A DNA stretch of 64,000 nt. Source: Roseinatronobacter alkalisoli. GTDB lineage: Bacteria > Pseudomonadota > Alphaproteobacteria > Rhodobacterales > Rhodobacteraceae. Shown here piece by piece: positions 1 through 64,000 of the stretch. The position numbers and the translations under genes are program-made. The stretch lies in NCBI RefSeq assembly GCF_028745735.1, contig NZ_JAQZSM010000004.1, positions 124,001 through 188,000 of the forward strand, written 5' to 3'. Each line of letters starts with the position of its first letter. The stretch's first letter is position 1. The notes below the pieces were generated by a model. That model did no database searches and was not told where the DNA came from. It saw nothing but the letters and a program-made list of their open reading frames with translations.

Positions 1-267
<267 letters not shown>

Positions 268-1593
268 ATGCTATATCATATCGCCATGACAGGACCGAGC
301 TTCGCACAAGGAATGGCTATCCGCAGTCTGCTGCCGACCTATCGGGTCGGTATGGCGCAGGAGGTCAGAATCGGCATGCTTGTGCCGTTGTCCGGGCCTG
401 CAATGTCCTGGGGCCTGCCGGGGCTGAATGGCTGCCGCATATGGGAAGACTGGCTGAACGCGGCAGGGGGCGTGCTGATACAGGGAAACCGCTATCCTGT
501 GCGCATCATCGCCCGCGACTGCGGCACAGATGCAGTTCAGGCCTTTGAAGGCGCGCGTCATCTTGTGCTGTCCGAAAAGGTTGCCCTGCTGATGATGCTG
601 GGCGGGGACAGTTTCACCCCTGTCCGGGGGTTCCTAAGCCAGAACAAGGTGTTGACATCAACGCTACTGCCCAGTGACCTGTCGCCGGATACGCGCTATC
701 TTATTGCGCCATCCGAAACGCACCCGGTCTATAATGTCACCGGCGTTGACTGGCTTGCGCGTAACCGCCCGGAATTGCGCAGGGTCGCGCTATGCAGCCA
801 GAGTGATGCATTCGGCCTGCCGTCGCTTGCCACCTACCGCGTTGCATTCAGGGCGGCGGGCCATACGATCTGCCGCGAAATCCGCTATGACGCGCAGGAT
901 ACCGATGTTGCAGCCATTGTGCAGCCCATGCTGGATTCAGACCCTGATATCCTGTGCTGGTGTACCAGTTACACGCCCATGGTGCATGCCATGACCGAAT
1001 ACGCCCATGCGCACGGCTTCAAGGGAACGATCCTGTCCTGCACGATGGACCAATATGACCAACTGGTTGCGCGTACATCGGTTGAGTTCATGGAAGGAAC
1101 CGTGTTCCAGTTCCCTGATTTCGACGACCCGCTGCTGTCAGAGAAGGCGTTTTTCTTCAACCAGCCGAACACGTTCTACACCGAATATAACCGCCGCTTC
1201 CCGGATAGCTGGAGTGCGGTAAGCTGGGAATATGCGGCCATTCTGGATATTTGGCTTGCCGCCGTGGAAAAGGTCGGCACACTTGCGACCGCATCCGTGA
1301 TGGCCGCCATGAAACAGATGGACAAGGTTAACCACGCTTTTGGCCCGGCGAAATGGTGGGGGAAATCCCTGTTCGGTATCGACAATGCGCTGATCGGCGA
1401 CTGGCCGGTTGTCACCATTCAGGACGGCAAGGCCCGCATTGTGGGGTTCGGGTCCGTGCCGGACTGGCTGGCCCAACATGAAACGGCGTTGCACAGCGAA
1501 ATGTCGACACTCGGGCAGCTTTGGGCGCAACGGCAGGAAGGGGGGCTGGCCTTGCAGACACTGGCCCCACGGCAGGCATATCCGGCGGCATAG
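268..1593 (+). CDS. AmiC/FmdD-like amide- or amine-binding protein lacking a signal peptide
   Basis: A type I periplasmic-binding fold (Peripla_BP_5/6, as in AmiC, UrtA and FmdD) runs through nearly the whole protein, beginning RIGMLVPLSGPAMSWG and including an AGGVLIQGNRYPVRI segment typical of this family. From the first ATG it is 441 residues. ATG 352 would give 413 and puts the conserved fold almost at the N-terminus, so the first 28 residues may be untranslated. No hydrophobic export signal is visible with any start. It therefore may act in the cytoplasm as a ligand sensor, as AmiC does, rather than as a transporter component; no ABC permease or ATPase gene is nearby. It is divergent from tmm and convergent with the GntR gene, with only six bases between the stops. 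A substrate such as a methylated amine or amide is inferred from context only. Confidence 0.65.
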   Translation: MLYHIAMTGPSFAQGMAIRSLLPTYRVGMAQEVRIGMLVPLSGPAMSWGLPGLNGCRIWEDWLNAAGGVLIQGNRYPVRIIARDCGTDAVQAFEGARHLVLSEKVALLMMLGGDSFTPVRGFLSQNKVLTSTLLPSDLSPDTRYLIAPSETHPVYNVTGVDWLARNRPELRRVALCSQSDAFGLPSLATYRVAFRAAGHTICREIRYDAQDTDVAAIVQPMLDSDPDILCWCTSYTPMVHAMTEYAHAHGFKGTILSCTMDQYDQLVARTSVEFMEGTVFQFPDFDDPLLSEKAFFFNQPNTFYTEYNRRFPDSWSAVSWEYAAILDIWLAAVEKVGTLATASVMAAMKQMDKVNHAFGPAKWWGKSLFGIDNALIGDWPVVTIQDGKARIVGFGSVPDWLAQHETALHSEMSTLGQLWAQRQEGGLALQTLAPRQAYPAA

Positions 1594-1599
1594 GGCCGT

Positions 1600-2319
1600 T
1601 CAGGTGTCGTGCAGCAGCAGTTTCTGTTCTTCTATCAGATGCAGCTTGATAAATTCGACCGCCGCTTCCACATCGCGCGATGCGATGGCGTTGAACAATG
1701 TATTGTAGCGGCTTTGATAATCCTGAATGCGGTCCGGGGTCAGGTGGCGGCGCATCAGGGCTGACCGGAAACTCTGGCGGCAGACCTGAATCGTCAGTTC
1801 ATAGCATGAGTCCAGAAGCGGGTTGCGCGTGCCCCGGGCAATCTTGCGATAGAAATCTTCTTCGCATTGCGTGAATTCATCCGCGTCATTGCGGACCTGT
1901 TCGATCCGGGTCAGGATATCGTCCAGTTCCTCTATTTCGCGCGGACTCATGTTGATCGTGGCAAGGCGCACCATTTCCGGCTCGATGATGGAACGCACGA
2001 CCAGATGATCCAGCGGACTGGTGCGTTCAGCCACAGTGCTTGTCCCGGTTTCGGTCGCGGTCTTGGCGCGGTAGGTCACAAAACTGCCGCTGCCAGCGCG
2101 CCTGCGGATGATTTTCTTTGTTTCCAGCACATCCAGCGCTTCGCGCACAGTGTTGCGCGACACACCCAGTTCGGCGGCCAGTGAACGCTCGCTGGGCAGG
2201 CGGGTATCGACGGGGTATTCGCGGCTTTTGATTTTCTGAAACAGGGTGTCGATGACAACCTGCACAGTTCCCCCGACAGAATGCATGGAGAGGGTGTCTG
2301 CATCCAGTCTGGTGGTCAT
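1600..2319 (-). CDS. GntR-family (FadR/FCD subfamily) transcriptional regulator
   Basis: The 239-residue protein has an N-terminal winged helix with the GntR signature (RLPSERSLAAELGVSRNTVR, then EALDVLETKKIIRRRAGSGSFV) and an all-helical C-terminal FCD effector domain containing the EEDFYRKIARGTRNPLL motif. FCD regulators usually bind organic acids and release TGGT-N-ACCA-type operators. Such sites occur upstream of tmm, amt/mgdA and dmmD, so it is a good candidate for local regulator of methylated-amine genes, although this is inference. The start at 2319 has GGGG at a workable distance; an ATG two codons upstream (2325) is also possible. It ends six bases from the convergent binding-protein gene. 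Confidence 0.85.
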   Translation of the reverse strand: MTTRLDADTLSMHSVGGTVQVVIDTLFQKIKSREYPVDTRLPSERSLAAELGVSRNTVREALDVLETKKIIRRRAGSGSFVTYRAKTATETGTSTVAERTSPLDHLVVRSIIEPEMVRLATINMSPREIEELDDILTRIEQVRNDADEFTQCEEDFYRKIARGTRNPLLDSCYELTIQVCRQSFRSALMRRHLTPDRIQDYQSRYNTLFNAIASRDVEAAVEFIKLHLIEEQKLLLHDT

Positions 2320-2493
2320 CCGCATCCCCGATCTTGTTCAACGTCCAGCGTATTAACGCGCGCCGCGCGCCGGACATGATGCCGTCCGGCCAGACGCGAT
2401 TTGCAGCGCCTTCCATAAGCGGGAAAATGGGAAATTGCCAGTACATTTGGATCGCGCGCTGCCCCGGTATTGCACGGGACAGCGCGTGTTCAC

Positions 2494-3864
2494 CTATTCT
2501 GCGGGGGACAACACGACAGACTCGCCGTCATGTTCAATTCCCCAGTTCAGTTTATCAAGCCCCGCTGCCTGATCTTCTTCGGGCACGCGCAGGCCAATGG
2601 TTTTTTCAAGGATTGTGCCCACAACCAGCGCGGTCACCGCCCCGGCTGCGATACAGGCAATGATACCCACCAATTGCATCACGATCCCGATTTCACCATG
2701 CTGGAACGCATAGGCCCCTTCTTCGATACCCAGATACCCGCCGCGCGGTGTGCCTGCCTTGAACAGGCCCAGCATGATCAGGCCATAGCTGCCCGCGCCC
2801 AGAAACAGCGGAAACAGCTTATGTTCATCAATCCCGCGTTTCAGCGTGAATTCATAAACGGCCCATGCGACAAACGGGGCACCCAGCGACACAATGAACA
2901 TCTGCCAGGGCAGATACACATCAAACCCCGATGCCCCGGCAACATAGCCCGCCAGCGGCCCCAGCAGCGTATAGGCATAGTTTCGTGTCTTATAGGCGAT
3001 CAGCAGCCCGGAAATGCCCCCGCCAGCCCATGCCAGCCCGTAATTGTTGAACGCAATGCCCACACTGGTATTCGCCATTGTCACGCTGACGGCCAGTGCT
3101 TCGGGGTCAAAGAAAAACAGGCAGGACAGAATGACCATCGGCAAACCGGCAAATATGGTCACCAGCCCGGTCGCGGCCAGCCCGATACTGGGCGCATTAT
3201 AGCTTTGCACCAGCGGATGCGGGGTAAACATGCCCGGACGCGCACCCAGACGTGGCACCAGCACAAGTGCCATGCCGGCAGGAAACAGATAGACAAACCC
3301 CACGCCAAAGAAGTCATGAAAACCGGGATTGGTCAGCGGCCCGACCGACCCCCATGTGGCCCAGCTTAGCGCGGATGATACCAGAGTGGCCGCAATGCAC
3401 AGAATGAAATAGGCAGCGGCTTTTATCCGTTCCGCCACGGCGAAATGCAGCAACACATTGATGATGCCCGCGAAACACGCAAGGAAGAACACGAATATCT
3501 GGAAGTTATTCAACCCCGGAAAGATATCAGGGGATATTTCATGCGCGCGGGCATTCACCATGCCGCCCCCCAGCCACCAATCCGCAATGGAATCGCCAAG
3601 CGTCGCATCTTCGATAATATAGTATTGCGCCGCCCAAAGTGCGAAACCGATCACGAAATACACGGTAAAGCCGATGAAGAAGCCCATCAGCTTTTCAATG
3701 GTGGATGTCAGCAAATTCTTGCTGCGCGTGGTGCCTGCATCGATCATCAGCAGGCCCACGACAACCATGATCGCGCCGACCGTGCCGGATGCATAGACGA
3801 GGTTCTGAACAAGAGAGTTCAGGCTGATCTGATCAGCGTGAACGGTGGCTAGGTCAAGTGACAT
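2494..3864 (-). CDS. amt: Amt-family (ammonium transporter-like) membrane protein with non-canonical pore
   Basis: About eleven hydrophobic segments over 456 residues fit the Amt/Mep/Rh fold, and genes of this kind are known within roseobacter methylamine clusters. The conserved Asp of the recruitment region is present (Asp184 in HDFFG). The residue eight positions later, His168 in E. coli AmtB, is Tyr192 here. The second pore histidine (His318 in AmtB, eight after Asp310) aligns with Phe354, eight after Asp346. The twin-His proton path therefore looks absent. The start at ATG 3864 has a GGGAGC ribosome site; ATGs at 3894 and 3924 are less likely. It is divergent from mgdABCD across a 628-bp regulatory region. 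A role in taking up methylammonium or another methylated amine is plausible but inferred, and the alignment was made by eye. Confidence 0.75.
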   Translation of the reverse strand: MSLDLATVHADQISLNSLVQNLVYASGTVGAIMVVVGLLMIDAGTTRSKNLLTSTIEKLMGFFIGFTVYFVIGFALWAAQYYIIEDATLGDSIADWWLGGGMVNARAHEISPDIFPGLNNFQIFVFFLACFAGIINVLLHFAVAERIKAAAYFILCIAATLVSSALSWATWGSVGPLTNPGFHDFFGVGFVYLFPAGMALVLVPRLGARPGMFTPHPLVQSYNAPSIGLAATGLVTIFAGLPMVILSCLFFFDPEALAVSVTMANTSVGIAFNNYGLAWAGGGISGLLIAYKTRNYAYTLLGPLAGYVAGASGFDVYLPWQMFIVSLGAPFVAWAVYEFTLKRGIDEHKLFPLFLGAGSYGLIMLGLFKAGTPRGGYLGIEEGAYAFQHGEIGIVMQLVGIIACIAAGAVTALVVGTILEKTIGLRVPEEDQAAGLDKLNWGIEHDGESVVLSPAE

Positions 3865-4492
3865 CGGAAGCTCCCTGTCCCGGTTATGTTCCATGAAGGG
3901 GCGTATCAGCCCGGTAACTGACACCAGGCAAAGCGGGATCCGCCCGCGCTGGAACCAGTTTCATTTGTGGCCCTGTCTGGTTCTTATCTGGTTCTGACCA
4001 GTTGCTTCGGGTAAGCAAAGCGTGCCGCATGTTTTGCAATTCACAAAGCAAAAAGTTAACTGTTGGGAAAATAAATTTCGCAAATATGAAATATTTTGCA
4101 TAATTTGGCACTTTTGGCGGAACCAATATGTCGTATTGGTTGGAAAATTGACTGCCCGGTTGCGCAAACTGGTCAGCGAATCATATCAGGCGCAGCCGTG
4201 CCCTGAATGGACCTTTCACAGGCCAAAGGTTGCGACCCGGCCCCGCGCCATTGCCCGCCGCGCCGGAAACGAGGCGTGCCCGCCGCACCCGAAAAACGCA
4301 GCATGCGCGGCGATACCGCAAGATCAAAAGCAAGCCAGATCAGCGCGATAACCCGTTTTCGGTCGCGCGCCGCCATGGCGTGGCTTCAGCAGCTTTTCAC
4401 CGCCGGAGTCGCATTTGACAACGCCTCTGTCCGATTCCACGACATGAACGCCCGCGCCATCCGCTATCAAGGTGCGGCAAGGAGTGTTTCAC
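3865..4492. promoter_or_regulatory. Divergent amt / mgdA control region
   Basis: The 628-bp gap contains no convincing gene. The amt-proximal half is AT-rich and holds the operator-like palindrome CTGGTTCTGACCAG (3988-4001), further TGGT/ACCA half-sites at 3954 and 3978, and a second inverted repeat of arms AACCAATA / TATTGGTT separated by five bases (4121-4141). The mgdA-proximal half (about 4190-4470) is GC-rich and could be a long leader. mgdA itself has AAGGAG at 4479-4484. Regulation by the GntR, XRE-cupin or GlxA-type proteins nearby is inferred. Confidence 0.5.
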
Positions 4493-5743
4493 ATGCGCTA
4501 TTCCGCTTTCAGACTGCTGAAAGAAGCCCTGAGCGGCCATAAGGGCTGGACGCCCGCATGGCGCAACCCGGCCCCGAAGCCGCATTATGACATTGTCATT
4601 GTCGGTGGGGGCGGTCATGGCCTTGCAACGGCCTATTATCTGGCCAGAAAATTCCGCCAGCATAATATTGCCGTCATCGAAAAAGGCTGGATCGGCGGCG
4701 GCAATGTCGGGCGCAATACAACAATCATCCGCTCCAACTATCTGCTGGACGGGAATGAACCGTTCTATGAATTCTCGCTGAAATTATGGGAAGGGCTGGA
4801 GCAGGACCTGAACTATAACGCCATGGTCAGCCAGCGCGGCATTCTGAACCTTATCCACACAGACGCGCAGCGCGACGCCTTCACCCGCCGCGGCAATGGC
4901 ATGATCCTGCATGGCGCCGATGCGGAATTGTTAAGTGCTGAACAGGTGCGGCGTGAATACCCGTTCCTGAATTTCGACAATGCGCGCTTTCCCATCAAGG
5001 GGGGGCTGGCCCAGCGGCGCGGTGGCACTGTGCGCCATGATGCGGTGGCCTGGGGCTATGCGCGCGGGGCCGACACGCACGGGGTTGATATCATCCAGAA
5101 TTGCGAAGTCACCGGGTTCCGCATTGAAAACGGCGCATGTCTGGGCGTGGAAACATCGCGCGGTTTCATCGGCGCGGGTAAGGTCGGTGTGGCGGTGGCG
5201 GGCAATTCCTCGCGAATCATGGCCCATGCGGGCATGCGCCTGCCCATTGAATCGCATGTATTGCAGGCTTTTGTCAGCGAGGGGCTGAAACCGGTTCTGC
5301 CCGGTGTCATCACATTCGGCGCGGGGCATTTTTATTGCAGCCAGTCCGACAAGGGCGGGCTGGTCTTTGGCGGCGATATTGACGGCTATAATTCCTATGC
5401 GCAGCGCGGCAACCTGCCGGTCATCGAAGATGTGGCCGAAGGCGGCATGGCGCTTTTCCCCGGCCTTGGCCGGGTGCGGTTGCTGCGTATGTGGGGCGGC
5501 ATCATGGACATGAGCATGGACGGATCGCCCATCATTGACCGCACGCATATTCAGGGCCTCTATTTCAACGGCGGCTGGTGCTACGGGGGCTTCAAGGCCA
5601 CGCCCGCATCGGGCTGGTGCTTCGCGCATCTGCTGGCCACCGACGCGCCGCACCCGACCGCCGCCGCCTATCGTTTCGACAGGTTCCGGAAGGGCCGCAT
5701 GATCGACGAAAAAGGCATGGGCGCGCAGCCCAACCTGCATTGA
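4493..5743 (+). CDS. mgdA: N-methylglutamate dehydrogenase, SoxB-like FAD subunit
   Basis: The 416-residue protein is homologous to the beta subunit of heterotetrameric sarcosine oxidase. It has a Rossmann FAD-binding fingerprint (DIVIVGGGGHGLATAYYLA, about residues 33-51) and the GGLAQRRGGTVRHDAVAWGYARG region of this family, with a late GGWCYGGFKATPASGWCFAHL segment near the active-site flavin. It would oxidise N-methylglutamate to glutamate, the C1 unit passing to the SoxA-like subunit. It is the first gene of a tight mgdABCD operon in the soxB-D-A-G order. The alternative, a true sarcosine oxidase, is less likely because mgsABC and gmaS are close by and no glycine-betaine genes are seen. 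Confidence 0.85.
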   Translation: MRYSAFRLLKEALSGHKGWTPAWRNPAPKPHYDIVIVGGGGHGLATAYYLARKFRQHNIAVIEKGWIGGGNVGRNTTIIRSNYLLDGNEPFYEFSLKLWEGLEQDLNYNAMVSQRGILNLIHTDAQRDAFTRRGNGMILHGADAELLSAEQVRREYPFLNFDNARFPIKGGLAQRRGGTVRHDAVAWGYARGADTHGVDIIQNCEVTGFRIENGACLGVETSRGFIGAGKVGVAVAGNSSRIMAHAGMRLPIESHVLQAFVSEGLKPVLPGVITFGAGHFYCSQSDKGGLVFGGDIDGYNSYAQRGNLPVIEDVAEGGMALFPGLGRVRLLRMWGGIMDMSMDGSPIIDRTHIQGLYFNGGWCYGGFKATPASGWCFAHLLATDAPHPTAAAYRFDRFRKGRMIDEKGMGAQPNLH

Positions 5744-5825
5744 GTGCCGCCATGCAGATTTCATCTTGCCCAAAATACTCAACTACTCCGGTCCAGCTTC
5801 GGGCCATCCGCCGAAGGGGGCGCGC

Positions 5826-6113
5826 ATGATCATCAATCACCCGCTGCTTGGCCCCTGTGACGCGCAGGAATTCACCTATCTGGGCGATGCGCGCCTGATT
5901 GAACGCCCCGATGGCATGGCAGACGGCGCAGCGGCTGCGTTTTTCGATTATGCCTATCTGCGTGAAAACCCGGCAGGCGAACATCGTGAACTATGGTTTC
6001 ATGAACAAGGTGACCGCAGCTGGCTGGTTGTGACGCGCAACACACTGACCCATGACATCATATCCGTTGAACTGGCGCGCGATGTGGCACGCAGACAGGG
6101 GCGCAGCGCATGA
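5826..6113 (+). CDS. mgdB: N-methylglutamate dehydrogenase, SoxD-like small subunit
   Basis: The 95-residue protein matches the sarcosine oxidase delta-subunit family by the pattern EFTYLGDARLIERP and YLRENPAGEHRELWFH...RSWLVVTRNTLTH. In classical SoxD a zinc ion is held by CPYCG near the N-terminus plus a His and a Cys further on. Here the N-terminus reads NHPLLGPCD and the later position has Asp (HEQGDRSW), so the zinc site is altered or lost. The start at ATG 5826 is preceded by AAGGGGG. It follows mgdA by 82 bases and overlaps mgdC by four bases (ATGA), implying translational coupling. Confidence 0.85.
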   Translation: MIINHPLLGPCDAQEFTYLGDARLIERPDGMADGAAAAFFDYAYLRENPAGEHRELWFHEQGDRSWLVVTRNTLTHDIISVELARDVARRQGRSA

Positions 6114-9061
6114 ACAGGCTATCCACCGGCGGGCAGATCGACCGCGCAAAAACCTTTCGCTTCACCTTTGACGGGGTGCCATATGACGGGCATCCGGGTG
6201 ACACGCTGGCATCTGCCCTGCTGGCAAATGGTGTGCGGCTGATGGGGCGGTCGTTCAAATACCACCGCCCGCGCGGCGTACTGACTGCGGGCAGCGAAGA
6301 ACCCAATGCCCTTGTGCAATTGCGCAATGGTGGGCGGCAGGAACCCAATACCCGCGCCACAACAGCGGAATTGTTCAACGGGCTGACAGCGGTATCGCAA
6401 AATGCCTGGCCCAGCCTGAAATTCGACGCGCTGGCCATCAATGACCGGCTGTCGAATTTTCTGACAGCGGGATTTTACTATAAGACCTTCATGTGGCCCG
6501 CGGCGTTCTGGGAAAAACTATATGAACCGATCATCCGGCGCGCGGCGGGGCTGGGGTCCATTACAACCGAACCCGACCCTGACAGCTATGACAAGGGGTT
6601 CCTGCATTGTGACCTGCTGATCATCGGCGCAGGGCCTGCCGGTCTGGCTGCGGCCCTGACGGCGGGGCGCGCGGGTGCGCGTGTCATTCTGGCGGATGAG
6701 GATTTTCGCATGGGCGGGCGGCTGAATGCCGAAACCCATGCACTGGGCGAACAGTCCGGCGCGGATTGGGCGGCGGCAATTGTCGCAGAACTGGCCAGCA
6801 TGCCCAATATCCGGCTGCTGACGCGCACAACCATTCTGGGCGCGTTCGATCATGGCATTTATGGCGCGGTCGAACGTGTGGCCGATCATCTGCCCGAACC
6901 CGCACCGGGCAAACCACGCCAGATCCTATGGCGAATCTATTCCAAAGCTGCGGTTCTGTGCGCCGGTGCGATTGAACGCCCCATAGCATTCGCCAATAAC
7001 GACCGTCCCGGTATCATGATGGCGGGCGCGTTGCGCACCTATGTCAACCGCTGGGCGGTAACGCCTGCGCAAACCGTGGCGGTTTTCACCAATAACGACG
7101 ATGGCCACCGCACAGCCCGCGATCTGCTGGCGCGCGGGCTTGATGTGGCCGCGATTATTGACACCCGCGCTGATGCGCCTGCCTGCGACGGCGCACAAGT
7201 TATGGCCGGTGCGCAGGTCATCGACAGCGCGGGGCGGCTGGGTCTGAAATCCGTCACCGTGCGGCAGGCGGACGGGCGGGAACATCAGCTGAAACTCGGC
7301 GCGCTGGGCATGTCGGGCGGCTGGAACCCGAATGTCGCGCTGAGCAGCCACCAGCGCGGGCGGCCCCAGTGGAATGACGAAATCGCGGCCTTCCTGCCGG
7401 GGGCGGACCTGCCGCAAGGCATGCAGGTTGCGGGCGCTGCCGCAGGCCGGTTCAGCACGCAGGCCGCGCTGGCATCGGGGGCAGATGCCGCCATGCAGGT
7501 CTTGTCCGACATGGGCAAGACCGGCCACGCGCCCGATCTGCCCATGGCCGAAGACGGGAAAACCCGCATCACCCCGTTCTGGCATGTCGGCGGGACCAAG
7601 GCGCGCGCATGGCTGGACTTTCAGAATGATGTCACCGTCAAGGATGTCACACTCGCCCATCAGGAAGGGTTCCGGTCCGTCGAGCACCTGAAACGCTACA
7701 CCACTTTGGGCATGGCCACGGATCAGGGCAAGACCGCGAATATGGGGGGGCTTGCGGTGATGGCCGAATTGACGGGCCAAAGCATTGCGCAGACCGGCAC
7801 CACCATGTTCCGCCCGCCCTATACGCCCGTTGCCATGGGTGCGCTGGCGGGCCGGTCGGTGGGGCGTGATTTCCGCCCCTTCCGCCTGACACCCAGCCAT
7901 AAATGGGCGGTTGAGCAGGGCGCAACATTTGTCGAGGTTGGCATGTGGCTGCGCGCGCAATGGTTTCCACAGCCCGGGGAGTCTGACTGGCGCCAGTCCG
8001 TGGACCGCGAAGTGCGCGCCACCCGCAGCAGCGTTGGTGTGTGCGATGTGACCACGCTGGGCAAGATCGATGTGCAGGGCCGTGACGCGGCCGCGTTCCT
8101 GAACCGCATCTATTGCAACGGCTTTGCCAAGCTGGCCGTGGGGCGTGTGCGTTATGGCCTGATGCTGCGCGAGGATGGTATCGCCATGGATGATGGCACC
8201 GCTGCGCGGCTGGCTGATGATCATTTCGTGGTGACCACCACGACCGCCAATGCGGTCGCAGTGTTTCGCCATATGGAATTTGCCCGCCAGTGCCTGTGGC
8301 CGGATATGGATGTGCAACTGATTTCCACCACCGAAGCCTGGGCGCAATTTGCTGTCGCCGGGCCGAATTCACGGGCCTTGTTGCAAAAGATCGTGGACCC
8401 GGAATTCGACTTGTCGAATGACGGGTTTCCCTTCATGGCCTGCGGCGAAATCACGGTTTGCGGGGGGTGTCCTGCGCGGCTGTTCCGCATTTCATTCTCG
8501 GGCGAGCTGGCTTTTGAGATTGCGGTTCCCACGCGTTATGGCGATGCGCTGATACGCCGCTTGATGGCGGCAGGCCACGAATTTGGTGTCACCCCCTATG
8601 GGACTGAAGCACTGGGCGTCATGCGCATTGAAAAGGGTCATGCCGCAGGCAATGAACTGAACGGCCAGACAACTGCGCTGAATCTTGGCATGGGGCGGAT
8701 GGTCAGCGACAAGAAAGACAGCATCGGCGCTGTGCTGTCACGCCGCGAAGGGTTACAGGACGAAAAGGGCCTGCGGCTCGTCGGGTTTATGCCCAGGAAC
8801 CCGCAAGACCGTGTGATCGCAGGCGCGCATCTGCTGGAAACGGGCGCGGAACTGCGCGCGGCCAATGATCTGGGCTATGTGACATCGGCATGCTATTCGC
8901 CCACGCTCAATTCCTATATCGCCATCGGTTTTCTGAAAGCGGGGGATGCGCGGCTGGGCGATGTGCTGCGCGCGGCGTCGCCGCTGACCGGACATGATAC
9001 CGAAGTGACAGTTGTGTCGCCCCATTTCATCGACCCAGAGGGAGAACGCCTTCGTGCATGA
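6110..9061 (+). CDS. mgdC: N-methylglutamate dehydrogenase, SoxA-like large subunit
   Basis: The 983-residue protein has the sarcosine oxidase alpha-subunit architecture. A ferredoxin-like N-terminal domain contains FDGVPYDGHPGDTLASALLA and GRSFKYHRPRGVLTAG. A dinucleotide-binding domain (LLIIGAGPAGLAAALTAG, about residue 170) is followed by a Cys-poor middle segment. The C-terminal GcvT-type tetrahydrofolate domain occupies about residues 590-980 and includes GVCDVTTLGKIDVQG and GTEALGVMRIEKGHAAGNE. The family transfers the methyl-derived C1 unit to THF as 5,10-methylene-THF. It overlaps both neighbours (four bases with mgdB, eight with mgdD), so the operon is translationally coupled. Length and domain order are normal. 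Confidence 0.88.
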   Translation: MNRLSTGGQIDRAKTFRFTFDGVPYDGHPGDTLASALLANGVRLMGRSFKYHRPRGVLTAGSEEPNALVQLRNGGRQEPNTRATTAELFNGLTAVSQNAWPSLKFDALAINDRLSNFLTAGFYYKTFMWPAAFWEKLYEPIIRRAAGLGSITTEPDPDSYDKGFLHCDLLIIGAGPAGLAAALTAGRAGARVILADEDFRMGGRLNAETHALGEQSGADWAAAIVAELASMPNIRLLTRTTILGAFDHGIYGAVERVADHLPEPAPGKPRQILWRIYSKAAVLCAGAIERPIAFANNDRPGIMMAGALRTYVNRWAVTPAQTVAVFTNNDDGHRTARDLLARGLDVAAIIDTRADAPACDGAQVMAGAQVIDSAGRLGLKSVTVRQADGREHQLKLGALGMSGGWNPNVALSSHQRGRPQWNDEIAAFLPGADLPQGMQVAGAAAGRFSTQAALASGADAAMQVLSDMGKTGHAPDLPMAEDGKTRITPFWHVGGTKARAWLDFQNDVTVKDVTLAHQEGFRSVEHLKRYTTLGMATDQGKTANMGGLAVMAELTGQSIAQTGTTMFRPPYTPVAMGALAGRSVGRDFRPFRLTPSHKWAVEQGATFVEVGMWLRAQWFPQPGESDWRQSVDREVRATRSSVGVCDVTTLGKIDVQGRDAAAFLNRIYCNGFAKLAVGRVRYGLMLREDGIAMDDGTAARLADDHFVVTTTTANAVAVFRHMEFARQCLWPDMDVQLISTTEAWAQFAVAGPNSRALLQKIVDPEFDLSNDGFPFMACGEITVCGGCPARLFRISFSGELAFEIAVPTRYGDALIRRLMAAGHEFGVTPYGTEALGVMRIEKGHAAGNELNGQTTALNLGMGRMVSDKKDSIGAVLSRREGLQDEKGLRLVGFMPRNPQDRVIAGAHLLETGAELRAANDLGYVTSACYSPTLNSYIAIGFLKAGDARLGDVLRAASPLTGHDTEVTVVSPHFIDPEGERLRA

Positions 9062-9614
9062 CCTTACCCCCCTGACCGCGCTGGGATCCGGCGCCCCGCA
9101 GACCGACACAATCGGCCCGGTCACGATTTCTGAGAACCCCGACAGTGCGTTGGTATCCGTCGCCGCGCGTCTGGGGCAGGAAGCGGCCTGTGCCAGGGTA
9201 TTGGCGGCGATCCTCGGTGTGCCTGCCCCTGATGTTGCGCAATTCGTTCAGGGCGCCACCCTTGGCGCATTCTGGACCGCGCAACATTGCTGGATGGTGG
9301 ATGGCCCTGATGACCCGCAGGCCGGTCTGTCCGCCCGCCTGAAGGCGGAACTGGGGGATATGGCCAGCGTTACCGACCAAAGCGTGGGCTGGGTCCGGTT
9401 CGATCTGCAGGGCGACGGGCTGGGCGTACTGTTTGAACGGCTGTGCAATCTGGACATGGCGCGCATGCCGACTGGCAGCGCACGGCGCAGCGTGATCGAA
9501 CATCTGGGCTGTTTCGTGCTGCACCGCGACGGCGGATACACTGTCTATGGCCCGCGATCATCGGCGCAAAGCCTGCATCATGCGCTTGTCACCGCGGCGC
9601 GGTCGGTATTCTGA
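9054..9614 (+). CDS. mgdD: N-methylglutamate dehydrogenase, SoxG-like gamma subunit
   Basis: This 186-residue protein is weakly conserved, as gamma subunits of sarcosine-oxidase-like enzymes usually are. The features that place it here are its position directly after the SoxA-like gene, its size, and the C-terminal half (LGVLFERLCNLDMARMPTGS, then VIEHLGCFVLHRDGGYTVYG), which is typical of SoxG/GcvT-like folds. GTG 9054 is chosen as the start because GAGGGAG lies just upstream; it overlaps the end of mgdC by eight bases. It ends seven bases before the stop of the convergent GlxA-type regulator gene. Confidence 0.75.
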   Translation: MHDLTPLTALGSGAPQTDTIGPVTISENPDSALVSVAARLGQEAACARVLAAILGVPAPDVAQFVQGATLGAFWTAQHCWMVDGPDDPQAGLSARLKAELGDMASVTDQSVGWVRFDLQGDGLGVLFERLCNLDMARMPTGSARRSVIEHLGCFVLHRDGGYTVYGPRSSAQSLHHALVTAARSVF

Positions 9615-9621
9615 ATGCGCG

Positions 9622-10608
9622 TCAGGCGGATGGGACAGACCGGTTATCCTGCACGCGGAAGACATTGATCTTGCGGCGTTCTTCTTCCGGGGGCAGGCCG
9701 TAGGTTTCCTGATAGCGCTGGCGAAACGGGCTGGCAGAGGAATATCCGATAGCCAGCGCAATTTCACGCATGGATCTGTTGGAATACATCACCAGTTGCC
9801 GCGCCGCCGCCAGACGCAGATTGCGGTAATAGGCCAGCGGGCTTTTATCCGTCAGTTTCTTGAACAGCCGTTCCAGATGGCGCGGCGACACATCAATCTG
9901 GTCGCAGATATCGGCAATGCAGATCGGGTCTTCCAGATTTTCCGACATGATCCGCACTGCGCTGGCAACCGGTTCGGGCATCATGTCGGCTGTGGCTGCG
10001 GCGCGCAGGGCGGGGATGCGCTGCCGTGTCCCTTCGCGCCGCCCCGGCTGGTGCTGGAACCAGCACGCCACTTCTGTCATGATTTCCGGCCCGAGGCGTG
10101 CTTCAATCAGCATCAGCGACAAATCGAACGCCGCCGCTGCGCCCGACACCGTGACCCGCCGCCCGTCGGTCATGATCACATCATCTGTGGTCGCGTGGTC
10201 GGGGAATTCATCTGCGAATGCGGCGGCATAGCACCAATGAACCGAACAGGTGCGCTGTGCCATAAGCCCTGCGCGCGCCAGCGGAAACACCCCCCCGCTG
10301 ACCGCGCCCAGAACCGCGCCGTGCCGTTCCAATGTGCGCAGCACGGCGTTGGCGTGTCGCGGATTGTCAAATTGCGCATTGGGCGGGCTTAGCAGGATCA
10401 GGTAATCAAGCGCCCCGGTTTCCGACAGGCTGGCAGCGGGATGGAATGCAACCTGTGCGCTGCTTTCGACTGCTGTTCCCTGTTCTGACAGCAAGGTCCA
10501 ACGAAACGCAGGCTGGCCCGCAATTTCATTCGCGGCGCGCAATGGTTCAATCAATGACGTCAGGCAGGCCATCGGAAACCCCGGAAAGATCAGGAAGCCC
10601 AGATGCAT
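9622..10608 (-). CDS. GlxA-family transcriptional regulator (DJ-1/PfpI domain plus AraC HTH)
   Basis: The N-terminal two-thirds (from LGFLIFPGFPMACLTSLIEPL) is a DJ-1/PfpI-like sensory domain. The C-terminal third is an AraC-type double helix-turn-helix (ISPRHLERLFKKL-like segment VSPRHLERLFKKLTDKSPLA, then AIGYSSASPFRQRYQETYG). Proteins of this family include GbdR-type activators of betaine and related amine catabolism, so control of mgd, dmm or other methylated-amine genes is reasonable but unproven. ATG 10608 places the sensory domain at the very N-terminus; longer forms up to 10689 are possible. It is convergent with mgdD and divergent from the XRE-cupin gene across about 110 bp. Confidence 0.8.
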   Translation of the reverse strand: MHLGFLIFPGFPMACLTSLIEPLRAANEIAGQPAFRWTLLSEQGTAVESSAQVAFHPAASLSETGALDYLILLSPPNAQFDNPRHANAVLRTLERHGAVLGAVSGGVFPLARAGLMAQRTCSVHWCYAAAFADEFPDHATTDDVIMTDGRRVTVSGAAAAFDLSLMLIEARLGPEIMTEVACWFQHQPGRREGTRQRIPALRAAATADMMPEPVASAVRIMSENLEDPICIADICDQIDVSPRHLERLFKKLTDKSPLAYYRNLRLAAARQLVMYSNRSMREIALAIGYSSASPFRQRYQETYGLPPEEERRKINVFRVQDNRSVPSA

Positions 10609-10717
10609 ATTTTCATTTCCGTTTGCAAAATATATACTCTGATGAAACATGCCGCTATGTCCTGATCCCGATATGGGGCGTTTGCGCAAGGCCCCGCCCC
10701 GCAGTCAAGGAGAAGTC

Positions 10718-11380
10718 ATGCCCAAAGACAAGCAAGACCTTACGCAAAAGGACGCCAAATCCCGGTTGTCGCAAGATCCGCATCTGGTGCGCGAAGAACG
10801 CGAGAAGGTTCTGGAAGTTGCCATCGGGCGTGAAGTCCGTGGGTTTCGCCGTCAGAAAGGTATGACAGTTGCCGATCTGGCGCAAGCGACGGGTCTGTCC
10901 ATTGGCATGCTGTCGAAGATTGAAAACGGCAACACGTCGCCGTCGCTGACCACGTTGCAGACGCTGGCCAATGCGCTGAGCGTGCCGCTGACATCGTTTT
11001 TCCGCCGTTTTGAGGAACACCGCGAAGCCGTGCATACCAAAGCTGGCAAAGGGGTGGAGATTGAACGCGCGGGCACGCGGGCAGGGCATCAGTATAATCT
11101 GCTTGGGCATATCGGGGTGAATGCCAGCGGGGTTATGGTCGAACCCTATCTGATAACGCTGAGCACCAGCGCTGATATTTTTCCAACATTTCAGCATGGC
11201 GGGATTGAAACGATTTATATGCTGGAAGGGGAATTGCTGTATCGTCACAGCGACCAGCTGTACCACTTGCGCCCCGGTGACACGCTGTTTTTCGACGCAG
11301 ACGCGCCCCATGGCCCCGAAGGGTTGGAAAAATTGCCCGCGCGCTATCTGTCGATCATCGCCTATCCGCAAAACGGCTGA
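10718..11380 (+). CDS. XRE-family regulator with C-terminal cupin domain
   Basis: The 220-residue protein contains an XRE helix-turn-helix at about residues 38-92 (REVRGFRRQKGMTVADLAQA, then TGLSIGMLSKIENGNTSPSL). A cupin_2 domain with ETIYMLEGELLYRHSDQLYH and LRPGDTLFFDADAPHGPEGL fills the C-terminus. Such XRE-cupin proteins commonly sense small metabolites and control amine, polyamine or amino-acid catabolism. The start at ATG 10718 has AAGGAGA a few bases upstream. Its stop lies one base from the stop of the convergent dmmC. Regulation of dmm or mgs genes is inferred from position. Confidence 0.85.
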   Translation: MPKDKQDLTQKDAKSRLSQDPHLVREEREKVLEVAIGREVRGFRRQKGMTVADLAQATGLSIGMLSKIENGNTSPSLTTLQTLANALSVPLTSFFRRFEEHREAVHTKAGKGVEIERAGTRAGHQYNLLGHIGVNASGVMVEPYLITLSTSADIFPTFQHGGIETIYMLEGELLYRHSDQLYHLRPGDTLFFDADAPHGPEGLEKLPARYLSIIAYPQNG

Positions 11381-11381
11381 C

Positions 11382-12449
11382 CTATTTTTCCAGCGGCGGC
11401 TCGCGGTCCGGATCAGGCCAGATACCGGGCGAGGTGGGCTTGCCGTCATCATATTGCGCCAGATAGTCCAGAATCAGCGGGCGGTTATTGATGAAGCCCT
11501 TATAGGTGGCCAACTCATCCGGCAGGTCGCGGATAACGCGGTGCAACCGGCGGCCCCATTTCGGCATGGTGACCAGATCATCCAGCGCGATCAGATAGCA
11601 GCGGATGGGGAATACCAGCGCGTTTGAACGCGGCAGGCGGTAGAAGGTCTGCAATTCCACCCGCAGATGCTGCTTGCGACCGATATTCTCGGGCGTCAGT
11701 GTCGTTTTCTGCACCCCCCATTTATGGTAGTTCTCGGGGCTGGTATCGAGCAGCGGGTTGACTGTCATCGTCCAGTTCAGCCGCCGTGCCGGGCCGCCTT
11801 GCTGGATGTTCAGCAGGAATTTCAGCGCGCGTTTGAACACGCCCATTTCATGCGCCAGCGGCACCGGCGCGTGCCATTCAAAGAAATTCATGCCGATGTC
11901 GAAATCCAGCGACCAGTCGGCCTGGGTGGTGACCATGCCCGCATCCATCCACAGGTTGTTTTCGCGCTGGTCCAGCACCGCGAAATCCCCCTGCGCCTGG
12001 CGGGTGATGTATTCCATTGGCCCATAGGGCAGGCTGGCGTCATCCATGAAGGTGAATGTGTCATCCATGCCCAGCGGCTTGTTCACCCAGCGCCATTTAT
12101 CGCCCTTGCGGTGCAGTTCAAACAGGTCGGGGTAATCTTCGGATTTGCTGACCATGATCAGTTCCAGCAAGTCCCAGCCCGCCAGATTCATATGCGGCAG
12201 GGACTGGCAGCGCAGCGGATCTTCGGCCAGCACCAGCGCCCGGTCGCGCATTTCGGATATATAATGTTCATCCACATCGAAGCGCTTTTCAAACACTGAC
12301 CCCGCAGGCCCGCCGCGATGCTGTTCCATGTTGACAGAATACATGTAGCTGTCTTCGTGAAACGGAAACGGAAAGCGCCGGATCGCCCAGTCCGAATTGC
12401 GGAACGTGTAATCATCGCGGAAGGTTTCGTCATTGAACTGAATGGTCAT
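11382..12449 (-). CDS. dmmC: Dimethylamine monooxygenase, haem-dependent oxidative N-demethylase (DUF3445) subunit
   Basis: The 355-residue protein belongs to the DUF3445/HODM family, whose characterised member binds haem in a PAS-like fold and oxidatively N-demethylates secondary amines with O2. Family marks visible here are DDYTFRNSDWAIRRFPFPFH, LAGWDLLELIMVSKSEDYPD, MDAGMVTTQADWSLDFDIG and LRVELQTFYRLPRSNALVF. It would catalyse DMA to methylamine plus formaldehyde, with electrons from the adjacent reductase DmmB. It is the last gene of dmmD-dmmA-dmmB-dmmC, 15 bases after dmmB. I recall the dmm naming from roseobacter work; the letter assignment could differ, the family assignment is firm. 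Confidence 0.85.
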   Translation of the reverse strand: MTIQFNDETFRDDYTFRNSDWAIRRFPFPFHEDSYMYSVNMEQHRGGPAGSVFEKRFDVDEHYISEMRDRALVLAEDPLRCQSLPHMNLAGWDLLELIMVSKSEDYPDLFELHRKGDKWRWVNKPLGMDDTFTFMDDASLPYGPMEYITRQAQGDFAVLDQRENNLWMDAGMVTTQADWSLDFDIGMNFFEWHAPVPLAHEMGVFKRALKFLLNIQQGGPARRLNWTMTVNPLLDTSPENYHKWGVQKTTLTPENIGRKQHLRVELQTFYRLPRSNALVFPIRCYLIALDDLVTMPKWGRRLHRVIRDLPDELATYKGFINNRPLILDYLAQYDDGKPTSPGIWPDPDREPPLEK

Positions 12450-12464
12450 GGTTGCATTCCCCCG

Positions 12465-13430
12465 TTAGCGGTCCAGAACCAGTGTCTTGCCGTCAAACCG
12501 GCTGACACAGGGCATGATCTTTTCACCGCTGGCGTGCTCTTCTTCTTCCAGCCAGTGGTCATTGTGCAAAATCGTACCGTCATGGCGGATGACGCGGGTT
12601 TCGCACTGCCCGCAGGCCCCGCCCCGGCACATATAGGGTGCATCCACCCCCGCGCGTTCAATCGCTTCCAGCAGGCTTTCATGTTCACCGACCGTGACGG
12701 TCTTGCCTGATGCAGCGAGTTCCACCACAAACGGGGTGCCGGATTGTGGCGCCAGGAATTCCTCGTAATGCAGCGCAGTGGCGGGCCAACCCAGTTCCGT
12801 TGCCGTGCCCAGAACCCAGTCAATCATGCCACGCGGGCCGCAGACATAGATATGGGTGCCAAGGGGTTGCCCCCTGAGCAGGGTTTCCAGCGCGATGCGT
12901 TCCCCCTGATCATCATGATAGACATGCACCTGCAACGGGTGGCGCGTGCGCAGGTCATCGGCGTAGCTGGCCAGCGCGGCACTGCGCACCGCATAATGCA
13001 ATTCGAACCGCGCGGGCAGGCGTTCAAGCTGCCGGATTTGCGACATGAACGGCGTGATGCCGATGCCGCCCGCGATCATCAGGTGTTTTTTCGCGGTCAG
13101 GTCCAGCGGAAACAGGTTCACAGGATAGCTGACTACCATCCGGTCACCGACCTGCACCTTGTCATGCATGAAGACCGAGCCGCCGCGCCCCTGATCATCG
13201 CGCCGCACCGAAATGGCATAGTGGTGCGGGTCCATCGGGTCGGACATCAGGGAATAGGGGTTCAGGCGGGTTTTGTCCCCGTCCCGCATTTCGACAACGA
13301 TATGCGCGCCGCCTGAAAAATGCGGCAGGTCATGCCCGTCCGCGTGCCGGAATTCAAACCGGGTGACAAGATCGTTCAGTTTCACCCTTGCGGTGACGAT
13401 CACGGGAATTTTCTGCGTGCCGGAACTCAT
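12465..13430 (-). CDS. dmmB: Dimethylamine monooxygenase reductase subunit (PDR/VanB-type)
   Basis: The 321-residue protein has the phthalate-dioxygenase-reductase order. A flavin-binding barrel contains RLNPYSLMSDP. An NAD(P)-binding domain follows, with AGGIGITPFMSQIRQLE and YVCGPRGMIDWV. The C-terminal plant-type 2Fe-2S ferredoxin has Cys268, Cys273, Cys276 and Cys308 (CRGGACGQC...MPC). It would pass electrons from NAD(P)H to the haem subunit DmmC. The start at ATG 13430 overlaps the dmmA stop by four bases (ATGA), which excludes the longer in-frame extension that runs into dmmA. Confidence 0.9.
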   Translation of the reverse strand: MSSGTQKIPVIVTARVKLNDLVTRFEFRHADGHDLPHFSGGAHIVVEMRDGDKTRLNPYSLMSDPMDPHHYAISVRRDDQGRGGSVFMHDKVQVGDRMVVSYPVNLFPLDLTAKKHLMIAGGIGITPFMSQIRQLERLPARFELHYAVRSAALASYADDLRTRHPLQVHVYHDDQGERIALETLLRGQPLGTHIYVCGPRGMIDWVLGTATELGWPATALHYEEFLAPQSGTPFVVELAASGKTVTVGEHESLLEAIERAGVDAPYMCRGGACGQCETRVIRHDGTILHNDHWLEEEEHASGEKIMPCVSRFDGKTLVLDR

Positions 13431-14035
13431 GAATACAACTCCACCGGTGGGGGAACATTGCCGGGGTCTTCGGCATCGATGCACACGCCCTGAAATGCGG
13501 CCAGCCTGCGGGAATAATGGTCGCGCACAAACAGGTTCAGCCCGCAATGGCTGCAGGTGAAAGGGTCGGTCGTCACATCCTCGGTGATGCCTTTGCAATG
13601 CACGCATTGCACCCGCCGCGCGACGGACCCGCGGTGTTCCGTCTGGATGGCGGCCAACGGGATGCCCGCGTTCAGCGCTTCATTCATGGCCTGCCCGATC
13701 AGCCCTTCGGTGCCCGCCAGATAGATTTGCGCACCCATCACGGTGTCGGCCAGCACCCTGCGAATGCGCGGAACGCTTGCATCATAACTGGCCCCGATAT
13801 GCAGCACTGCCGGGGCTGCGGCCTGAAGCTGCGTGACATACCGATTACCCGTGTCGCGGGGAATGAAGATGACATGCGCGCTGGCCATCAGGGCCGCATC
13901 GGCGCGCGCCAGACCCAGCAGCGCCTCTGCCCCTTCGGCGTCGGCGATCATCAGGTGCCCGCTGCCCTTGCGCGGCGACAGGGTGCCGTAAACGGGGCGG
14001 CTATGGATGGACGGGGGGAAGGTGAACCTGCTCAT
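13427..14035 (-). CDS. dmmA: Dimethylamine monooxygenase subunit DmmA-family protein with zinc ribbon
   Basis: The 202-residue protein combines a Rossmann-like middle segment (GAQIYLAGTEGLIGQAMNEA) with a C-terminal four-cysteine ribbon: Cys144-x2-Cys147 and Cys161-x2-Cys164 (CVHCKG, TCSHCG). This matches the small third subunit of DmmABC/HODM complexes, whose role is needed for activity but not well understood. It lies between dmmD (71 bases upstream) and dmmB (four-base overlap). The ribbon suggests metal binding; whether the metal is zinc or iron cannot be told from sequence. Confidence 0.82.
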   Translation of the reverse strand: MSRFTFPPSIHSRPVYGTLSPRKGSGHLMIADAEGAEALLGLARADAALMASAHVIFIPRDTGNRYVTQLQAAAPAVLHIGASYDASVPRIRRVLADTVMGAQIYLAGTEGLIGQAMNEALNAGIPLAAIQTEHRGSVARRVQCVHCKGITEDVTTDPFTCSHCGLNLFVRDHYSRRLAAFQGVCIDAEDPGNVPPPVELYS

Positions 14036-14106
14036 CTGGGGTCATCACTCCTGATAATAATCGTGAAACGGGCGCGGCGCCCATGGCTGCCGCGCCCTGT
14101 CATCGC

Positions 14107-15243
14107 TCAGCCCTTGGCGGTCCGGCGCTTCTTGTCGGGGTCATAGAAGGGCATGGAATGGGCCACGCAGGGAATTTCGCCATCTGCGTTCTGCACGACC
14201 AATGGCGTGCCATCCACCGCGCAATCCACCGGCATGCGCGCAATGCCCACATTATGCTTGTTTAGTGACGAATACATGCCGATGGTGACAACACCCACCT
14301 GCTTGCCGTCTTTCAGCAGGGGCGCGCCTTCGTCGGCGGGGGCGGTGCCGTCCAGTTTCACACCATAAATCCGGAAACGTTCCTTGCCCTTCAGGCGGTA
14401 ATGTTCTTCCGCACCGCGAAAGCCGGTCTTGCCTTTGGACACAGTGAAATCAAGGCCAAGTTCCCACAGGGTGTCACCACATTTTTCATCCGCGAATGGG
14501 TGTTTTTCTGAATTATCATAAGGAAAGAACAGCAGATAGCTTTCGGCGCGCAACAGATCCAGCGTGGTGAAGCGCGTGGGGATAATGCCCATGGCCGCGC
14601 CTTTGTCTACCAGCGCATCCCAGATTTCCGCCGCATCCTGCGCACGGCAGAAAATTTCATAGCCGCGTTCACCCGTATAGCCGGTGCGCGAAATCATCAC
14701 CGGCTTGTCCCACAGCATGGTCTGGGTATGGGCGAAATAGGGCAGGTCACGAATGCCCGGCACGCCTTGTGCGTCCAGAAAATCCACGGCCAGCGGTCCC
14801 TGTAGCGAGATGTCATGCAGATTGTCGTCAAAGCGGATGTCCACATCGCGCCCCGTCGCGGCCATGGTCAGTTGTTCATGCCCCTGACCGGACCCATGCA
14901 CGACCATGTAGGCGTTGGGACCAGTGCGGTAGATCACGCAATCATCAATGAACTTGCCGTCGTCATTCAGCATGGTGGCATAGGAACTGCGCCCCGGCTT
15001 GATCTTGTCGGCATAGCGTGTGGTGGCGCGGTCGATGACATGAAAGGCGTGTGGCCCCACGACATGCACCTTCTTCAGGCCCGAAACATCCATGAACCCG
15101 GCCTTGGTGCGGATGGCCAGATATTCCTGTTCCTGATCCTTGTCATAGCTCCATGCCGTGCCCATGCCGGACCAGTCTTCCAGTTCCGACCCAAGTGCGC
15201 GGTGACGGCTGGCAAGCGCCGAGAATCGCCAAGATGTCGTCAT
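14107..15243 (-). CDS. dmmD: GcvT-like tetrahydrofolate-binding aminomethyltransferase of the dmm operon
   Basis: The 378-residue protein is a stand-alone GcvT fold. Typical segments are AGFMDVSGLKKVHVVGPHAF, SSYATMLNDDGKFIDDCVIY, ISRTGYTGERGYEIFCRAQD and LDLLRAESYLLFF. In the dmmDABC order it is expected to trap the formaldehyde from DMA demethylation on THF. ATG 15243 is preceded by AAGGGAGA; an upstream in-frame start at 15267 is less likely. It is the first gene of the operon, and its promoter lies in the region shared with mgsA, where four helically spaced TGGT half-sites occur. Confidence 0.85.
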   Translation of the reverse strand: MTTSWRFSALASRHRALGSELEDWSGMGTAWSYDKDQEQEYLAIRTKAGFMDVSGLKKVHVVGPHAFHVIDRATTRYADKIKPGRSSYATMLNDDGKFIDDCVIYRTGPNAYMVVHGSGQGHEQLTMAATGRDVDIRFDDNLHDISLQGPLAVDFLDAQGVPGIRDLPYFAHTQTMLWDKPVMISRTGYTGERGYEIFCRAQDAAEIWDALVDKGAAMGIIPTRFTTLDLLRAESYLLFFPYDNSEKHPFADEKCGDTLWELGLDFTVSKGKTGFRGAEEHYRLKGKERFRIYGVKLDGTAPADEGAPLLKDGKQVGVVTIGMYSSLNKHNVGIARMPVDCAVDGTPLVVQNADGEIPCVAHSMPFYDPDKKRRTAKG

Positions 15244-15658
15244 TCTGATCTCCCTTGTGTGGTTCAACTGGTATTTATTGGTCTTATTTGGTCAATACGC
15301 AGTGTTCTTGCGGCTGCTGTTGTTGAGCAGTTGGCCAAAACGTGGCCGTAAAATCAACATAAAAAGAAAAATATTTTACTGGTGTGCAATATATTTGCCT
15401 TAGGCGCTGTTTCGCTGAGCATATTTTTCAGGGAATCGCTGTAAGAAAAGTACCAATTTGCGGGAATTTGGTAATTCTGGTCCGAATCGTCGGTTGTCCA
15501 GGGCCATGTGCCATGGTGGCCGCATGTTGTGTAGACCGAAGAAATGCGTGAAATTTAAGCATGCTTATGACTGAAAGGAAAAATATATTCTTACCAGTTG
15601 ATTCCGGATCATCTGCTTGATAGCGTCTGCTCAAGCGCAATTTGCAAGGAAATGGGTG
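15244..15658. promoter_or_regulatory. Divergent dmmD / mgsA control region
   Basis: This 415-bp AT-rich gap holds no convincing gene. On the dmmD side four TGGT half-sites begin at 15260, 15269, 15279 and 15289. Nearer to mgsA is an inverted pair with arms TACCAA (15451-15456) and TTGGTA (15468-15473), followed by another TGGT at 15478. These resemble the motifs before tmm and before amt/mgdA. mgsA has AAGGA at 15646-15650. A shared methylated-amine regulator is inferred. Confidence 0.5.
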
Positions 15659-16555
15659 ATGTGCGGAATAGTTGGGCTGTTTCTGAAGGATCCTTCGCTG
15701 AAACCACAGCTTGGGGCGATGCTGACAGATATGCTGGTAACAATGACGGATCGTGGCCCCGACAGTGCGGGAATAGCGATCTATGGGTCGGGGCAGGCGG
15801 GGCAAGCCAAGCTGACGGTCCAGTCAGATGATGCCGATGCGGATTTTGCCACTTTGGCCGATGATCTGGGGCAGGCGTTGGGCGCTGCGGTGTCATTGCG
15901 CCGGGCCGATACGCATGCGGTGCTGACACTGCCTGCGGAACAGGCAGATGCGGCGCGCGACGCACTTGGCACCCTGCGCCCCGGCCTGCGCATCATGAGC
16001 GATGGACAAAATATTGAAATATACAAGGAAGTTGGCCTGCCGCGCGATGTGGCGGCGCGGTTTGATGTCGCGTCCATGTCGGGCAGTCACGGTATCGGGC
16101 ATACGCGCATGGCCACGGAATCTGCTGTGACGACGCAGGGCGCGCACCCGTTTTCGACCGGGGCCGACCAGTGCCTTGTGCATAACGGGTCGCTGTCGAA
16201 CCACAACAATCTGCGCCGCAGCCTGAAACGCGCCGGCGTGCGGATCGACAGCCAGAATGATACCGAAGTCGGCGCGGCCTATGTGACGTGGAAAATGCAG
16301 CAGGGGGCAACCCTGGGGCAAGCGCTGGAAGGCGCGTTGACGGACCTTGACGGGTTCTTCACATTCGTTGTGGGCACGAAGGACGGTTTTGGCGTGGTCC
16401 GCGACCCGATCGCGTGCAAACCTGCGGTCATGGCCGAAACCGACCAGTATGTGGCCTTCGGGTCGGAATATCGCGCGCTGGTCAACCTGCCGGGCATCGA
16501 CACCGCGCGCGTCTGGGAACCCGAACCCGCCACTGTTTATTTCTGGAGTCACTGA
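15659..16555 (+). CDS. mgsA: N-methylglutamate synthase subunit A (class II glutamine amidotransferase-like)
   Basis: The 298-residue protein starts MCGIVGLFLKDPSLKPQLG, so Cys2 becomes the N-terminal nucleophile after Met removal, as in GltB1/PurF-type amidotransferase domains. Further family marks are RGPDSAGIAIYG, IGHTRMATESAVTTQGAHPF and LVHNGSLSNHNNLRRSL. It is the GltB1-like part of a split glutamate-synthase-like enzyme that forms N-methylglutamate. ATG 15659 is chosen because it exposes Cys2 and has AAGGA upstream; starts further upstream would bury the nucleophile. mgsB begins two bases after its stop. Confidence 0.9.
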   Translation: MCGIVGLFLKDPSLKPQLGAMLTDMLVTMTDRGPDSAGIAIYGSGQAGQAKLTVQSDDADADFATLADDLGQALGAAVSLRRADTHAVLTLPAEQADAARDALGTLRPGLRIMSDGQNIEIYKEVGLPRDVAARFDVASMSGSHGIGHTRMATESAVTTQGAHPFSTGADQCLVHNGSLSNHNNLRRSLKRAGVRIDSQNDTEVGAAYVTWKMQQGATLGQALEGALTDLDGFFTFVVGTKDGFGVVRDPIACKPAVMAETDQYVAFGSEYRALVNLPGIDTARVWEPEPATVYFWSH

Positions 16556-16557
16556 TC

Positions 16558-17241
16558 ATGCAAAGTATTGATCTTGCTACCCAACCCCTGCGCGAACTCA
16601 ACAGCACGCTTCAGGCGCAATCCGCGCAGACCAATGCAACTGCATGGGAAATTCTGAACCCGCGCGGCGCACATGCCATTGCCGTAGGGCTTGATGCGCC
16701 CATCGAGGTCACTGTTCGCGGTGTGACGGGCTATTACTGCGCGGGCATGAACAAGCAGGCGCATATTCATGTCACCGGGTCCGTCGGGCCGGGCGTGGCC
16801 GAAAACATGATGTCGGGCGCTGTCATTATTGACGGGGATGCCAGCCAATATGCGGGCGCAACCGGGCGCGGGGGGCTGCTGGTCATCAAGGGCAATGCAT
16901 CGTCACGCTGCGGGATTTCCATGAAGGGGATCGACATCGTGGTGCATGGGAATGTGGGCCATATGTCGGCCTTCATGGCACAGGCGGGTAATCTGGTGGT
17001 CTGCGGTGACGCGGGCGATGCGCTGGGCGATTCCATTTATGAAGCGCGGCTTTTCGTGCGCGGGTCGGTCAGAAGCCTTGGCGCGGATTGCGTGGAAAAG
17101 GAAATGCGCCCGGAGCATCTGGAAATCCTGCGCGATCTGCTGGACCGCGCGGGCGCGGATGCGAAGCCAGAAGAATTCCGGCGCTACGGGTCCGCGCGCA
17201 AATTGTATAATTTCGACATCGACAATGCGGCGGCATATTGA
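16558..17241 (+). CDS. mgsB: N-methylglutamate synthase subunit B (GXGXG, GltB3-like domain)
   Basis: The 227-residue protein is a right-handed GXGXG beta-helix as in the C-terminal domain of glutamate synthase and FwdC. The repeat is seen in VRGVTGYYCAGMNKQAHIHV, GRGGLLVIKGNASSRCGIS and VVCGDAGDALGDSIYEARL. It has no catalytic residues of its own and is expected to form the scaffold between the amidotransferase MgsA and the FMN subunit MgsC. ATG 16558 starts two bases after mgsA; a longer in-frame reading would overlap mgsA and is rejected. Three compact genes in the A-B-C order are diagnostic of mgs. Confidence 0.9.
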   Translation: MQSIDLATQPLRELNSTLQAQSAQTNATAWEILNPRGAHAIAVGLDAPIEVTVRGVTGYYCAGMNKQAHIHVTGSVGPGVAENMMSGAVIIDGDASQYAGATGRGGLLVIKGNASSRCGISMKGIDIVVHGNVGHMSAFMAQAGNLVVCGDAGDALGDSIYEARLFVRGSVRSLGADCVEKEMRPEHLEILRDLLDRAGADAKPEEFRRYGSARKLYNFDIDNAAAY

Positions 17242-17252
17242 AGGATATGACA

Positions 17253-18596
17253 ATGAAAGATCATGACACCCGCATTCCGCAGACAGTGCCGATTCAGTCG
17301 GCTACGTTTTCAAACCCCATCAATGCCGAAATCCGGCGGGCTGCGGCAACCGGCATCTATGACATTCGCGGCGGCGGCGCAAAACGCAAGGTTCCGCATT
17401 TCGACGATCTGCTGTTTCTGGGCGCCTCTATCAGCCGCTACCCGCTGGAAGGCTACCGCGAGAAATGCGACACGCGCGTCACGCTTGGCACGCGCTTTGC
17501 AAAGAAACCGATTGAACTGGACATCCCCGTCACCATCGCAGGGATGAGTTTCGGCGCGCTGTCGGCGCAGGCCAAGGAAGCGCTGGGGCGTGGCGCATCT
17601 GCGGCGGGCACATCGACCACCACCGGCGATGGCGGCATGACGCCGGAAGAACGCGGGCATTCCAGCAAGCTGGTCTATCAATACCTGCCATCGCGCTACG
17701 GGATGAACCCCGATGATCTGCGCCGCGCAGATGCGATTGAAATTGTCGTGGGGCAGGGCGCAAAACCGGGCGGCGGTGGTATGCTGCTGGGCCAGAAGAT
17801 TTCCGACCGCGTGGCCGAAATGCGCACCCTGCCCAAGGGCATTGACCAGCGGTCTGCCTGTCGGCACCCGGACTGGACCGGGCCGGATGATCTGGAAATC
17901 AAGATCCTGGAGTTGCGCGAAATCACCGGCTGGCAGGTGCCGATCTATGTCAAGGTCGGTGGCACGCGCCCCTATTATGACACGGCGCTGGCGGTGAAGG
18001 CAGGCGCGGATGTTGTGGTGCTGGACGGCATGCAGGGCGGCACCGCCGCCACGCAGGATGTGTTCATCGAACATGTGGGCCTGCCGACACTGGCCTGTAT
18101 CCGGCCCGCCGTGCGCGCGTTGCAGGATCTTGGCATGCACCGCGAAGTGCAGCTTGTCGTATCGGGGGGCATCCGCACGGGTGCAGATGTGGCCAAGGCA
18201 TTGGCACTGGGCGCGGATGCAGTGGCAATCGGCACAGCCGCGCTGATTGCGCTGGGCGACAATGACCCCAGATGGGAATCCGAATACCAGAAGCTGGGCA
18301 CGACGACAGGGGCCTATGATGACTGGCATGAAGGGCGCGACCCGGCTGGCATTACCACGCAAGACCCCGACCTTGCCGCGCGTCTGGACCCTGTGGAAGC
18401 AGGGCGGCGCTTGCGCAACTATCTGAAGGTGATGACGCTGGAAGCGCAGACCATCGCGCGCGCCTGCGGGCATAACCACCTGCACAATCTGGAACCCGAA
18501 GACCTGTGCGCGCTGACAATGGAAGCCGCCGCCATGGCGCAGGTGCCGCTTGCGGGCACGGACTGGTATCCGGGCAAACCGGGTTCAGGGTATTAA
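17253..18596 (+). CDS. mgsC: N-methylglutamate synthase subunit C (FMN-dependent GltB2-like)
   Basis: The 447-residue protein carries the FMN-binding TIM-barrel of glutamate synthase. Conserved parts are IAGMSFGALSAQAKEALGRG, VGQGAKPGGGGMLLGQKI, VYVKVGG-like YVKVGGTRPYY, DGMQGGTAATQDVFIEHVG and SGGIRTGADVAKALALGADA. It would condense methylamine, delivered via gamma-glutamylmethylamide, with 2-oxoglutarate-derived skeletons to give N-methylglutamate. AAGGA at 17241-17245 best fits ATG 17253; ATG 17247 is too close. It follows mgsB by 11 bases and precedes gmaS by 76. Confidence 0.9.
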   Translation: MKDHDTRIPQTVPIQSATFSNPINAEIRRAAATGIYDIRGGGAKRKVPHFDDLLFLGASISRYPLEGYREKCDTRVTLGTRFAKKPIELDIPVTIAGMSFGALSAQAKEALGRGASAAGTSTTTGDGGMTPEERGHSSKLVYQYLPSRYGMNPDDLRRADAIEIVVGQGAKPGGGGMLLGQKISDRVAEMRTLPKGIDQRSACRHPDWTGPDDLEIKILELREITGWQVPIYVKVGGTRPYYDTALAVKAGADVVVLDGMQGGTAATQDVFIEHVGLPTLACIRPAVRALQDLGMHREVQLVVSGGIRTGADVAKALALGADAVAIGTAALIALGDNDPRWESEYQKLGTTTGAYDDWHEGRDPAGITTQDPDLAARLDPVEAGRRLRNYLKVMTLEAQTIARACGHNHLHNLEPEDLCALTMEAAAMAQVPLAGTDWYPGKPGSGY

Positions 18597-18672
18597 GGCA
18601 TATGGCGCGGGTCGGGCAGGGGTCCGGTCCGCGCAGCCATTTTGAAAACACGCGACCAACAGGGACAAGAAA

Positions 18673-20004
18673 ATGACACTCGATCTGGCAAGTTTTGCAG
18701 CTGAACGCGGCATCAGATACTTCATGATCTCCTTCACCGATCTTTTTGGCGGACAGCGCGCGAAACTGGTGCCCGCGCAGGCCATCGCCGATATGCAGCG
18801 GGCGGGCGCGGGGTTTGCCGGTTTCGCCACTTGGCTGGACCTGACGCCTGCGCATCCTGACATGCTGGCCGTGCCGGACCCGTCATCGGTCATTCAGTTG
18901 CCATGGCAGCCGGATGTGGCCTGGGTGGCAGGCAATTGCGTCATGGAAGGGCAGGATGTCGCGCAGGCCCCGCGCAATGTGCTGCGTCGCCTGATTGATG
19001 AAGCCGCCGCCGAAGGGCTGCATGTCAAGACCGGGATTGAGGCCGAATTCTTCCTGCTGACCCCCGCGGGTGACCAGATATCGGACCCGTTCGATACGGC
19101 GGCCAAACCCTGCTATGACCAGCAGGCGGTGATGCGCCGCTATGACGTGGTGCGCGAAATCTGCGATTATATGCTGGATCTGGGCTGGGGCCCGTATCAG
19201 ACTGACCATGAAGATGCGAATGGCCAGTTTGAAATGAACTGGGAATTTGACGATGTGCTGGTGACTGCCGACAAGCACAGCTTTTTCAAGTTCATGACCA
19301 AATCCGTGGCCGAAAAGCACGGCTTCCGCGCCACCTTCATGCCCAAACCCATCGAAGGGCTGACCGGCAACGGGTGTCACGTGCATATTTCGGTCTGGGA
19401 TGGCAAGGGTAAGGATGCGAAAGCCAATGTCTTTGCCAGCGACAAGGGGCAGGGCCAGACGGGTGAGGTCGGCCTGTCCGACAAGGGGCGCGCGTTTCTG
19501 GGCGGCATCATGAAACATGCCTCGGCCCTGGCGGCGATCACCAACCCCACAGTGAACAGCTACAAGCGCATCAACGCGCCGCGCACCATTTCGGGGGCCA
19601 CATGGGCACCCAATTCCGTGACATGGACCGGCAATAACCGCACTCATATGGTGCGCGTACCCGGACCGGGGCGGTTTGAACTGCGCCTGCCGGACGGTGC
19701 GGCAAACCCCTATCTGTTGCAGGCAGTCATCATCGCGGCGGGGCTTAGCGGCATGCGCAGCAATGCCGATCCCGGCAAGCGCTGGGATATCGACATGTAT
19801 GCCGAAGGTCACAAGGTCGAAGGCGCGCCAAAACTGCCGCTGAACATGCTTGATGCGCTGCGCGCCTATGAAGCGGATGGCGAATTGATGCAGATGATGG
19901 GGGTGGAATTCTCCAAAGCCTATCTGAAGCTGAAGAAACAGGAATGGAATTCCTTCGTGTCGCATTTCAGCCGCTGGGAACGTGAAAACACACTGGATAT
20001 CTGA
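18673..20004 (+). CDS. gmaS: Gamma-glutamylmethylamide synthetase
   Basis: The 443-residue protein is a glutamine-synthetase-like ligase that joins methylamine to glutamate with ATP. GS signatures are GIEAEFFLL (metal-binding Glu), GNGCHVHISVWDG (ATP-binding His region), NPTVNSYKRINAPRTISGA and RFELRLPDGAANPYLLQA. Compared with GlnA it lacks the adenylylation-tyrosine loop region at the C-terminus as far as I can see. Its place after mgsABC makes gmaS much more likely than a general GS or a polyamine ligase. A hairpin terminator follows the stop. Confidence 0.92.
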   Translation: MTLDLASFAAERGIRYFMISFTDLFGGQRAKLVPAQAIADMQRAGAGFAGFATWLDLTPAHPDMLAVPDPSSVIQLPWQPDVAWVAGNCVMEGQDVAQAPRNVLRRLIDEAAAEGLHVKTGIEAEFFLLTPAGDQISDPFDTAAKPCYDQQAVMRRYDVVREICDYMLDLGWGPYQTDHEDANGQFEMNWEFDDVLVTADKHSFFKFMTKSVAEKHGFRATFMPKPIEGLTGNGCHVHISVWDGKGKDAKANVFASDKGQGQTGEVGLSDKGRAFLGGIMKHASALAAITNPTVNSYKRINAPRTISGATWAPNSVTWTGNNRTHMVRVPGPGRFELRLPDGAANPYLLQAVIIAAGLSGMRSNADPGKRWDIDMYAEGHKVEGAPKLPLNMLDALRAYEADGELMQMMGVEFSKAYLKLKKQEWNSFVSHFSRWERENTLDI

Positions 20005-20010
20005 ACAGGA

Positions 20011-20038
20011 GCCGCCGGGGTAAATTCCGGCGGCTTTG
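20011..20038 (+). terminator. Rho-independent terminator after gmaS
   Basis: The arms GCCGCCGG (20011-20018) and CCGGCGGC (20027-20034) pair perfectly around an 8-base loop and are followed by TTTGT. It begins six bases after the gmaS stop codon and would end the mgsABC-gmaS transcript. Confidence 0.75.
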
Positions 20039-20090
20039 TCTGGTGAGCTCGCCTGCTATTGTGTGGATGGAATGTGTCAGAAACGAGGAT

Positions 20091-20260
20091 AAGCGCGCGC
20101 CAGCGATGGGCCGGGGTCTGCCGGTCCGGCATGGGCGAAGTTCACTTTATGCAGGCGGCATAATCCTGAGTTCATAGGCTTGGCATGACATCAGCGAAAC
20201 CGGCAGGCCGCGGGACGGCCCACCGGTGGCGCGGCGGGCTGCGCCCTTTGCTCCGCGCCT
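20091..20260 (+). repeat. Dispersed ~170-bp structured repeat, copy 1
   Basis: This is the first of four related intergenic elements. Left arm GGGCCGGGGTCTGCCGGT (20108-20125) pairs with the right part, where ACCGGCAG (199-206 of the 20 kb block) and GGCCCACC (20217-20224) are reverse complements of CTGCCGGT and of GGTGGGCC. The variable centre contains GTTCACTTTATGCAGGCGGC. It lies between the convergent gmaS and accA genes. No terminal target duplication or coding content is evident. Confidence 0.85.
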
Positions 20261-20312
20261 ATGCAGAGGCTGGCATCCGCTTCAGCTTGGTTCCACCCGC
20301 CACGATCCTTAT

Positions 20313-21272
20313 CTAGGCCGACAGACCTTTTGCGCCCATGTTCAGGAATTTCTGGCGGCGTTCCTGTTTCAGGGTGGCGGGATCCTTGCCGTCAAGTTCT
20401 TCCAGCATCGCATTCAGTGCCGCGCCGACACCCTTGATCATGGCGTCCCGGTCACGTTGCGCACCGCCCAGTGGTTCGGGGATAATGCGGTCAATCACGG
20501 CCAGTTTTTTCAGATCCTGCGCGGTCAGGCGCAGCGCTTCGGCGGCTTCGCGCATCTTCTCGGAATCTTTCCACAGGATCGATGCGCAACCTTCCGGGCT
20601 GATGACCGAATAGACCGAATGTTCCAGCATGGCGATGCGGTTTGCCGTGGCAAAGGCCACAGCACCGCCGGACCCGCCTTCGCCAATGATCACCGACACC
20701 AGCGGAACGCCAAGATTCAGGCATTTCTGCGTGCAGCGCGCGATGGCTTCGGCCTGACCGCGTTCTTCGGCCCCTTTGCCCGGATAGGCACCGGGCGTAT
20801 CGACCAGCGTGATGACCGGCAGGCCGAAACGATGCGCGATATCCATCAGGCGCATGGCCTTGCGGTAGCCTTCGGGACGGGCCATGCCGAAATTGCGCCG
20901 TAGCCTGCTTTGGGTGTCGTGGCCCTTTTCCTGACCGATCACCACAACCGCGCGCCCCTTCAGCCGCGCCAGTCCGCCAATGACCGCTTCATCTTCGGCA
21001 AAACCACGATCACCGGCAAGCGAGGTGAATTCGTCAAACAGCGTGTCGACATATTCCTTGCAATGCGGCCTGTCGGGATGGCGTGCCACCTGGCATTTCC
21101 GCCATGGTGACAGGTTTTTATACAGGTCAACAAGCAGTTTCTGCGCTTTCTGGTCCAGCGCTGCTGCTTCTTTGGCAACATCGGTTTCGGGACTGGCCGC
21201 AGCCATCGCCCGCAATTCGGCCGCCTTGCCTTCGATCTCGGCCAGCGGTTTTTCGAATTCCAGATAATTCAT
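20313..21272 (-). CDS. accA: Acetyl-CoA carboxylase carboxyltransferase subunit alpha
   Basis: The 319-residue protein has the full AccA pattern: [20 protein letters not shown] at the N-terminus, [57 protein letters not shown] and [20 protein letters not shown]. With AccD it moves the carboxyl group from biotin to acetyl-CoA in fatty-acid synthesis. ATG 21272 is preferred over the GTG four codons upstream because AccA proteins begin with the NYLxFEKP motif. It follows the MsbA-like exporter gene by 79 bases on the same strand and is convergent with gmaS. Confidence 0.95.
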
Positions 21273-21351
21273 CAACCATTCCACTCGCAGTTTCGGGGGT
21301 TATGCTTCAGCAGGGCGTGATTTGCAATCTGGAAGCGCAGGATTCCGCGCG

Positions 21352-23142
21352 TCATTGCTCGGGCTGATTTCCGAACTGGATAGCATATAGCCGCGCATAA
21401 GCCCCGCCAAGGGCCAGCAATTCCGCATGGTTGCCCTGTTCAACCACACGCCCACGGTCCATGACCACGATCCGGTCTGCATTGCGGACCGTGGACAGCC
21501 GGTGCGCAATGACAATTGTTGTGCGCCCTGCGGACAGCTTGTCCAGCGCTTCCTGTACGAAGGCTTCGGATTTTGCGTCCAGCGCGCTTGTCGCTTCATC
21601 CAGCAGCAAAACCGGCGCATTGCGCAGCAAGGCCCGCGCGATCGCCACCCGCTGACGCTGCCCACCTGACAGCGACGATCCGCGCGGCCCGGCCGGTGTA
21701 TCCACGCCATTGGGCAGAAGTGGCAGGAAATCATCCACATGTGCTGCGCGCAGGGCTGCGGTCAGGGCCGCTTCGGTCACCCCTTCGGCGCCCATGGTCA
21801 CGTTGTCACGGATGGATTCGTCAAACAGCGCCGTATCCTGACTGACCACGGCAAAACACTGGCGCAACGCGGCCAGATCCATTTTCCGAATGTCCTGCCC
21901 GCCCAGCAACACCTGCCCGGAGGTGACATCGGCCAGTCGGGTCAGCAAGGAAAACACCGTGGATTTCCCGGCCCCCGATGGCCCCACGATTGCCGTTGTC
22001 CTGCCCGCCGCTGCCGTGAAGGACAAGCCGCGCAACACGGGTTCATCATCATAGGCAAATTCCACATCGTGGAAGGTAACAGCGGCCTGCGCGCGCGCGG
22101 GCACAGGTACATGGGGCGGGGGCGGGTTGGTTACTTTGGGCTGGACCTGCAACAAGGCATGGGTGCGTTCCAGCGAGGCCAGCAATGTCTGCCATTCCGC
22201 CGTCAGTGCGGAAAACCGGCGCATCGGGTCAAACAGCAGCCCCAGAGCCGTGAAAAAGGACATGAACTGCCCCACAGTGCGGGTGCCGTCAATGATCTGC
22301 AACCCGCCATAGACCAGCACCATCGCGAAACCGATGGCCGCGCCGAAATCCATGACAGTGGGCACAGTCGCGTGGCCGATCACCGCGCGCACGGCCTTGC
22401 GCACATATTCGCGCATGACAGTGCGGAAACGCGACAGCTCGCGGTCCTCTGTGCCGGTCAACTGAATGGTGGAAATCCCGTGAAAGGCTTCGTCCAGGCG
22501 GTTTGAGCTGTCAGCGGCGGCCACGCGCGATTCCGCGCTGCGCCGCCGGATCAGCCGTTGCAGCCACAAGAGCGGCAGCACAAGAAGCGGAATGCCGACC
22601 ACCGCAACCAGCGTCCATTGCCAGTCGGTCCATAGTGCAACACCAAACAGCACCACCACTGCGGCCCCGTCACGGCCGAACCCGGTGATCAAGCCCTGAA
22701 ACACCCGCGCAAGCGCTGCCGAATCCCCGCGCACACGCTCAATCAGAATACCGGGGGCGTTCAGCTTGAAAAAGCTCATATCCAGCCGCATCAGATGCGC
22801 CAGAAGCATGGTCTGCAATTCTGCCGTGGCCCCTTCGGCCTGCAGGGCCATGACGGATTTATGCGCAAGCCGCGCAAGGCCGCGCCCGAAAAACACCGCA
22901 GCCATGGCCAGCGCGACCCAGTAAACGCTGCTGCGTTCCCCCGCGATCAGCACGTCATCGAACATGGGCCGGATCAGATAGCTGAATGCCCCCAGCATCA
23001 GGGCTTCGACGACCATCAGCGCGACAGCGGCGAGGATGAACCATATCCGGTGACGCACGAAGCTGTGCCACAGCCACAGGGCAATCACCCTGTCATTGCG
23101 ACGCTGGGTTTCACGTTTGCTGGTGTCAGTCAGGCTTGCCAC
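21352..23142 (-). CDS. MsbA-like ABC exporter (permease-ATPase fusion)
   Basis: The 596-residue half-transporter has about six N-terminal membrane spans (residues 30-330). The C-terminal ATPase has Walker A GPSGAGKST, the Q-loop VVSQDTALFDE, the signature LSGGQRQRVAIARALL and Walker B VLLLDEATSALD. Homodimeric exporters of this class flip lipid A or other hydrophobic substrates. The length is normal for MsbA, but substrate identity cannot be read from sequence; a multidrug or glycan exporter is possible. The stretch between its start and the petR stop (149 bp) shows no gene. Confidence 0.88.
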   Translation of the reverse strand: MASLTDTSKRETQRRNDRVIALWLWHSFVRHRIWFILAAVALMVVEALMLGAFSYLIRPMFDDVLIAGERSSVYWVALAMAAVFFGRGLARLAHKSVMALQAEGATAELQTMLLAHLMRLDMSFFKLNAPGILIERVRGDSAALARVFQGLITGFGRDGAAVVVLFGVALWTDWQWTLVAVVGIPLLVLPLLWLQRLIRRRSAESRVAAADSSNRLDEAFHGISTIQLTGTEDRELSRFRTVMREYVRKAVRAVIGHATVPTVMDFGAAIGFAMVLVYGGLQIIDGTRTVGQFMSFFTALGLLFDPMRRFSALTAEWQTLLASLERTHALLQVQPKVTNPPPPHVPVPARAQAAVTFHDVEFAYDDEPVLRGLSFTAAAGRTTAIVGPSGAGKSTVFSLLTRLADVTSGQVLLGGQDIRKMDLAALRQCFAVVSQDTALFDESIRDNVTMGAEGVTEAALTAALRAAHVDDFLPLLPNGVDTPAGPRGSSLSGGQRQRVAIARALLRNAPVLLLDEATSALDAKSEAFVQEALDKLSAGRTTIVIAHRLSTVRNADRIVVMDRGRVVEQGNHAELLALGGAYARLYAIQFGNQPEQ

Positions 23143-23291
23143 GATATGTCGGTTTCCGTCTGCTTTGACCGGCAGCCATACTTGCTTTCGGCAGGCTTAG
23201 AAACCCTGCTTTTCATCCGCGCCTGCGCGCATGCTGCAACCTGCCCGCCGGATGCGGATGAATATCGCGCCCCCTGGCCTGCGACAAGTAT

Positions 23292-24011
23292 CTAGTCCGC
23301 GACAAGCATATAGCCCGCACCCCGCACGGTTTGCAGATGGCGCGGGGCCTTTGGGTCATGTTCGATCTTGCGGCGCAGTCGGGTGATCTGCACATCGACG
23401 GCACGATCCTGCCCCATTACCGCACCATGCCCCGCCCGGTCGCGCCCCAGATGGTCAACCAGCGCTTCGCGCCGTATCACCTCGCCGGGGCGTTCGCAGA
23501 AAAAGCGCATGATTGTGGCTTCGGTCTGGGTCAGGCGGATAATGTTGTCGCCGCGCTTCAACTCGCCGCGTTCCAGATCATAGCGCAGCGGCCCCATGAT
23601 CAACACCTGCGGCAGCACTTCGGTCGGGGCGGGTTGCGGGCGCCTTCGCAGAATAGCATTGATGCGCAGCAACAACTCGCGCGGCTCAAAGGGTTTGGGC
23701 AGGTAGTCATCGGCCCCTGCCTCGAATCCGGAAATCCTGTCCTCTGCCTCGCCCCTGGCGGTCAGCAACAAGACGGGAATCGCAGTGTCGTCACAGATAT
23801 ACCGGGTCAGGCTGATTCCGTCTTCGCCCGGCATCATCACATCCAGCACCACCAGATCGAAGCTAAGCCCCGCCAGAAGCCTGCGCGCATGTGCCGCATC
23901 GCGTGCCGCGGTCACCATGAACCCGTTGCGGATAAGGTATTTCTGCAACAGTGACCGGATGCGCGCGTCATCATCCACAATCAACAGATGCGCTGCGGTT
24001 TCCATGGTCAT
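23292..24011 (-). CDS. petR: OmpR-family response regulator, PetR type
   Basis: The 239-residue protein has a receiver domain with acidic pocket VDDD, phospho-acceptor Asp57 (VVLDVMMPGEDG), Thr in LLLTARGEAED and Lys in YLPKPFEP. The C-terminal winged helix ends QTVRGAGYMLVAD and has a long loop (GRDRAGHGAVMGQDRAVDVQ) between recognition elements. It overlaps the upstream MarR gene by four bases. This MarR-OmpR pair corresponds to petP-petR of Rhodobacter capsulatus, which lies upstream of the cytochrome bc1 operon there and is needed for growth. No bc1 genes are next to it here and no histidine kinase is adjacent. Confidence 0.8.
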   Translation of the reverse strand: MTMETAAHLLIVDDDARIRSLLQKYLIRNGFMVTAARDAAHARRLLAGLSFDLVVLDVMMPGEDGISLTRYICDDTAIPVLLLTARGEAEDRISGFEAGADDYLPKPFEPRELLLRINAILRRRPQPAPTEVLPQVLIMGPLRYDLERGELKRGDNIIRLTQTEATIMRFFCERPGEVIRREALVDHLGRDRAGHGAVMGQDRAVDVQITRLRRKIEHDPKAPRHLQTVRGAGYMLVAD

Positions 24012-24517
24012 GTGCGGCGCTCCTTCAGGGCGATATACTGGCGGAAAATCTCGTCATCCATCATCGATTCCAGCACTTGCCGGAACCCCGCCACAGCCTG
24101 CGGCCCCGCCGCGCGATAGGCCGCGCGCATCCGGTCGCGCTGCGCTTCTGACAGCTTGCGTTCCAGTTCGCGCCCCGGTTCCGTCAGGTACAGGTTGCGT
24201 TCGCGCCGGTCCGTGCGCCCGATCCGGCTTTCAACCAACCCATCCGCGATAAGGGTGCGCAGCACGCGGTTCAGCGATTGCTTGGTCACACCCAGAACAT
24301 TCAGCAGGTTATTTACTGTGGTGCCATGGGTCCGCTTGATGAAATGCAGCGCGCGGTGATGGGCGCGGCCATAGCCATGTTCAGCCAATATGCGGTCAGG
24401 GTCGGCGGTGAAGCCGCGATAGGCGAAAAACATCGCCTCGATGCCTTTGCGCAATTGTTCATCCGTCAGGAACAGAAGATTCTCGCCGCCGAGTGTTCCG
24501 GATCCGCCTTGTCCCAT
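24008..24517 (-). CDS. petP: MarR-family transcriptional regulator, PetP type
   Basis: The 169-residue protein has the MarR winged helix: HHRALHFIKRTHGTTVNNLL, NVLGVTKQSLNRVLRTLIA and DGLVESRIGRTDRRERNLYL, where the RTDRRERN wing is diagnostic. It is translationally coupled to petR (four-base overlap), so the two are probably produced together. The divergent neighbour ilvE starts 171 bases away. The ligand is unknown. The PetP name rests on the pairing with a PetR-type regulator in a Rhodobacterales background. Confidence 0.8.
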   Translation of the reverse strand: MGQGGSGTLGGENLLFLTDEQLRKGIEAMFFAYRGFTADPDRILAEHGYGRAHHRALHFIKRTHGTTVNNLLNVLGVTKQSLNRVLRTLIADGLVESRIGRTDRRERNLYLTEPGRELERKLSEAQRDRMRAAYRAAGPQAVAGFRQVLESMMDDEIFRQYIALKERRT

Positions 24518-24688
24518 GCCGTTCCTGCCCTGATTATCACTCTGATCAATCTTTGGGCTATTTTATGTCAGCGTTGTTGACATTCCAAGATCGAATTGCT
24601 AGCGATTCGTCAGTTTTCGCGCAAGATTATGTCCGATCCGGACCAGACTTGCGTAACTTTTGCAAATTTGCCAGATGAGGAGGCACAT

Positions 24689-25558
24689 ATGGCCGGGGCG
24701 TATGACGACAAGGACGGCTTGATCTGGATGGATGGGACGATGGTGCCCTGGCGTGATGCCAATGTGCATATCCTGACCCATGCGATGCACTACGCCTCTT
24801 CCGTGTTTGAAGGGGAGCGTTGCTATAGCGGCAAGATTTTCAAAAGCCGCGAACATTCCGCGCGGCTGCTGGAATCGGGGCGTCTGCTGGACATGAAAAT
24901 CCCCTACAGCGTTGATCAGCTGGAAGAGGCGAAGGCAGAAGTGCTGCGCGCCAACAACCTGACGGATGCTTATGTGCGCGCGCTGGCATGGCGCGGTGTC
25001 GGCGAAGATATGGGTGTAGCGGCACGTCGCAACCCTGTGCGTGTGGCGATCGCCGCTTGGGAATGGGGTGCCTATTACGGCGATGCCAAAATGCAGGGCG
25101 CGAAGCTGGACATTGCCAAATGGCGCCGCCCGTCGCCCGAAACCATCCCGACTGCGGCCAAGGCCGCGGGCCTTTACATGATCTGCACCATGTCCAAACA
25201 CGCAGCCGAGGAAAAAGGCTGCTCGGACGCGCTGTTCTATGATTATCGCGGCTATGTGGCCGAAGCGACCGGGGCAAATGTGTTTTTCGTCAAGGATGGC
25301 GAAGTGCATACCCCTATCGCAGATGCCATCCTGAACGGGATCACGCGCCAGACTGTTATCGCCATGCTGGGCGACATGGGCATAAAGGTGCATGAACGCC
25401 ATATCATGCCCGAAGAACTGGCCGATTTTTCGGAATGCTGGCTGACGGGCACTGCCGCCGAAGTGACCCCGGTGGGCCAGATCGGCCCGCATCATTTCCA
25501 GGTCGGCCAGATGACCCGCAAGGTTGCCGAAACCTATGAGGCGCTGGTGCGCGCCTGA
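24689..25558 (+). CDS. ilvE: Branched-chain amino acid aminotransferase
   Basis: The 289-residue protein is a fold-IV PLP aminotransferase. It shows IWMDGTMVPWRDANVHILTH at the N-terminus, YASSVFEGERCYSG, the EATGANVFFVKDGEVHTP region, ILNGITRQTV and ECWLTGTAAEVTPVGQI. It interconverts branched-chain amino acids and their 2-oxo acids. ATG 24689 is selected because GAGGAG lies just upstream and the conserved domain begins there; an extension to 24596 is rejected. A TTGACA hexamer at 24577-24582 may mark its promoter. A terminator follows the stop. Confidence 0.92.
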   Translation: MAGAYDDKDGLIWMDGTMVPWRDANVHILTHAMHYASSVFEGERCYSGKIFKSREHSARLLESGRLLDMKIPYSVDQLEEAKAEVLRANNLTDAYVRALAWRGVGEDMGVAARRNPVRVAIAAWEWGAYYGDAKMQGAKLDIAKWRRPSPETIPTAAKAAGLYMICTMSKHAAEEKGCSDALFYDYRGYVAEATGANVFFVKDGEVHTPIADAILNGITRQTVIAMLGDMGIKVHERHIMPEELADFSECWLTGTAAEVTPVGQIGPHHFQVGQMTRKVAETYEALVRA

Positions 25559-25587
25559 TCTGCAGGACGCATTTGTCAGAGTATCAG

Positions 25588-25621
25588 CACGCGGCGGGGC
25601 CATTCCCTGCCGCGTGTTTTC
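25588..25621 (+). terminator. Rho-independent terminator after ilvE
   Basis: The stem arms CACGCGGC (25588-25595) and GCCGCGTG (25609-25616) enclose a partly paired GGGG/CCC inner stem and are followed directly by TTTTCG. It sits 29 bases after the ilvE stop. Confidence 0.8.
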
Positions 25622-25816
25622 GTTGCGGCGGGCGCTGCCGCGCAAAGGCCGGTTTCATGCCATGTTTCTGGCCGGTCCTTATGCGAATGAAGCCTGGTCA
25701 GGCTATTTGACGCTTTGAAACGACCCCGCCACCGCCCCGCCCTTGACCTTGGATGATCCGAACGCCTACCAGTTCAGTGTCAAAATAGAATTCCAGGAAC
25801 CATTGGCCAAAAATGA

Positions 25817-27466
<1,650 letters not shown>

Positions 27467-27520
27467 GCTGCGCTGAAGGGCACGCCCCGATCACGGGTAT
27501 CGGGCGTTTGGGGGGTCCAA

Positions 27521-27691
27521 AGGCGCGGAGCAAAGGCCGGTAGGCCGCCGCGCCACCGGTGGGCCGTCCTGCGGCCTGCCGGTTTCGTTGGCGTTGTTTC
27601 AGTCGTTGGAAGGCAGGATTGTGGAGCCTGCATAAAGTGAATTCTTCCAACGTAGAACCGGCAGACCCCGGCCCACCTATGGCGCGGGCTT
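27521..27691 (-). repeat. Dispersed ~170-bp structured repeat, copy 2 (inverted)
   Basis: Read on the minus strand, this copy has the same left arm GGTGGGCCGGGGTCTGCCGGT region, the central TTCACTTTATGCAGGCTCC box and the right part ending in TTTGCTCCGCGCC. Its left end reads CCGCGCCAT and pairs with GTGGCGCGG of the right end, while copy 3 has CGCTAT with GTAGCGCG, a compensatory change. It lies between pgm and tdm, 55 bases after the pgm stop. Confidence 0.85.
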
Positions 27692-27850
27692 TATGCATAC
27701 CCGGTGCCTGCCTGAACACGCCGCGCACATCCATCCGGCGCGATCACGCCGTGGCAGACAGCCGATAGAACGCTTGCCATATGCCATTGCGGGCTATATT
27801 CTGCTGGTTAAATTTTATTCCGGTAAGGCAACTACGCTGAAAGGTGCAAC
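27692..27850 (+). promoter_or_regulatory. Probable tdm promoter/leader region
   Basis: The stretch between the repeat and tdm becomes AT-rich at 27795-27835. One TGGT half-site (27811-27814) is present, weaker evidence for the motif seen at the other methylamine promoters. No clear ribosome site stronger than GAAAGG (27839-27844) is seen before ATG 27851. Confidence 0.35.
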
Positions 27851-30220
27851 ATGCTGGACAATCCCTATCCGCGCGTCAAACCCGGCCCGCCGCGCCCCAG
27901 CACCATCATCACGCCCAGGGCGTTTTCGCTGCCACCGGGTATGGAACGCTATACAGTCGCGGGCGGGGGGGCAGCACTTATCCCTGTCCGGGTCGGCGAC
28001 CGGCTGAGCCTGCATAATGACGAAGGCGGGCAGGTTTGTGAAATTCTGGCCGCTGATAACAAGGGCCGGATTGATGCGGGCATCATCGGGACCAGCGCGA
28101 ATTCGGATGGCGCGGGGCTGAAGGCACTTCTGGCCAGCGACCAGTCGTCACTTCGGGGCCTGCGCATGGGGCTGGACGCGCGCAATATAGACCTTGCGCT
28201 GGCCGGTGCGGTACGGTTCTTCGACAGTCAGACCCCCGCAGGCACCCAGCAGGAATTCCTCGTCAGCCGCGACGGTGTGGTCATCATTGCGGCCCCCGGC
28301 GGCGCGATGGCCCCTGATGCACAGGACACCGCCACCCCGCTGACGGTTTCAGTGCAGCGCGCAACCCTGACCCCTCATATCCGCTTTGAACTGCCCACAC
28401 CGCTGGCCGACCCGCTGGCAGAGGTTCGCGTGCATTCCGCCACCGCCGAGGCGTATTTCGTCAAGGCGGGTGACTATATCCAGATCCTTGATGTTGATGG
28501 CCGCCAATGCACGGATTTCCAGTGTTTTTCTGCGCGCAAACTGGACCGCGGCATACAGCATCCGCTGGATGTGACGACCACGCGCACATTGATGGGACAT
28601 GCCTATCCCATGCCGGGGCTGCACGCGAAATATTATGATCAGGACATGGAACCACTGGTCGAAGTGGTGCAGGATACATGCGGGCGCCATGACGCCTTTG
28701 CGATGGCCTGTGCGGCCAAATATTATGATGATATCGGCTATCCGGGCCATGTAAACTGCACCGATAATTTCAATGCGGCCCTTGCCCCCTTTGGTGCGGA
28801 ACCGCGCCCCGGCTGGATGGCGATCAATTTCTTCTTCAACACCGGGCTTGATGAACACGGGGTTCTGTATGCCGATGAACCGTGGTCGCGCCCCGGCGAT
28901 TATGTATTGCTGCGCGCGCTGACTGATCTGGTCTGTGTCAGTTCCGCCTGCCCCGATGACACCACGCCCGCGAATGGCTGGAACCCGACCGATATTCACA
29001 TCCGCACCTATAGCGGCAAGGAAACCTTCAAGCGCGCGATCGCCATCCGCGCGACCCCCGATTCGGAGCCACAGATGACCAAGGAAACCGGCTTCCATGC
29101 CAGCTTTGCCAGACATACAGGTAATTTTATCGAATATAACGGCTACTGGCTGGCCAGTTCCTTTGCCGCGACCGGCGCAATCGGGGAATACTGGGCCTGC
29201 CGCGAGAAGGCGGTCATCATGGACCTGTCGCCCCTGCGCAAGTTCGAGATTACCGGCCCGGATGCGGAAGCGCTGTGTCAGTATATCTTTACCCGCGATG
29301 TCAGGAAACTGTCGGAAGGGGGCGTTGTCTATACCGCCATGTGTTACCCCCATGGCGGCATGATCGATGATGGCACGCTGTTCCGGCTGGGGCGCGATAA
29401 TTTCCGCTGGATTGGCGGCAATGACTACGGCGGCGAATGGATCCGCGAACAGGCGGAAAAACTGGGACTGAAAGTGCTGGTGCGGTCCTCCACTGATCAG
29501 TTGCATAATGTGGCTGTGCAAGGCCCCGAAAGCCGCGACCTGCTGGGCAAGATCATCTGGACAGCGCCGCACCGCCCGACATTCGGGCAACTGGATTGGT
29601 TCCGTTTCACGCCCGCACGGCTGCATGGGCCGGACGGGGTGCCGCTGGTGGTGTCGCGCACCGGCTATACGGGCGAGCTGGGCTATGAAGTCATGTGCCA
29701 CCCGAAGGATTGCGCGACTGTGTTCGATGCCATCTGGGATGCAGGGCAGGACCACGGCCTGCAACCCTGCGGGCTGGACGCGCTGGATATGGTCCGTATT
29801 GAAGCGGGGCTGATTTTCGCGGGCTATGATTTCAGCGATCAAACAGACCCGTTTGAGGCAGGCATCGGATTCACAGTGCCGCTGAAATCAAAACCGGATG
29901 ATTTCATTGGCCGCGATGCGCTGATCCGGCGCAAGGAAAACCCCATGCGCAAGCTGGTGGGGCTGGAGATTGACAGCAATGTGGCGGTCGGCCATGGCGA
30001 CCCTGTGCATCTGGGCCGCGCGCAGGTGGGCGAGGTGACGTCGTCCATGCGCTCGCCCCTTCTGGGCCGGAATATTGCGCTGGCACGGCTGGATGTGGCG
30101 CATGCGGAACTCGGCACCGGGGTTGAAATCGGCAAGCTGGACGGGCAGCAAAAACGCTTGCCCGCCCGCATTGTGCCCTTCGCGCATTATGACCCGAAAA
30201 AGGAACGCCCGCGGTCCTGA
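27851..30220 (+). CDS. tdm: Trimethylamine N-oxide demethylase (DUF1989-GcvT fusion)
   Basis: The 789-residue protein fuses an N-terminal zinc-binding DUF1989 domain (about residues 1-400) to a C-terminal GcvT tetrahydrofolate domain (about 410-789). This is the architecture of characterised Tdm enzymes, which split TMAO into dimethylamine and formaldehyde. Candidate metal ligands in the first part include Cys220 and Cys225 (GRQCTDFQC), Cys277 (QDTCGRHD) and Cys303 (NCTDNFNAAL). GcvT marks are KAVIMDLSPLRKFEITGPDA, SRTGYTGELGYEVMC and LDALDMVRIEAGLIFAGYDF. It supplies DMA to the dmmDABC system 12 kb upstream. It stands alone between pgm and a compositionally different region. Confidence 0.9.
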   Translation: MLDNPYPRVKPGPPRPSTIITPRAFSLPPGMERYTVAGGGAALIPVRVGDRLSLHNDEGGQVCEILAADNKGRIDAGIIGTSANSDGAGLKALLASDQSSLRGLRMGLDARNIDLALAGAVRFFDSQTPAGTQQEFLVSRDGVVIIAAPGGAMAPDAQDTATPLTVSVQRATLTPHIRFELPTPLADPLAEVRVHSATAEAYFVKAGDYIQILDVDGRQCTDFQCFSARKLDRGIQHPLDVTTTRTLMGHAYPMPGLHAKYYDQDMEPLVEVVQDTCGRHDAFAMACAAKYYDDIGYPGHVNCTDNFNAALAPFGAEPRPGWMAINFFFNTGLDEHGVLYADEPWSRPGDYVLLRALTDLVCVSSACPDDTTPANGWNPTDIHIRTYSGKETFKRAIAIRATPDSEPQMTKETGFHASFARHTGNFIEYNGYWLASSFAATGAIGEYWACREKAVIMDLSPLRKFEITGPDAEALCQYIFTRDVRKLSEGGVVYTAMCYPHGGMIDDGTLFRLGRDNFRWIGGNDYGGEWIREQAEKLGLKVLVRSSTDQLHNVAVQGPESRDLLGKIIWTAPHRPTFGQLDWFRFTPARLHGPDGVPLVVSRTGYTGELGYEVMCHPKDCATVFDAIWDAGQDHGLQPCGLDALDMVRIEAGLIFAGYDFSDQTDPFEAGIGFTVPLKSKPDDFIGRDALIRRKENPMRKLVGLEIDSNVAVGHGDPVHLGRAQVGEVTSSMRSPLLGRNIALARLDVAHAELGTGVEIGKLDGQQKRLPARIVPFAHYDPKKERPRS

Positions 30221-30511
30221 TGCATGTTTCAGGAAAGCGGGAAGCATACTGCGCGTCGTGAATGCGCAGGCGCGCGGGAACGTGGTCATCGAAAGCTGGC
30301 GCCGGGAAGGGGGGAACCCGCGGCAAATCGGCTCTACGTGTCGTAGAGAGGCATTGGGAATGAATGTGGGCAGAGCGATTGACTTCAGCGGCCTCAGCTT
30401 GCCCCACTTGGTCAGAATCCGCCGACACAAGGATGTGAACGTTCACCCTACTGGGATGATCCAAGCGGGCAGCGTAAAGCGCCAGCCGATAGTAACAAGC
30501 CTGGAACCCTC

Positions 30512-31069
30512 ATGCAGACCCTCACTCAACCAACGGCATTCAGCAGGCGCAGCTTTCTCTTCGGTGCTTCTGCGGCGCTCAGCGGCTTGTCAGCGGCACC
30601 TGCTTCTGCCTTTCCATTCCTACGAAAAGCGCAACAGACTGACGCTGCGGAAACGCGTAGCCTGCTCATGATCAATCAGCAGACCGAAGAGGTGTTCCAC
30701 GAAGTGTATTTTGATGGCCGCGTCTATATTGCGGATTCACTCGCACGATTTGCGCTTTTTGCCCGTGACCTGCGCACAGGTGAGTTGGGCGAGATGGACC
30801 CACACCTTCTCGATCTGGCGTTTGAAGTCCAGCAACGTGCTGGCGCTGATGAACCACTGATCCTGACTCACGGCTTTCGATCATCTTCACGAAGCGTGCG
30901 TGGCGGTGCTGCCAATTCGCACCACTTGTATGGTCAGGCGCTCGACATCACTCATCACAGGCTCGGTCCACGTGGGTTGCATGAAATTGCAGCATCGATC
31001 GGCCGTGGCGGGCTTTCACGATATTCAAGCTTCATCCACATCGATACGGGTGCGACACGGACTTGGTAG
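30512..31069 (+). CDS. DUF882/YcbK-family Tat-exported protein
   Basis: The 185-residue protein begins with a twin-arginine signal (FSRRSFLFGASAALSGLSA, cleavage likely after ASA). The mature part has the M15A-like DUF882 pattern ILTHGFRSSSRSVRGGAANS, HHLYGQALDITH and FIHIDTGATRTW, with His and Asp residues that coordinate zinc in this family. DUF882 proteins are thought to act on peptidoglycan in the periplasm. Codon use and base composition look less GC-rich than the neighbours, and only a weak ribosome site (TGGAA) precedes the ATG. Acquisition by transfer, or a phage-lysin origin, is possible but not shown. Confidence 0.82.
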   Translation: MQTLTQPTAFSRRSFLFGASAALSGLSAAPASAFPFLRKAQQTDAAETRSLLMINQQTEEVFHEVYFDGRVYIADSLARFALFARDLRTGELGEMDPHLLDLAFEVQQRAGADEPLILTHGFRSSSRSVRGGAANSHHLYGQALDITHHRLGPRGLHEIAASIGRGGLSRYSSFIHIDTGATRTW

Positions 31070-31468
31070 CGCACTGAAGCTGACGGTAAACGAGGTAGGC
31101 TGCGGGAGTTGCTGGATAGCACGTGATCGCTGGGCGGGGAAAAAGTCATCCTTTTCCAATTTCCGGAATGCGGAAGCTGGTAAGCAATGTCGTGGCGCGG
31201 GGTCAGGTGGTCTGGTCCCGCGCCATGTCGCGCAATTGGCGCACCCCAGCTTCCGGAAAATCCGCGCAGTTCACGTTCAAATCTCCGAGTGGGATGGTGC
31301 GCCGGATGGGGAAAGTCAGCCGGTTCCTAGAATCACTGCGCCGAAAATCTGGGCCGAGCAATCGTCGGACGAGATTCGAACTGGGAGTTTGCTACACGAG
31401 CATGAACGCGAAGTGCTACACGCCAGTCATGCAGGCGCAAGTTAAGACATTGAAATAATTTATGCATA
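31070..31468. other. Gene-poor 399-bp region between DUF882 gene and tRNA-Val
   Basis: No convincing gene is seen. It contains the inverted repeat GGAAGCTGG (31169-31177) / CCAGCTTCC (31247-31255) enclosing a smaller GGCGCGGG / CCCGCGCC hairpin. On the minus strand, around 31365-31390, a GTTCGAATC-containing segment resembles a decayed tRNA T-arm, but its stem does not pair. It looks like a remnant of an integrated or deleted element next to the 3' end of the tRNA. Confidence 0.4.
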
Positions 31469-31544
<76 letters not shown>

Positions 31545-31615
31545 GCTGGGCATGCATCTAGTCAGATTCGCGCACGGCTGCAATATCGGAACTGCATTGT
31601 TTTGCGCAAGATTGC

Positions 31616-31634
31616 GGTTAATTTTATATTAACC
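31616..31634. promoter_or_regulatory. CtrA-like TTAA-N7-TTAA palindrome
   Basis: TTAA at 31618-31621 and at 31629-31632 are separated by exactly seven bases, matching the alphaproteobacterial CtrA box. They form part of a palindrome with arms GGTTAAT and ATTAACC. It lies 12 bases upstream of the small lipoprotein gene, which is close for an activator site and could fit repression. Confidence 0.45.
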
Positions 31635-31644
31635 CGGCTGCGGC

Positions 31645-31950
31645 ATGCTGCAATCCATGTTCAGACTGCTTTTCAGCCTTGTCCTGTTTCTTACTGCCTG
31701 CGATTCACCGTCGCCATGGCTGGCCCATGGCACGGCCACACCTGTGACCGCAGCCGGGTATAATATGACCATATGGCAGGCGGGCGACAATGTGGAGGTG
31801 ATACGCCATGGCTACGCCCCCCGCCGCGACCAGCCCCGCCTGCGTCCGGCAATGGCGCGCGCAATTGTCGATGTGACGGGCTGCGAAATTCGCCCGGACA
31901 CATTGGAAGGCGATAGTGGCGTGTTGCGCGCGAAGCTGGATTGCGGCTGA
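31645..31950 (+). CDS. Small predicted lipoprotein of unknown function
   Basis: The 101-residue protein has a short hydrophobic signal ending in the lipobox LTAC (Cys18 from this start; FRLLFSLVLFLTACDSPSP). The mature part has no family I recognise; two cysteines (VTGCEIRP and LDCG at the C-terminus) could form a disulfide. ATG 31657 is an equally good start. A palindromic TTAA-N7-TTAA motif precedes it closely. It is a conserved-looking small membrane-anchored protein, with no function proposed. Confidence 0.65.
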   Translation: MLQSMFRLLFSLVLFLTACDSPSPWLAHGTATPVTAAGYNMTIWQAGDNVEVIRHGYAPRRDQPRLRPAMARAIVDVTGCEIRPDTLEGDSGVLRAKLDCG

Positions 31951-32070
31951 TTTGGCGCGCCTCGGTTTTTGCGACCTGTGTTCCGGATTCCGGCAGTCCT
32001 TGCGCCAAATCAAGGTGCGCTGCGGAAAATTATGCTTGGTTGCAGGGCATCACATGAACATGAGGGCATT

Positions 32071-32253
32071 ATGATCAGAATGTTTCCGCTGATTTTCAGT
32101 ATTGTCGGGGTAACCTGCGCCGGTATCGGCGTTGTGGTCGCGCTGAGCATCGGGCAGGACACGCTTCAGCCGATCCTTGCATGGGCGGCAGGCGGCGCGG
32201 TTGTCGGTGTGGCTGCAAGCTGGATCATCGCGCGCAGGCTGATCAACGATTGA
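32071..32253 (+). CDS. Small two-span membrane protein
   Basis: The 60-residue protein contains two hydrophobic segments (FPLIFSIVGVTCAGIGVVVAL and PILAWAAGGAVVGVAASWII, each about 20 residues) and ends in a charged RRLIND tail. Start ATG 32071 has GAGGG eight bases upstream; a longer in-frame reading from 31969 lacks support. Similar short proteins in this bacterial group are often mislabelled CTP synthetase; nothing here supports an enzyme. It ends immediately next to the stop of the convergent hydrolase gene. Confidence 0.6.
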   Translation: MIRMFPLIFSIVGVTCAGIGVVVALSIGQDTLQPILAWAAGGAVVGVAASWIIARRLIND

Positions 32254-33018
32254 TCAGTCGAACCACATGCGGACACTCGCTTCAAACGGGCGCGGGGCTT
32301 CGGCATGCAGCCAATGGCCTGCGCCCGGTAATTTGGCAAATTTCGCGTCCGGAAACAGCGCCTTGATGGCGGGGCGGTGACCGGGCAGCACATAGTCCGA
32401 CTTTGCCCCGCTCAGGAACAGGACCGGGCGGTCATAACTGCCCTGCACATCATCGGGCCAGCCGGTGATGCGGTCCATCTCGCGTTCCAGCACGTCCAGA
32501 TTCAGGCGCCAGCGCGGCGGATCTGCGCGCAGGTCCAGCGATTGCAGCAAAAACGCCCGCACGCCGGGATCCGCGACATCGGCGCTTAGCGCGGCATCTG
32601 CATCGGCGCGGGTTTTCAGCGCCGATATGTCCAGTGCGCGCATCGCCGCGATCAGGTGGGTCTGGCTGTGCTCATAGGCGACGGGCGCAATGTCGGCGAC
32701 CAGCAGGCGGTTCACCAGTTCGGGTCGGGTTAGCGCCAGCATCATCGCCGCCTTGCCGCCCATGGAATGGCCCAGCACATCCATTGGTTCGTTTTGGGAC
32801 GTGATGACCTGCGCCAGATCAGCGGCCAGATCGTCATATCCATGGCTGTCCGCCCAAGGGCTGTCGCCATGGTTGCGCATATCCACGCTGATCACCTCGC
32901 GGCTGTCGGACAGCCGTTTGGCGATAGCCCCCCAATTGCGCGCGGACCCGAACAGACCATGCACAATCAGCAGGGGGGGCAGTTCGGACCGGGTGCCGTT
33001 TCGCAATATGTTTAGCAT
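32254..33018 (-). CDS. Alpha/beta-fold hydrolase (YbfF-like esterase)
   Basis: The 254-residue protein has the hydrolase oxyanion segment IVHGLFGSARNWG, the DMRNHGDSPW motif, the nucleophile elbow GHSMGGKAAM (Ser about residue 94), a C-terminal Asp in FLSGAKSDYV and His in GAGHWLHAEAP. This resembles the YbfF family of acyl-CoA or short-chain esterases. The substrate is not predictable. It is downstream of glyA on the same strand after a 42-base gap and may be cotranscribed. Confidence 0.85.
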   Translation of the reverse strand: MLNILRNGTRSELPPLLIVHGLFGSARNWGAIAKRLSDSREVISVDMRNHGDSPWADSHGYDDLAADLAQVITSQNEPMDVLGHSMGGKAAMMLALTRPELVNRLLVADIAPVAYEHSQTHLIAAMRALDISALKTRADADAALSADVADPGVRAFLLQSLDLRADPPRWRLNLDVLEREMDRITGWPDDVQGSYDRPVLFLSGAKSDYVLPGHRPAIKALFPDAKFAKLPGAGHWLHAEAPRPFEASVRMWFD

Positions 33019-33060
33019 GGGTGTATGGCCCGCGCCCGTATCCGGCGCAGGCCCCTTATA

Positions 33061-34356
33061 TTACAACTGCGGATAGATGGGGAAGCGGGCGCAAAGTTCC
33101 GCCACTTCGGCCTTGACGCGGGCTTCCACTTCAGAATTTCCGTCTTCACCATTGGCGGCCAGCCCGTCAACCACGGCCACGATCCAGTCGGCGATCTGGC
33201 GGAATTCGGTTTCGGTGAACCCGCGCGTTGTGCCGGCGGGTGACCCCAGACGAATGCCGCTGGTGACAGTCGGGCTTTCGGTGTCAAACGGAATGCCGTT
33301 CTTGTTGCAGGTGATATGCGCGCGCCCCAGTGCCTTTTCGGTGGCGTTGCCCTTCACGCCTTTGGGGCGCAGGTCCACCAGCAGCAGGTGCGAATCGGTG
33401 CCGCCGGTCACAATGTCCAGCCCCCCCTTGACCAGTTGATCGGCCAGCGCCTGCGCGTTCTTGATCACCTGTTTCTGGTAATCGACGAAGCCGGGTTGCA
33501 GCGCTTCGCCAAAGGCCACGGCCTTGGCCGCGATCACATGCATCAGCGGGCCGCCCTGAATGCCAGGGAAAATGGCGGAATTGACCTTCTTGGCGATGGT
33601 TTCGTCATTGGTGACGATCATGCCGCCGCGCGGGCCACGCAGGGTTTTATGGGTGGTGGTGGTGGCCACATGTGCATGCGGAAACGGGCTGGGGTAAAGC
33701 CCCGCCGCGACCAGCCCGGCAAAATGCGCCATATCGACCAGCAGATAAGCCCCCACGCTGTCGGCAATCTTGCGCATGCGCGCGAAATCGATGATGCGCG
33801 GAATGGCAGAACCGCCGGCGATCAGCATCTTTGGCTGGTGTTCCTGGGCCAGCGCTTCGATCTGGTCATAATCGATGCCGTAGTCGCCCTGACGCACGCC
33901 ATATTGCACGGCGTTGAACCATTTGCCCGACTGGTTGGGTTTCGCGCCATGGGTCAGGTGCCCGCCTGCGTCCAGCGACATGCCCAGAATGGTGTCGCCC
34001 GGTTTCAGAAGCGCGGTGAACACGCCCTGATTGGCCTGTGATCCGGAATTGGGCTGCACATTGGCAAACTGGCAATCAAACAGCTTGCAGGCGCGTTCGA
34101 TGGCCAGATTCTCTGCAATATCGACATACTGGCACCCGCCGTAATAGCGCCGACCCGGATAACCTTCGGCGTATTTATTGGTCAGAACGGACCCTTGAGC
34201 GTCCATGACTGCCCGGGATACGATGTTTTCCGATGCGATCAGTTCGATCTCATCGCGTTGACGGCCCAGTTCGGCCTGCATGGCAGCAAAAAGTTCAGGA
34301 TCGCGGCTTTCCACAGTGTCGGTGAAAAATCCTGTATTGCGTGGGGTGGTGTCCAT
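33061..34356 (-). CDS. glyA: Serine hydroxymethyltransferase
   Basis: The 431-residue protein has the full SHMT signature. It has [33 protein letters not shown], the PLP-lysine loop [20 protein letters not shown] (Lys in HKT), and the [18 protein letters not shown]-terminus. It interconverts serine and glycine with 5,10-methylene-THF. In this window it is the nearest enzyme that can move C1 units, produced by Mgd, Dmm and Tdm, into serine; that link is inferred. The 218-bp gap to the divergent nadK contains no further gene. Confidence 0.96.
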
Positions 34357-34574
34357 TGGGCAGCCTCCGGAAGGGTATGGTCAGGGTTCGCGTCCAGTTA
34401 ACGCATGAACGCCGGTGGGGGAAGGCTTGATTGCGGCGTGAAGATGCCGGTAGGCGACCAATTTGCGCGCGGGCGTTTCCTATTGGCGCGCAAGGGCTGG
34501 CATGGGAACCACCCCTTGCCAAAGGGCGCGGATACAGGTCACATGGCGCTGATCCCACGAGTCCCGAGGATGGA

Positions 34575-35336
34575 ATGCAAGCAAATATCGCCTTTCTGGC
34601 CAGCCCGGCCCCGGAAGCACAGACCGCGCTTGCGGAACTGACCGCGCAATACGGCAATTGCCCGCTCGAAGATGCAAAGGTGATTGTCGCGCTGGGCGGG
34701 GACGGGTTCATGTTGCAGGCACTGCATTCCACGCAGGAACTGGACACGCCGGTCTATGGCATGAATCGCGGCACGGTCGGGTTCATGATGAACGCCTATC
34801 GTGTAGACGGGCTGCTGGCGCGGCTGGAACAGGCGGAAATGGCGGTACTGAACCCGCTGCGCATGACCGCAACCCGGATCGACGGCACCAAGGCCGATGC
34901 GTTGGCCATCAATGAAGTGTCGCTGCTGCGTCAGGGCGCGCAGGCGGCGAAACTGCGGATTGTGGTGGACGGGCGGCAGCGGCTGGATGAACTGGTCTGC
35001 GATGGTGTGATCCTCAGCACGCCGGCGGGTTCGACTGCTTACAACTATTCCGCGCATGGGCCGATCCTGCCCATCGGGTCGGATGTGCTGGCGCTGACAC
35101 CGGTTGCGGCCTTTCGTCCAAGACGCTGGCGCGGGGCGTTGCTGCCGAAGGGCAGCCATGTCCGGTTTGAAGTTATAGACCCCGCCAAGCGCCCGGTCAT
35201 GGCGGATGCCGACAGCCGATCGGTGCGCAATGTGCTGCGTGTCGATGTCGCGTCCGACAGCCGGGTGGCGCACAAGCTTCTGTTCGATCCGGGCCACGGG
35301 CTGGAAGAACGCCTGATCCGCGAACAATTCGTCTGA
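34575..35336 (+). CDS. nadK: NAD kinase
   Basis: The 253-residue protein has the GGDG motif (VALGGDGFMLQAL), the conserved NRGTVGFMMN segment, the NE/D motif AINEVSLLRQGAQAAKL, and DGVILSTPAGSTAYNYSAHG, where ATP and NAD bind. It phosphorylates NAD to NADP in the cytoplasm. ATG 34575 is chosen with GAGGA upstream (34566-34570); an extension from 34431 carries no conserved residues. It is close to the NADP-demanding amine oxidation genes only by chance as far as can be seen. Confidence 0.92.
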   Translation: MQANIAFLASPAPEAQTALAELTAQYGNCPLEDAKVIVALGGDGFMLQALHSTQELDTPVYGMNRGTVGFMMNAYRVDGLLARLEQAEMAVLNPLRMTATRIDGTKADALAINEVSLLRQGAQAAKLRIVVDGRQRLDELVCDGVILSTPAGSTAYNYSAHGPILPIGSDVLALTPVAAFRPRRWRGALLPKGSHVRFEVIDPAKRPVMADADSRSVRNVLRVDVASDSRVAHKLLFDPGHGLEERLIREQFV

Positions 35337-35543
35337 GGCGGCGCGTTTTCGGGTGGTCTTGGCCGCTTTGCCTTTTGCGCCGTGCCTAGGGAAATTCCCG
35401 AACAGATGCGTCAGGCAGGAATGCTCCGCCTTCTGGAAACACACATTCGGGAAATGTAATTTTATTGCGGCACCATGCCTGATCGCGCTACTGTGGAACA
35501 GATGACGCAGACCGGACTACGGAACATGACGGGAGTAAGACAG

Positions 35544-35960
35544 ATGCAATTTTCGCGACGACGCACCCTTGCGATGGGTCTTGGCGGATTTGCCGTGACC
35601 CTGATTCCGATCCCTGTTTCAGCCGATATGCAGGCGCTGATTACGGATTTTACCGGGGGGGCCGACCTGGCAGAGGGGCCGCTGCAGATTACCGCGCCTG
35701 ACATTGCGGAAAACGGAAGTGCCGTGCCGGTCAGCGTGACCTGCCCCGGTGCGAAATCGATCCGCATTCTGGCACCCGCCAACCCCAACCCCGAAGTCTG
35801 CACTGTTCATTTCGGCCCACTGGCGGCGCGGGGGATGGCCTCGACCCGCATTCGCATGGCTGAAACCATGGATATCATCGCATTGGCCGAAATGCCGGAT
35901 GGCAGCTTTGTGCAGGCTGCGGTGAATGTGCAGGTAGTGGTGGGTGGTTGCACTGGCTGA
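35544..35960 (+). CDS. soxY: Sulfur-carrier protein SoxY-like
   Basis: The 138-residue protein carries a Tat signal (FSRRRTLAMGLGGFAV) and ends VQVVVGGCTG. SoxY carries sulfur intermediates on a Cys in a C-terminal swinging arm, normally GGCGG; here the Cys is retained but the arm reads GGCTG. The immunoglobulin-like middle (LQITAPDIAENGSAVPVSV, then ILAPANPNPEVCTVHFGPLA) is typical of the family. ATG 35544 has GGGAG upstream. It is followed by soxZ, a dihaem cytochrome and an FCSD-like flavoprotein, supporting sulfur or sulfide oxidation in the periplasm. Confidence 0.88.
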   Translation: MQFSRRRTLAMGLGGFAVTLIPIPVSADMQALITDFTGGADLAEGPLQITAPDIAENGSAVPVSVTCPGAKSIRILAPANPNPEVCTVHFGPLAARGMASTRIRMAETMDIIALAEMPDGSFVQAAVNVQVVVGGCTG

Positions 35961-36046
35961 AGCCCGCCGCGCGATACCCCTGAACTCGGTGGTGCGCGGC
36001 AATGCCGGAAACCTGCCGCTGATATGAAATGCAAGGAGTGCCCGAT

Positions 36047-36379
36047 ATGTCCAGTTCTGATATCCGCCCGCGCGTCCGTGTTCCCCGGTCTGCGTCAGTA
36101 AATGAGGTGGTTCTGCTGCGCACATTGATCACGCATCCGATGGAAACCGGCAACCGTGTCGATCCTGATGGCACGGTCGTTCCGCGTCATATCATCAACC
36201 GGTTCACCTGTCGCTTTAACGGGGAAATGGTTCTGGATATGGAAATCGAACCCAGCCTGTCGGCAAATCCGTTCATTGAATTTGAAGCCAGCGTGCCGGA
36301 ATCGGGTGAATTCGCCTTCACATGGATTGATGATGACGGGTCAGTTTATGAAGAAAGCGCAAGTATTTCCGTAAGCTGA
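36047..36379 (+). CDS. soxZ: SoxZ sulfur-oxidation protein
   Basis: The 110-residue protein matches SoxZ: RPRVRVPRSASVNEVVLLRT, LITHPMETGNRVDPDGTVVP, INRFTCRFNGEMVLDMEIEP and EFAFTWIDDDGSVYEESASI. SoxZ forms the heterodimer that holds SoxY and is exported with it. AAGGAG at 36031-36036 precedes ATG 36047. The single Cys in FTCRFNGE is common in this family. It lies 86 bases after soxY. Confidence 0.93.
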   Translation: MSSSDIRPRVRVPRSASVNEVVLLRTLITHPMETGNRVDPDGTVVPRHIINRFTCRFNGEMVLDMEIEPSLSANPFIEFEASVPESGEFAFTWIDDDGSVYEESASISVS

Positions 36380-36409
36380 GGCTGGTGCCTGTGATGGTCT
36401 GGGGGCGGT

Positions 36410-37153
36410 ATGATGGGAAATAATGTCTTCAGAACACTGCTGGGGGCAGGGGCCATCCTTGCGGGGCTGGGCGCTGCGCCATTGGCTGCGCAAACCGGCA
36501 GCGGCGCGGTGCCATTGGGCGATGCCGCGCGCGGGGCCGGGCTGTGGGAACAGGAATGCGCGGCCTGCCATGAGATGGGGCGCGGGGCCGAAAACGGGAT
36601 CGGCCCGCATCTGAACCGCATTTTCAGCAGGCGGGCGGCTGGACTGGATGATTTTGTCTATTCCGGTTCAATTACGCGGATGGGGCGCGACGGGCTGCGC
36701 TGGACATACCGGACATTGGACGCCTATATCGAAAACCCCTATGCGTTGGTATCGGGCACCCGCATGAGCTATGCAGGACTGCCCGATGCGCAGGACCGTG
36801 CCGATCTTCTGGGGTATATCCGGCAGTTTTCCGACATGCCGGAAGATATTCCCGAAGCCGAACCGACGGCGCGCCGCGTTGAGATTGACCTGCCACCAGA
36901 GGTGCTGGCCATTCGCGGGGACCGTGAATGGGGCGAGTACCTTGCCAGTGAATGCCTGACCTGTCATCAACGTGATGGCGCGGCCATGGGCATACCATCC
37001 ATAACCCATTGGCCAGAGGACCGTTTTGTGGCCGCCATGCATGCCTACAAGGAAGGGCTGCGGCCGCATTCCGTCATGCAGAATGTTGCGCGGCGGCTGG
37101 ATAACGAGGAAATCGCGGCCCTTGCCGCATATTTCGCAACAATAGATGATTAA
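36410..37153 (+). CDS. soxE: Dihaem cytochrome c, SoxE-like
   Basis: The 247-residue exported protein has an N-terminal signal peptide (cleavage after LAAQT) and two haem-binding motifs, CAACH at about residues 48-52 and CLTCH at about 183-187. It is a two-domain class I cytochrome, like SoxE or the FccA subunit of flavocytochrome c. It would accept electrons from the adjacent flavoprotein and pass them to the respiratory chain. Met residues such as GTRMSYAG are candidate sixth ligands. It overlaps the first possible start of soxF, so both are likely cotranscribed. Confidence 0.85.
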   Translation: MMGNNVFRTLLGAGAILAGLGAAPLAAQTGSGAVPLGDAARGAGLWEQECAACHEMGRGAENGIGPHLNRIFSRRAAGLDDFVYSGSITRMGRDGLRWTYRTLDAYIENPYALVSGTRMSYAGLPDAQDRADLLGYIRQFSDMPEDIPEAEPTARRVEIDLPPEVLAIRGDREWGEYLASECLTCHQRDGAAMGIPSITHWPEDRFVAAMHAYKEGLRPHSVMQNVARRLDNEEIAALAAYFATIDD

Positions 37154-37178
37154 GCATATCCGTATGGGAGGACACCTG

Positions 37179-38444
37179 ATGGAACTGAAACGACGCACTA
37201 TTCTGGGCAGCATGGCCGCAGGGGCCGCAATCCTGTCAGCGCCCGCGGTGCTGGGCCAGACACGCCCGCGCGTTGTGGTGATTGGCGGGGGATCGGGTGG
37301 GGCCACGGCCGCGCGCTATATCGCGCGCGACAGCCAGGGTGCCATCGATGTGACGCTGGTTGAACCGACGCGCATGTATTACACCTGCTACTTCTCCAAC
37401 CTGTATATTGGCGGGTTCTGGGAACTGGCGGATATGGGCCATTCCTATGGTACGCTTGCCGCGCGCCACGGCATCAATGTGGTGCATGACTGGGCCGTTG
37501 GCGTGGACCGCGATGCGCAGACTGTCACCCTGGCCGGGGGCGACACGCTGCCCTATGACCGGCTGGTCATTTCACCGGGCATCGATTTTCGTGAAGACAG
37601 CGTGCCGGGCTGGTCGGTCGCGGCACAAAACCGGATGCCGCATGCCTATAAGGCCGGCAGCCAGTCGGAATTGCTGAAAGCGCAGATGGAAAACATGCGC
37701 GAAGGCGGCACCTATTGCATGGTGGCCCCGCCCAACCCTTATCGCTGCCCCCCCGGCCCCTATGAACGGATTTCGATGGTGGCGCATGTGCTGTCAGAGC
37801 GTAACCCGACCGCGAAAATCCTGATCGTGGACCCGAAGGAGAATTTCTCGAAACAGGGTCTGTTCGAAGATGGCTGGGCGCGGCACTACCCCGGCATGAT
37901 CGAACGTGTCGGCCCCGATTTCGGGGCGGACAACGTTTCCGTTGACCCCGAGGCAATGACCGTTTCCATCGATGGTGTCATTGAACAGGTCGATGTCTGC
38001 AATGTCATTCCGGGCCAGAAGGCCGGGCGCATTGCCGAACTTGCAGGCATTACTGATGACAGCGGCTGGGCGCCCGCTGTTCCCGCCAATATGAAAAGCC
38101 GGATGGATGACAAGGTTTATATCCTTGGCGATGCCGCCGCGCAGGGGGATATGCCGAAATCCGGTTTCTCGGCCAATAGTCAGGCAAAGGTCGCGGCGAA
38201 TTCGATCCGGCATGAACTGACGGATGCGCGGCTGTTCCCCGCGCGCTATGCCAATACCTGCTGGTCGCTTATCGGCACGGATGATGGCGTGAAAGTCGGC
38301 GCATCTTATGAAGCCACCGAGGAAAAAATCGCCAGCGTCGAAGGGTTTATCAGCCAGGTGGGCGAAGATGCCGATCTGCGCCGCCAAACTTATGAAGAAA
38401 GCATCGGCTGGTATAACGGCATCGTCGCGGACATGTTCAGCTGA
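37179..38444 (+). CDS. soxF: Flavocytochrome c sulfide dehydrogenase-like flavoprotein, SoxF
   Basis: The 421-residue protein has a Tat-like signal (LKRRTILGSMAAGAAILSA), a FAD fingerprint VVVIGGGSGGATAARYI, and redox Cys residues in MYYTCYFSNLYIGG and ANTCWSLIG, as in FccB. The sequence YILGDAAAQGDMPKSGFSAN is the second FAD region. It oxidises sulfide in the periplasm with the dihaem cytochrome as partner. ATG 37179 follows GGGAGGA by six bases. No soxXA, soxB or soxCD is present in the window, so this is a reduced sox set. Confidence 0.88.
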   Translation: MELKRRTILGSMAAGAAILSAPAVLGQTRPRVVVIGGGSGGATAARYIARDSQGAIDVTLVEPTRMYYTCYFSNLYIGGFWELADMGHSYGTLAARHGINVVHDWAVGVDRDAQTVTLAGGDTLPYDRLVISPGIDFREDSVPGWSVAAQNRMPHAYKAGSQSELLKAQMENMREGGTYCMVAPPNPYRCPPGPYERISMVAHVLSERNPTAKILIVDPKENFSKQGLFEDGWARHYPGMIERVGPDFGADNVSVDPEAMTVSIDGVIEQVDVCNVIPGQKAGRIAELAGITDDSGWAPAVPANMKSRMDDKVYILGDAAAQGDMPKSGFSANSQAKVAANSIRHELTDARLFPARYANTCWSLIGTDDGVKVGASYEATEEKIASVEGFISQVGEDADLRRQTYEESIGWYNGIVADMFS

Positions 38445-38533
38445 TGCAGGGTGCGGCAGAAACCGGGTGCCGGTTTCTGCGTCGCGGACATGCGGTAGTA
38501 TAAGATCAGATCGTGTCCGCGTGAATGCATATG

Positions 38534-38578
38534 ACTGCGGTGGGGGGCAGGTGAAGGCCTGCCCCCCCCCACCGCAGT
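38534..38578. terminator. Poly-C hairpin between convergent soxF and the flagellar cluster
   Basis: The arms ACTGCGGTGGGGGGCAGG (534-551 of the 38 kb block) and a right arm beginning CCTG, then nine C, then ACCGCAGT pair with a three-base bulge of extra C. It lies between genes that converge and probably works as a bidirectional terminator, although no long T-run follows on the plus strand. Confidence 0.55.
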
Positions 38579-38698
38579 TCTGTCATATTGCTTATGTGTG
38601 TCCGGGTCGCGTGAAACGGGTTCCCGTGTTTGCGCAACGGGGCAGGCTCATGCCCATGTCGTGCAGAACCGGTTCCGGCGCAGCATGCCCCTTGGCCG

Positions 38699-40954
38699 CT
38701 ATGGGGTCTGGTCCAGTAAATCCGCCAGCCGTTCCCGCAGCTGTGCGCTGTCGCGAACTGTATTCCTGCCCGCATGCAGCAGGCCGATTGCATCATCCAC
38801 TGCGGCCCCCGCTGCAGACGATGCGTTTTGCGCAGCATCCATACCATCTGACTGCAAGGTCTGCGGGTCGGGGCCGTCAGCGACGTCACCGCCCGGTGAT
38901 GCTGTTTCAGCGGTCGCGGTCCTGCCCGCAACAACAGCGGGTGGCCGGGCGTCAACCGGGGGCAATGTCAGGGGGGCGGGCCAGAACGGCCCGATCTGTT
39001 CCTGCCTTGACGTTGCAGGCGGTGCTGGCGAAATTGCATCAGCGCTGTCCGGTGCCGCAGTGGTTCCGGGCGTCGTGGCCATTAATTCCGCCTGAGCAGT
39101 GAACCCCAGCGATGACAGTCTTGCCGCCAGGTCCTGCGCCACATCCCTGGGCAGGGGTAATTGCCACGGCGCATAGGCGAAGGCCAGCGTCACGAATGTC
39201 ACGTCATCGGCGTCGCGCGATAATTCATGCAGCAATTGTGCGAACAAGCTTTCTGCATCGGCGGGGGCAAAACCCGCTTCATCGCCATGCGCAAGTGACA
39301 GCGCATCTGCGAAGCGGCCTGTTCGTGACAACCCTTTTGCCAGAAAACGCGCGATCCTGTGCCCTTCGGCTGAACCGCGCAGCGGCAGCAGAATCGCGCG
39401 CGCCTCATCCACCAGATCGTCGGACAGCGGAAGGTTCATGTCCTGTTGGCGGGTCAGCAGCAGCGTCAGCGATTCGACGCTTGGATCTGACAGCAGGTCG
39501 TGTTCAAGACGTTCCGCCACCTGCACGGAGACCCGCGGCAGGTCAAGCGCGGCCTGCGCAATCCGAAGCGGGTCGGATTGCCCTTCGGCCACGCGGTCCA
39601 GACTGTCCCGGATGGCATGCGCATGGGACACGTGACCTTGCACGACAAGATGCCGGACAAGATGCGGACCAAGATGTAACCTCAAATGGGGGGGCAGGCC
39701 CTGAATTGCCTGCACCAGCGCGGGAAATGCAAAGTTTTCAGGCAGATCATCCGGCAGAATTGCCAGCGCCTGCCAAAGCGGTGCCATTCCGTCGCAATTC
39801 TCAAGATAGGTAGGAAGAAGGTCCGGAGGAAGAGGCGCAAGATCAACAAGGTGACCAAGGATTTCCAGAATCCTGTCTTCCTGCCGCAAGGGGTGCAGCA
39901 GTGACAGGATCACGCGCGCTTCCGCGCCGAAACCCAGATACAGATGATGTTTGACCAGATTTCGGGTAATTTCGGCATCAAGGCTGTCAATCTCGGTGAA
40001 CAGCAGCCCCGGAATATGGGGCACAAGCGCGGTGGTGGCGGGATCGGCCCATGCTGCAGGGTCGATCAGGTCGGATGGCGGGCATGATGCAAAGAGATCA
40101 TCCTGCAATCTGCGTGCTATGGCCCCGCGCGCGGCGGACACGCTGTCCGTTACCGAAAATTGCCCGGCTGCGCGGAGATCTTGCGCCGTGGTTCCGGACG
40201 GAACCGGCGCATCCGGGCTATGTGCGCGGGATATACCGGCAGGGGGGCTGTAGGGGGCGGGGGTCAGAAGCCCCTGACCGGTTGCTTCAGACAAGACCCG
40301 CCCAAGTTCCCGCGTCATGCCTGGCATCGCGAACTCCGGTTTGTCGCTGACCGTGTCGTCCTGCGCGGGTTCCATAACGGGTGTATGCGCGCCAAGCACC
40401 TGCCGCAACAGCAGCGAGGGGCCTTGCGGAAGGGGTTGCGCGCGCCCTGCAAGCATGGACGCAAGGGATTGCCCGGCCGCCAGTGCGTAGCTCCCGCCGC
40501 CCTCTGCTGGGTGTGGCAATGCGGGCTGCGGGTGGGGGGCGCGCGTCGGTGGGCGACGGGTATCAACTGTGGCGCGCGTGATCGGGATGTTCACCCTGGC
40601 TATGTCGATGACAAGGTTCCGCGGCAGATCTTCGGCCGCGTGCAGGCGGCAATCGCAGGCCAGCGTCAGTTCAAGTCCCGCATCGGTTTGCGTCAGCGTC
40701 GCAAGTCGCGTGCGCGGAATACGGGCGAATGTCTGGGACAGATCGAATGCCAGCGCAGGACCGGAAATGGTCAGATCGGCCTTGCGGCCCTGCTGGGTCA
40801 GGCGCCAGTCGTTTTCATCAGGCATCTGGATGACAAGCCGGGTAAAGGCCGCATGCTCCCCGGCGCGGACGGGAATGGTGGTGACTTGCGCCACCGCCCC
40901 GGTGCCGACGAAACAGATTCCGATGATCGCGATGATTTGTCCGGCTGTCCACAT
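38699..40954 (-). CDS. Large exported protein of unknown function in the flagellar cluster
   Basis: The 751-residue protein begins with a signal peptide (IIAIIGICFVGTGAVAQ). An N-terminal AMIN-like or beta-sandwich segment (residues 25-120) is followed by a low-complexity Pro-rich linker (about 135-165: TRRPPTRAPHPQPALPHPAE). A long helical-repeat region of Leu/Ala-rich pairs spans about 290-640, and the tail is Ala/Pro-rich. It follows motA by three bases on the same strand, so it is probably made with the stator. I do not recognise a named family. Similar long exported proteins are known beside motA in Rhodobacterales; a role at the motor or in the periplasm is only inferred. Confidence 0.72.
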   Translation of the reverse strand: MWTAGQIIAIIGICFVGTGAVAQVTTIPVRAGEHAAFTRLVIQMPDENDWRLTQQGRKADLTISGPALAFDLSQTFARIPRTRLATLTQTDAGLELTLACDCRLHAAEDLPRNLVIDIARVNIPITRATVDTRRPPTRAPHPQPALPHPAEGGGSYALAAGQSLASMLAGRAQPLPQGPSLLLRQVLGAHTPVMEPAQDDTVSDKPEFAMPGMTRELGRVLSEATGQGLLTPAPYSPPAGISRAHSPDAPVPSGTTAQDLRAAGQFSVTDSVSAARGAIARRLQDDLFASCPPSDLIDPAAWADPATTALVPHIPGLLFTEIDSLDAEITRNLVKHHLYLGFGAEARVILSLLHPLRQEDRILEILGHLVDLAPLPPDLLPTYLENCDGMAPLWQALAILPDDLPENFAFPALVQAIQGLPPHLRLHLGPHLVRHLVVQGHVSHAHAIRDSLDRVAEGQSDPLRIAQAALDLPRVSVQVAERLEHDLLSDPSVESLTLLLTRQQDMNLPLSDDLVDEARAILLPLRGSAEGHRIARFLAKGLSRTGRFADALSLAHGDEAGFAPADAESLFAQLLHELSRDADDVTFVTLAFAYAPWQLPLPRDVAQDLAARLSSLGFTAQAELMATTPGTTAAPDSADAISPAPPATSRQEQIGPFWPAPLTLPPVDARPPAVVAGRTATAETASPGGDVADGPDPQTLQSDGMDAAQNASSAAGAAVDDAIGLLHAGRNTVRDSAQLRERLADLLDQTP

Positions 40955-40957
40955 GCT

Positions 40958-41827
40958 TCAGGCCGCATTTTTCTTGAGATCGCGCATGGCATTTTCGAGT
41001 TCGTTGAAACCCGGTCGCTGGTGGTGGGGTGTGTTCTGGCGCCCGACCTCAATGCAGATATTGGCCGGATGGGAATGCAGGTTTGCAATCAGGACTTCGC
41101 GGATCAACTGGAGGAAATGGTCGTCTTCCTCGACAATATCGCGCATGCGCGCCGCGATCGGACCAACGAAACCATATGCCATGAAAACACCCAGAAATGT
41201 GCCGGTAAGTGCGCCGCCAATCATTTTTCCGAGTATTTCAGGGGGTTCCGCAATTGCACCCATGGTCTTGATAATGCCCAGCACCGCCGCAACGATTCCC
41301 AGTGCAGGTAGCGCGTCTGCCACGATCTGCACGGCATGGCTTGTGTGGAGTGCGTGATGTTTATGCGCTTCCAGCCGTTTATCCAGGACTTCCTCGACCT
41401 GATGCGGATCGTCATAATTCATCGAGGCCGCGCGCAACGTATCGCAGATCAGGTCCACAACGTCATGATCTGCCTGAATTTTCGGGTATTTTGAGAAGAT
41501 GGCCGACTCAGTCGGTGCCTCGATCTGTTCTTCGATGGCGACCGGGTTCTGGCGCGACAGCCAGATCAGTTCGAACAGCAGGCACAGAAGATCACGGTAG
41601 TCATCCGGCAGCCATTTCGGCCCCTTGAACACGCGCGATATATCCCGCCCGGTGCTTCTGAGGGTGCCACTGTTATTGCCAAGAATGAATGCACCTGCCG
41701 CTGCGCCGCCGATGATCATCAGTTCGAAGGGCAATGCCTTCAGAATAATGCCCATCGTTCCGCCCGCCGCAAGATAGCCGCCGAAAACCATGACGAAGAT
41801 GATGACGATGCCGAAGATTGCGATCAC
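40958..41827 (-). CDS. motA: Flagellar motor stator protein MotA
   Basis: The 289-residue protein has four membrane spans and the MotA pattern: FELMIIGGAAAGAFILGN, the Pro-containing PALGIVAAVLGIIKTMG and GGALTGTFLGVFMAYGFVGP, plus cytoplasmic charged residues near ARMRDIVEEDD that contact FliG. It conducts protons or sodium with MotB, which is not in the window. It lies downstream of the MotE-like gene after a 100-bp gap and just upstream of the 751-residue exported protein. Confidence 0.93.
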   Translation of the reverse strand: MIAIFGIVIIFVMVFGGYLAAGGTMGIILKALPFELMIIGGAAAGAFILGNNSGTLRSTGRDISRVFKGPKWLPDDYRDLLCLLFELIWLSRQNPVAIEEQIEAPTESAIFSKYPKIQADHDVVDLICDTLRAASMNYDDPHQVEEVLDKRLEAHKHHALHTSHAVQIVADALPALGIVAAVLGIIKTMGAIAEPPEILGKMIGGALTGTFLGVFMAYGFVGPIAARMRDIVEEDDHFLQLIREVLIANLHSHPANICIEVGRQNTPHHQRPGFNELENAMRDLKKNAA

Positions 41828-41927
41828 GATAAGCCTCTGACTTTGGGGTGCGAGTGCTGGCCCGCCCCATGATTATCGCGCAACTTTGTTAAGAAGGCGC
41901 TTCGCGTTTGCATGAAATCCTGTCGCG

Positions 41928-42518
41928 TTATTCCCTGGGCGTGTTGGCATTGCGCCCCGCCATGACGGCGCTGATCGCATAGGCCGTCACCGGATCAAGC
42001 GCCGCCATGACGGCACCGGCAAAATCCGGACGCAGCCTTGCAAAAAAACCGGCGGCGAACTGAACATCCATCTGGCTGAACAATTCCGCGGCCTGCTGGG
42101 GTTTCATATGTTCATATACAGTGGTCAGGCGCGCGACATCGTCTTCTGCGGAGGATTCGGTCAGCGCCACGGTTTGTAGCAGGCGCTGTTCCGCAAGGGC
42201 GAGCTGTTCGATCTGCTGGCGGATTTCTGCTTCTGCCTGCTGCAAATCCTGCGCGCGTTGTGTCAGGTTGTCTTCCATCTGCTGCAAGCGGGCTTCGCGC
42301 GCCCGCAGGCTTTGAAACAGATCGCCCGGGTCGGCAGGATTCACCTGCGCAGCAGTGGTTGTTTCTGCGGCTATGGGAGTGTTTTCCGCAGCAATGACTT
42401 CGGCGACCCCCAGACCCAGACGGGACATCCCGGCGAGGAAAAACATCCCCGCAAGCACCAGCAACGCGGATGACGCCCCGCGCCTGCCAGGTGTTTTGGC
42501 TTTGGCGGTGTGTTTCAT
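41928..42518 (-). CDS. MotE-like flagellar accessory protein
   Basis: The 196-residue protein has one N-terminal membrane span (SALLVLAGMFFLAGMSRLGL), a coiled coil rich in Glu/Gln (about residues 70-115: LQQMEDNLTQRAQDLQQAEA) and a C-terminal MgtE_N-like helical segment (YEHMKPQQAAELFSQMDVQF). This is the architecture of MotE, a chaperone or partner of MotC in rhizobia, and of similar proteins in Rhodobacter flagellar clusters. It overlaps the upstream 143-residue gene by four bases, implying coupling. Confidence 0.75.
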   Translation of the reverse strand: MKHTAKAKTPGRRGASSALLVLAGMFFLAGMSRLGLGVAEVIAAENTPIAAETTTAAQVNPADPGDLFQSLRAREARLQQMEDNLTQRAQDLQQAEAEIRQQIEQLALAEQRLLQTVALTESSAEDDVARLTTVYEHMKPQQAAELFSQMDVQFAAGFFARLRPDFAGAVMAALDPVTAYAISAVMAGRNANTPRE

Positions 42519-42946
42519 TTGCGCTGCCCCGCTGTTTCACGTTGTCGCAAAATACGCGGTTTGTTGCCCCTGCCATGCGCCAGAGGCGTGAAGGTAATGT
42601 CGCCCTCGCTGCTGGTTTCGTCCTTTGCGGAAATGTCTGCATCCGCCATGTTGCGTGCGCCCGGCGGTCTTGGTTTCGCGGCTGCGAGCAGCAGTTCAAG
42701 GTTGCGCGTCGCGGTCTGCGCGCGCGCAATTGTCAGGTTGAGGTTGCTTTCCGCCCTGGTGCTGGATTGCGACGCGGTGTCCAACGCCTGTGTCAGTGCG
42801 TCCACCTGTTGTGACAGGATCGCAATAGCGGAGCCCACATCCCCGTCAAGCCGGGTCAGCGCTCGCAATCTGCGCGATAGCAGCATGCAATAGGCCGCGG
42901 CCAGCAGGGCACCGAGCGCAAATGCGATATCAACAAGAAATGCCAT
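42515..42946 (-). CDS. Small membrane-anchored coiled-coil protein of the fliL-motA cluster
   Basis: The 143-residue protein has a single N-terminal membrane segment (FLVDIAFALGALLAAAYCML) followed by a helical region (IAILSQQVDALTQALDTASQ) and a charged, low-complexity tail. No named family is recognised. AGGGGG precedes ATG 42946. It lies between fliL (10 bases upstream) and the MotE-like gene (four-base overlap), so a flagellar function is likely from position alone. Confidence 0.7.
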   Translation of the reverse strand: MAFLVDIAFALGALLAAAYCMLLSRRLRALTRLDGDVGSAIAILSQQVDALTQALDTASQSSTRAESNLNLTIARAQTATRNLELLLAAAKPRPPGARNMADADISAKDETSSEGDITFTPLAHGRGNKPRILRQRETAGQRK

Positions 42947-42956
42947 GATAAACCCC

Positions 42957-43442
42957 CTAGCTAAGTACAAATTCCGTGATCAGGAAATCGCGGATATGCC
43001 CCTGACCCGCGACAGTTTGTAACCGCCGCAGGATCTGGGCGCGCAGCCGGATCAGGGATGCGGGTTCCGCCAGATCCCTGGGGTCCACCGCGCGAAGATA
43101 CATGTTGATGACGTCGATAAAGCGCGGTTGCAGGCGTTCCAGTTCCACGCGCGATGCAGCCGCCACCTCCAGCTGGCCGGAGAACAGCAGATGGCGTGAA
43201 CCGGAACCGGGCGCCAGACTTACGGTGATTCGCTCAACCGGAATGAAAGCAAAATCCTGCGCATGTGGCGCGAGCCTGCCGGTAGAGTCCGGCGGGGCGA
43301 GTATCAGGCCCGAATAGACCGCGTAAAAACCCCCGCCGCCCAACAGGGTCGCACCCAGAATGCCCATCAATACCGGCAGAATGCGCGCCTTCCTGCGGGG
43401 GGCGACCCCGGTGTCGGGTGGTGTGTCAGTGGCTGCGTTCAT
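42957..43442 (-). CDS. fliL: Flagellar basal-body-associated protein FliL
   Basis: The 161-residue protein has a cytoplasmic N-terminus, one membrane span (ILPVLMGILGATLLGGGGFY) and a periplasmic FliL domain: FIPVERITVSLAPGSGSRHL, FSGQLEVAAASRVELERLQP and LQTVAGQGHIRDFLITEFVL. FliL forms rings around the stator. ATG 43442 follows the segment where the transmembrane topology begins to make sense; longer readings to 43550 would overlap the promoter shared with fliF. It is divergent from fliF. Confidence 0.88.
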   Translation of the reverse strand: MNAATDTPPDTGVAPRRKARILPVLMGILGATLLGGGGFYAVYSGLILAPPDSTGRLAPHAQDFAFIPVERITVSLAPGSGSRHLLFSGQLEVAAASRVELERLQPRFIDVINMYLRAVDPRDLAEPASLIRLRAQILRRLQTVAGQGHIRDFLITEFVLS

Positions 43443-43489
43443 CGGTCTGTTCCTGAAAAGCGAATTTTCTTTGGTATGCCACAAGGTCA

Positions 43490-43504
43490 CTAACCGATTG
43501 TTAA
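43490..43504. promoter_or_regulatory. CtrA-like box between fliL and fliF
   Basis: CTAA (43490-43493), seven bases, then TTAA (43501-43504) is one mismatch from the CtrA consensus TTAA-N7-TTAA. CtrA controls flagellar genes in Rhodobacterales. It lies 48 bases upstream of the fliL start and 60 bases upstream of the fliF start. Confidence 0.45.
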
Positions 43505-43563
43505 GCGAGAGCGGCGAAACTGCGATCAGTTCAAGGGCAGAAGCCCGCACAAGGAGATTCGCA

Positions 43564-45165
43564 GTGCAGAAGATTCAGCCGCTCTGGGCCGCACTGGACA
43601 CTAGCAGACGGGTCATGCTTATCGGGGCCGTCATTCTGATGTTCGCCGCGGTCATGGGGCTGGCCCGGCTGGCGTCCAGTCCCGGAATGTCATTGCTATA
43701 TGCCGGACTGGAAGATTCCGCCGCAGGCGAGGTTCTTCAGACGCTCGATGCCAGGGGCATACGCTATGATGTGCGCGGGGACGCAGTATTCGTGCCGTCG
43801 GCGCAGCGCGATGAAACCCGTCTGATGCTGGCCGCAGCCGGTCTGCCCGCGAATTCACATTCGGGTTATGAACTGCTTGATTCGCTGTCGGGTTTCGGCA
43901 CCACATCGCAGATGTTCGACGCGGCCTATTGGCGTGCGCGTGAAGGGGAACTTGCGCGCACCATCACGGCCAGCCCGCATATCCGTTCGGCGCGGGTCCA
44001 TATATCGCAGGGGTCGAGCACGGCGTTCCGGCGCGAGATATCGCCCGGTGCATCGGTCACGGTCAGCACGACATCGGGTATGCTGAACCCCGCGCAGGCA
44101 CGCGCGATCCGCTATCTTGTCGCCTCGGCCATCGCAGGCATGCAGCCGGAGGGCGTGTCGGTCATCGATGGCACCGGGGGCCTTGTCTATGGTCCCGAAA
44201 CCGAGGCGCTGGCCAATGGCACGGCCAGCGACCGCGAAGCAGATATCCGCCGCCGGGTCGAACGCCTGCTGGAAGCGCATGTCGGTCACGGGCGCGCGGT
44301 GGTCGAACTCAGCATGGAAACCGTAACTGACCGTGAGACGATACAGGAACGACTGGTCGACCCCGATACCCGCGTGGCCATCAGCACCGAAACCGAAGAA
44401 AGCGAGAGTAACAGCACTGATTCGCGCGGGCAGGGGGTGACAGTTGCCAGCAATCTGCCAGACGGGGATGCCGCCGGGGCGGATGGCAGCGCGCAGAACC
44501 GTGAAAGTCAGAACCGCCAGCGAACCAATTTCGATATGTCGGAAACGAGGCGCGAAATCGAACGTCTGCCCGGCGCGATCCGGCGGTTGACGGTCGCGGT
44601 GCTGATTGACGGCATCTATGACACTGGCGCTGATGGTACGGTAACATGGCGACCGCGCAATGCCGAGGAACTGGAAAGCCTGCATGAGCTTGTCGCCTCT
44701 GCTGTGGGCTATGACGAAACCCGCGGAGATGTGATCACGCTGCGCTCCTTGCCGTTCGAGCCCGTTGCCGCGCTGGGAACCGAGGCGGGTTCCGGTCTTC
44801 TGTCGGCGTCTGGACTGGATATCATGACGCTGCTGCAATGGGTTTTCGCCCTTCTGGCGTTGGTGTTTCTGGCCGTGTTCGTGCTGCGCCCCATCCTGCG
44901 GGCCGCCATGCAGCAGAACACTGGGCAGGGGCTTGACCGGCTGGAAAATACCTTGCCGGCCGGTCTGCCGGAGGATGACGGGTTTCCTGACATGGCAAGC
45001 CCGCTGGCGCTGGATTTTTCCAGCATTGGCGGCGGTGGCGGGCCCGGTCAGCATGATGATCCGGTCGCCCGGTTGCGCCAGCTGATTGCGGAGCGTCAGC
45101 AGGAATCTGTCGAAGTCCTGCGCCACTGGATGGACGATGCGAACACCCCTTCGAAAGGCACTTAG
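43564..45165 (+). CDS. fliF: Flagellar MS-ring protein FliF
   Basis: The 533-residue protein has an N-terminal span (VMLIGAVILMFAAVMGLARL), the YscJ/FliF ring domain with MSLLYAGLEDSAAGEVLQTL, ARTITASPHIRSARVHISQG, then a variable low-complexity linker (about residues 275-320) and a C-terminal span (LLQWVFALLALVFLAVFVLR). A short cytoplasmic tail that binds FliG follows. GTG 43564 is chosen because AAGGAGA lies eight bases upstream; a longer in-frame reading overlaps fliL. It leads fliF-fliH-fliN-fliP; fliG, which often follows fliF, is absent here. Confidence 0.92.
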   Translation: MQKIQPLWAALDTSRRVMLIGAVILMFAAVMGLARLASSPGMSLLYAGLEDSAAGEVLQTLDARGIRYDVRGDAVFVPSAQRDETRLMLAAAGLPANSHSGYELLDSLSGFGTTSQMFDAAYWRAREGELARTITASPHIRSARVHISQGSSTAFRREISPGASVTVSTTSGMLNPAQARAIRYLVASAIAGMQPEGVSVIDGTGGLVYGPETEALANGTASDREADIRRRVERLLEAHVGHGRAVVELSMETVTDRETIQERLVDPDTRVAISTETEESESNSTDSRGQGVTVASNLPDGDAAGADGSAQNRESQNRQRTNFDMSETRREIERLPGAIRRLTVAVLIDGIYDTGADGTVTWRPRNAEELESLHELVASAVGYDETRGDVITLRSLPFEPVAALGTEAGSGLLSASGLDIMTLLQWVFALLALVFLAVFVLRPILRAAMQQNTGQGLDRLENTLPAGLPEDDGFPDMASPLALDFSSIGGGGGPGQHDDPVARLRQLIAERQQESVEVLRHWMDDANTPSKGT

Positions 45166-45756
45166 ATGCGAAATGCGATGCTGAAGCTGGAGGTGTTCGA
45201 GACATCTTCGCCGGATGCGGAACCCGTGCTGAACGCGGCCGCCGCCGAGGAATTGCGCGAAACCGCCTATGAGCAGGGCTATGGCGCGGGCTGGCAGGAC
45301 GCGCTGGAGCAGATTCGCGATGAAGATACCCAGCGCCGGAACGCGGCACTGGAGGCACTTCAGGCGATAAGCTTCACCTATAATGAAGCGCATTCAACGC
45401 TGGAACAGTCCTTCCTGACACTGACACAGGCCGTGCTGGAAAGGCTGGTGCCGGAAGCGCTGCGGCTGTCGTTGCCGGGGTTGGTTCTGGACAGCATGCA
45501 GCAGATGATCACCCGCGACACCCGCACCGCGCTTCAGATCCTCTGCGCCCCCGGCATGCGTGCAGTGCTGGAGGATGTGACCACGGCAGTCCCCGGTCTG
45601 GAAGCCGAAATTCTGGAAGAGCCAAGCTACAGCGAGGCCCAGATATCCCTGCGTGTGCAGGACTATCAACGCAACATTGATCTGGACGCGATTCTGGCAC
45701 AGCTCCATGCAGCTTTTGACCAGCAGGTCACCGCCAGAGAACAGAAAGAGGCATGA
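45166..45756 (+). CDS. fliH: Flagellar export ATPase regulator FliH-like
   Basis: The 196-residue protein has the FliH layout: a short N-terminal segment, a Gly/Ala-rich helix (AYEQGYGAGWQDALEQIRDE), and a C-terminal domain (LSLPGLVLDSMQQMITRDTR, then LRVQDYQRNIDL). FliH holds the FliI ATPase inactive and brings it to the export gate; fliI is not in the window. The start follows the fliF stop immediately; ATG 45178 is an alternative. It overlaps fliN by four bases. Confidence 0.78.
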   Translation: MRNAMLKLEVFETSSPDAEPVLNAAAAEELRETAYEQGYGAGWQDALEQIRDEDTQRRNAALEALQAISFTYNEAHSTLEQSFLTLTQAVLERLVPEALRLSLPGLVLDSMQQMITRDTRTALQILCAPGMRAVLEDVTTAVPGLEAEILEEPSYSEAQISLRVQDYQRNIDLDAILAQLHAAFDQQVTAREQKEA

Positions 45757-46031
45757 CCATGGAAGACCGAGATATGAACACCGCCATACTGGAACAGGTG
45801 CCGGTGGAAATTGCCGTATCCGTCGGGCGCGCAAGGCCCATGGTGCGTGAACTGATGCGGCTGGACCGTGATTCCGTGTTGCCGCTGAACCGCCGGATTG
45901 AAGATCCGGTTGAATTGTTCATCGGTGACAAACTGATTGCGCGCGGCGTGCTTGAAGAGATGGAGGGCGAGAACGCGGGCTTTCTGGGCGTGCGCCTGAC
46001 GGAGATTATCGACCTGAAAGCGGCGCTGTAG
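45753..46031 (+). CDS. fliN: Flagellar motor switch protein FliN
   Basis: The 92-residue protein is a single SpoA/FliN domain: VPVEIAVSVGRARPMVREL, LDRDSVLPLNRRIEDPVELF and IGDKLIARGVLEEMEGENAG, close to the consensus GxxLxLD...VxxxxNxxLIARGE. FliN is part of the C-ring with FliM and FliG. An overlap of four bases with fliH, and a four-base gap to fliP, point to one transcript. Confidence 0.92.
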   Translation: MTMEDRDMNTAILEQVPVEIAVSVGRARPMVRELMRLDRDSVLPLNRRIEDPVELFIGDKLIARGVLEEMEGENAGFLGVRLTEIIDLKAAL

Positions 46032-46035
46032 GGAT

Positions 46036-46773
46036 ATGTGGTTCAGGGGAATTCTTCCGCTTATCCTTCTTGCCGCAGGGCTTGCGTTGCCGGGCGCAGG
46101 CGCCTCCGCGCAGGAGGTGACGTTCAGCTTCGGCGATGACGGGTCATTGGCAGTGCGCAGTGTGCAGCTGATCGTGGTACTGACATTGCTGAGTCTGGTG
46201 CCCGGCATTCTGGTGATGGTTACATGTTTTCCGTTCATCGTGACGGTGCTGGCGATATTGCGGCAGGCTTTGGGGTTGATGCAGTCGCCGCCCAATATGC
46301 TGATTGTGTCGCTGGCGCTGTTTCTGACCTATTTCGTGATGGAGCCGGTGTTCCTTGCCGCCTGGCAGGGGGGGATTGTGCCGCTGAATGATGGCGAGAT
46401 CGGGCTGGAGGATGCTTTCCTGCGCGTCGCGGACCCGTTTCGCCGGTTCATGGCGGCGCGGGTGGATGGCGCGACCTTTGACAGTCTGGTCAGTCTGCGC
46501 CCGGCAATGGATGGCGCGCTGTCCCCGGATGCGCCGCTGTCCGTGCTGGTGCCTGCCTTCATGCTTAGTGAGGTGGCGCGCGCCTTTCAGATCGGTTTCC
46601 TGATCTTCCTGCCGTTTCTGATCATTGATCTGGTTGTGGCCGCGGTCCTGATGTCGATGGGGATGATGATGGTGCCGCCCGCCATTGTGTCCCTGCCGTT
46701 CAAGTTGTCGTTTTTTGTCATCGCGGATGGCTGGCGTCTGGTCTCGGAGGCATTGGTGCGAAGTTACATGTAA
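46036..46773 (+). CDS. fliP: Flagellar export-gate membrane protein FliP
   Basis: The 245-residue protein has a cleavable signal peptide (GLALPGAGASAQ), then LVVLTLLSLVPGILVMVTCF-like LSLVPGILVMVTCFPFIVTV, the conserved RQALGLMQSPPNMLIVSLAL, and C-terminal spans with MSMGMMMVPPAIVSLPFKLS, which is the strongest FliP signature. FliP forms the core export channel with FliQ and FliR, neither of which follows here. It is the last gene of the fliF operon before ychF. Confidence 0.95.
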   Translation: MWFRGILPLILLAAGLALPGAGASAQEVTFSFGDDGSLAVRSVQLIVVLTLLSLVPGILVMVTCFPFIVTVLAILRQALGLMQSPPNMLIVSLALFLTYFVMEPVFLAAWQGGIVPLNDGEIGLEDAFLRVADPFRRFMAARVDGATFDSLVSLRPAMDGALSPDAPLSVLVPAFMLSEVARAFQIGFLIFLPFLIIDLVVAAVLMSMGMMMVPPAIVSLPFKLSFFVIADGWRLVSEALVRSYM

Positions 46774-46851
46774 ATCCGGGCGGATGCCCTTGCCACATCT
46801 GCGGCCAAACCCTAAAAGCGGCCCTTGCGAATGCCAGTCAGGGGAATGGTG

Positions 46852-47949
46852 ATGGGTTTCAAAATGGGAATCGTGGGTTTGCCGAATGTGGGCAAATCGA
46901 CATTGTTTAACGCATTGACGAAAACCGCTGCTGCACAGGCCGCGAATTTCCCGTTCTGCACCATCGAACCGAATGTCGGTGACGTGGCTGTACCGGATGC
47001 GCGGCTGCAGAAACTGGCTGACATTGCCGGATCGCGAGAGGTAATCCCGACGCGCATGAGCTTTGTCGATATTGCCGGACTGGTGCGCGGTGCGTCCAAG
47101 GGCGAGGGTCTGGGCAACCAGTTTCTGGCCAATATCCGCGAAGTGGATGCCATTGCCCATGTGCTGCGCTGTTTCGAGGATGACGATGTCACCCATGTCG
47201 AGGGCAGGATTGACCCTGCGGCCGACGCGGAAACCATTGAAACGGAACTGATGATCGCGGATATGGATTCCATTGAGCGGCGTCTGGCGAACCTGTCGCG
47301 GAAGTTGCGCGGCGGTGACAAGGAAGCGGTTGAACAGGACGCGCTGCTGCGCCGGGCGCTGGTCGCACTGGAAGCGGGCAAACCCGCCCGCACAGTTGAA
47401 ATCAGCGCGGAAGAAACCCGGAACTGGCGGATGTTGCAGTTGCTGACGGCCAAACCGGTGCTGTTTGTGTGCAATGTCGAGGAATCATCCGCCGGGACGG
47501 GAAACAGCCTTTCTGCCAAAGTTGCAGCAATGGCCGAAGCGCAGGGCGCCGCCCATGTCGTCATTTCCGCGCGTATTGAGGAAGAAATCAGCCAGCTTGA
47601 TGCCGATGAAGCCGCCATGTTCCTGTCGGAAATGGGCCTGGAGGAAGCGGGCCTCGACCGGCTTATCCGTGCGGGCTATCAGTTGCTGGGCCTGCAGACA
47701 TATTTCACTGTCGGCCCGAAGGAAGCGCGCGCCTGGACCATTCCGGTGGGCACCCTTGCGCCACAGGCCGCAGGTGTCATCCATGGCGATTTTGAACGCG
47801 GATTCATCCGCGCCGAAACTGTGGGCTATGACGATTACATCACCCATGCCGGCGAAGCGGGTGCCAAGGATGCCGGTAAATTCCGTGTCGAAGGGAAATC
47901 ATACGAGGTCAGGGACGGTGATGTGCTGCATTTCCTGTTCAACGCCTGA
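46852..47949 (+). CDS. ychF: Ribosome-binding ATPase/GTPase YchF
   Basis: The 365-residue protein has MGFKMGIVGLPNVGKSTLFN with the P-loop, FVDIAGLVRGASKGEGLGNQ (G3 region), the NVEE motif in place of NKxD, and the C-terminal TGS domain (YFTVGPKEARAWTIPVGTLA, ending GDVLHFLFNA). YchF hydrolyses ATP preferentially and associates with ribosomes. ATG 46852 has AGGGGA upstream and matches the conserved N-terminus. The 69-bp gap to the dctB-like gene shows no terminator. Confidence 0.96.
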   Translation: MGFKMGIVGLPNVGKSTLFNALTKTAAAQAANFPFCTIEPNVGDVAVPDARLQKLADIAGSREVIPTRMSFVDIAGLVRGASKGEGLGNQFLANIREVDAIAHVLRCFEDDDVTHVEGRIDPAADAETIETELMIADMDSIERRLANLSRKLRGGDKEAVEQDALLRRALVALEAGKPARTVEISAEETRNWRMLQLLTAKPVLFVCNVEESSAGTGNSLSAKVAAMAEAQGAAHVVISARIEEEISQLDADEAAMFLSEMGLEEAGLDRLIRAGYQLLGLQTYFTVGPKEARAWTIPVGTLAPQAAGVIHGDFERGFIRAETVGYDDYITHAGEAGAKDAGKFRVEGKSYEVRDGDVLHFLFNA

Positions 47950-48018
47950 TTGCCCTGTTTGACATTGCTGTGGGCATGCGCTTGTGTGTGATACAGGCGT
48001 TTTGTCACAGGTAAGCCC

Positions 48019-49866
48019 ATGCAACGGACCCGCCCATTCCCCCTGGTATTCGGCGCGATTGCGGCGTTATGTGTCGTGGGGGCGCTGGGCTGGTTTGCCT
48101 GGCAGCGCGCAACGGTCTATTATTTCACCGAATTGCATGACCGTGGGCAGAACACGCTGAATCTGGCGGAAGCGTCACTGCGCGGGCAATTGTCGCGTTT
48201 TGAGCGACTGCCGCAGCTTCTGGCGGATCAGCGCGTCATCCGGTCGCTGATACTTGCCCCGCGCGACCCGGATCTGGTGATGGCGGCCAATATCTATCTG
48301 CGCGACACCGCCGAAATGCTGGGCGCATCCGATATCTATGTCATGTATCGTGACGGGGTGACGCTGGCGGCCAGCAATTTTGATCAGGCCCATAGCTTTG
48401 TCGGCGGCAATTTCGCGTTTCGTCCGTATTTCTATGACGCATTGGGGCAAAAAGGGGCAGGGCGGTTCTATGCGCTGGGCACCACGTCCAACAAGCGGGG
48501 CTATTATTTCGGTGCACCCATCGATGTTGCGGGCCAGCGCCATGGTGTGATGGTCATCAAGATTGATGTGGACGGAATTGAACAAGCCTGGGCCTCTGAT
48601 GAGATGCGCATCATCGTGACCGACCCTGAAAATATTGTGTTCCTGTCGAACCGGCCTGACTGGCTTTTCCGGTCCTTCGGGCCGATGACGCCAGCGCGCC
48701 TTGCGCGAACAGAACAGACGCGGCGTTATGCAAATGCCCGTATCGGCCAGATCGACTATGCCCGCGAAACTGATGCGAACGGGTTCGACCTGTTGCGCAC
48801 TGCGGCTGATGACGGGGCAACGCTGGAATATCTGGTCGCGCGCGCGCCGATGCCGGATGCGGACTGGACAGTGCAGGTGTTGCTGAATGCCCGCCCCGCG
48901 CGGGTTCAGGTTGCCAGCGCGGTCGCACTTGGCGGGCTGGCGTTGGTTCTGCTGATGCTGACGGGTCTTATTCTGTGGCAACGGCGCCGGCAACTGGCGG
49001 AACGGCTGGCCGTGCAACAGGCGGCGCGCGATGAGTTGGAACTGCGCGTCGGGGAACGCACATCGCAACTGGCGGCGGCCAACGCGGCCCTGCGTGATGA
49101 GGTTGGTGAACGCCGCGCCACCGAGGACCGCCTGCGACAAACCCAGTCGGAACTGGTGCAGGCGGGCAAACTGGCCGCCCTTGGCCAGATGTCGGCAGCG
49201 CTGAGCCATGAATTCAACCAGCCGCTGGCGGCGGCGCGCAACTATGCCGAAAATGCGCAGCTGTTGCTTGATCGCGGGCGCAGCGCGGATGCGCATGACA
49301 ATATTACCCGCATTCTGGGCATGATTGACCGCATGGGCCGCATCAGCCGCCATTTGCGCAATTTTGCCCGCAAGCCGCACCAGCAGATGCGGCCGGTTGA
49401 TCTGGGCAGTGTTATTGCGGATGCGCAGGAATTGCTGGGCTGGCAACTGGACCGGTCCGGGGTGGTGCTGAATGTCGACCTTGGGTCTGACCCGCTGGTG
49501 GTGACGGCGGGTGCCGTGCGGTTGCAGCAGGTGCTTGTAAATCTGCTGGCCAATGCCATTGACGCGGTTGACGGGAATGAGACCAAGCAACTGGATCTTG
49601 TCGCGGGCCGGGTTGGCGACATGATAGAGTTACGCTTGCGCGACAATGGCCCCGGTATTGCGGAATCGGTTCAGGCGCGGATCTTTGACCCGTTCTTTTC
49701 GACCAAGGAGGTCGGTAAGGGGCTGGGGCTTGGCCTGTCGATTTCCTATAATATCATCCGGGATTTCGATGGGCGGATTTCGGTGCGCAACCATCCTGAG
49801 GGTGGCGCGGAATTCACCCTGCGCCTGCATGCCGCACAACCCCGTTCTGCCGAGGCTGCGGAATGA
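48019..49866 (+). CDS. DctB-like sensor histidine kinase
   Basis: The 615-residue protein has two membrane spans (about residues 8-28 and 292-315). Between them is a double-PAS-like periplasmic domain of the DctB type (SDIYVMYRDGVTLAASNFDQ, KRGYYFGAPIDVAGQRHGVM). After a coiled-coil linker comes the H-box LSHEFNQPLAAARNYAEN (His397), the N-box LVNLLANAIDAVDGN, and the G-boxes DNGPGIAESVQARIFDPFF and GKGLGLGLSI. DctB kinases sense dicarboxylates; the linkage to a TAXI-TRAP transporter suggests the transporter's substrate is the ligand. It overlaps the response regulator gene by four bases. Confidence 0.87.
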   Translation: MQRTRPFPLVFGAIAALCVVGALGWFAWQRATVYYFTELHDRGQNTLNLAEASLRGQLSRFERLPQLLADQRVIRSLILAPRDPDLVMAANIYLRDTAEMLGASDIYVMYRDGVTLAASNFDQAHSFVGGNFAFRPYFYDALGQKGAGRFYALGTTSNKRGYYFGAPIDVAGQRHGVMVIKIDVDGIEQAWASDEMRIIVTDPENIVFLSNRPDWLFRSFGPMTPARLARTEQTRRYANARIGQIDYARETDANGFDLLRTAADDGATLEYLVARAPMPDADWTVQVLLNARPARVQVASAVALGGLALVLLMLTGLILWQRRRQLAERLAVQQAARDELELRVGERTSQLAAANAALRDEVGERRATEDRLRQTQSELVQAGKLAALGQMSAALSHEFNQPLAAARNYAENAQLLLDRGRSADAHDNITRILGMIDRMGRISRHLRNFARKPHQQMRPVDLGSVIADAQELLGWQLDRSGVVLNVDLGSDPLVVTAGAVRLQQVLVNLLANAIDAVDGNETKQLDLVAGRVGDMIELRLRDNGPGIAESVQARIFDPFFSTKEVGKGLGLGLSISYNIIRDFDGRISVRNHPEGGAEFTLRLHAAQPRSAEAAE

Positions 49867-51239
49867 CACCGCCTGTTGTCCTGCTTGTCGATGATGACGA
49901 GGATCTGCGCAATTCGACCACGCAGGCGCTGGATCTGGCGGGCCTGCAGGTGGACGGGTTTTCACGCGCAGAACAGGCGCTGGACCGTATTACCGCAGGG
50001 TTCAGCGGGGTGGTTATCAGCGACATCCGCATGCCCGGTCTGGACGGGCTGACCCTGATGAACCGTATTCATGAAATTGATCATGATGTGCCGGTCATCC
50101 TGATTACCGGGCATGGGGATGTGCCGCTTGCCGTGCGCGCCATGCGCGAAGGCGCACATGATTTCATTGAAAAGCCGTTTTCGGGCGCGCAGCTTGCATC
50201 AATCGCTGTACGGGCATTGGAATTCCGCCAGCTGGTGCTTGAAAACCGGCGGTTGCGGGCTGCCGCCGGGCAGGCTGATGATCTGGAAACGCGGCTTGTG
50301 GGTCGGTCGGAGCGCATGATTGCGCTGCGCCGCCAGATCCGCACGATCGGCCCGTCAGATGCGGATGTCCTGATTGTGGGGGACACGGGCACGGGCAAGG
50401 AAATTGTGGCGCGCGCCCTGCATGACCTGTCGCCGCGCGCTGCGCGCCCCTTCATTGCGATAACCTGTAGCGCACTGCCTGAAACGCTGATCGAATCCGA
50501 ATTGTTCGGGCATGAGGCAGGGGCATTCCCCGGTGCGATCCGCGCAAGGATGGGTAAGTTCGACCATGCGCGCGGTGGCACCATCCTGCTTGATGATATC
50601 GGCGCAATGCCACTGGATGTGCAGGGCAAGCTGCTGCGCGTGATCGAAGACAGGCTCATCTCGCCGCTTGGGTCGAATGCGCAGCATCCGCTTGATGCCC
50701 GTTTCATTGCCACAAGTCGCGTGGAACTGGTCCGCGAAGTGGCCGCAGGCCGCTTCCGCGAGGATTTGCTGTACCGGCTGAACGTGGTCAGCCTGCGTGT
50801 GCCGCCGCTTTCAGAACGGCTGGAAGATATACCCCAGCTTTTCACCCGCCTGCTGACCGACGCCTGCCTGCGCCACCGGTTGCCCGCGCGCATGGCCAGC
50901 CCCGCCTTTCTGGCTGAATTGTCGCGCAATGACTGGCCGGGGAATGTACGCGAATTGCGCAATGCAGCAGAACGTTTCGCCCTGGGAGTACAAAAGACTG
51001 ATGCGCCATCCGCAAGCCATGACACATCCGGCAAGCTGGCGGATATGATGGCCGTGCATGAACGCAAACTGCTGGTCGACGCGCTGATCCGCCATCAGGG
51101 GGCGTTGCGGCCGGTCTATGAAACGCTGGGGCTGTCGCGCAAGGCCCTCTATGACAAGCTGGTCCGGCACGGTATCGACAAGGGGCATTTCCTGCCCGCC
51201 GGACCGGATGCAGCCGATACGCCGCATGAAGATGTGTAG
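49863..51239 (+). CDS. DctD-like sigma-54-type response regulator with altered GAFTGA loop
   Basis: The 458-residue protein has a receiver domain with phospho-acceptor Asp54 (VVISDIRMPGLDG) and Lys in FIEKPF. An AAA+ domain follows, with Walker A GDTGTGKEIVARALH and Walker B-like GGTILLDDIGAM, and a Fis-type HTH closes the C-terminus (VYETLGLSRKALYDKLVRHG). The sigma-54 contact loop, GAFTGA in DctD and NtrC, reads GAFPGA here (residues 220-225), so the critical Thr is Pro. The protein may therefore activate through sigma-70, as R. capsulatus NtrC does. It probably controls the TRAP genes that follow. Confidence 0.87.
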   Translation: MTPPVVLLVDDDEDLRNSTTQALDLAGLQVDGFSRAEQALDRITAGFSGVVISDIRMPGLDGLTLMNRIHEIDHDVPVILITGHGDVPLAVRAMREGAHDFIEKPFSGAQLASIAVRALEFRQLVLENRRLRAAAGQADDLETRLVGRSERMIALRRQIRTIGPSDADVLIVGDTGTGKEIVARALHDLSPRAARPFIAITCSALPETLIESELFGHEAGAFPGAIRARMGKFDHARGGTILLDDIGAMPLDVQGKLLRVIEDRLISPLGSNAQHPLDARFIATSRVELVREVAAGRFREDLLYRLNVVSLRVPPLSERLEDIPQLFTRLLTDACLRHRLPARMASPAFLAELSRNDWPGNVRELRNAAERFALGVQKTDAPSASHDTSGKLADMMAVHERKLLVDALIRHQGALRPVYETLGLSRKALYDKLVRHGIDKGHFLPAGPDAADTPHEDV

Positions 51240-51282
51240 AAAACGACACGTCGATTTGCCTGCATGTGTAGATTTCTACACA
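51233..51282. promoter_or_regulatory. Tandem DctD-like activator sites upstream of the TRAP genes
   Basis: A perfect palindrome TGTGTAGATTTCTACACA occupies 51265-51282. A related, imperfect copy (TGTGTAGAAAACGACACG, five of eight arm positions matching) lies at 51233-51250, overlapping the end of the regulator gene. The centres are 32 bp apart, three helical turns. Tandem inverted repeats of this kind fit the upstream binding sites of DctD-type activators. Confidence 0.6.
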
Positions 51283-51437
51283 TAGGTGCAAATTGCGTGG
51301 AAAAAACTGCGATCTGCCGGTCTGCGTGCTTGAATTCGCCGCTGGAACCGTCTGCTGTGCAGCTAGTGCCTGCGACACCGAGTGAGGGGTGGAGCAAGTG
51401 CAATGCAAAATACGCAAAACCAAAGGGGAGGTTCCCA

Positions 51438-52412
51438 ATGCGTTATACCAATTTCGCGGCTCTGGCCGCTGCTTCGATCATGGCTGTCTCAGCTGCGTCA
51501 GCACAGGATCGTGACGGCTGGCCATCTGAGCTGACCGTCGGCACCGCCAGCCAGGGTGGCGTTTATTTCGTTTACGGCAATGGTCTGGCCGGGTTTCTGG
51601 CCGAAGAACTGGGGCTGAACGCTTCGGGCGAAGTGACCGGCGGTCCCGTGCAGAACGTGACGCTTGTGCAGATGGGTGACCATGATATCGGTCTGGTGAC
51701 CATGGGTCCGGCATTCGAAGCATGGACAGGCGTTTCGGAACTGGCACCGGGGCTGGAACACAGCGAAATCCGCGCCCTGTTCCCGATGTATGAAACCCCG
51801 TTCCAGGGTGTTGCGCTGCGCAGCTCTGGCATTTCATCGGTCAGTGATTTCGATGGCAAGCGGATTGGCGTCGGCCCTGCAGGTGGTACGCCCGGCACCT
51901 ATTGGCCGCGCTTCATGGATACGCTGGGCGTAAATGTCACCGTGTCGAATGCTGGCGCTGCCGATACTGCGGGCCAGCTGAAGGATGGTCTGGTTGATGC
52001 GTTTGTCTTTGCGGCTGGCCTGCCGATCGGTGCCTTCTCGCAGCTTGCTGCGGAATCGGATGTCGTGATGTTCGGCTTCACCGAAGAAGAACTGGCCACC
52101 ATCACCGAAGCGCATCCTGAAGTGTCGCCCTTCACCATTCCGGCGGGCACCTATACCACGCAGGACGAAGACCAGCATTCGGTCGCGATGTGGAACTTTG
52201 CCATTGCGCATGCCGACATGCCCGAAAGCTTGGCCTATGAAATCACCAAACTGGTGATGGAAAACAACGACCGCATGCTGCAAATTCACGCCGCAGCGGC
52301 CGCGACCCTGCCAGAGAATGTCGGCAACAACTCGTTCCTGCCATTCCACCCCGGCGCAGTGCGGTATTTCGAGGAAATGGGGATCGAAATCCCTGATGAC
52401 CTGAAGGGCTGA
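51438..52412 (+). CDS. TAXI-type TRAP transporter substrate-binding protein
   Basis: The 324-residue protein has a signal peptide (YTNFAALAAASIMAVSAASAQ shortened to ASIMAVSAASAQ) and the TAXI family core: LTVGTASQGGVYFVYGNGLA, VTGGPVQNVTLVQMGDHDIG, KRIGVGPAGGTPGTYWPRFM and LPFHPGAVRYFEEMGIEIPD. TAXI proteins bind dicarboxylates such as 2-oxoglutarate or other organic acids in the periplasm and deliver them to the fused TRAP permease. AGGGGAGG precedes ATG 51438. A hairpin between this gene and the permease gene would reduce permease expression. Confidence 0.9.
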   Translation: MRYTNFAALAAASIMAVSAASAQDRDGWPSELTVGTASQGGVYFVYGNGLAGFLAEELGLNASGEVTGGPVQNVTLVQMGDHDIGLVTMGPAFEAWTGVSELAPGLEHSEIRALFPMYETPFQGVALRSSGISSVSDFDGKRIGVGPAGGTPGTYWPRFMDTLGVNVTVSNAGAADTAGQLKDGLVDAFVFAAGLPIGAFSQLAAESDVVMFGFTEEELATITEAHPEVSPFTIPAGTYTTQDEDQHSVAMWNFAIAHADMPESLAYEITKLVMENNDRMLQIHAAAAATLPENVGNNSFLPFHPGAVRYFEEMGIEIPDDLKG

Positions 52413-52437
52413 TCTTGCGATCTGACTTGTGATCCAG

Positions 52438-52469
52438 GGTCAGAGCGTGCCGCGCTCTGACCCGTTTTG
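52438..52469 (+). terminator. Attenuator hairpin between the TAXI gene and the TRAP permease gene
   Basis: The 11-base arms GGGTCAGAGCG (52438-52448) and CGCTCTGACCC (52454-52464) pair perfectly around a 5-base loop and are followed by GTTTT. It lies 26 bases after the binding-protein stop and would give partial termination, so more binding protein than permease is made, as is common for such transporters. Confidence 0.75.
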
Positions 52470-52563
52470 GGAACCGCGTCCTTATGCGGTTTTGACATTT
52501 GCGGTGCGTATTCACGCCCCTTGATGGCCCAGTCATCGCAGCAATTCCGGATTTGGGGGAAGC

Positions 52564-54777
52564 ATGTCTCAAACTGCCGCGCAGGACGCGCAAACAGAAG
52601 CCGATAACATTGCCAAAGGCGTTGACAATGAAATCGTCACCGGAAACCAACGTGTTTTTGCCGGTGTGGTCGGAATTGTTGTCACAACTTTATGTATTCT
52701 CTACACGGTGTTCCATGTTGGTGCGATGAATGGTCTGCATGACCGCATCACCGATTTTCTGGGCCTCGCGTCGATTGACCTGACAGAACCCTGGCGCTAC
52801 CGCCTGATCCATGTCGCCGGTGGTCTGGCACTTGGGTTCATCCTGTTTTCGGCGCGTGCCTTGCATGATGAAAGCACGGATGCACCGCTGTCAATTGCCG
52901 AAAAGGGCCTGCTGGCCGCTGGTGGCGCGCTGATCCTGCTGGCGCTTGGTCAGGTGTCGGTCATGTTGCTGACAGGCGATAGGGTGACCACTGGTGCGCC
53001 TGCTGGCAAATATATCATGACCTTTGGGTATCCGCTGATCGGGGGCACCGTTCTGGTGCTGCTGGCAAGCTGGATTCAACCCATCCGCAACCGCACGAAC
53101 CTGTCGGTGGCAGATACGCTGCTTGCCGTCGCGGCCATTGTCGTCGGTATCTATATCATTGGCCATGCCGATTTGCTGCGCACCCGCGCGCAGGTCTTCC
53201 CGCATGCCAATGACATGTGGGCATCTATCGCGGGGATCATCCTGATCCTTGAATTGACGCGGCGTCTGGCGGGGCTGGCGCTGGTTATCATTGTTGGTGT
53301 GTTTCTGGCCTATGGGTTTGTCGGGCCGTGGTTGCCGGGTGTTCTGAACCATCGCGGTTATGCGCCTGCGCGCTTCTTTGGCTTCATTTATACCGATAAT
53401 GGTATTCTTGGGCCGACAACCGCAATTTCATCCACCTATATCATTTTGTTCATCACCTTCGCCGCGTTCCTTCAGGCCAGCCGCGTGGGCGAGTATTTCG
53501 TGAATTTCGCCTTTGCGGCGGCAGGTGGCACGCGCGGGGGGCCCGCCAAGGTGGCGGTGTTCGCATCCGGCCTGATGGGCATGATCAATGGCACATCGGC
53601 AGGGAATGTTGTGTCCACCGGCTCACTGACCATCCCGCTGATGAAGAAGGTCGGATACCGCCCCCAGACCGCCGCCAGTGTCGAGGCGGCGGCCAGTTCC
53701 GGCGGACAGATCCTGCCGCCCATCATGGGCGCGGGCGCCTTCATCATGGCAGAGATTACGGGCATCGCTTACCGTGACATCGTGATTGCCGCGATCATTC
53801 CGGCGATCCTGTATTTCACATCCGTCTATTTTATGGTCGACAAGGAAGCACTGAAAAAGGGCATGAAGGGCCTGCCGCGCGATATGCTGCCGCGTTTTGA
53901 CGTGCTGGCGCGGCGGGTGTTCCTGTTCATCCCCATCATCATCCTGATCGGTGCGCTGTTCATGGGGTATTCGGTCATCCGTGCAGGCACCCTTGCGATG
54001 GCGTCGGCGGCAGTGGTCAGCTGGTTCACGCCGCACAAGATGCTGGTGAAGGAAATCCTTTATGCGTTCGAGATTGCCGCGCGCATGTCGCTGCAACTGG
54101 TGGCGGTCTGTGCGGCAGCAGGGATTATCGTTGGTGTTATCGCCCTGACAGGTGTGGGCACGCGGTTTTCGTCCATGCTGCTGGGCCTTGCGGGGCAAAG
54201 CCAGCTTCTGGCGCTGGTTTTTGCGATGCTGGTGGCGATCATCCTTGGCATGGGCATGCCGACAACGGCGGCCTATGCGGTGGCAGCGGCGGTTATCGCG
54301 CCGGGGCTGATCCGCATGGGGATTGAACCTCTGACGGCGCATTTCTTCATCTTCTACTATGCGGTGATGTCGGCCATCACCCCGCCGGTTGCGCTTGCGG
54401 CCTACGCGGGGGCTGCGATTGCGCAGTCAGATCCGATGCGCACATCGGTTGAAAGTTTCAAGATTGGTCTGGCCGCGTTTATCGTGCCCTTCATCTTCTT
54501 CTTCAACGATGGCCTGCTGATGCAGGGGGACTGGTTCAACATCATCCATGTGTTCTTTACCGCGCTGTTGGGTATCTATCTTCTGGCATCTGCGGTGCAG
54601 GGGTGGCTGTTCGGCGACATTGGCTGGCCGCTGCGCCTTGTCGTGGGCGCGGCTGCGATTGCGATGATTTCGGGCGGGTGGATTTCAGATGCGCTCGGCC
54701 TTGGTGTGGCGGCGCTGGTGTTCTTTATCCAGCGCGGGTTGATCACACCCAAAAACGTGGTCAAAGGCCACGACTGA
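52564..54777 (+). CDS. Fused TRAP transporter permease (DctQM-type)
   Basis: The 737-residue protein joins a small four-span DctQ-like N-terminal part (about residues 35-190) to a large 12-span DctM-like part. Family marks are PWLPGVLNHRGYAPARFFGF, VAVFASGLMGMINGTSAGNV, SSGGQILPPIMGAGAFIMAE, GMGMPTTAAYAVAAAVIAPG and YYAVMSAITPPVALAAYAGA. The fused form and the GTxxGN-P-S sequence belong to TAXI-TRAP systems. It imports organic acids with a Na+ or H+ gradient. A strong terminator follows its stop. Confidence 0.92.
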   Translation: MSQTAAQDAQTEADNIAKGVDNEIVTGNQRVFAGVVGIVVTTLCILYTVFHVGAMNGLHDRITDFLGLASIDLTEPWRYRLIHVAGGLALGFILFSARALHDESTDAPLSIAEKGLLAAGGALILLALGQVSVMLLTGDRVTTGAPAGKYIMTFGYPLIGGTVLVLLASWIQPIRNRTNLSVADTLLAVAAIVVGIYIIGHADLLRTRAQVFPHANDMWASIAGIILILELTRRLAGLALVIIVGVFLAYGFVGPWLPGVLNHRGYAPARFFGFIYTDNGILGPTTAISSTYIILFITFAAFLQASRVGEYFVNFAFAAAGGTRGGPAKVAVFASGLMGMINGTSAGNVVSTGSLTIPLMKKVGYRPQTAASVEAAASSGGQILPPIMGAGAFIMAEITGIAYRDIVIAAIIPAILYFTSVYFMVDKEALKKGMKGLPRDMLPRFDVLARRVFLFIPIIILIGALFMGYSVIRAGTLAMASAAVVSWFTPHKMLVKEILYAFEIAARMSLQLVAVCAAAGIIVGVIALTGVGTRFSSMLLGLAGQSQLLALVFAMLVAIILGMGMPTTAAYAVAAAVIAPGLIRMGIEPLTAHFFIFYYAVMSAITPPVALAAYAGAAIAQSDPMRTSVESFKIGLAAFIVPFIFFFNDGLLMQGDWFNIIHVFFTALLGIYLLASAVQGWLFGDIGWPLRLVVGAAAIAMISGGWISDALGLGVAALVFFIQRGLITPKNVVKGHD

Positions 54778-54796
54778 CCCTGACAGGGGGTAACGG

Positions 54797-54836
54797 TGCG
54801 AAGGGCCGCGTCATGCATGTGACGCGGCCCTTTTTC
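54797..54836 (+). terminator. Rho-independent terminator after the TRAP permease gene
   Basis: A stem of GGGCCGCGTCA pairing with TGACGCGGCCC around a TGCATG loop is followed by TTTTTC. It starts about 25 bases after the stop codon and is the clearest intrinsic terminator in the window. Confidence 0.88.
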
Positions 54837-54923
54837 ATGGTTGTGTTGCTGCGATGTGTTGTTGTCGCCGGATAGAGACGGGGCAGGGGCAATTGGCCTG
54901 AAGGGGACGTTCGCGCTTGGATC

Positions 54924-55091
54924 AAGCCCGCGCTATCGGTGGGCCGGGGTCTGCCGGTCCGGCGTATGAGGAGTTCACTTTATGCAGGCTCCATATTCCG
55001 GCTTTCAAGGTTTGAATCAGCATCAGCCAAACCGGCAGGCCGCGGGACGGCCCACCGGTAGCGCGGCGGCCTGCGGCCTTTGCTCCGCGCT
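54924..55091 (+). repeat. Dispersed ~170-bp structured repeat, copy 3
   Basis: This copy starts AAGCCCGCGCTATCGGTGGG and ends GGCCTTTGCTCCGCGC. CTGCCGGT (54951-54958) pairs with ACCGGCAG (55031-55038), and the outer CGCGCTATCGGTGGGCC pairs with GGCCCACCGGTAGCGCG apart from one position. Its left flank (GGCCTGAAGGGGACGTTCGC, from 54895) is shared with copy 4 only. It lies between the convergent TRAP permease and MttB-family genes. Confidence 0.88.
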
Positions 55092-55161
55092 TCTGACACT
55101 CCCAAATGTCCTCAACAGCCCAATACCGGACACGCCCCTTGCATGTCCGGCTTGTTCAGCC

Positions 55162-56715
55162 CTACCCGAATGCGTCGGGTTCGGATGCCTTGCGCTGGTC
55201 GATGAATGCCTGAATCGCTTCTGCGATGGCGGGGTCAAGGGCGGGCTGCTGATAATCGCCCAGCATTTTTGCGACCCGCGCGCTGGCCAGCGCCTGCGTG
55301 TCGCGCGCACCTTCTTCGTCCCATGTCTCGAAGGGTTTGTAATCCAGCAGATCGGACCGCCAGAACGCGGATTTGAAATTGTCCTGCGTATGGCTGCATC
55401 CCAGAAAATGCCCGCCCGGCCCGACTTCGCGCAGGGCATTCATGGCCTGACCGTTTTCGGACATGTCGATCCCGCGTGCCAGATGGTGCAGCGCACCAAG
55501 CTGGTCGGCATCCATGACGAATTTCTCATAGGATGCAACCAGCCCGCCTTCCAGCCAGCCACAGGAATGCAGCATGAAGTTCACGCCCGCCAGCAATGCC
55601 ATGTTCAGGCTGTTGGCGGTTTCATATGCAGCCTGCGCATCTGGCAGTTTGGACCCGCAGAATGACCCGCCGGACCGGTAAGGCAGCCCCATTCGCCGCG
55701 CCAGTTGCCCCGCGCCATAAGTGATCAGCGCTGCTTCGGGTGTCCCGAAGGTGGGTGCGCCGGAATTCATGTCGATGGATGTCACGAACGCGCCGAATAT
55801 GACCGGCGCACCGGGGCGGACCAGCTGGCTATAGGCAACGCCCGCCATCACCTCTGCCAGAACCTGGGTCAATGTGCCAGCCACAGTGGTCGGTGCCATA
55901 GCACCCCCAACAATGAAGGGCGAGATGATGCAGGCCTGATTTGCCCGCGCATAGATTTCCAGCGCGCCCATCATCACGGAATCAAATGTCAGCGGGCTGT
56001 TGATATTGATCAGCGAGGTCATGACCGTGTTCTGGTCCACGAAATCCGAGCCGAACAGCAGTTTTGCCATTTCAACGGAATCGGCTGCGCGCACAGGTTC
56101 CGTGACCGACCCCATGAAGGGCTTGTCGGAATACAGCATATGCGCCTGCAACATATCCAGATGGCGCTTGTTCACGGCAATATCAGTGGGTTCGCAGACA
56201 GTGCCGCCGGAATGGTGCAGCCATTTCGACATATAGCCCAGCTTCACGAAATTGCGGAAATCTTCCATCGTGGCATAGCGGCGGCCACTCTGGGCATCGC
56301 GCACGAAAGGCGGGCCATAGACCGGGGCCAGCACCAGATTGCGCCCGCCGATTTCGACATTGCGTTCAGGGTTGCGCGCATGCTGGGTGAAGCCCGAAGG
56401 GGCAGTTGCACAAAGCTGCCGGGCCAGCCCGCGCGGAATGCGCACCCGCTCGCCGGTGATTTCGGCCCCTGCAGCACGCCAGCGGTCCAGCGCTTCAGGG
56501 TTGTCCACGAAATTGACACCGATTTCGGCCAGAACGGTTTCGGCATTGGTTTCGATGATGGACAGCGCTTCTTCGTTCAGCACGTCCAGATTGGGGATAT
56601 TGCGGCTGATATAGCGCGCGGTTTCCACGCTGACCGCGCTGCGTGCTGCGCGTCGTGCAGCGCCGCCACCCCCGCGTCCACGCCGCCCTGCTGCCTGTTC
56701 TGCTGCTTCTGTCAT
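55162..56715 (-). CDS. Trimethylamine methyltransferase (MttB) family protein, non-pyrrolysine
   Basis: The 517-residue protein belongs to the MttB/COG5598 superfamily: GVNFVDNPEALDRWRAAGAE, YGPPFVRDAQSGRRYATMED, VLAEVMAGVAYSQLVRPGAP and EVGPGGHFLGCSHTQDNFKS. It has no in-frame TAG, so it lacks pyrrolysine and should not act on trimethylamine. Characterised members of this type demethylate quaternary amines such as glycine betaine onto a corrinoid protein. No corrinoid protein gene is adjacent. ATG 56715 precedes a Gly/Arg-rich N-terminal tail (RRGRGGGGAARRAARSA). It is divergent from nadA and convergent with the TRAP genes. Confidence 0.88.
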   Translation of the reverse strand: MTEAAEQAAGRRGRGGGGAARRAARSAVSVETARYISRNIPNLDVLNEEALSIIETNAETVLAEIGVNFVDNPEALDRWRAAGAEITGERVRIPRGLARQLCATAPSGFTQHARNPERNVEIGGRNLVLAPVYGPPFVRDAQSGRRYATMEDFRNFVKLGYMSKWLHHSGGTVCEPTDIAVNKRHLDMLQAHMLYSDKPFMGSVTEPVRAADSVEMAKLLFGSDFVDQNTVMTSLININSPLTFDSVMMGALEIYARANQACIISPFIVGGAMAPTTVAGTLTQVLAEVMAGVAYSQLVRPGAPVIFGAFVTSIDMNSGAPTFGTPEAALITYGAGQLARRMGLPYRSGGSFCGSKLPDAQAAYETANSLNMALLAGVNFMLHSCGWLEGGLVASYEKFVMDADQLGALHHLARGIDMSENGQAMNALREVGPGGHFLGCSHTQDNFKSAFWRSDLLDYKPFETWDEEGARDTQALASARVAKMLGDYQQPALDPAIAEAIQAFIDQRKASEPDAFG

Positions 56716-57080
56716 CGGTCCGGCACCCCATAGCCATATGTGATTGCCGCGCAACGCGGGCATACCGGCGGCGCGCGACGCTTTTTCCTGTTACCTTGAT
56801 ACTGCCCTTCGTGGCCCGTCAATCGCCGGTTTGCGGCGCAATAGGGTGCAAAGCGACATCGCATTGCGGCGCTTGGCTGGACAGCGCGAATGCAAAGGGT
56901 TAAGTGCGGCATAAGACCTTGGGTCAAAGGCAACAGGAGGAATTGCCACCCCCCCGATGCTGCGGGTCAACCCGTGCAGATTCCGGCCTTGCTGGCTTGA
57001 TTTGCCTTGATCTGCATCGTTTTCTCACCATATCAAACCTTCTCGCCCGAAAGGGCGCCGATTGTCACCGGAGCCTTGCC
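56716..57080. other. 365-bp gap between the MttB-family gene and nadA
   Basis: No gene or RNA is recognised. It contains the short direct repeat CTTGATTTGC / CTTGATCTGC (about 56998-57018) and a GCCCGAAAGGGC hairpin (about 57046-57057) just before nadA; either may be part of nad regulation, but I cannot tie them to a known operator. GGAG precedes nadA at 57070-57073. Confidence 0.4.
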
Positions 57081-58130
57081 ATGCTGGATATGCCTGCCAT
57101 CCGCCAGGACTTAAACGCCCTATATGATCTGGCGCCAAACCCCGAACTGGCGGCCAGTATGGGGGCGGAATATGCACGCATGTCGCGGGTGGTCTCGCCT
57201 GTGGACTGGGCCATTCATGCACCCTATGTCGCCGCGATCAACACCCTGAAAAAGCAGCGTAATGCCACCATTCTGGCGCATAATTACATGACGCCGGAAA
57301 TCTTTCACGGGATTGCCGATGTGGTGGGCGACAGCCTGCAACTGGCGATCGAGGCCACGCGCACGAAGGCCGATGTGATCGTGCAATGTGGTGTGCATTT
57401 CATGGCCGAAACATCCAAGATCCTGAACCCCGCGAAAATGGTGCTGATGCCCGATATGGGCGCGGGCTGTTCGCTGGCCGACAGCATTACCGCCGAAGGC
57501 GTTGCGCAGATGCGCGCGCGTTATCCCGGCGCGCCGGTTGTGACCTATGTCAACACCACTGCCGAAGTGAAGGCCGCATCCGACATATGTTGCACATCGT
57601 CCAATGCAGTGCAGATTATACGCGCGCTGGATGCTGATACCATCATCATGACGCCGGACAAATATCTGGCGCAGAATGTGGCCGCGCAGGTTCCGGAAAA
57701 ACGCATCGTCTGGTGGGACGGGTCTTGCATCGTGCATGAACAATATACCGCGCGCGATATTCGCGAATTCCGCGACTGGAACCCCGGCACCCGCATTATC
57801 GCCCATCCCGAATGCCCCCCCGATGTGGTGGCAGAGGCCGATTTTTCCGGCTCCACCTCTGGCATTCTGGAGTATGTCAGCCGTGAACGCCCGGAACGCG
57901 CCATGCTGGTGACAGAATGTTCCATGGCGTCCAACATCTCGGATGCACACCCGGAAGTGGAATTCATCGGCCCGTGCAATATGTGCCCCTATATGAAGAT
58001 GATCACGCTGGAAAAAGTGCTGTGGTCGCTGCACACCATGACCACCGCAGTAGAGGTTGACCCTGCAGTTGCCGACAAGGCGCGTCTGGCGGTGCAGCGC
58101 ATGATCGACCTTTCCGCGAAAAAGGCCTGA
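57081..58130 (+). CDS. nadA: Quinolinate synthase
   Basis: The 349-residue protein has three cysteines that bind the 4Fe-4S cluster, in QCGVHFMAETSKILNP, DICCTSSNAV and CNMCPYMKMITL, and the conserved ILAHNYMTPEIFHGIADVVG and GSTSGILEYV segments. It condenses iminoaspartate with dihydroxyacetone phosphate to quinolinate. ATG 57081 is supported by GGAG upstream; an extension back to 56904 has no conserved residues. It is the first gene of nadA-nadB-nadC. Confidence 0.95.
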   Translation: MLDMPAIRQDLNALYDLAPNPELAASMGAEYARMSRVVSPVDWAIHAPYVAAINTLKKQRNATILAHNYMTPEIFHGIADVVGDSLQLAIEATRTKADVIVQCGVHFMAETSKILNPAKMVLMPDMGAGCSLADSITAEGVAQMRARYPGAPVVTYVNTTAEVKAASDICCTSSNAVQIIRALDADTIIMTPDKYLAQNVAAQVPEKRIVWWDGSCIVHEQYTARDIREFRDWNPGTRIIAHPECPPDVVAEADFSGSTSGILEYVSRERPERAMLVTECSMASNISDAHPEVEFIGPCNMCPYMKMITLEKVLWSLHTMTTAVEVDPAVADKARLAVQRMIDLSAKKA

Positions 58131-58134
58131 CCAC

Positions 58135-59697
58135 GTGCTGCGCACCGACCGCGTGGTGATTGTTGGTGCGGGCCTTGGCGGGCTGTATGCGGCCCTGTCG
58201 CTGGCCCCGCATCCGGTTCTTGTCATCTCGCCCGAGGCATTGGGCGAAGGGGCATCCTCGGCATGGGCGCAGGGCGGGGTTGCCGCCGCGATGGCGGCCC
58301 ATGACAGCCCCGAATCCCATGCCAGCGACACGCTTGCCGCAGGCGCGGGCACTGTTGATGCTGGCGTGGCCAATATGGTCACACAGGCCGCGCGCGACCA
58401 TATTCTGGACCTGGCGGCGCGGGGCACCCCTTTTGATCGCGATGCGGACGGGCAGTTTCAGCTGAACCACGAAGCCGCGCATTCCACCGCACGGGTTGTG
58501 CGCGTCAAGGGCGATCAGGCCGGCAAGAAAATCATGGAAACATTGATTGCCACTGTGCGCGCCACCCCGTCTGTACAGGTGATGGAAGGAGTTGTCGCGC
58601 AGGCACTGGATGTCGAAGACGGGCGCGTGACGGGCATCTGGCTGGCGCGCGCTGCGGGCGGGTCACAGTCTGTGCGGCTGCATGCACCTGCGGTGTTGCT
58701 GGCCGGGGGCGGGTCAGGCGGGCTGTATGCGCTGACCACGAACCCGCCGCGCATTCGCGGGCAGGTGATGGGGCTTGCCGCGCGGGCCGGGGCCATGATG
58801 GCGGATATGGAATTCATCCAGTTCCACCCCACCGCAATGGATCTGGGTCTGGACCCGGCCCCCCTAGCAACCGAAGCGCTGCGCGGGGCAGGGGCCAGGC
58901 TGGTGAATGCGCAAGGCGTGTATTTCATGGATGGCCAGCACCCGCAGGCTGATCTGGCACCGCGCGATATTGTGGCGCGTGCGGTTTTCGCGCAGACGCA
59001 GCGCGGATTGCGACCCATGCTGGATATGCGTGCCGCTGCGGCTGGCGCCGATCTGGCCGCGCGGTTTCCTGCGGTTCATGATGCCTGCATGCGCGCCGGG
59101 CTGGACCCTGCGCAAGTGCCCGTGCCTGTGGCCGCTGCGGCGCATTACCATATGGGTGGGGTCGCAACTGACCGGATGGGGCGGTCCAGCCTGCCGGGGC
59201 TTTGGGTCTGTGGTGAAGCGGCATCCACAGGGCTGCACGGGGCGAACCGGCTGGCATCGAACGGTGTTCTGGAAGCGCTGGTCTTTGCGCGCGCGGCGGC
59301 GGCGGATATCGCGCTGACCCTGACCGGCCCTGCCGATACGCCGGTGGTCGCGCTGGATTTCCCCGCAGGCGGGGTGGCACTGGACGCGGATGGCGTGATG
59401 CAACTGCGCCGGACCATGAGTGCGCATGTCGGTGTCCGGCGCAGCGCGCAGGGGCTGGCACAGGCGCTGACGGTGCTGAATGATCTGGAAACCACCTATG
59501 CGGACAGTCCCGATTTCAGCAATATGTGCGCCACTGCAACCCTGATTGCTGCATCTGCCTATGCCCGGCGCGAAAGCCGTGGCGCGCATTGGCGTGATGA
59601 TTTTCCGCAATCCGACGCCGCGCAGGCCATGCGCAGTTTCATGACATTGACCCAGGCGCATCAGGTGCGCGCCACTGCGATGACGGAGCATTCATGA
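58135..59697 (+). CDS. nadB: L-aspartate oxidase
   Basis: The 520-residue flavoprotein has VVIVGAGLGGLYAALSLAPH at the N-terminus, SSAWAQGGVAAAMAAHDSPE, HEAAHSTARVVRVKGDQAGK, LLAGGGSGGLYALTTNPPRI, EFIQFHPTAMDLG and the GLHGANRLASNGVLEALVFA C-terminal motif of the succinate dehydrogenase/NadB superfamily. It oxidises aspartate to iminoaspartate for NadA. The start is GTG 58135, four bases after the nadA stop. It overlaps nadC by four bases. Confidence 0.95.
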   Translation: MLRTDRVVIVGAGLGGLYAALSLAPHPVLVISPEALGEGASSAWAQGGVAAAMAAHDSPESHASDTLAAGAGTVDAGVANMVTQAARDHILDLAARGTPFDRDADGQFQLNHEAAHSTARVVRVKGDQAGKKIMETLIATVRATPSVQVMEGVVAQALDVEDGRVTGIWLARAAGGSQSVRLHAPAVLLAGGGSGGLYALTTNPPRIRGQVMGLAARAGAMMADMEFIQFHPTAMDLGLDPAPLATEALRGAGARLVNAQGVYFMDGQHPQADLAPRDIVARAVFAQTQRGLRPMLDMRAAAAGADLAARFPAVHDACMRAGLDPAQVPVPVAAAAHYHMGGVATDRMGRSSLPGLWVCGEAASTGLHGANRLASNGVLEALVFARAAAADIALTLTGPADTPVVALDFPAGGVALDADGVMQLRRTMSAHVGVRRSAQGLAQALTVLNDLETTYADSPDFSNMCATATLIAASAYARRESRGAHWRDDFPQSDAAQAMRSFMTLTQAHQVRATAMTEHS

Positions 59698-60545
59698 CCC
59701 ATTCCCCGCCTTTGCCCGATCTGTTGCTGGAACCGCTGGTCCGCGCGGCCCTGATCGAAGATCTTGGCCCGAACGGCGATGTGACGACGCGCGCGGTCAT
59801 TCCTGCGGACGCGCAGTATAAAGCGCGGCTGAATGCAAGGGATGCGGGGGTGGTGTCCGGCGTGCAACTGGCCTGTATCGCCTTCCGGCTGATGGACCCG
59901 GCGCTGAAGATCGGGATTTTGACCACGGATGGCACGCAGGTCGCAGCCGGTCAGACCATCATGACAATCGAGGGGTCTGCCGCGTCGATCCTGTCGGGGG
60001 AACGGGTGGCGCTGAATTTCGCAGGCCGACTGTCGGGCATTGCGACCCTGACTGCGGCATTCGTGGCGCAAACCGCAGGAACAAAAGCGCGCATCACCTG
60101 CACGCGCAAAACCACACCGGGGTTGCGCATGGTGGAAAAGCAGGCGGTGCTGCATGGCGGCGGCTCGGCGCATCGCTACGGGCTGTCCGATGCGATCCTG
60201 ATCAAGGATAACCATATTGCCGCCGCAGGCGGGATTGCCCCTGTTCTGTGTGCAGCCCGCGCGCAGGCCAGCCATATGATGCGGATTGAAATTGAAGTGG
60301 ATACGCTGGAGCAGTTGCAGGATGTGCTGGATACCGGCGGTGCCGATGTCGTGCTGCTCGACAACATGGATACTGAAACGCTGTCGCGCGCCGTATCGAT
60401 GGCGGCGGGCAGGTTGGTGACAGAGGCTTCGGGTAATATGCGCCTGAACCGTATTGCGGAGGTGGCCGCAACCGGTGTTGATTATATTTCAGTGGGGGCA
60501 CTGACGCATTCCGCGCAAGTGCTGGATCTGGGTCTGGATTTTTAG
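59694..60545 (+). CDS. nadC: Nicotinate-nucleotide pyrophosphorylase (carboxylating)
   Basis: The 283-residue protein has the QPRTase pattern: LVRAALIEDLGPNGDVTTRA, ERVALNFAGRLSGIATLTAA, ITCTRKTTPGLRMVEKQAVL, HRYGLSDAILIKDNHIAAAG, IEIEVDTLEQLQDVLDTGGA and VTEASGNMRLNRIAEVAATG. It converts quinolinate and PRPP to nicotinate mononucleotide. It is coupled to nadB by a four-base overlap. A large inverted repeat follows the stop. Confidence 0.95.
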   Translation: MTHSPPLPDLLLEPLVRAALIEDLGPNGDVTTRAVIPADAQYKARLNARDAGVVSGVQLACIAFRLMDPALKIGILTTDGTQVAAGQTIMTIEGSAASILSGERVALNFAGRLSGIATLTAAFVAQTAGTKARITCTRKTTPGLRMVEKQAVLHGGGSAHRYGLSDAILIKDNHIAAAGGIAPVLCAARAQASHMMRIEIEVDTLEQLQDVLDTGGADVVLLDNMDTETLSRAVSMAAGRLVTEASGNMRLNRIAEVAATGVDYISVGALTHSAQVLDLGLDF

Positions 60546-60556
60546 GCGGGACCATC

Positions 60557-60635
60557 CCGGCGGCAGCCTGCCCGTGCGGCGGCACGCCCCACCCGCCCAC
60601 CCATGCGCGCCCCCGCACGGGCAGGCTGCCGCCGG
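60557..60635. repeat. Perfect 23-bp inverted repeat downstream of nadC
   Basis: The left arm (60557-60579, core GGCGGCAGCCTGCCCGTG) is an exact reverse complement of the right arm (60613-60635). A 33-base, C-rich spacer separates them. It begins 12 bases after the nadC stop, but no T-run follows, so it is not a typical intrinsic terminator. The function is unknown. Confidence 0.85.
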
Positions 60636-60701
60636 AACACGGATGCGTGGGTTGAACCGATCAGCGGTGCAGGGTAATCAGCCTTCAGAAGGTGGCATGG
60701 G

Positions 60702-61370
60702 ATGGCGGCAATAAAAACACAGGCGTTGGCGGCGGGGTTGATCCTTTGTGCCGGGGCACAAATGGTGCAGGCGCATCCGCATATTTTTGTGGATTCGGGG
60801 CTGGAAGTGCTGTTCGACGAAAACGGGCAGCCGGAAGCCCTGCGCATTTCATGGCGCTATGATCCGTTCTTTTCGATGCTTCTGGTCAGCGATATGGGGC
60901 TGGACCCTGATTTCAGCGGCACAGTCACAGAGGCGGAGCAGCCGCTTCTGGACGGTTTCGACATGCAGTGGATTGCAGGCTATCATGGCGACACTCATGT
61001 CACGCAGAACGGGCAGTCACTGGCGCTGAGCGGGCCGGTGGAATGGACATCGGAGTATCGCGACGGCCGGTTATATTCCTCGCATCTGCGTGAATTCGTC
61101 GAGACGCCGGACCCGGCTTTGGAATGGACCGTCTCTATCCATGATCCCAGCTATTACACCAGTTATACCATCAATGATGCGCCGCAGATCACGGGGCGCG
61201 ATGATTGCCGCGCGCGCATTTTCGAGCCTGACTGGGACGCCGCAGGCGCGCAACTGGAGGCCGCGCTGGATGAAGTGCTGGGGGCCGGTGGCGACATCGA
61301 GGTCGAATTCCCACCCGTCGGTGCATTGTTTTCCGAGGAGGTCCGCATCACATGCGCACAGCCATCCTGA
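60702..61370 (+). CDS. DUF1007 family periplasmic protein
   Basis: The 222-residue protein has a signal peptide (LAAGLILCAGAQMVQAHPH, cleavage before HPHIFVDSGLEV). The mature part begins AHPHIFVDSG, with the His residues and SWRYDPFFSMLLVSDMGLDP that are typical of DUF1007. In many bacteria this family is found beside NicO-type nickel/cobalt exporters and is thought to bind metal in the periplasm. It overlaps the downstream transporter gene by 19 bases, supporting a joint role. Confidence 0.88.
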   Translation: MAAIKTQALAAGLILCAGAQMVQAHPHIFVDSGLEVLFDENGQPEALRISWRYDPFFSMLLVSDMGLDPDFSGTVTEAEQPLLDGFDMQWIAGYHGDTHVTQNGQSLALSGPVEWTSEYRDGRLYSSHLREFVETPDPALEWTVSIHDPSYYTSYTINDAPQITGRDDCRARIFEPDWDAAGAQLEAALDEVLGAGGDIEVEFPPVGALFSEEVRITCAQPS

Positions 61371-62281
61371 GTATTGCGGCCCTTGCTGCATTGGTGCTGC
61401 TGGTGTTGTGGGGCATGGGCGGTCTGGACGGGATGAGCGATTGGGCGCAGGCCGCACAGCGCCGGTTTCAGGCGCAGTTGGCGGATGGGTTACGCGCGCT
61501 GCATGCGGGCCAGCCCGGCGCGCTGTTGGCGCTATGGGGGATGTGTTTCGCCTATGGATTCGTGCATGCGGTCGGGCCGGGGCATGGGAAATTCCTGGTG
61601 GGGGCCTATGGTGCCGGTACGCAAGTACCGCTGCGGCGATTGATGGGGGTCAGTCTGGGGGCGTCGCTGGCGCAGGGGGCAAGTGCTGTCGCGCTGGTCT
61701 ATGGTGGCGTGCTGATTTTCAACGCCACGCGCGCAGGCCTGCAACATACCGGCGATATCTGGCTGGACCGGGCCAGCCTTCTGGCGATTGCGGCTATCGG
61801 GTTGTGGCTGTTGTGGCGGGGCGCGCGCCGTCTGGTCGCGCAGCGGCATCTCCAGCCTGCACACGCCCATGACCACGCGCACAACCATGACCACATGCAT
61901 AACCATGATGACGGGACCTGCGAAAGCTGTGGTCACCGCCACGGCCCGACCATGTCAGAGGTGGCGCAACTGCATGACTGGCGTGACACAGCTGCCCTGA
62001 TCAGCGCGATTGCCATTCGGCCCTGCACAGGTGCATTGTTTCTGCTGATCCTGACATGGCGCATGGGGCTGGTCTGGCAGGGGATGGCAGGGGCAATGGT
62101 CATGGCCCTTGGCACGGCATCGGTGACAATGGCGGTTGCTGCACTGGCCGTCATGGCGCGCGAGGGCGCGCTGGGCTGGGCAAGCCGCATGGGGCGGCTG
62201 ACGGGCTTGATGCCGCTGTTCGAGGTGGTGGCCGGGGTATTCATCGTCATTCTGGCCCTGAACATGTTAAAAACTTTCTGA
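61352..62281 (+). CDS. NicO/RcnA-type nickel-cobalt transporter
   Basis: The 309-residue protein has about six or seven membrane spans and the family motif HAVGPGHGKFLVGAYGAGTQ near the first third, plus ISAIAIRPCTGALFLLILTW. Between them is a cytoplasmic His-rich loop (about residues 165-200; HAHDHAHNHDHMHNHDDG and CESCGHRHGP) for metal binding. It is likely an exporter of Ni2+ or Co2+ acting with the DUF1007 protein encoded just upstream. The metal and direction are inferred from family. Confidence 0.9.
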   Translation: MRTAILSIAALAALVLLVLWGMGGLDGMSDWAQAAQRRFQAQLADGLRALHAGQPGALLALWGMCFAYGFVHAVGPGHGKFLVGAYGAGTQVPLRRLMGVSLGASLAQGASAVALVYGGVLIFNATRAGLQHTGDIWLDRASLLAIAAIGLWLLWRGARRLVAQRHLQPAHAHDHAHNHDHMHNHDDGTCESCGHRHGPTMSEVAQLHDWRDTAALISAIAIRPCTGALFLLILTWRMGLVWQGMAGAMVMALGTASVTMAVAALAVMAREGALGWASRMGRLTGLMPLFEVVAGVFIVILALNMLKTF

Positions 62282-62324
62282 CCCCCCTTGCCGTGGGTGC
62301 TGAAGGGCGCGTAAAGCGTGAAAC

Positions 62325-63707
62325 ATGACAGCGCGGACGCACCCATTCGGAAAAGACCTGCGGGCAGTACTGGCCCTTGGGGTGCCGTTGGCAGGCAGCC
62401 ATCTGGCGCAATTCCTGCTGGCGGTGACCGATACCATCATGCTGGGGTGGTATGGGGTGCTGGACCTTGCTGCCGGTGTCATCGGGGCGGCGCTGTTTTT
62501 CACGGTGTTCATTTTTGGCACGGGTTTTGCCAATGCTGTCATGCCCATGGTGGCGACGGCTGCGGCGTCTGATGACGATACCGAAGTGCGCCGCAGCACG
62601 CGCATGGGGCTTTGGCTGTCCATTGCATTTGGTATTGCGGTGTTGCCGTTCTTCTGGTTCTCGGGCACGTTTCTGACCCTTGCGCAGCAGCCCGCCGATG
62701 TGGTGCCGCTGGCAGAAGTCTATCTGCGCATCATCGGTCTGTCGCTGGTGCCAGGGCTGGCTGTCATGGTGTTGAAGAATTATCTGGCGGCGCTGGGGCG
62801 CACGCAGGTTGCGCTATGGCTGACACTGGGTGCTGTGGTACTGAATATCGGGCTGAACTGGATCCTGATTTTCGGCAATCTTGGTGCGCCGGAACTGGGG
62901 GTCCGGGGGGCGGCGCTGGCATCCATTGCGGTCCAGATCGCCACGGTTCTGGGACTGGCGCTTTATTGCGCGCTGCTGCCATCCTTGCGCCGCTATGCGC
63001 TGTTTCAGCGCTTCTGGCGGCCGGATTGGGCGGCGATGGGCCTGGTCTGGCGGTTGGGCTGGCCGATCGGGGTGGCGCTGGTTGCCGAAACCGCGCTGTT
63101 TTCTGCCGCTGCCATCATGGTGGGCTGGATTGGCACGCATGAACTGGCCGCGCATGGCATAGCGCTGGAAATCACGGCCTTGCTGTTCATGGTGCATCTG
63201 GGCTTTTCCAATGCGGCGACTGTACTTGTCGGGCGCGCGCGCGGGCGGCGCGACCAGCAGGCATTGCGCGGGAATGCGCGGGCGGCCACATTCCTGTCCA
63301 TCAGTTTCGCGCTGGCGACGATGGTGGTTTATATCGTGTTCGGTCCGCAGCTTGTGGGGGTGTTTCTGTCCCCTGATGAACCCGCGCGCGATGTTATCAT
63401 CACGATCGGCGCGTCATTTCTGGTGATTGCGGCTGTGTTTCAGCTGGCGGACGGGGCGCAGGTCATGGGGATGGGGCTGTTGCGCGGGGTGCAGGATACG
63501 CGCGTTCCGATGTGGATTGCCGCATTCAGCTATTGGGGGCTGGGTCTGCCTGTGGCCTATGTGTTCGGCATCCGGCTGGGCTGGGGCGGTGAAGGGGTCT
63601 GGGCTGGCCTTGCCGTGGGGCTGAGCGCTGCGGCGCTGGCGCTGATGTGGCGGTTCTGGCGCGGGCCGGGGCGCAGCGATGCGGCCCCCTGGGCACTGGC
63701 CAGATAG
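62325..63707 (+). CDS. MATE-family multidrug/Na+ antiporter
   Basis: The 460-residue protein has about 12 spans in two similar halves and MATE landmarks: LGVPLAGSHLAQFLLAVTDT, MLGWYGVLDLAAGVIGAALF, LNIGLNWILIFGNLGAPELG, VRGAALASIAVQIATVLGLA and GMGLLRGVQDTRVPMWIAAF. It should export organic cations or toxic metabolites using a Na+ or H+ gradient. It follows the NicO gene by 43 bases and may share a transcript. A repeat copy lies just after its stop. Confidence 0.92.
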   Translation: MTARTHPFGKDLRAVLALGVPLAGSHLAQFLLAVTDTIMLGWYGVLDLAAGVIGAALFFTVFIFGTGFANAVMPMVATAAASDDDTEVRRSTRMGLWLSIAFGIAVLPFFWFSGTFLTLAQQPADVVPLAEVYLRIIGLSLVPGLAVMVLKNYLAALGRTQVALWLTLGAVVLNIGLNWILIFGNLGAPELGVRGAALASIAVQIATVLGLALYCALLPSLRRYALFQRFWRPDWAAMGLVWRLGWPIGVALVAETALFSAAAIMVGWIGTHELAAHGIALEITALLFMVHLGFSNAATVLVGRARGRRDQQALRGNARAATFLSISFALATMVVYIVFGPQLVGVFLSPDEPARDVIITIGASFLVIAAVFQLADGAQVMGMGLLRGVQDTRVPMWIAAFSYWGLGLPVAYVFGIRLGWGGEGVWAGLAVGLSAAALALMWRFWRGPGRSDAAPWALAR

Positions 63708-63747
63708 CGGTCGAGAAGGGCCTGAAGGGGACATTTGCACTCGGATC

Positions 63748-63915
63748 AAGCCCGCGCTATCGGTGGGCCGGGGACTGCCGATCCCACGTTCAAAGAATGC
63801 AGTTTATGCAGGCGGCATCCTTCTGAGCTCAAAGGACTGAACTGCCCTTGGATCATCGGCAGGCCGCGGGACGGCCCGCCGATGGCGCGGCGGCCTGCGG
63901 CCTTGATTCCGCGCC
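63748..63915 (+). repeat. Dispersed ~170-bp structured repeat, copy 4
   Basis: This is the most divergent copy. The stem positions read CTGCCGAT (63775-63782) with ATCGGCAG (63855-63862) where the others have CTGCCGGT with ACCGGCAG, so pairing is kept by compensatory changes. The centre has CAGTTTATGCAGGCGGC. Its left flank (GGCCTGAAGGGGACATTTGC, from 63719) matches copy 3. The remaining 85 bases of the window contain no recognised feature. Confidence 0.85.
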
Positions 63916-64000
63916 TTTGGGTGACTGCTTCAGGCCAAAACCACCCGCAAACGGCCACCTTAACCTGATCTGATCGCCTGCTACTCCGTGCTGCGCCGCG

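Follow-up and report, generated by a model that had tools for sequence, protein, structure and literature searches.

A palindromic interspersed repeat of about 168 nt with a conserved plus-strand fold in Roseinatronobacter alkalisoli and other Rhodobacterales

The 64,000-nt stretch of Roseinatronobacter alkalisoli DNA analysed here (the window) carries four copies of a palindromic repeat, and these copies belong to one family with a conserved plus-strand fold. The element is classed as a palindromic interspersed repeat that does not match the tested features of RAYT-REPINs, tagged REPs, MITEs that make target duplications, or attC sites. The reading that best accounts for it, held at about even odds (a probability of roughly 0.5), is that of a non-autonomous mobile palindrome of ~168 nt. 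It would be specific to Rhodobacterales, would lodge at gene 3' ends and would be tolerated or co-opted there as a two-way transcript end. With this family, a major group of marine and soda-lake bacteria is seen to carry a structured element that is widespread and present in high copy number. The initial annotation of this DNA had described four repeats; the family-wide range, the strand-specific fold and the hypervariable gene slots in relatives go beyond it.

The cores of the four copies are 167–169 nt in length, and all four have a TTTAT box at position 56. Copy 1 (20091–20258, plus strand) is located between convergent genes with stops at 20004 (+) and 20313 (-). Copy 2 (27523–27691, minus strand) is reversed and lies between two plus-strand genes. 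Copy 3 (54924–55090, plus strand, 167 nt) is the one described in detail below; it is flanked by convergent stops at 54777 (+) and 55162 (-). Copy 4 (63748–63914, plus strand) is also between convergent genes, with a stop at 63707 (+) facing a minus-strand gene. The four places named in the initial annotation are thus borne out. The intergenic location that it gave holds as well, but by our own gene calls three of the four copies, and not two, are convergent.

The segment order is F-A-B, a loop with the TTTAT box, B'-A'-M, a small hairpin and T, with pairing of F with M, A with A' and B with B'. In copy 3, with all segments on the plus strand, the 5' closing segment F is at positions 54928–54935 and M is at 55059–55066. 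A (54936–54945) pairs with A' (55049–55058), and B (54951–54958) pairs with B' (55031–55038); B' and A' can also pair locally with each other. The TTTAT loop box (54979–54983) is invariant in 31 aligned rows and at least 90% conserved in 82 thinned copies. A small GC hairpin (GGCC-loop-GGCC, 55067–55078) is in the interval between M and T, and T, the 3' end segment (55085–55090), may replace F as the partner of M. There is an additional outer palindrome in this genus only, GGCCTGAAG...TTCAGGCC, which brings the total to ~230 nt (read by eye). Its left arm in copy 3 is at 54895–54911, and the right arm at 55104–55120 is a partial complement of the left. The outer arms do not co-vary within each copy, since the copy-by-copy pairing score is 9.0 for a copy's own arms, 8.3 between copies and 6.7 for random sequences.

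The genome searched is a draft of 4.84 Mb. A 26-nt pattern of the 3' arm (three or fewer mismatches) has 89 matches and a 5'-arm pattern has 108, with zero for the reversed control in each case, which places the repeat family far above chance. The loci fetched amount to 113 distinct element places, of which 92 have the 3' arm and the other 21 match the 5' pattern only; 113 is a minimum for this draft and is more than had been claimed. Pairwise identity of 73 full copies has a median of 74%, and the closest dispersed pairs are 95–96% identical. A few copies lack the inner domain or are truncated. The copies at twenty loci with 5'-arm-only matches are complete with a variant 3' arm, truncated at the 3' end or degenerate, and no longer, autonomous version with an internal gene is found at these 20 fetched loci. 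An extra module of ~45 nt follows M in 11 of the 92 copies. This module is a hairpin (TTTTCCGGGCTTTCGCCGCGCCACTGGCGCGACGG...), a second repeat nested in the element (L036, L054, L056, L040, L042, L047, L083, L069, L010, L012 and L072). The density of arm-pattern matches appears uneven by contig, with C38, C98 and C120 dense and C43, C87 and C2 sparse.

The fold is conserved across the family. In an alignment of 113 matches (110 distinct), 94.1% of the cells at paired positions can pair, compared with 28–48% when the partners are slid by one to three columns. Cells changed on both sides number 311, compared with 75 in shuffles, and such changes are present in 23 of 30 pairs. Examples from the 82 thinned copies are pairs 21:132 (GC 46, AT 23, CG 11), 30:117 (TA 37, CG 33) and 19:134 (GC 64, AT 12, TA 6). 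These pair-type counts are from the best 88 of the 113 rows, 82 after thinning. The alignment used (A4) was fitted to the model structure and the counts lean that way; the mafft-based alignments A2 and A3 give the same main pairs.

The long stem also shows which strand folds. In F-M, A-A' and B-B' together there are 103 G-T cells and 16 A-C cells among the 82 copies, with 27 of the 103 in the single pair 29:118; the corresponding long-stem counts for this genome alone are 87 and 27. An A-C cell is a wobble on the minus strand only, and the excess of G-T therefore points to folding of the plus strand, as RNA or as single-stranded DNA. Other parts of the structure count against the plus-strand fold, as they display no G-T excess or an opposite lean. 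The M-T pairing (G-T 4, A-C 7) and the local B'-A' hairpin (5 and 6) have no excess in the 82 copies. In this genome the B'-A' hairpin has 10 G-T and 57 A-C cells, 36 of the latter at one internal-loop position, and the 3' hairpin has 4 and 12. B' and A' can form a hairpin of their own (112:140, TA 71, GC 10), so that the element could fold either as one long hairpin or as two. F and T are both complementary to M, and the exclusion between the F-M and M-T pairings is a switch-like feature. In some genera F, M and T change together, e.g., in L141, L143 and L144 (by eye).

In this genome most copies have convergent neighbours, and divergent neighbours are very rare. Both neighbours were called for 91 of the 92 copies, with 62 convergent, 26 codirectional and 3 divergent placements; two pairs of neighbouring copies (L013 and L042) each share one gap and are counted twice among the 92. 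The background, 388 gene pairs from 424 kb (the window and 18 further stretches), consists of 59 convergent (15%), 270 codirectional and 59 divergent pairs. The convergent excess has p values of 1e-18 to 1e-30, depending on the gap filter, and the divergent deficit 3e-4 to 1e-8. There is no sense bias, as 12 codirectional copies are oriented with the genes and 14 against them. This equality fits a constraint at the DNA level better than reading from a neighbouring gene, and leaves a puzzle in that the plus strand folds, yet gene orientation has no effect in this genome. Gene calls are from our own codon-usage script, which was trained on the window and is less reliable in other genera. By this caller, 29 loci elsewhere comprise 8 convergent, 8 codirectional with the genes, 9 against, 2 divergent and 2 not classed, and a convergent excess outside this genome is not established (8 of 27 fully called loci). 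Among six plasmid copies with annotation, three are convergent and three codirectional with the genes, with none against, and the left gene is always in the sense orientation.

Gene ends beside elements have fewer terminators of their own. A T-rich terminator is present at 16 of 106 such ends, from 53 of the 62 convergent copies (both gaps 1–250 nt), and at 22 of 72 ends in element-free convergent gaps (p = 0.016). By side, the counts are 3 of 53 at T and 13 of 53 at F. This fits a partial take-over of termination by the element. The gene to the left of copy 3, which encodes a TRAP protein, keeps its own terminator.

A covariance model was built from 31 copies, 25 from this genome and 6 from named plasmids. 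Searches with such a model had been suggested as a check on the initial annotation; in this genome and its relatives they detect tens of copies, in which the pairing is conserved. The model matches 26 of 37 congeners, with 0 to at least 77 matches per genome, and 11 of the 37 are without a match; copy numbers thus differ widely among congeners. The element is found in 68 of 149 genomes family-wide, representing 35 of 72 genera, and the full-length matches listed are mostly 163–172 nt. A class-wide sample of 144 genomes has two matches, both in the window's own family; 122 of the non-matching genomes in it are listed without family names. Copy numbers and presence are lower bounds throughout, as no more than 77 candidates per genome were scored among the congeners, 19 in the family-wide and class-wide searches and 69 in Ruegeria, and the family-wide, class-wide and Ruegeria searches used stricter filters. 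A pattern scan matched at least 80 named contigs; apart from one MAG with the label Flavobacteriia, we take those listed to be Rhodobacterales by name. Among named plasmids, Roseinatronobacter sp. S2 carries the nearest copy. Phage records have no match to the element. No Rfam family is located on it, either in a gathering scan of the window or in a scan of nine loci at E ≤ 1, and a known ncRNA is rejected on these scans. A literature search of titles and abstract openings revealed no description of this element.

Empty sites exist, as do opposite orientations in the same slot. The genes that flank copy 3 are adjacent without the element in seven of the ten relatives read at this slot (G001, G002, G003, G004, G027, G035 and G036); such element-free loci are what a comparison proposed earlier had been meant to reveal. 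In G028 the copy 3 slot has the element in reverse orientation, and the two genes lie apart in G033 and G034. The copy 4 slot in G028 keeps both flanks and has a shortened copy. Synteny holds on both sides in 202 locus pairs, and in 17 of these, at four loci in all, the element is inverted against its flanks; the pairs are non-independent and mostly from Ruegeria, and three same-orientation pairs represent one genome held twice. No excess of target duplications over shuffled flanks is found in 84 cross-genus or 26 own-genome copies, in agreement with the initial annotation, which saw no obvious ones. The DNA from the right of copy 3 to the left of copy 4 (55157–63712) is collinear with G033:C1:1948337–1956929, and the gene left of copy 3 is ~180 kb distant in G033. 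Both edges of this collinear block fall at elements, as if rearrangement breaks there.

By location and make-up the element appears to work most like REP doublets and ERIC sequences. GTAG- or CGTC-tagged REPs have the tag at the foot of the hairpin and units of 20–40 nt. These REPs and the REP doublets or REPINs are located between convergent or unidirectional genes, and G-T pairs have been noted in their stems. CGTC-type REPs are reported without a dedicated transposase (PMC3733652). Shared features are the high copy number, the intergenic palindromes and the two inverted hairpins with a spacer that can fold as one long or two short hairpins. Here the alternative folds are A-A' with B-B' and B'-A' with A-B. 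Unlike REPs, the element is ~168 nt with a conserved spacer, its length is nearly fixed over 35 genera, and M pairs with F or T. A tagged REP is rejected because the consensus of 82 copies has no GTAG or CGTC tag (by eye) and full-length matches are mostly of the size given above. A RAYT/REPIN system is rejected as well: PF01797 (RAYT, Y1 transposase) has zero matches in this genome and exceeds the cut-off in 2 of 22 relatives without following copy number, and control genomes are positive in 5 of 14 cases.

ERIC sequences of enterobacteria are long, imperfect, intergenic palindromes of 100-plus nt, and to our knowledge no transposase is known for them. The present element is also a long imperfect intergenic palindrome, in a different bacterial group, and is likened to ERIC by description only. 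Like MITEs it is short, non-coding, terminally inverted and dispersed; a MITE that makes target duplications is not supported, given the lack of duplications. No parent element sharing the ends is seen at the 20 loci fetched for 5'-arm-only matches. The earlier proposal of a REP/MITE-like mobile unit therefore stands as to copy-number variation and not as to tagged-REP, RAYT or duplication-making MITE features. Integron attC sites have a strand-specific fold with RYYYAAC and GTTRRRY boxes. The element shares with them a strand-specific fold and, in Ruegeria, a position at the border of exchangeable single genes, but it is dispersed and not arrayed. The two end boxes are present together in 0 of 84 copies, and an attC site is rejected.

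In Ruegeria the element marks hypervariable slots beside core genes. Model copies are present in 30 of 41 genomes, one or two in each (lower bounds). Gene names (pheS, thyX, parE, rplB, desaturase, TRAP and mttB) were read by eye from translations; tool support comes for rplB only, from an L2 leader match beside the gene. The pheS locus holds 20 of the 30 best Ruegeria matches and a second match is within 0.7 kb of pheS in nine further genomes, and the element is at pheS in 29 of the 41 genomes. In the 20 loci the interval from the pheS stop to the T end of the element is 294–620 nt with a GC content of 0.44–0.52. It contains mostly one open frame of 86–200 aa, which starts at or beside the pheS stop codon as seen in the printed junctions; at least the gap in L307 has two frames.

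Single-linkage clustering of the 20 proteins at E ≤ 1e-3 gives 11 clusters (hand count). The F flank is common right up to F in about 11 of the 20 loci (by eye), and on the T side similarity is lost immediately, except between related cargos. The 19 pheS elements compared have a mean mutual identity of 80%, and 61–62% to elements elsewhere. The element is thus retained while the gene beside it is replaced, and in Ruegeria the pheS copy is inherited vertically. The element edge can coincide with a breakpoint in these slots and might be a cause of the exchange. Among the twelve Ruegeria genomes in which the model finds nothing at pheS, gene and element are both missing in three, an AT-rich gene is present in eight, and the remaining one shows an AT-rich gap without a long frame. 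Scans of 13 of the 20 cargos against Pfam gave one match over the cut-off (DUF2513, L305), and scans of seven against PADLOC gave none. A small palindrome (GCCGGGCTTCAGCCCGGC) lies between the common flank and F in several Ruegeria pheS loci (L300, L305, L306, L308, L148 and others).

A second Ruegeria slot, read in eight of the ten loci that remain, is in the interval between the desaturase gene and the rplB leader and has 692–1402 nt of variable DNA. Among its cargos are an AIPR protein (E 2e-22), a TIR protein (PADLOC TIR-TM, E 2e-61) and a polysaccharide lyase (E 3e-13); a SieB-like match is below the cut-off and the other cargos have no match over a cut-off. Recognised defence families (TIR and AIPR) are thus present in two of the eight loci, and most slot genes beyond these match no known family. 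Species-variable genes are also found behind thyX (L139, L141 and L150) and parE (L145 and L147); their matches (HNH/PtuB-like and HEPN) are weak. Roseovarius aestuarii (L213) uses the pheS slot and an Antarcticimicrobium MAG (L260) the thyX slot, each with the element inverted. No match was found between pheS and non-pheS cargos, and a cargo common to several slots is rejected. An AT-rich cargo beside every copy is likewise rejected, as the flanks in this genome have no mean GC dip; a GC deviation of -0.08 or lower is found at 5 of 47 loci and 2% of random places (Mann-Whitney p = 0.04). The element provides a sequence handle on these slots, which can be found by scanning for it.

A mobile palindrome would presumably be moved by machinery that recognises the folded single-stranded element. 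After insertion, its stems might end the transcripts of both converging genes, and insertions there would then be harmless or useful. Its palindromic edges may be prone to breakage, and accessory genes would then be gained and lost next to it, as at the slots in Ruegeria. This reading accounts for the uneven copy number, the empty sites, the flips and the avoidance of divergent (promoter) regions, and a single-stranded DNA intermediate would account for a plus-strand fold without sense bias. Several results count against it: no transposase by the PF01797 searches, no target duplications, no autonomous version at the 20 loci and the vertically kept pheS copy. The near-constant length and the age of the fold would also suit a functional element better than a parasite. 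The terminator of the gene left of copy 3, the convergent share elsewhere, the consistent sense of the six plasmid copies and the pairings without a G-T excess count against this reading as well.

Some of these points favour a cis-acting RNA under selection, which would terminate transcripts from both sides and stabilise 3' ends. Its function would keep it at gene ends, and it would have spread mainly by homologous transfer and not by mobility of its own. This is a tentative alternative to the mobile palindrome. The covarying fold and narrow length range over 35 genera, the tolerance of G-T on one strand, the scarcity of other terminators on the T side, the pheS copy and the plasmid copies behind sense genes are all consistent with it. 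It does not predict the lack of sense bias, here or at other loci (8 with and 9 against), nor the own terminator of the TRAP gene, and a range from 11 congeners without a match to at least 77 copies is hard to explain by function alone. The 3'-UTR RNA element of the initial annotation agrees with location and fold, but not with the lack of sense bias in this genome.

The Ruegeria slots raise a different possibility, that of a folded single-strand recombination site, attC-like in action, which joins or exchanges single accessory genes. The change of sequence right at T with a common element, the diversity of the pheS cargos, the further slots at rplB, thyX and parE and the plus-strand fold agree with such a site. 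It is nevertheless unlikely: the attC boxes never occur together, some loci have their cargo beside F, such a gene occurs in eight Ruegeria genomes that lack a model match, and AT-rich neighbours are confined to a subset of loci. Homologous exchange could also yield the same picture. A related and equally doubtful proposal is that the element is the site of a Rhodobacterales cassette system, in which an enzyme would join single accessory genes, some for phage defence, at T or F. On this proposal the enzyme would place such genes directly behind core-gene stops (pheS and parE, for example), and the many copies in a genome such as the present one would be amplified sites without cargo. A gyrase-BIME-like site, at which a topology or nucleoid protein would bind duplex DNA in positively supercoiled convergent space, would suit the convergent excess and the near-invariant TTTAT box, but it is very improbable, as what is conserved is pairing with one-strand G-T tolerance, which duplex binding would not give, and 11 of 37 congeners have no match.

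Some loci in other genera have two to four adjacent copies, partial or full (L146, positions 1501–2112; L189; L244). A match to a SorX-type sRNA (RF02784) is present in another genus at positions 2856–2930 of L137, ~1.2 kb from an element.
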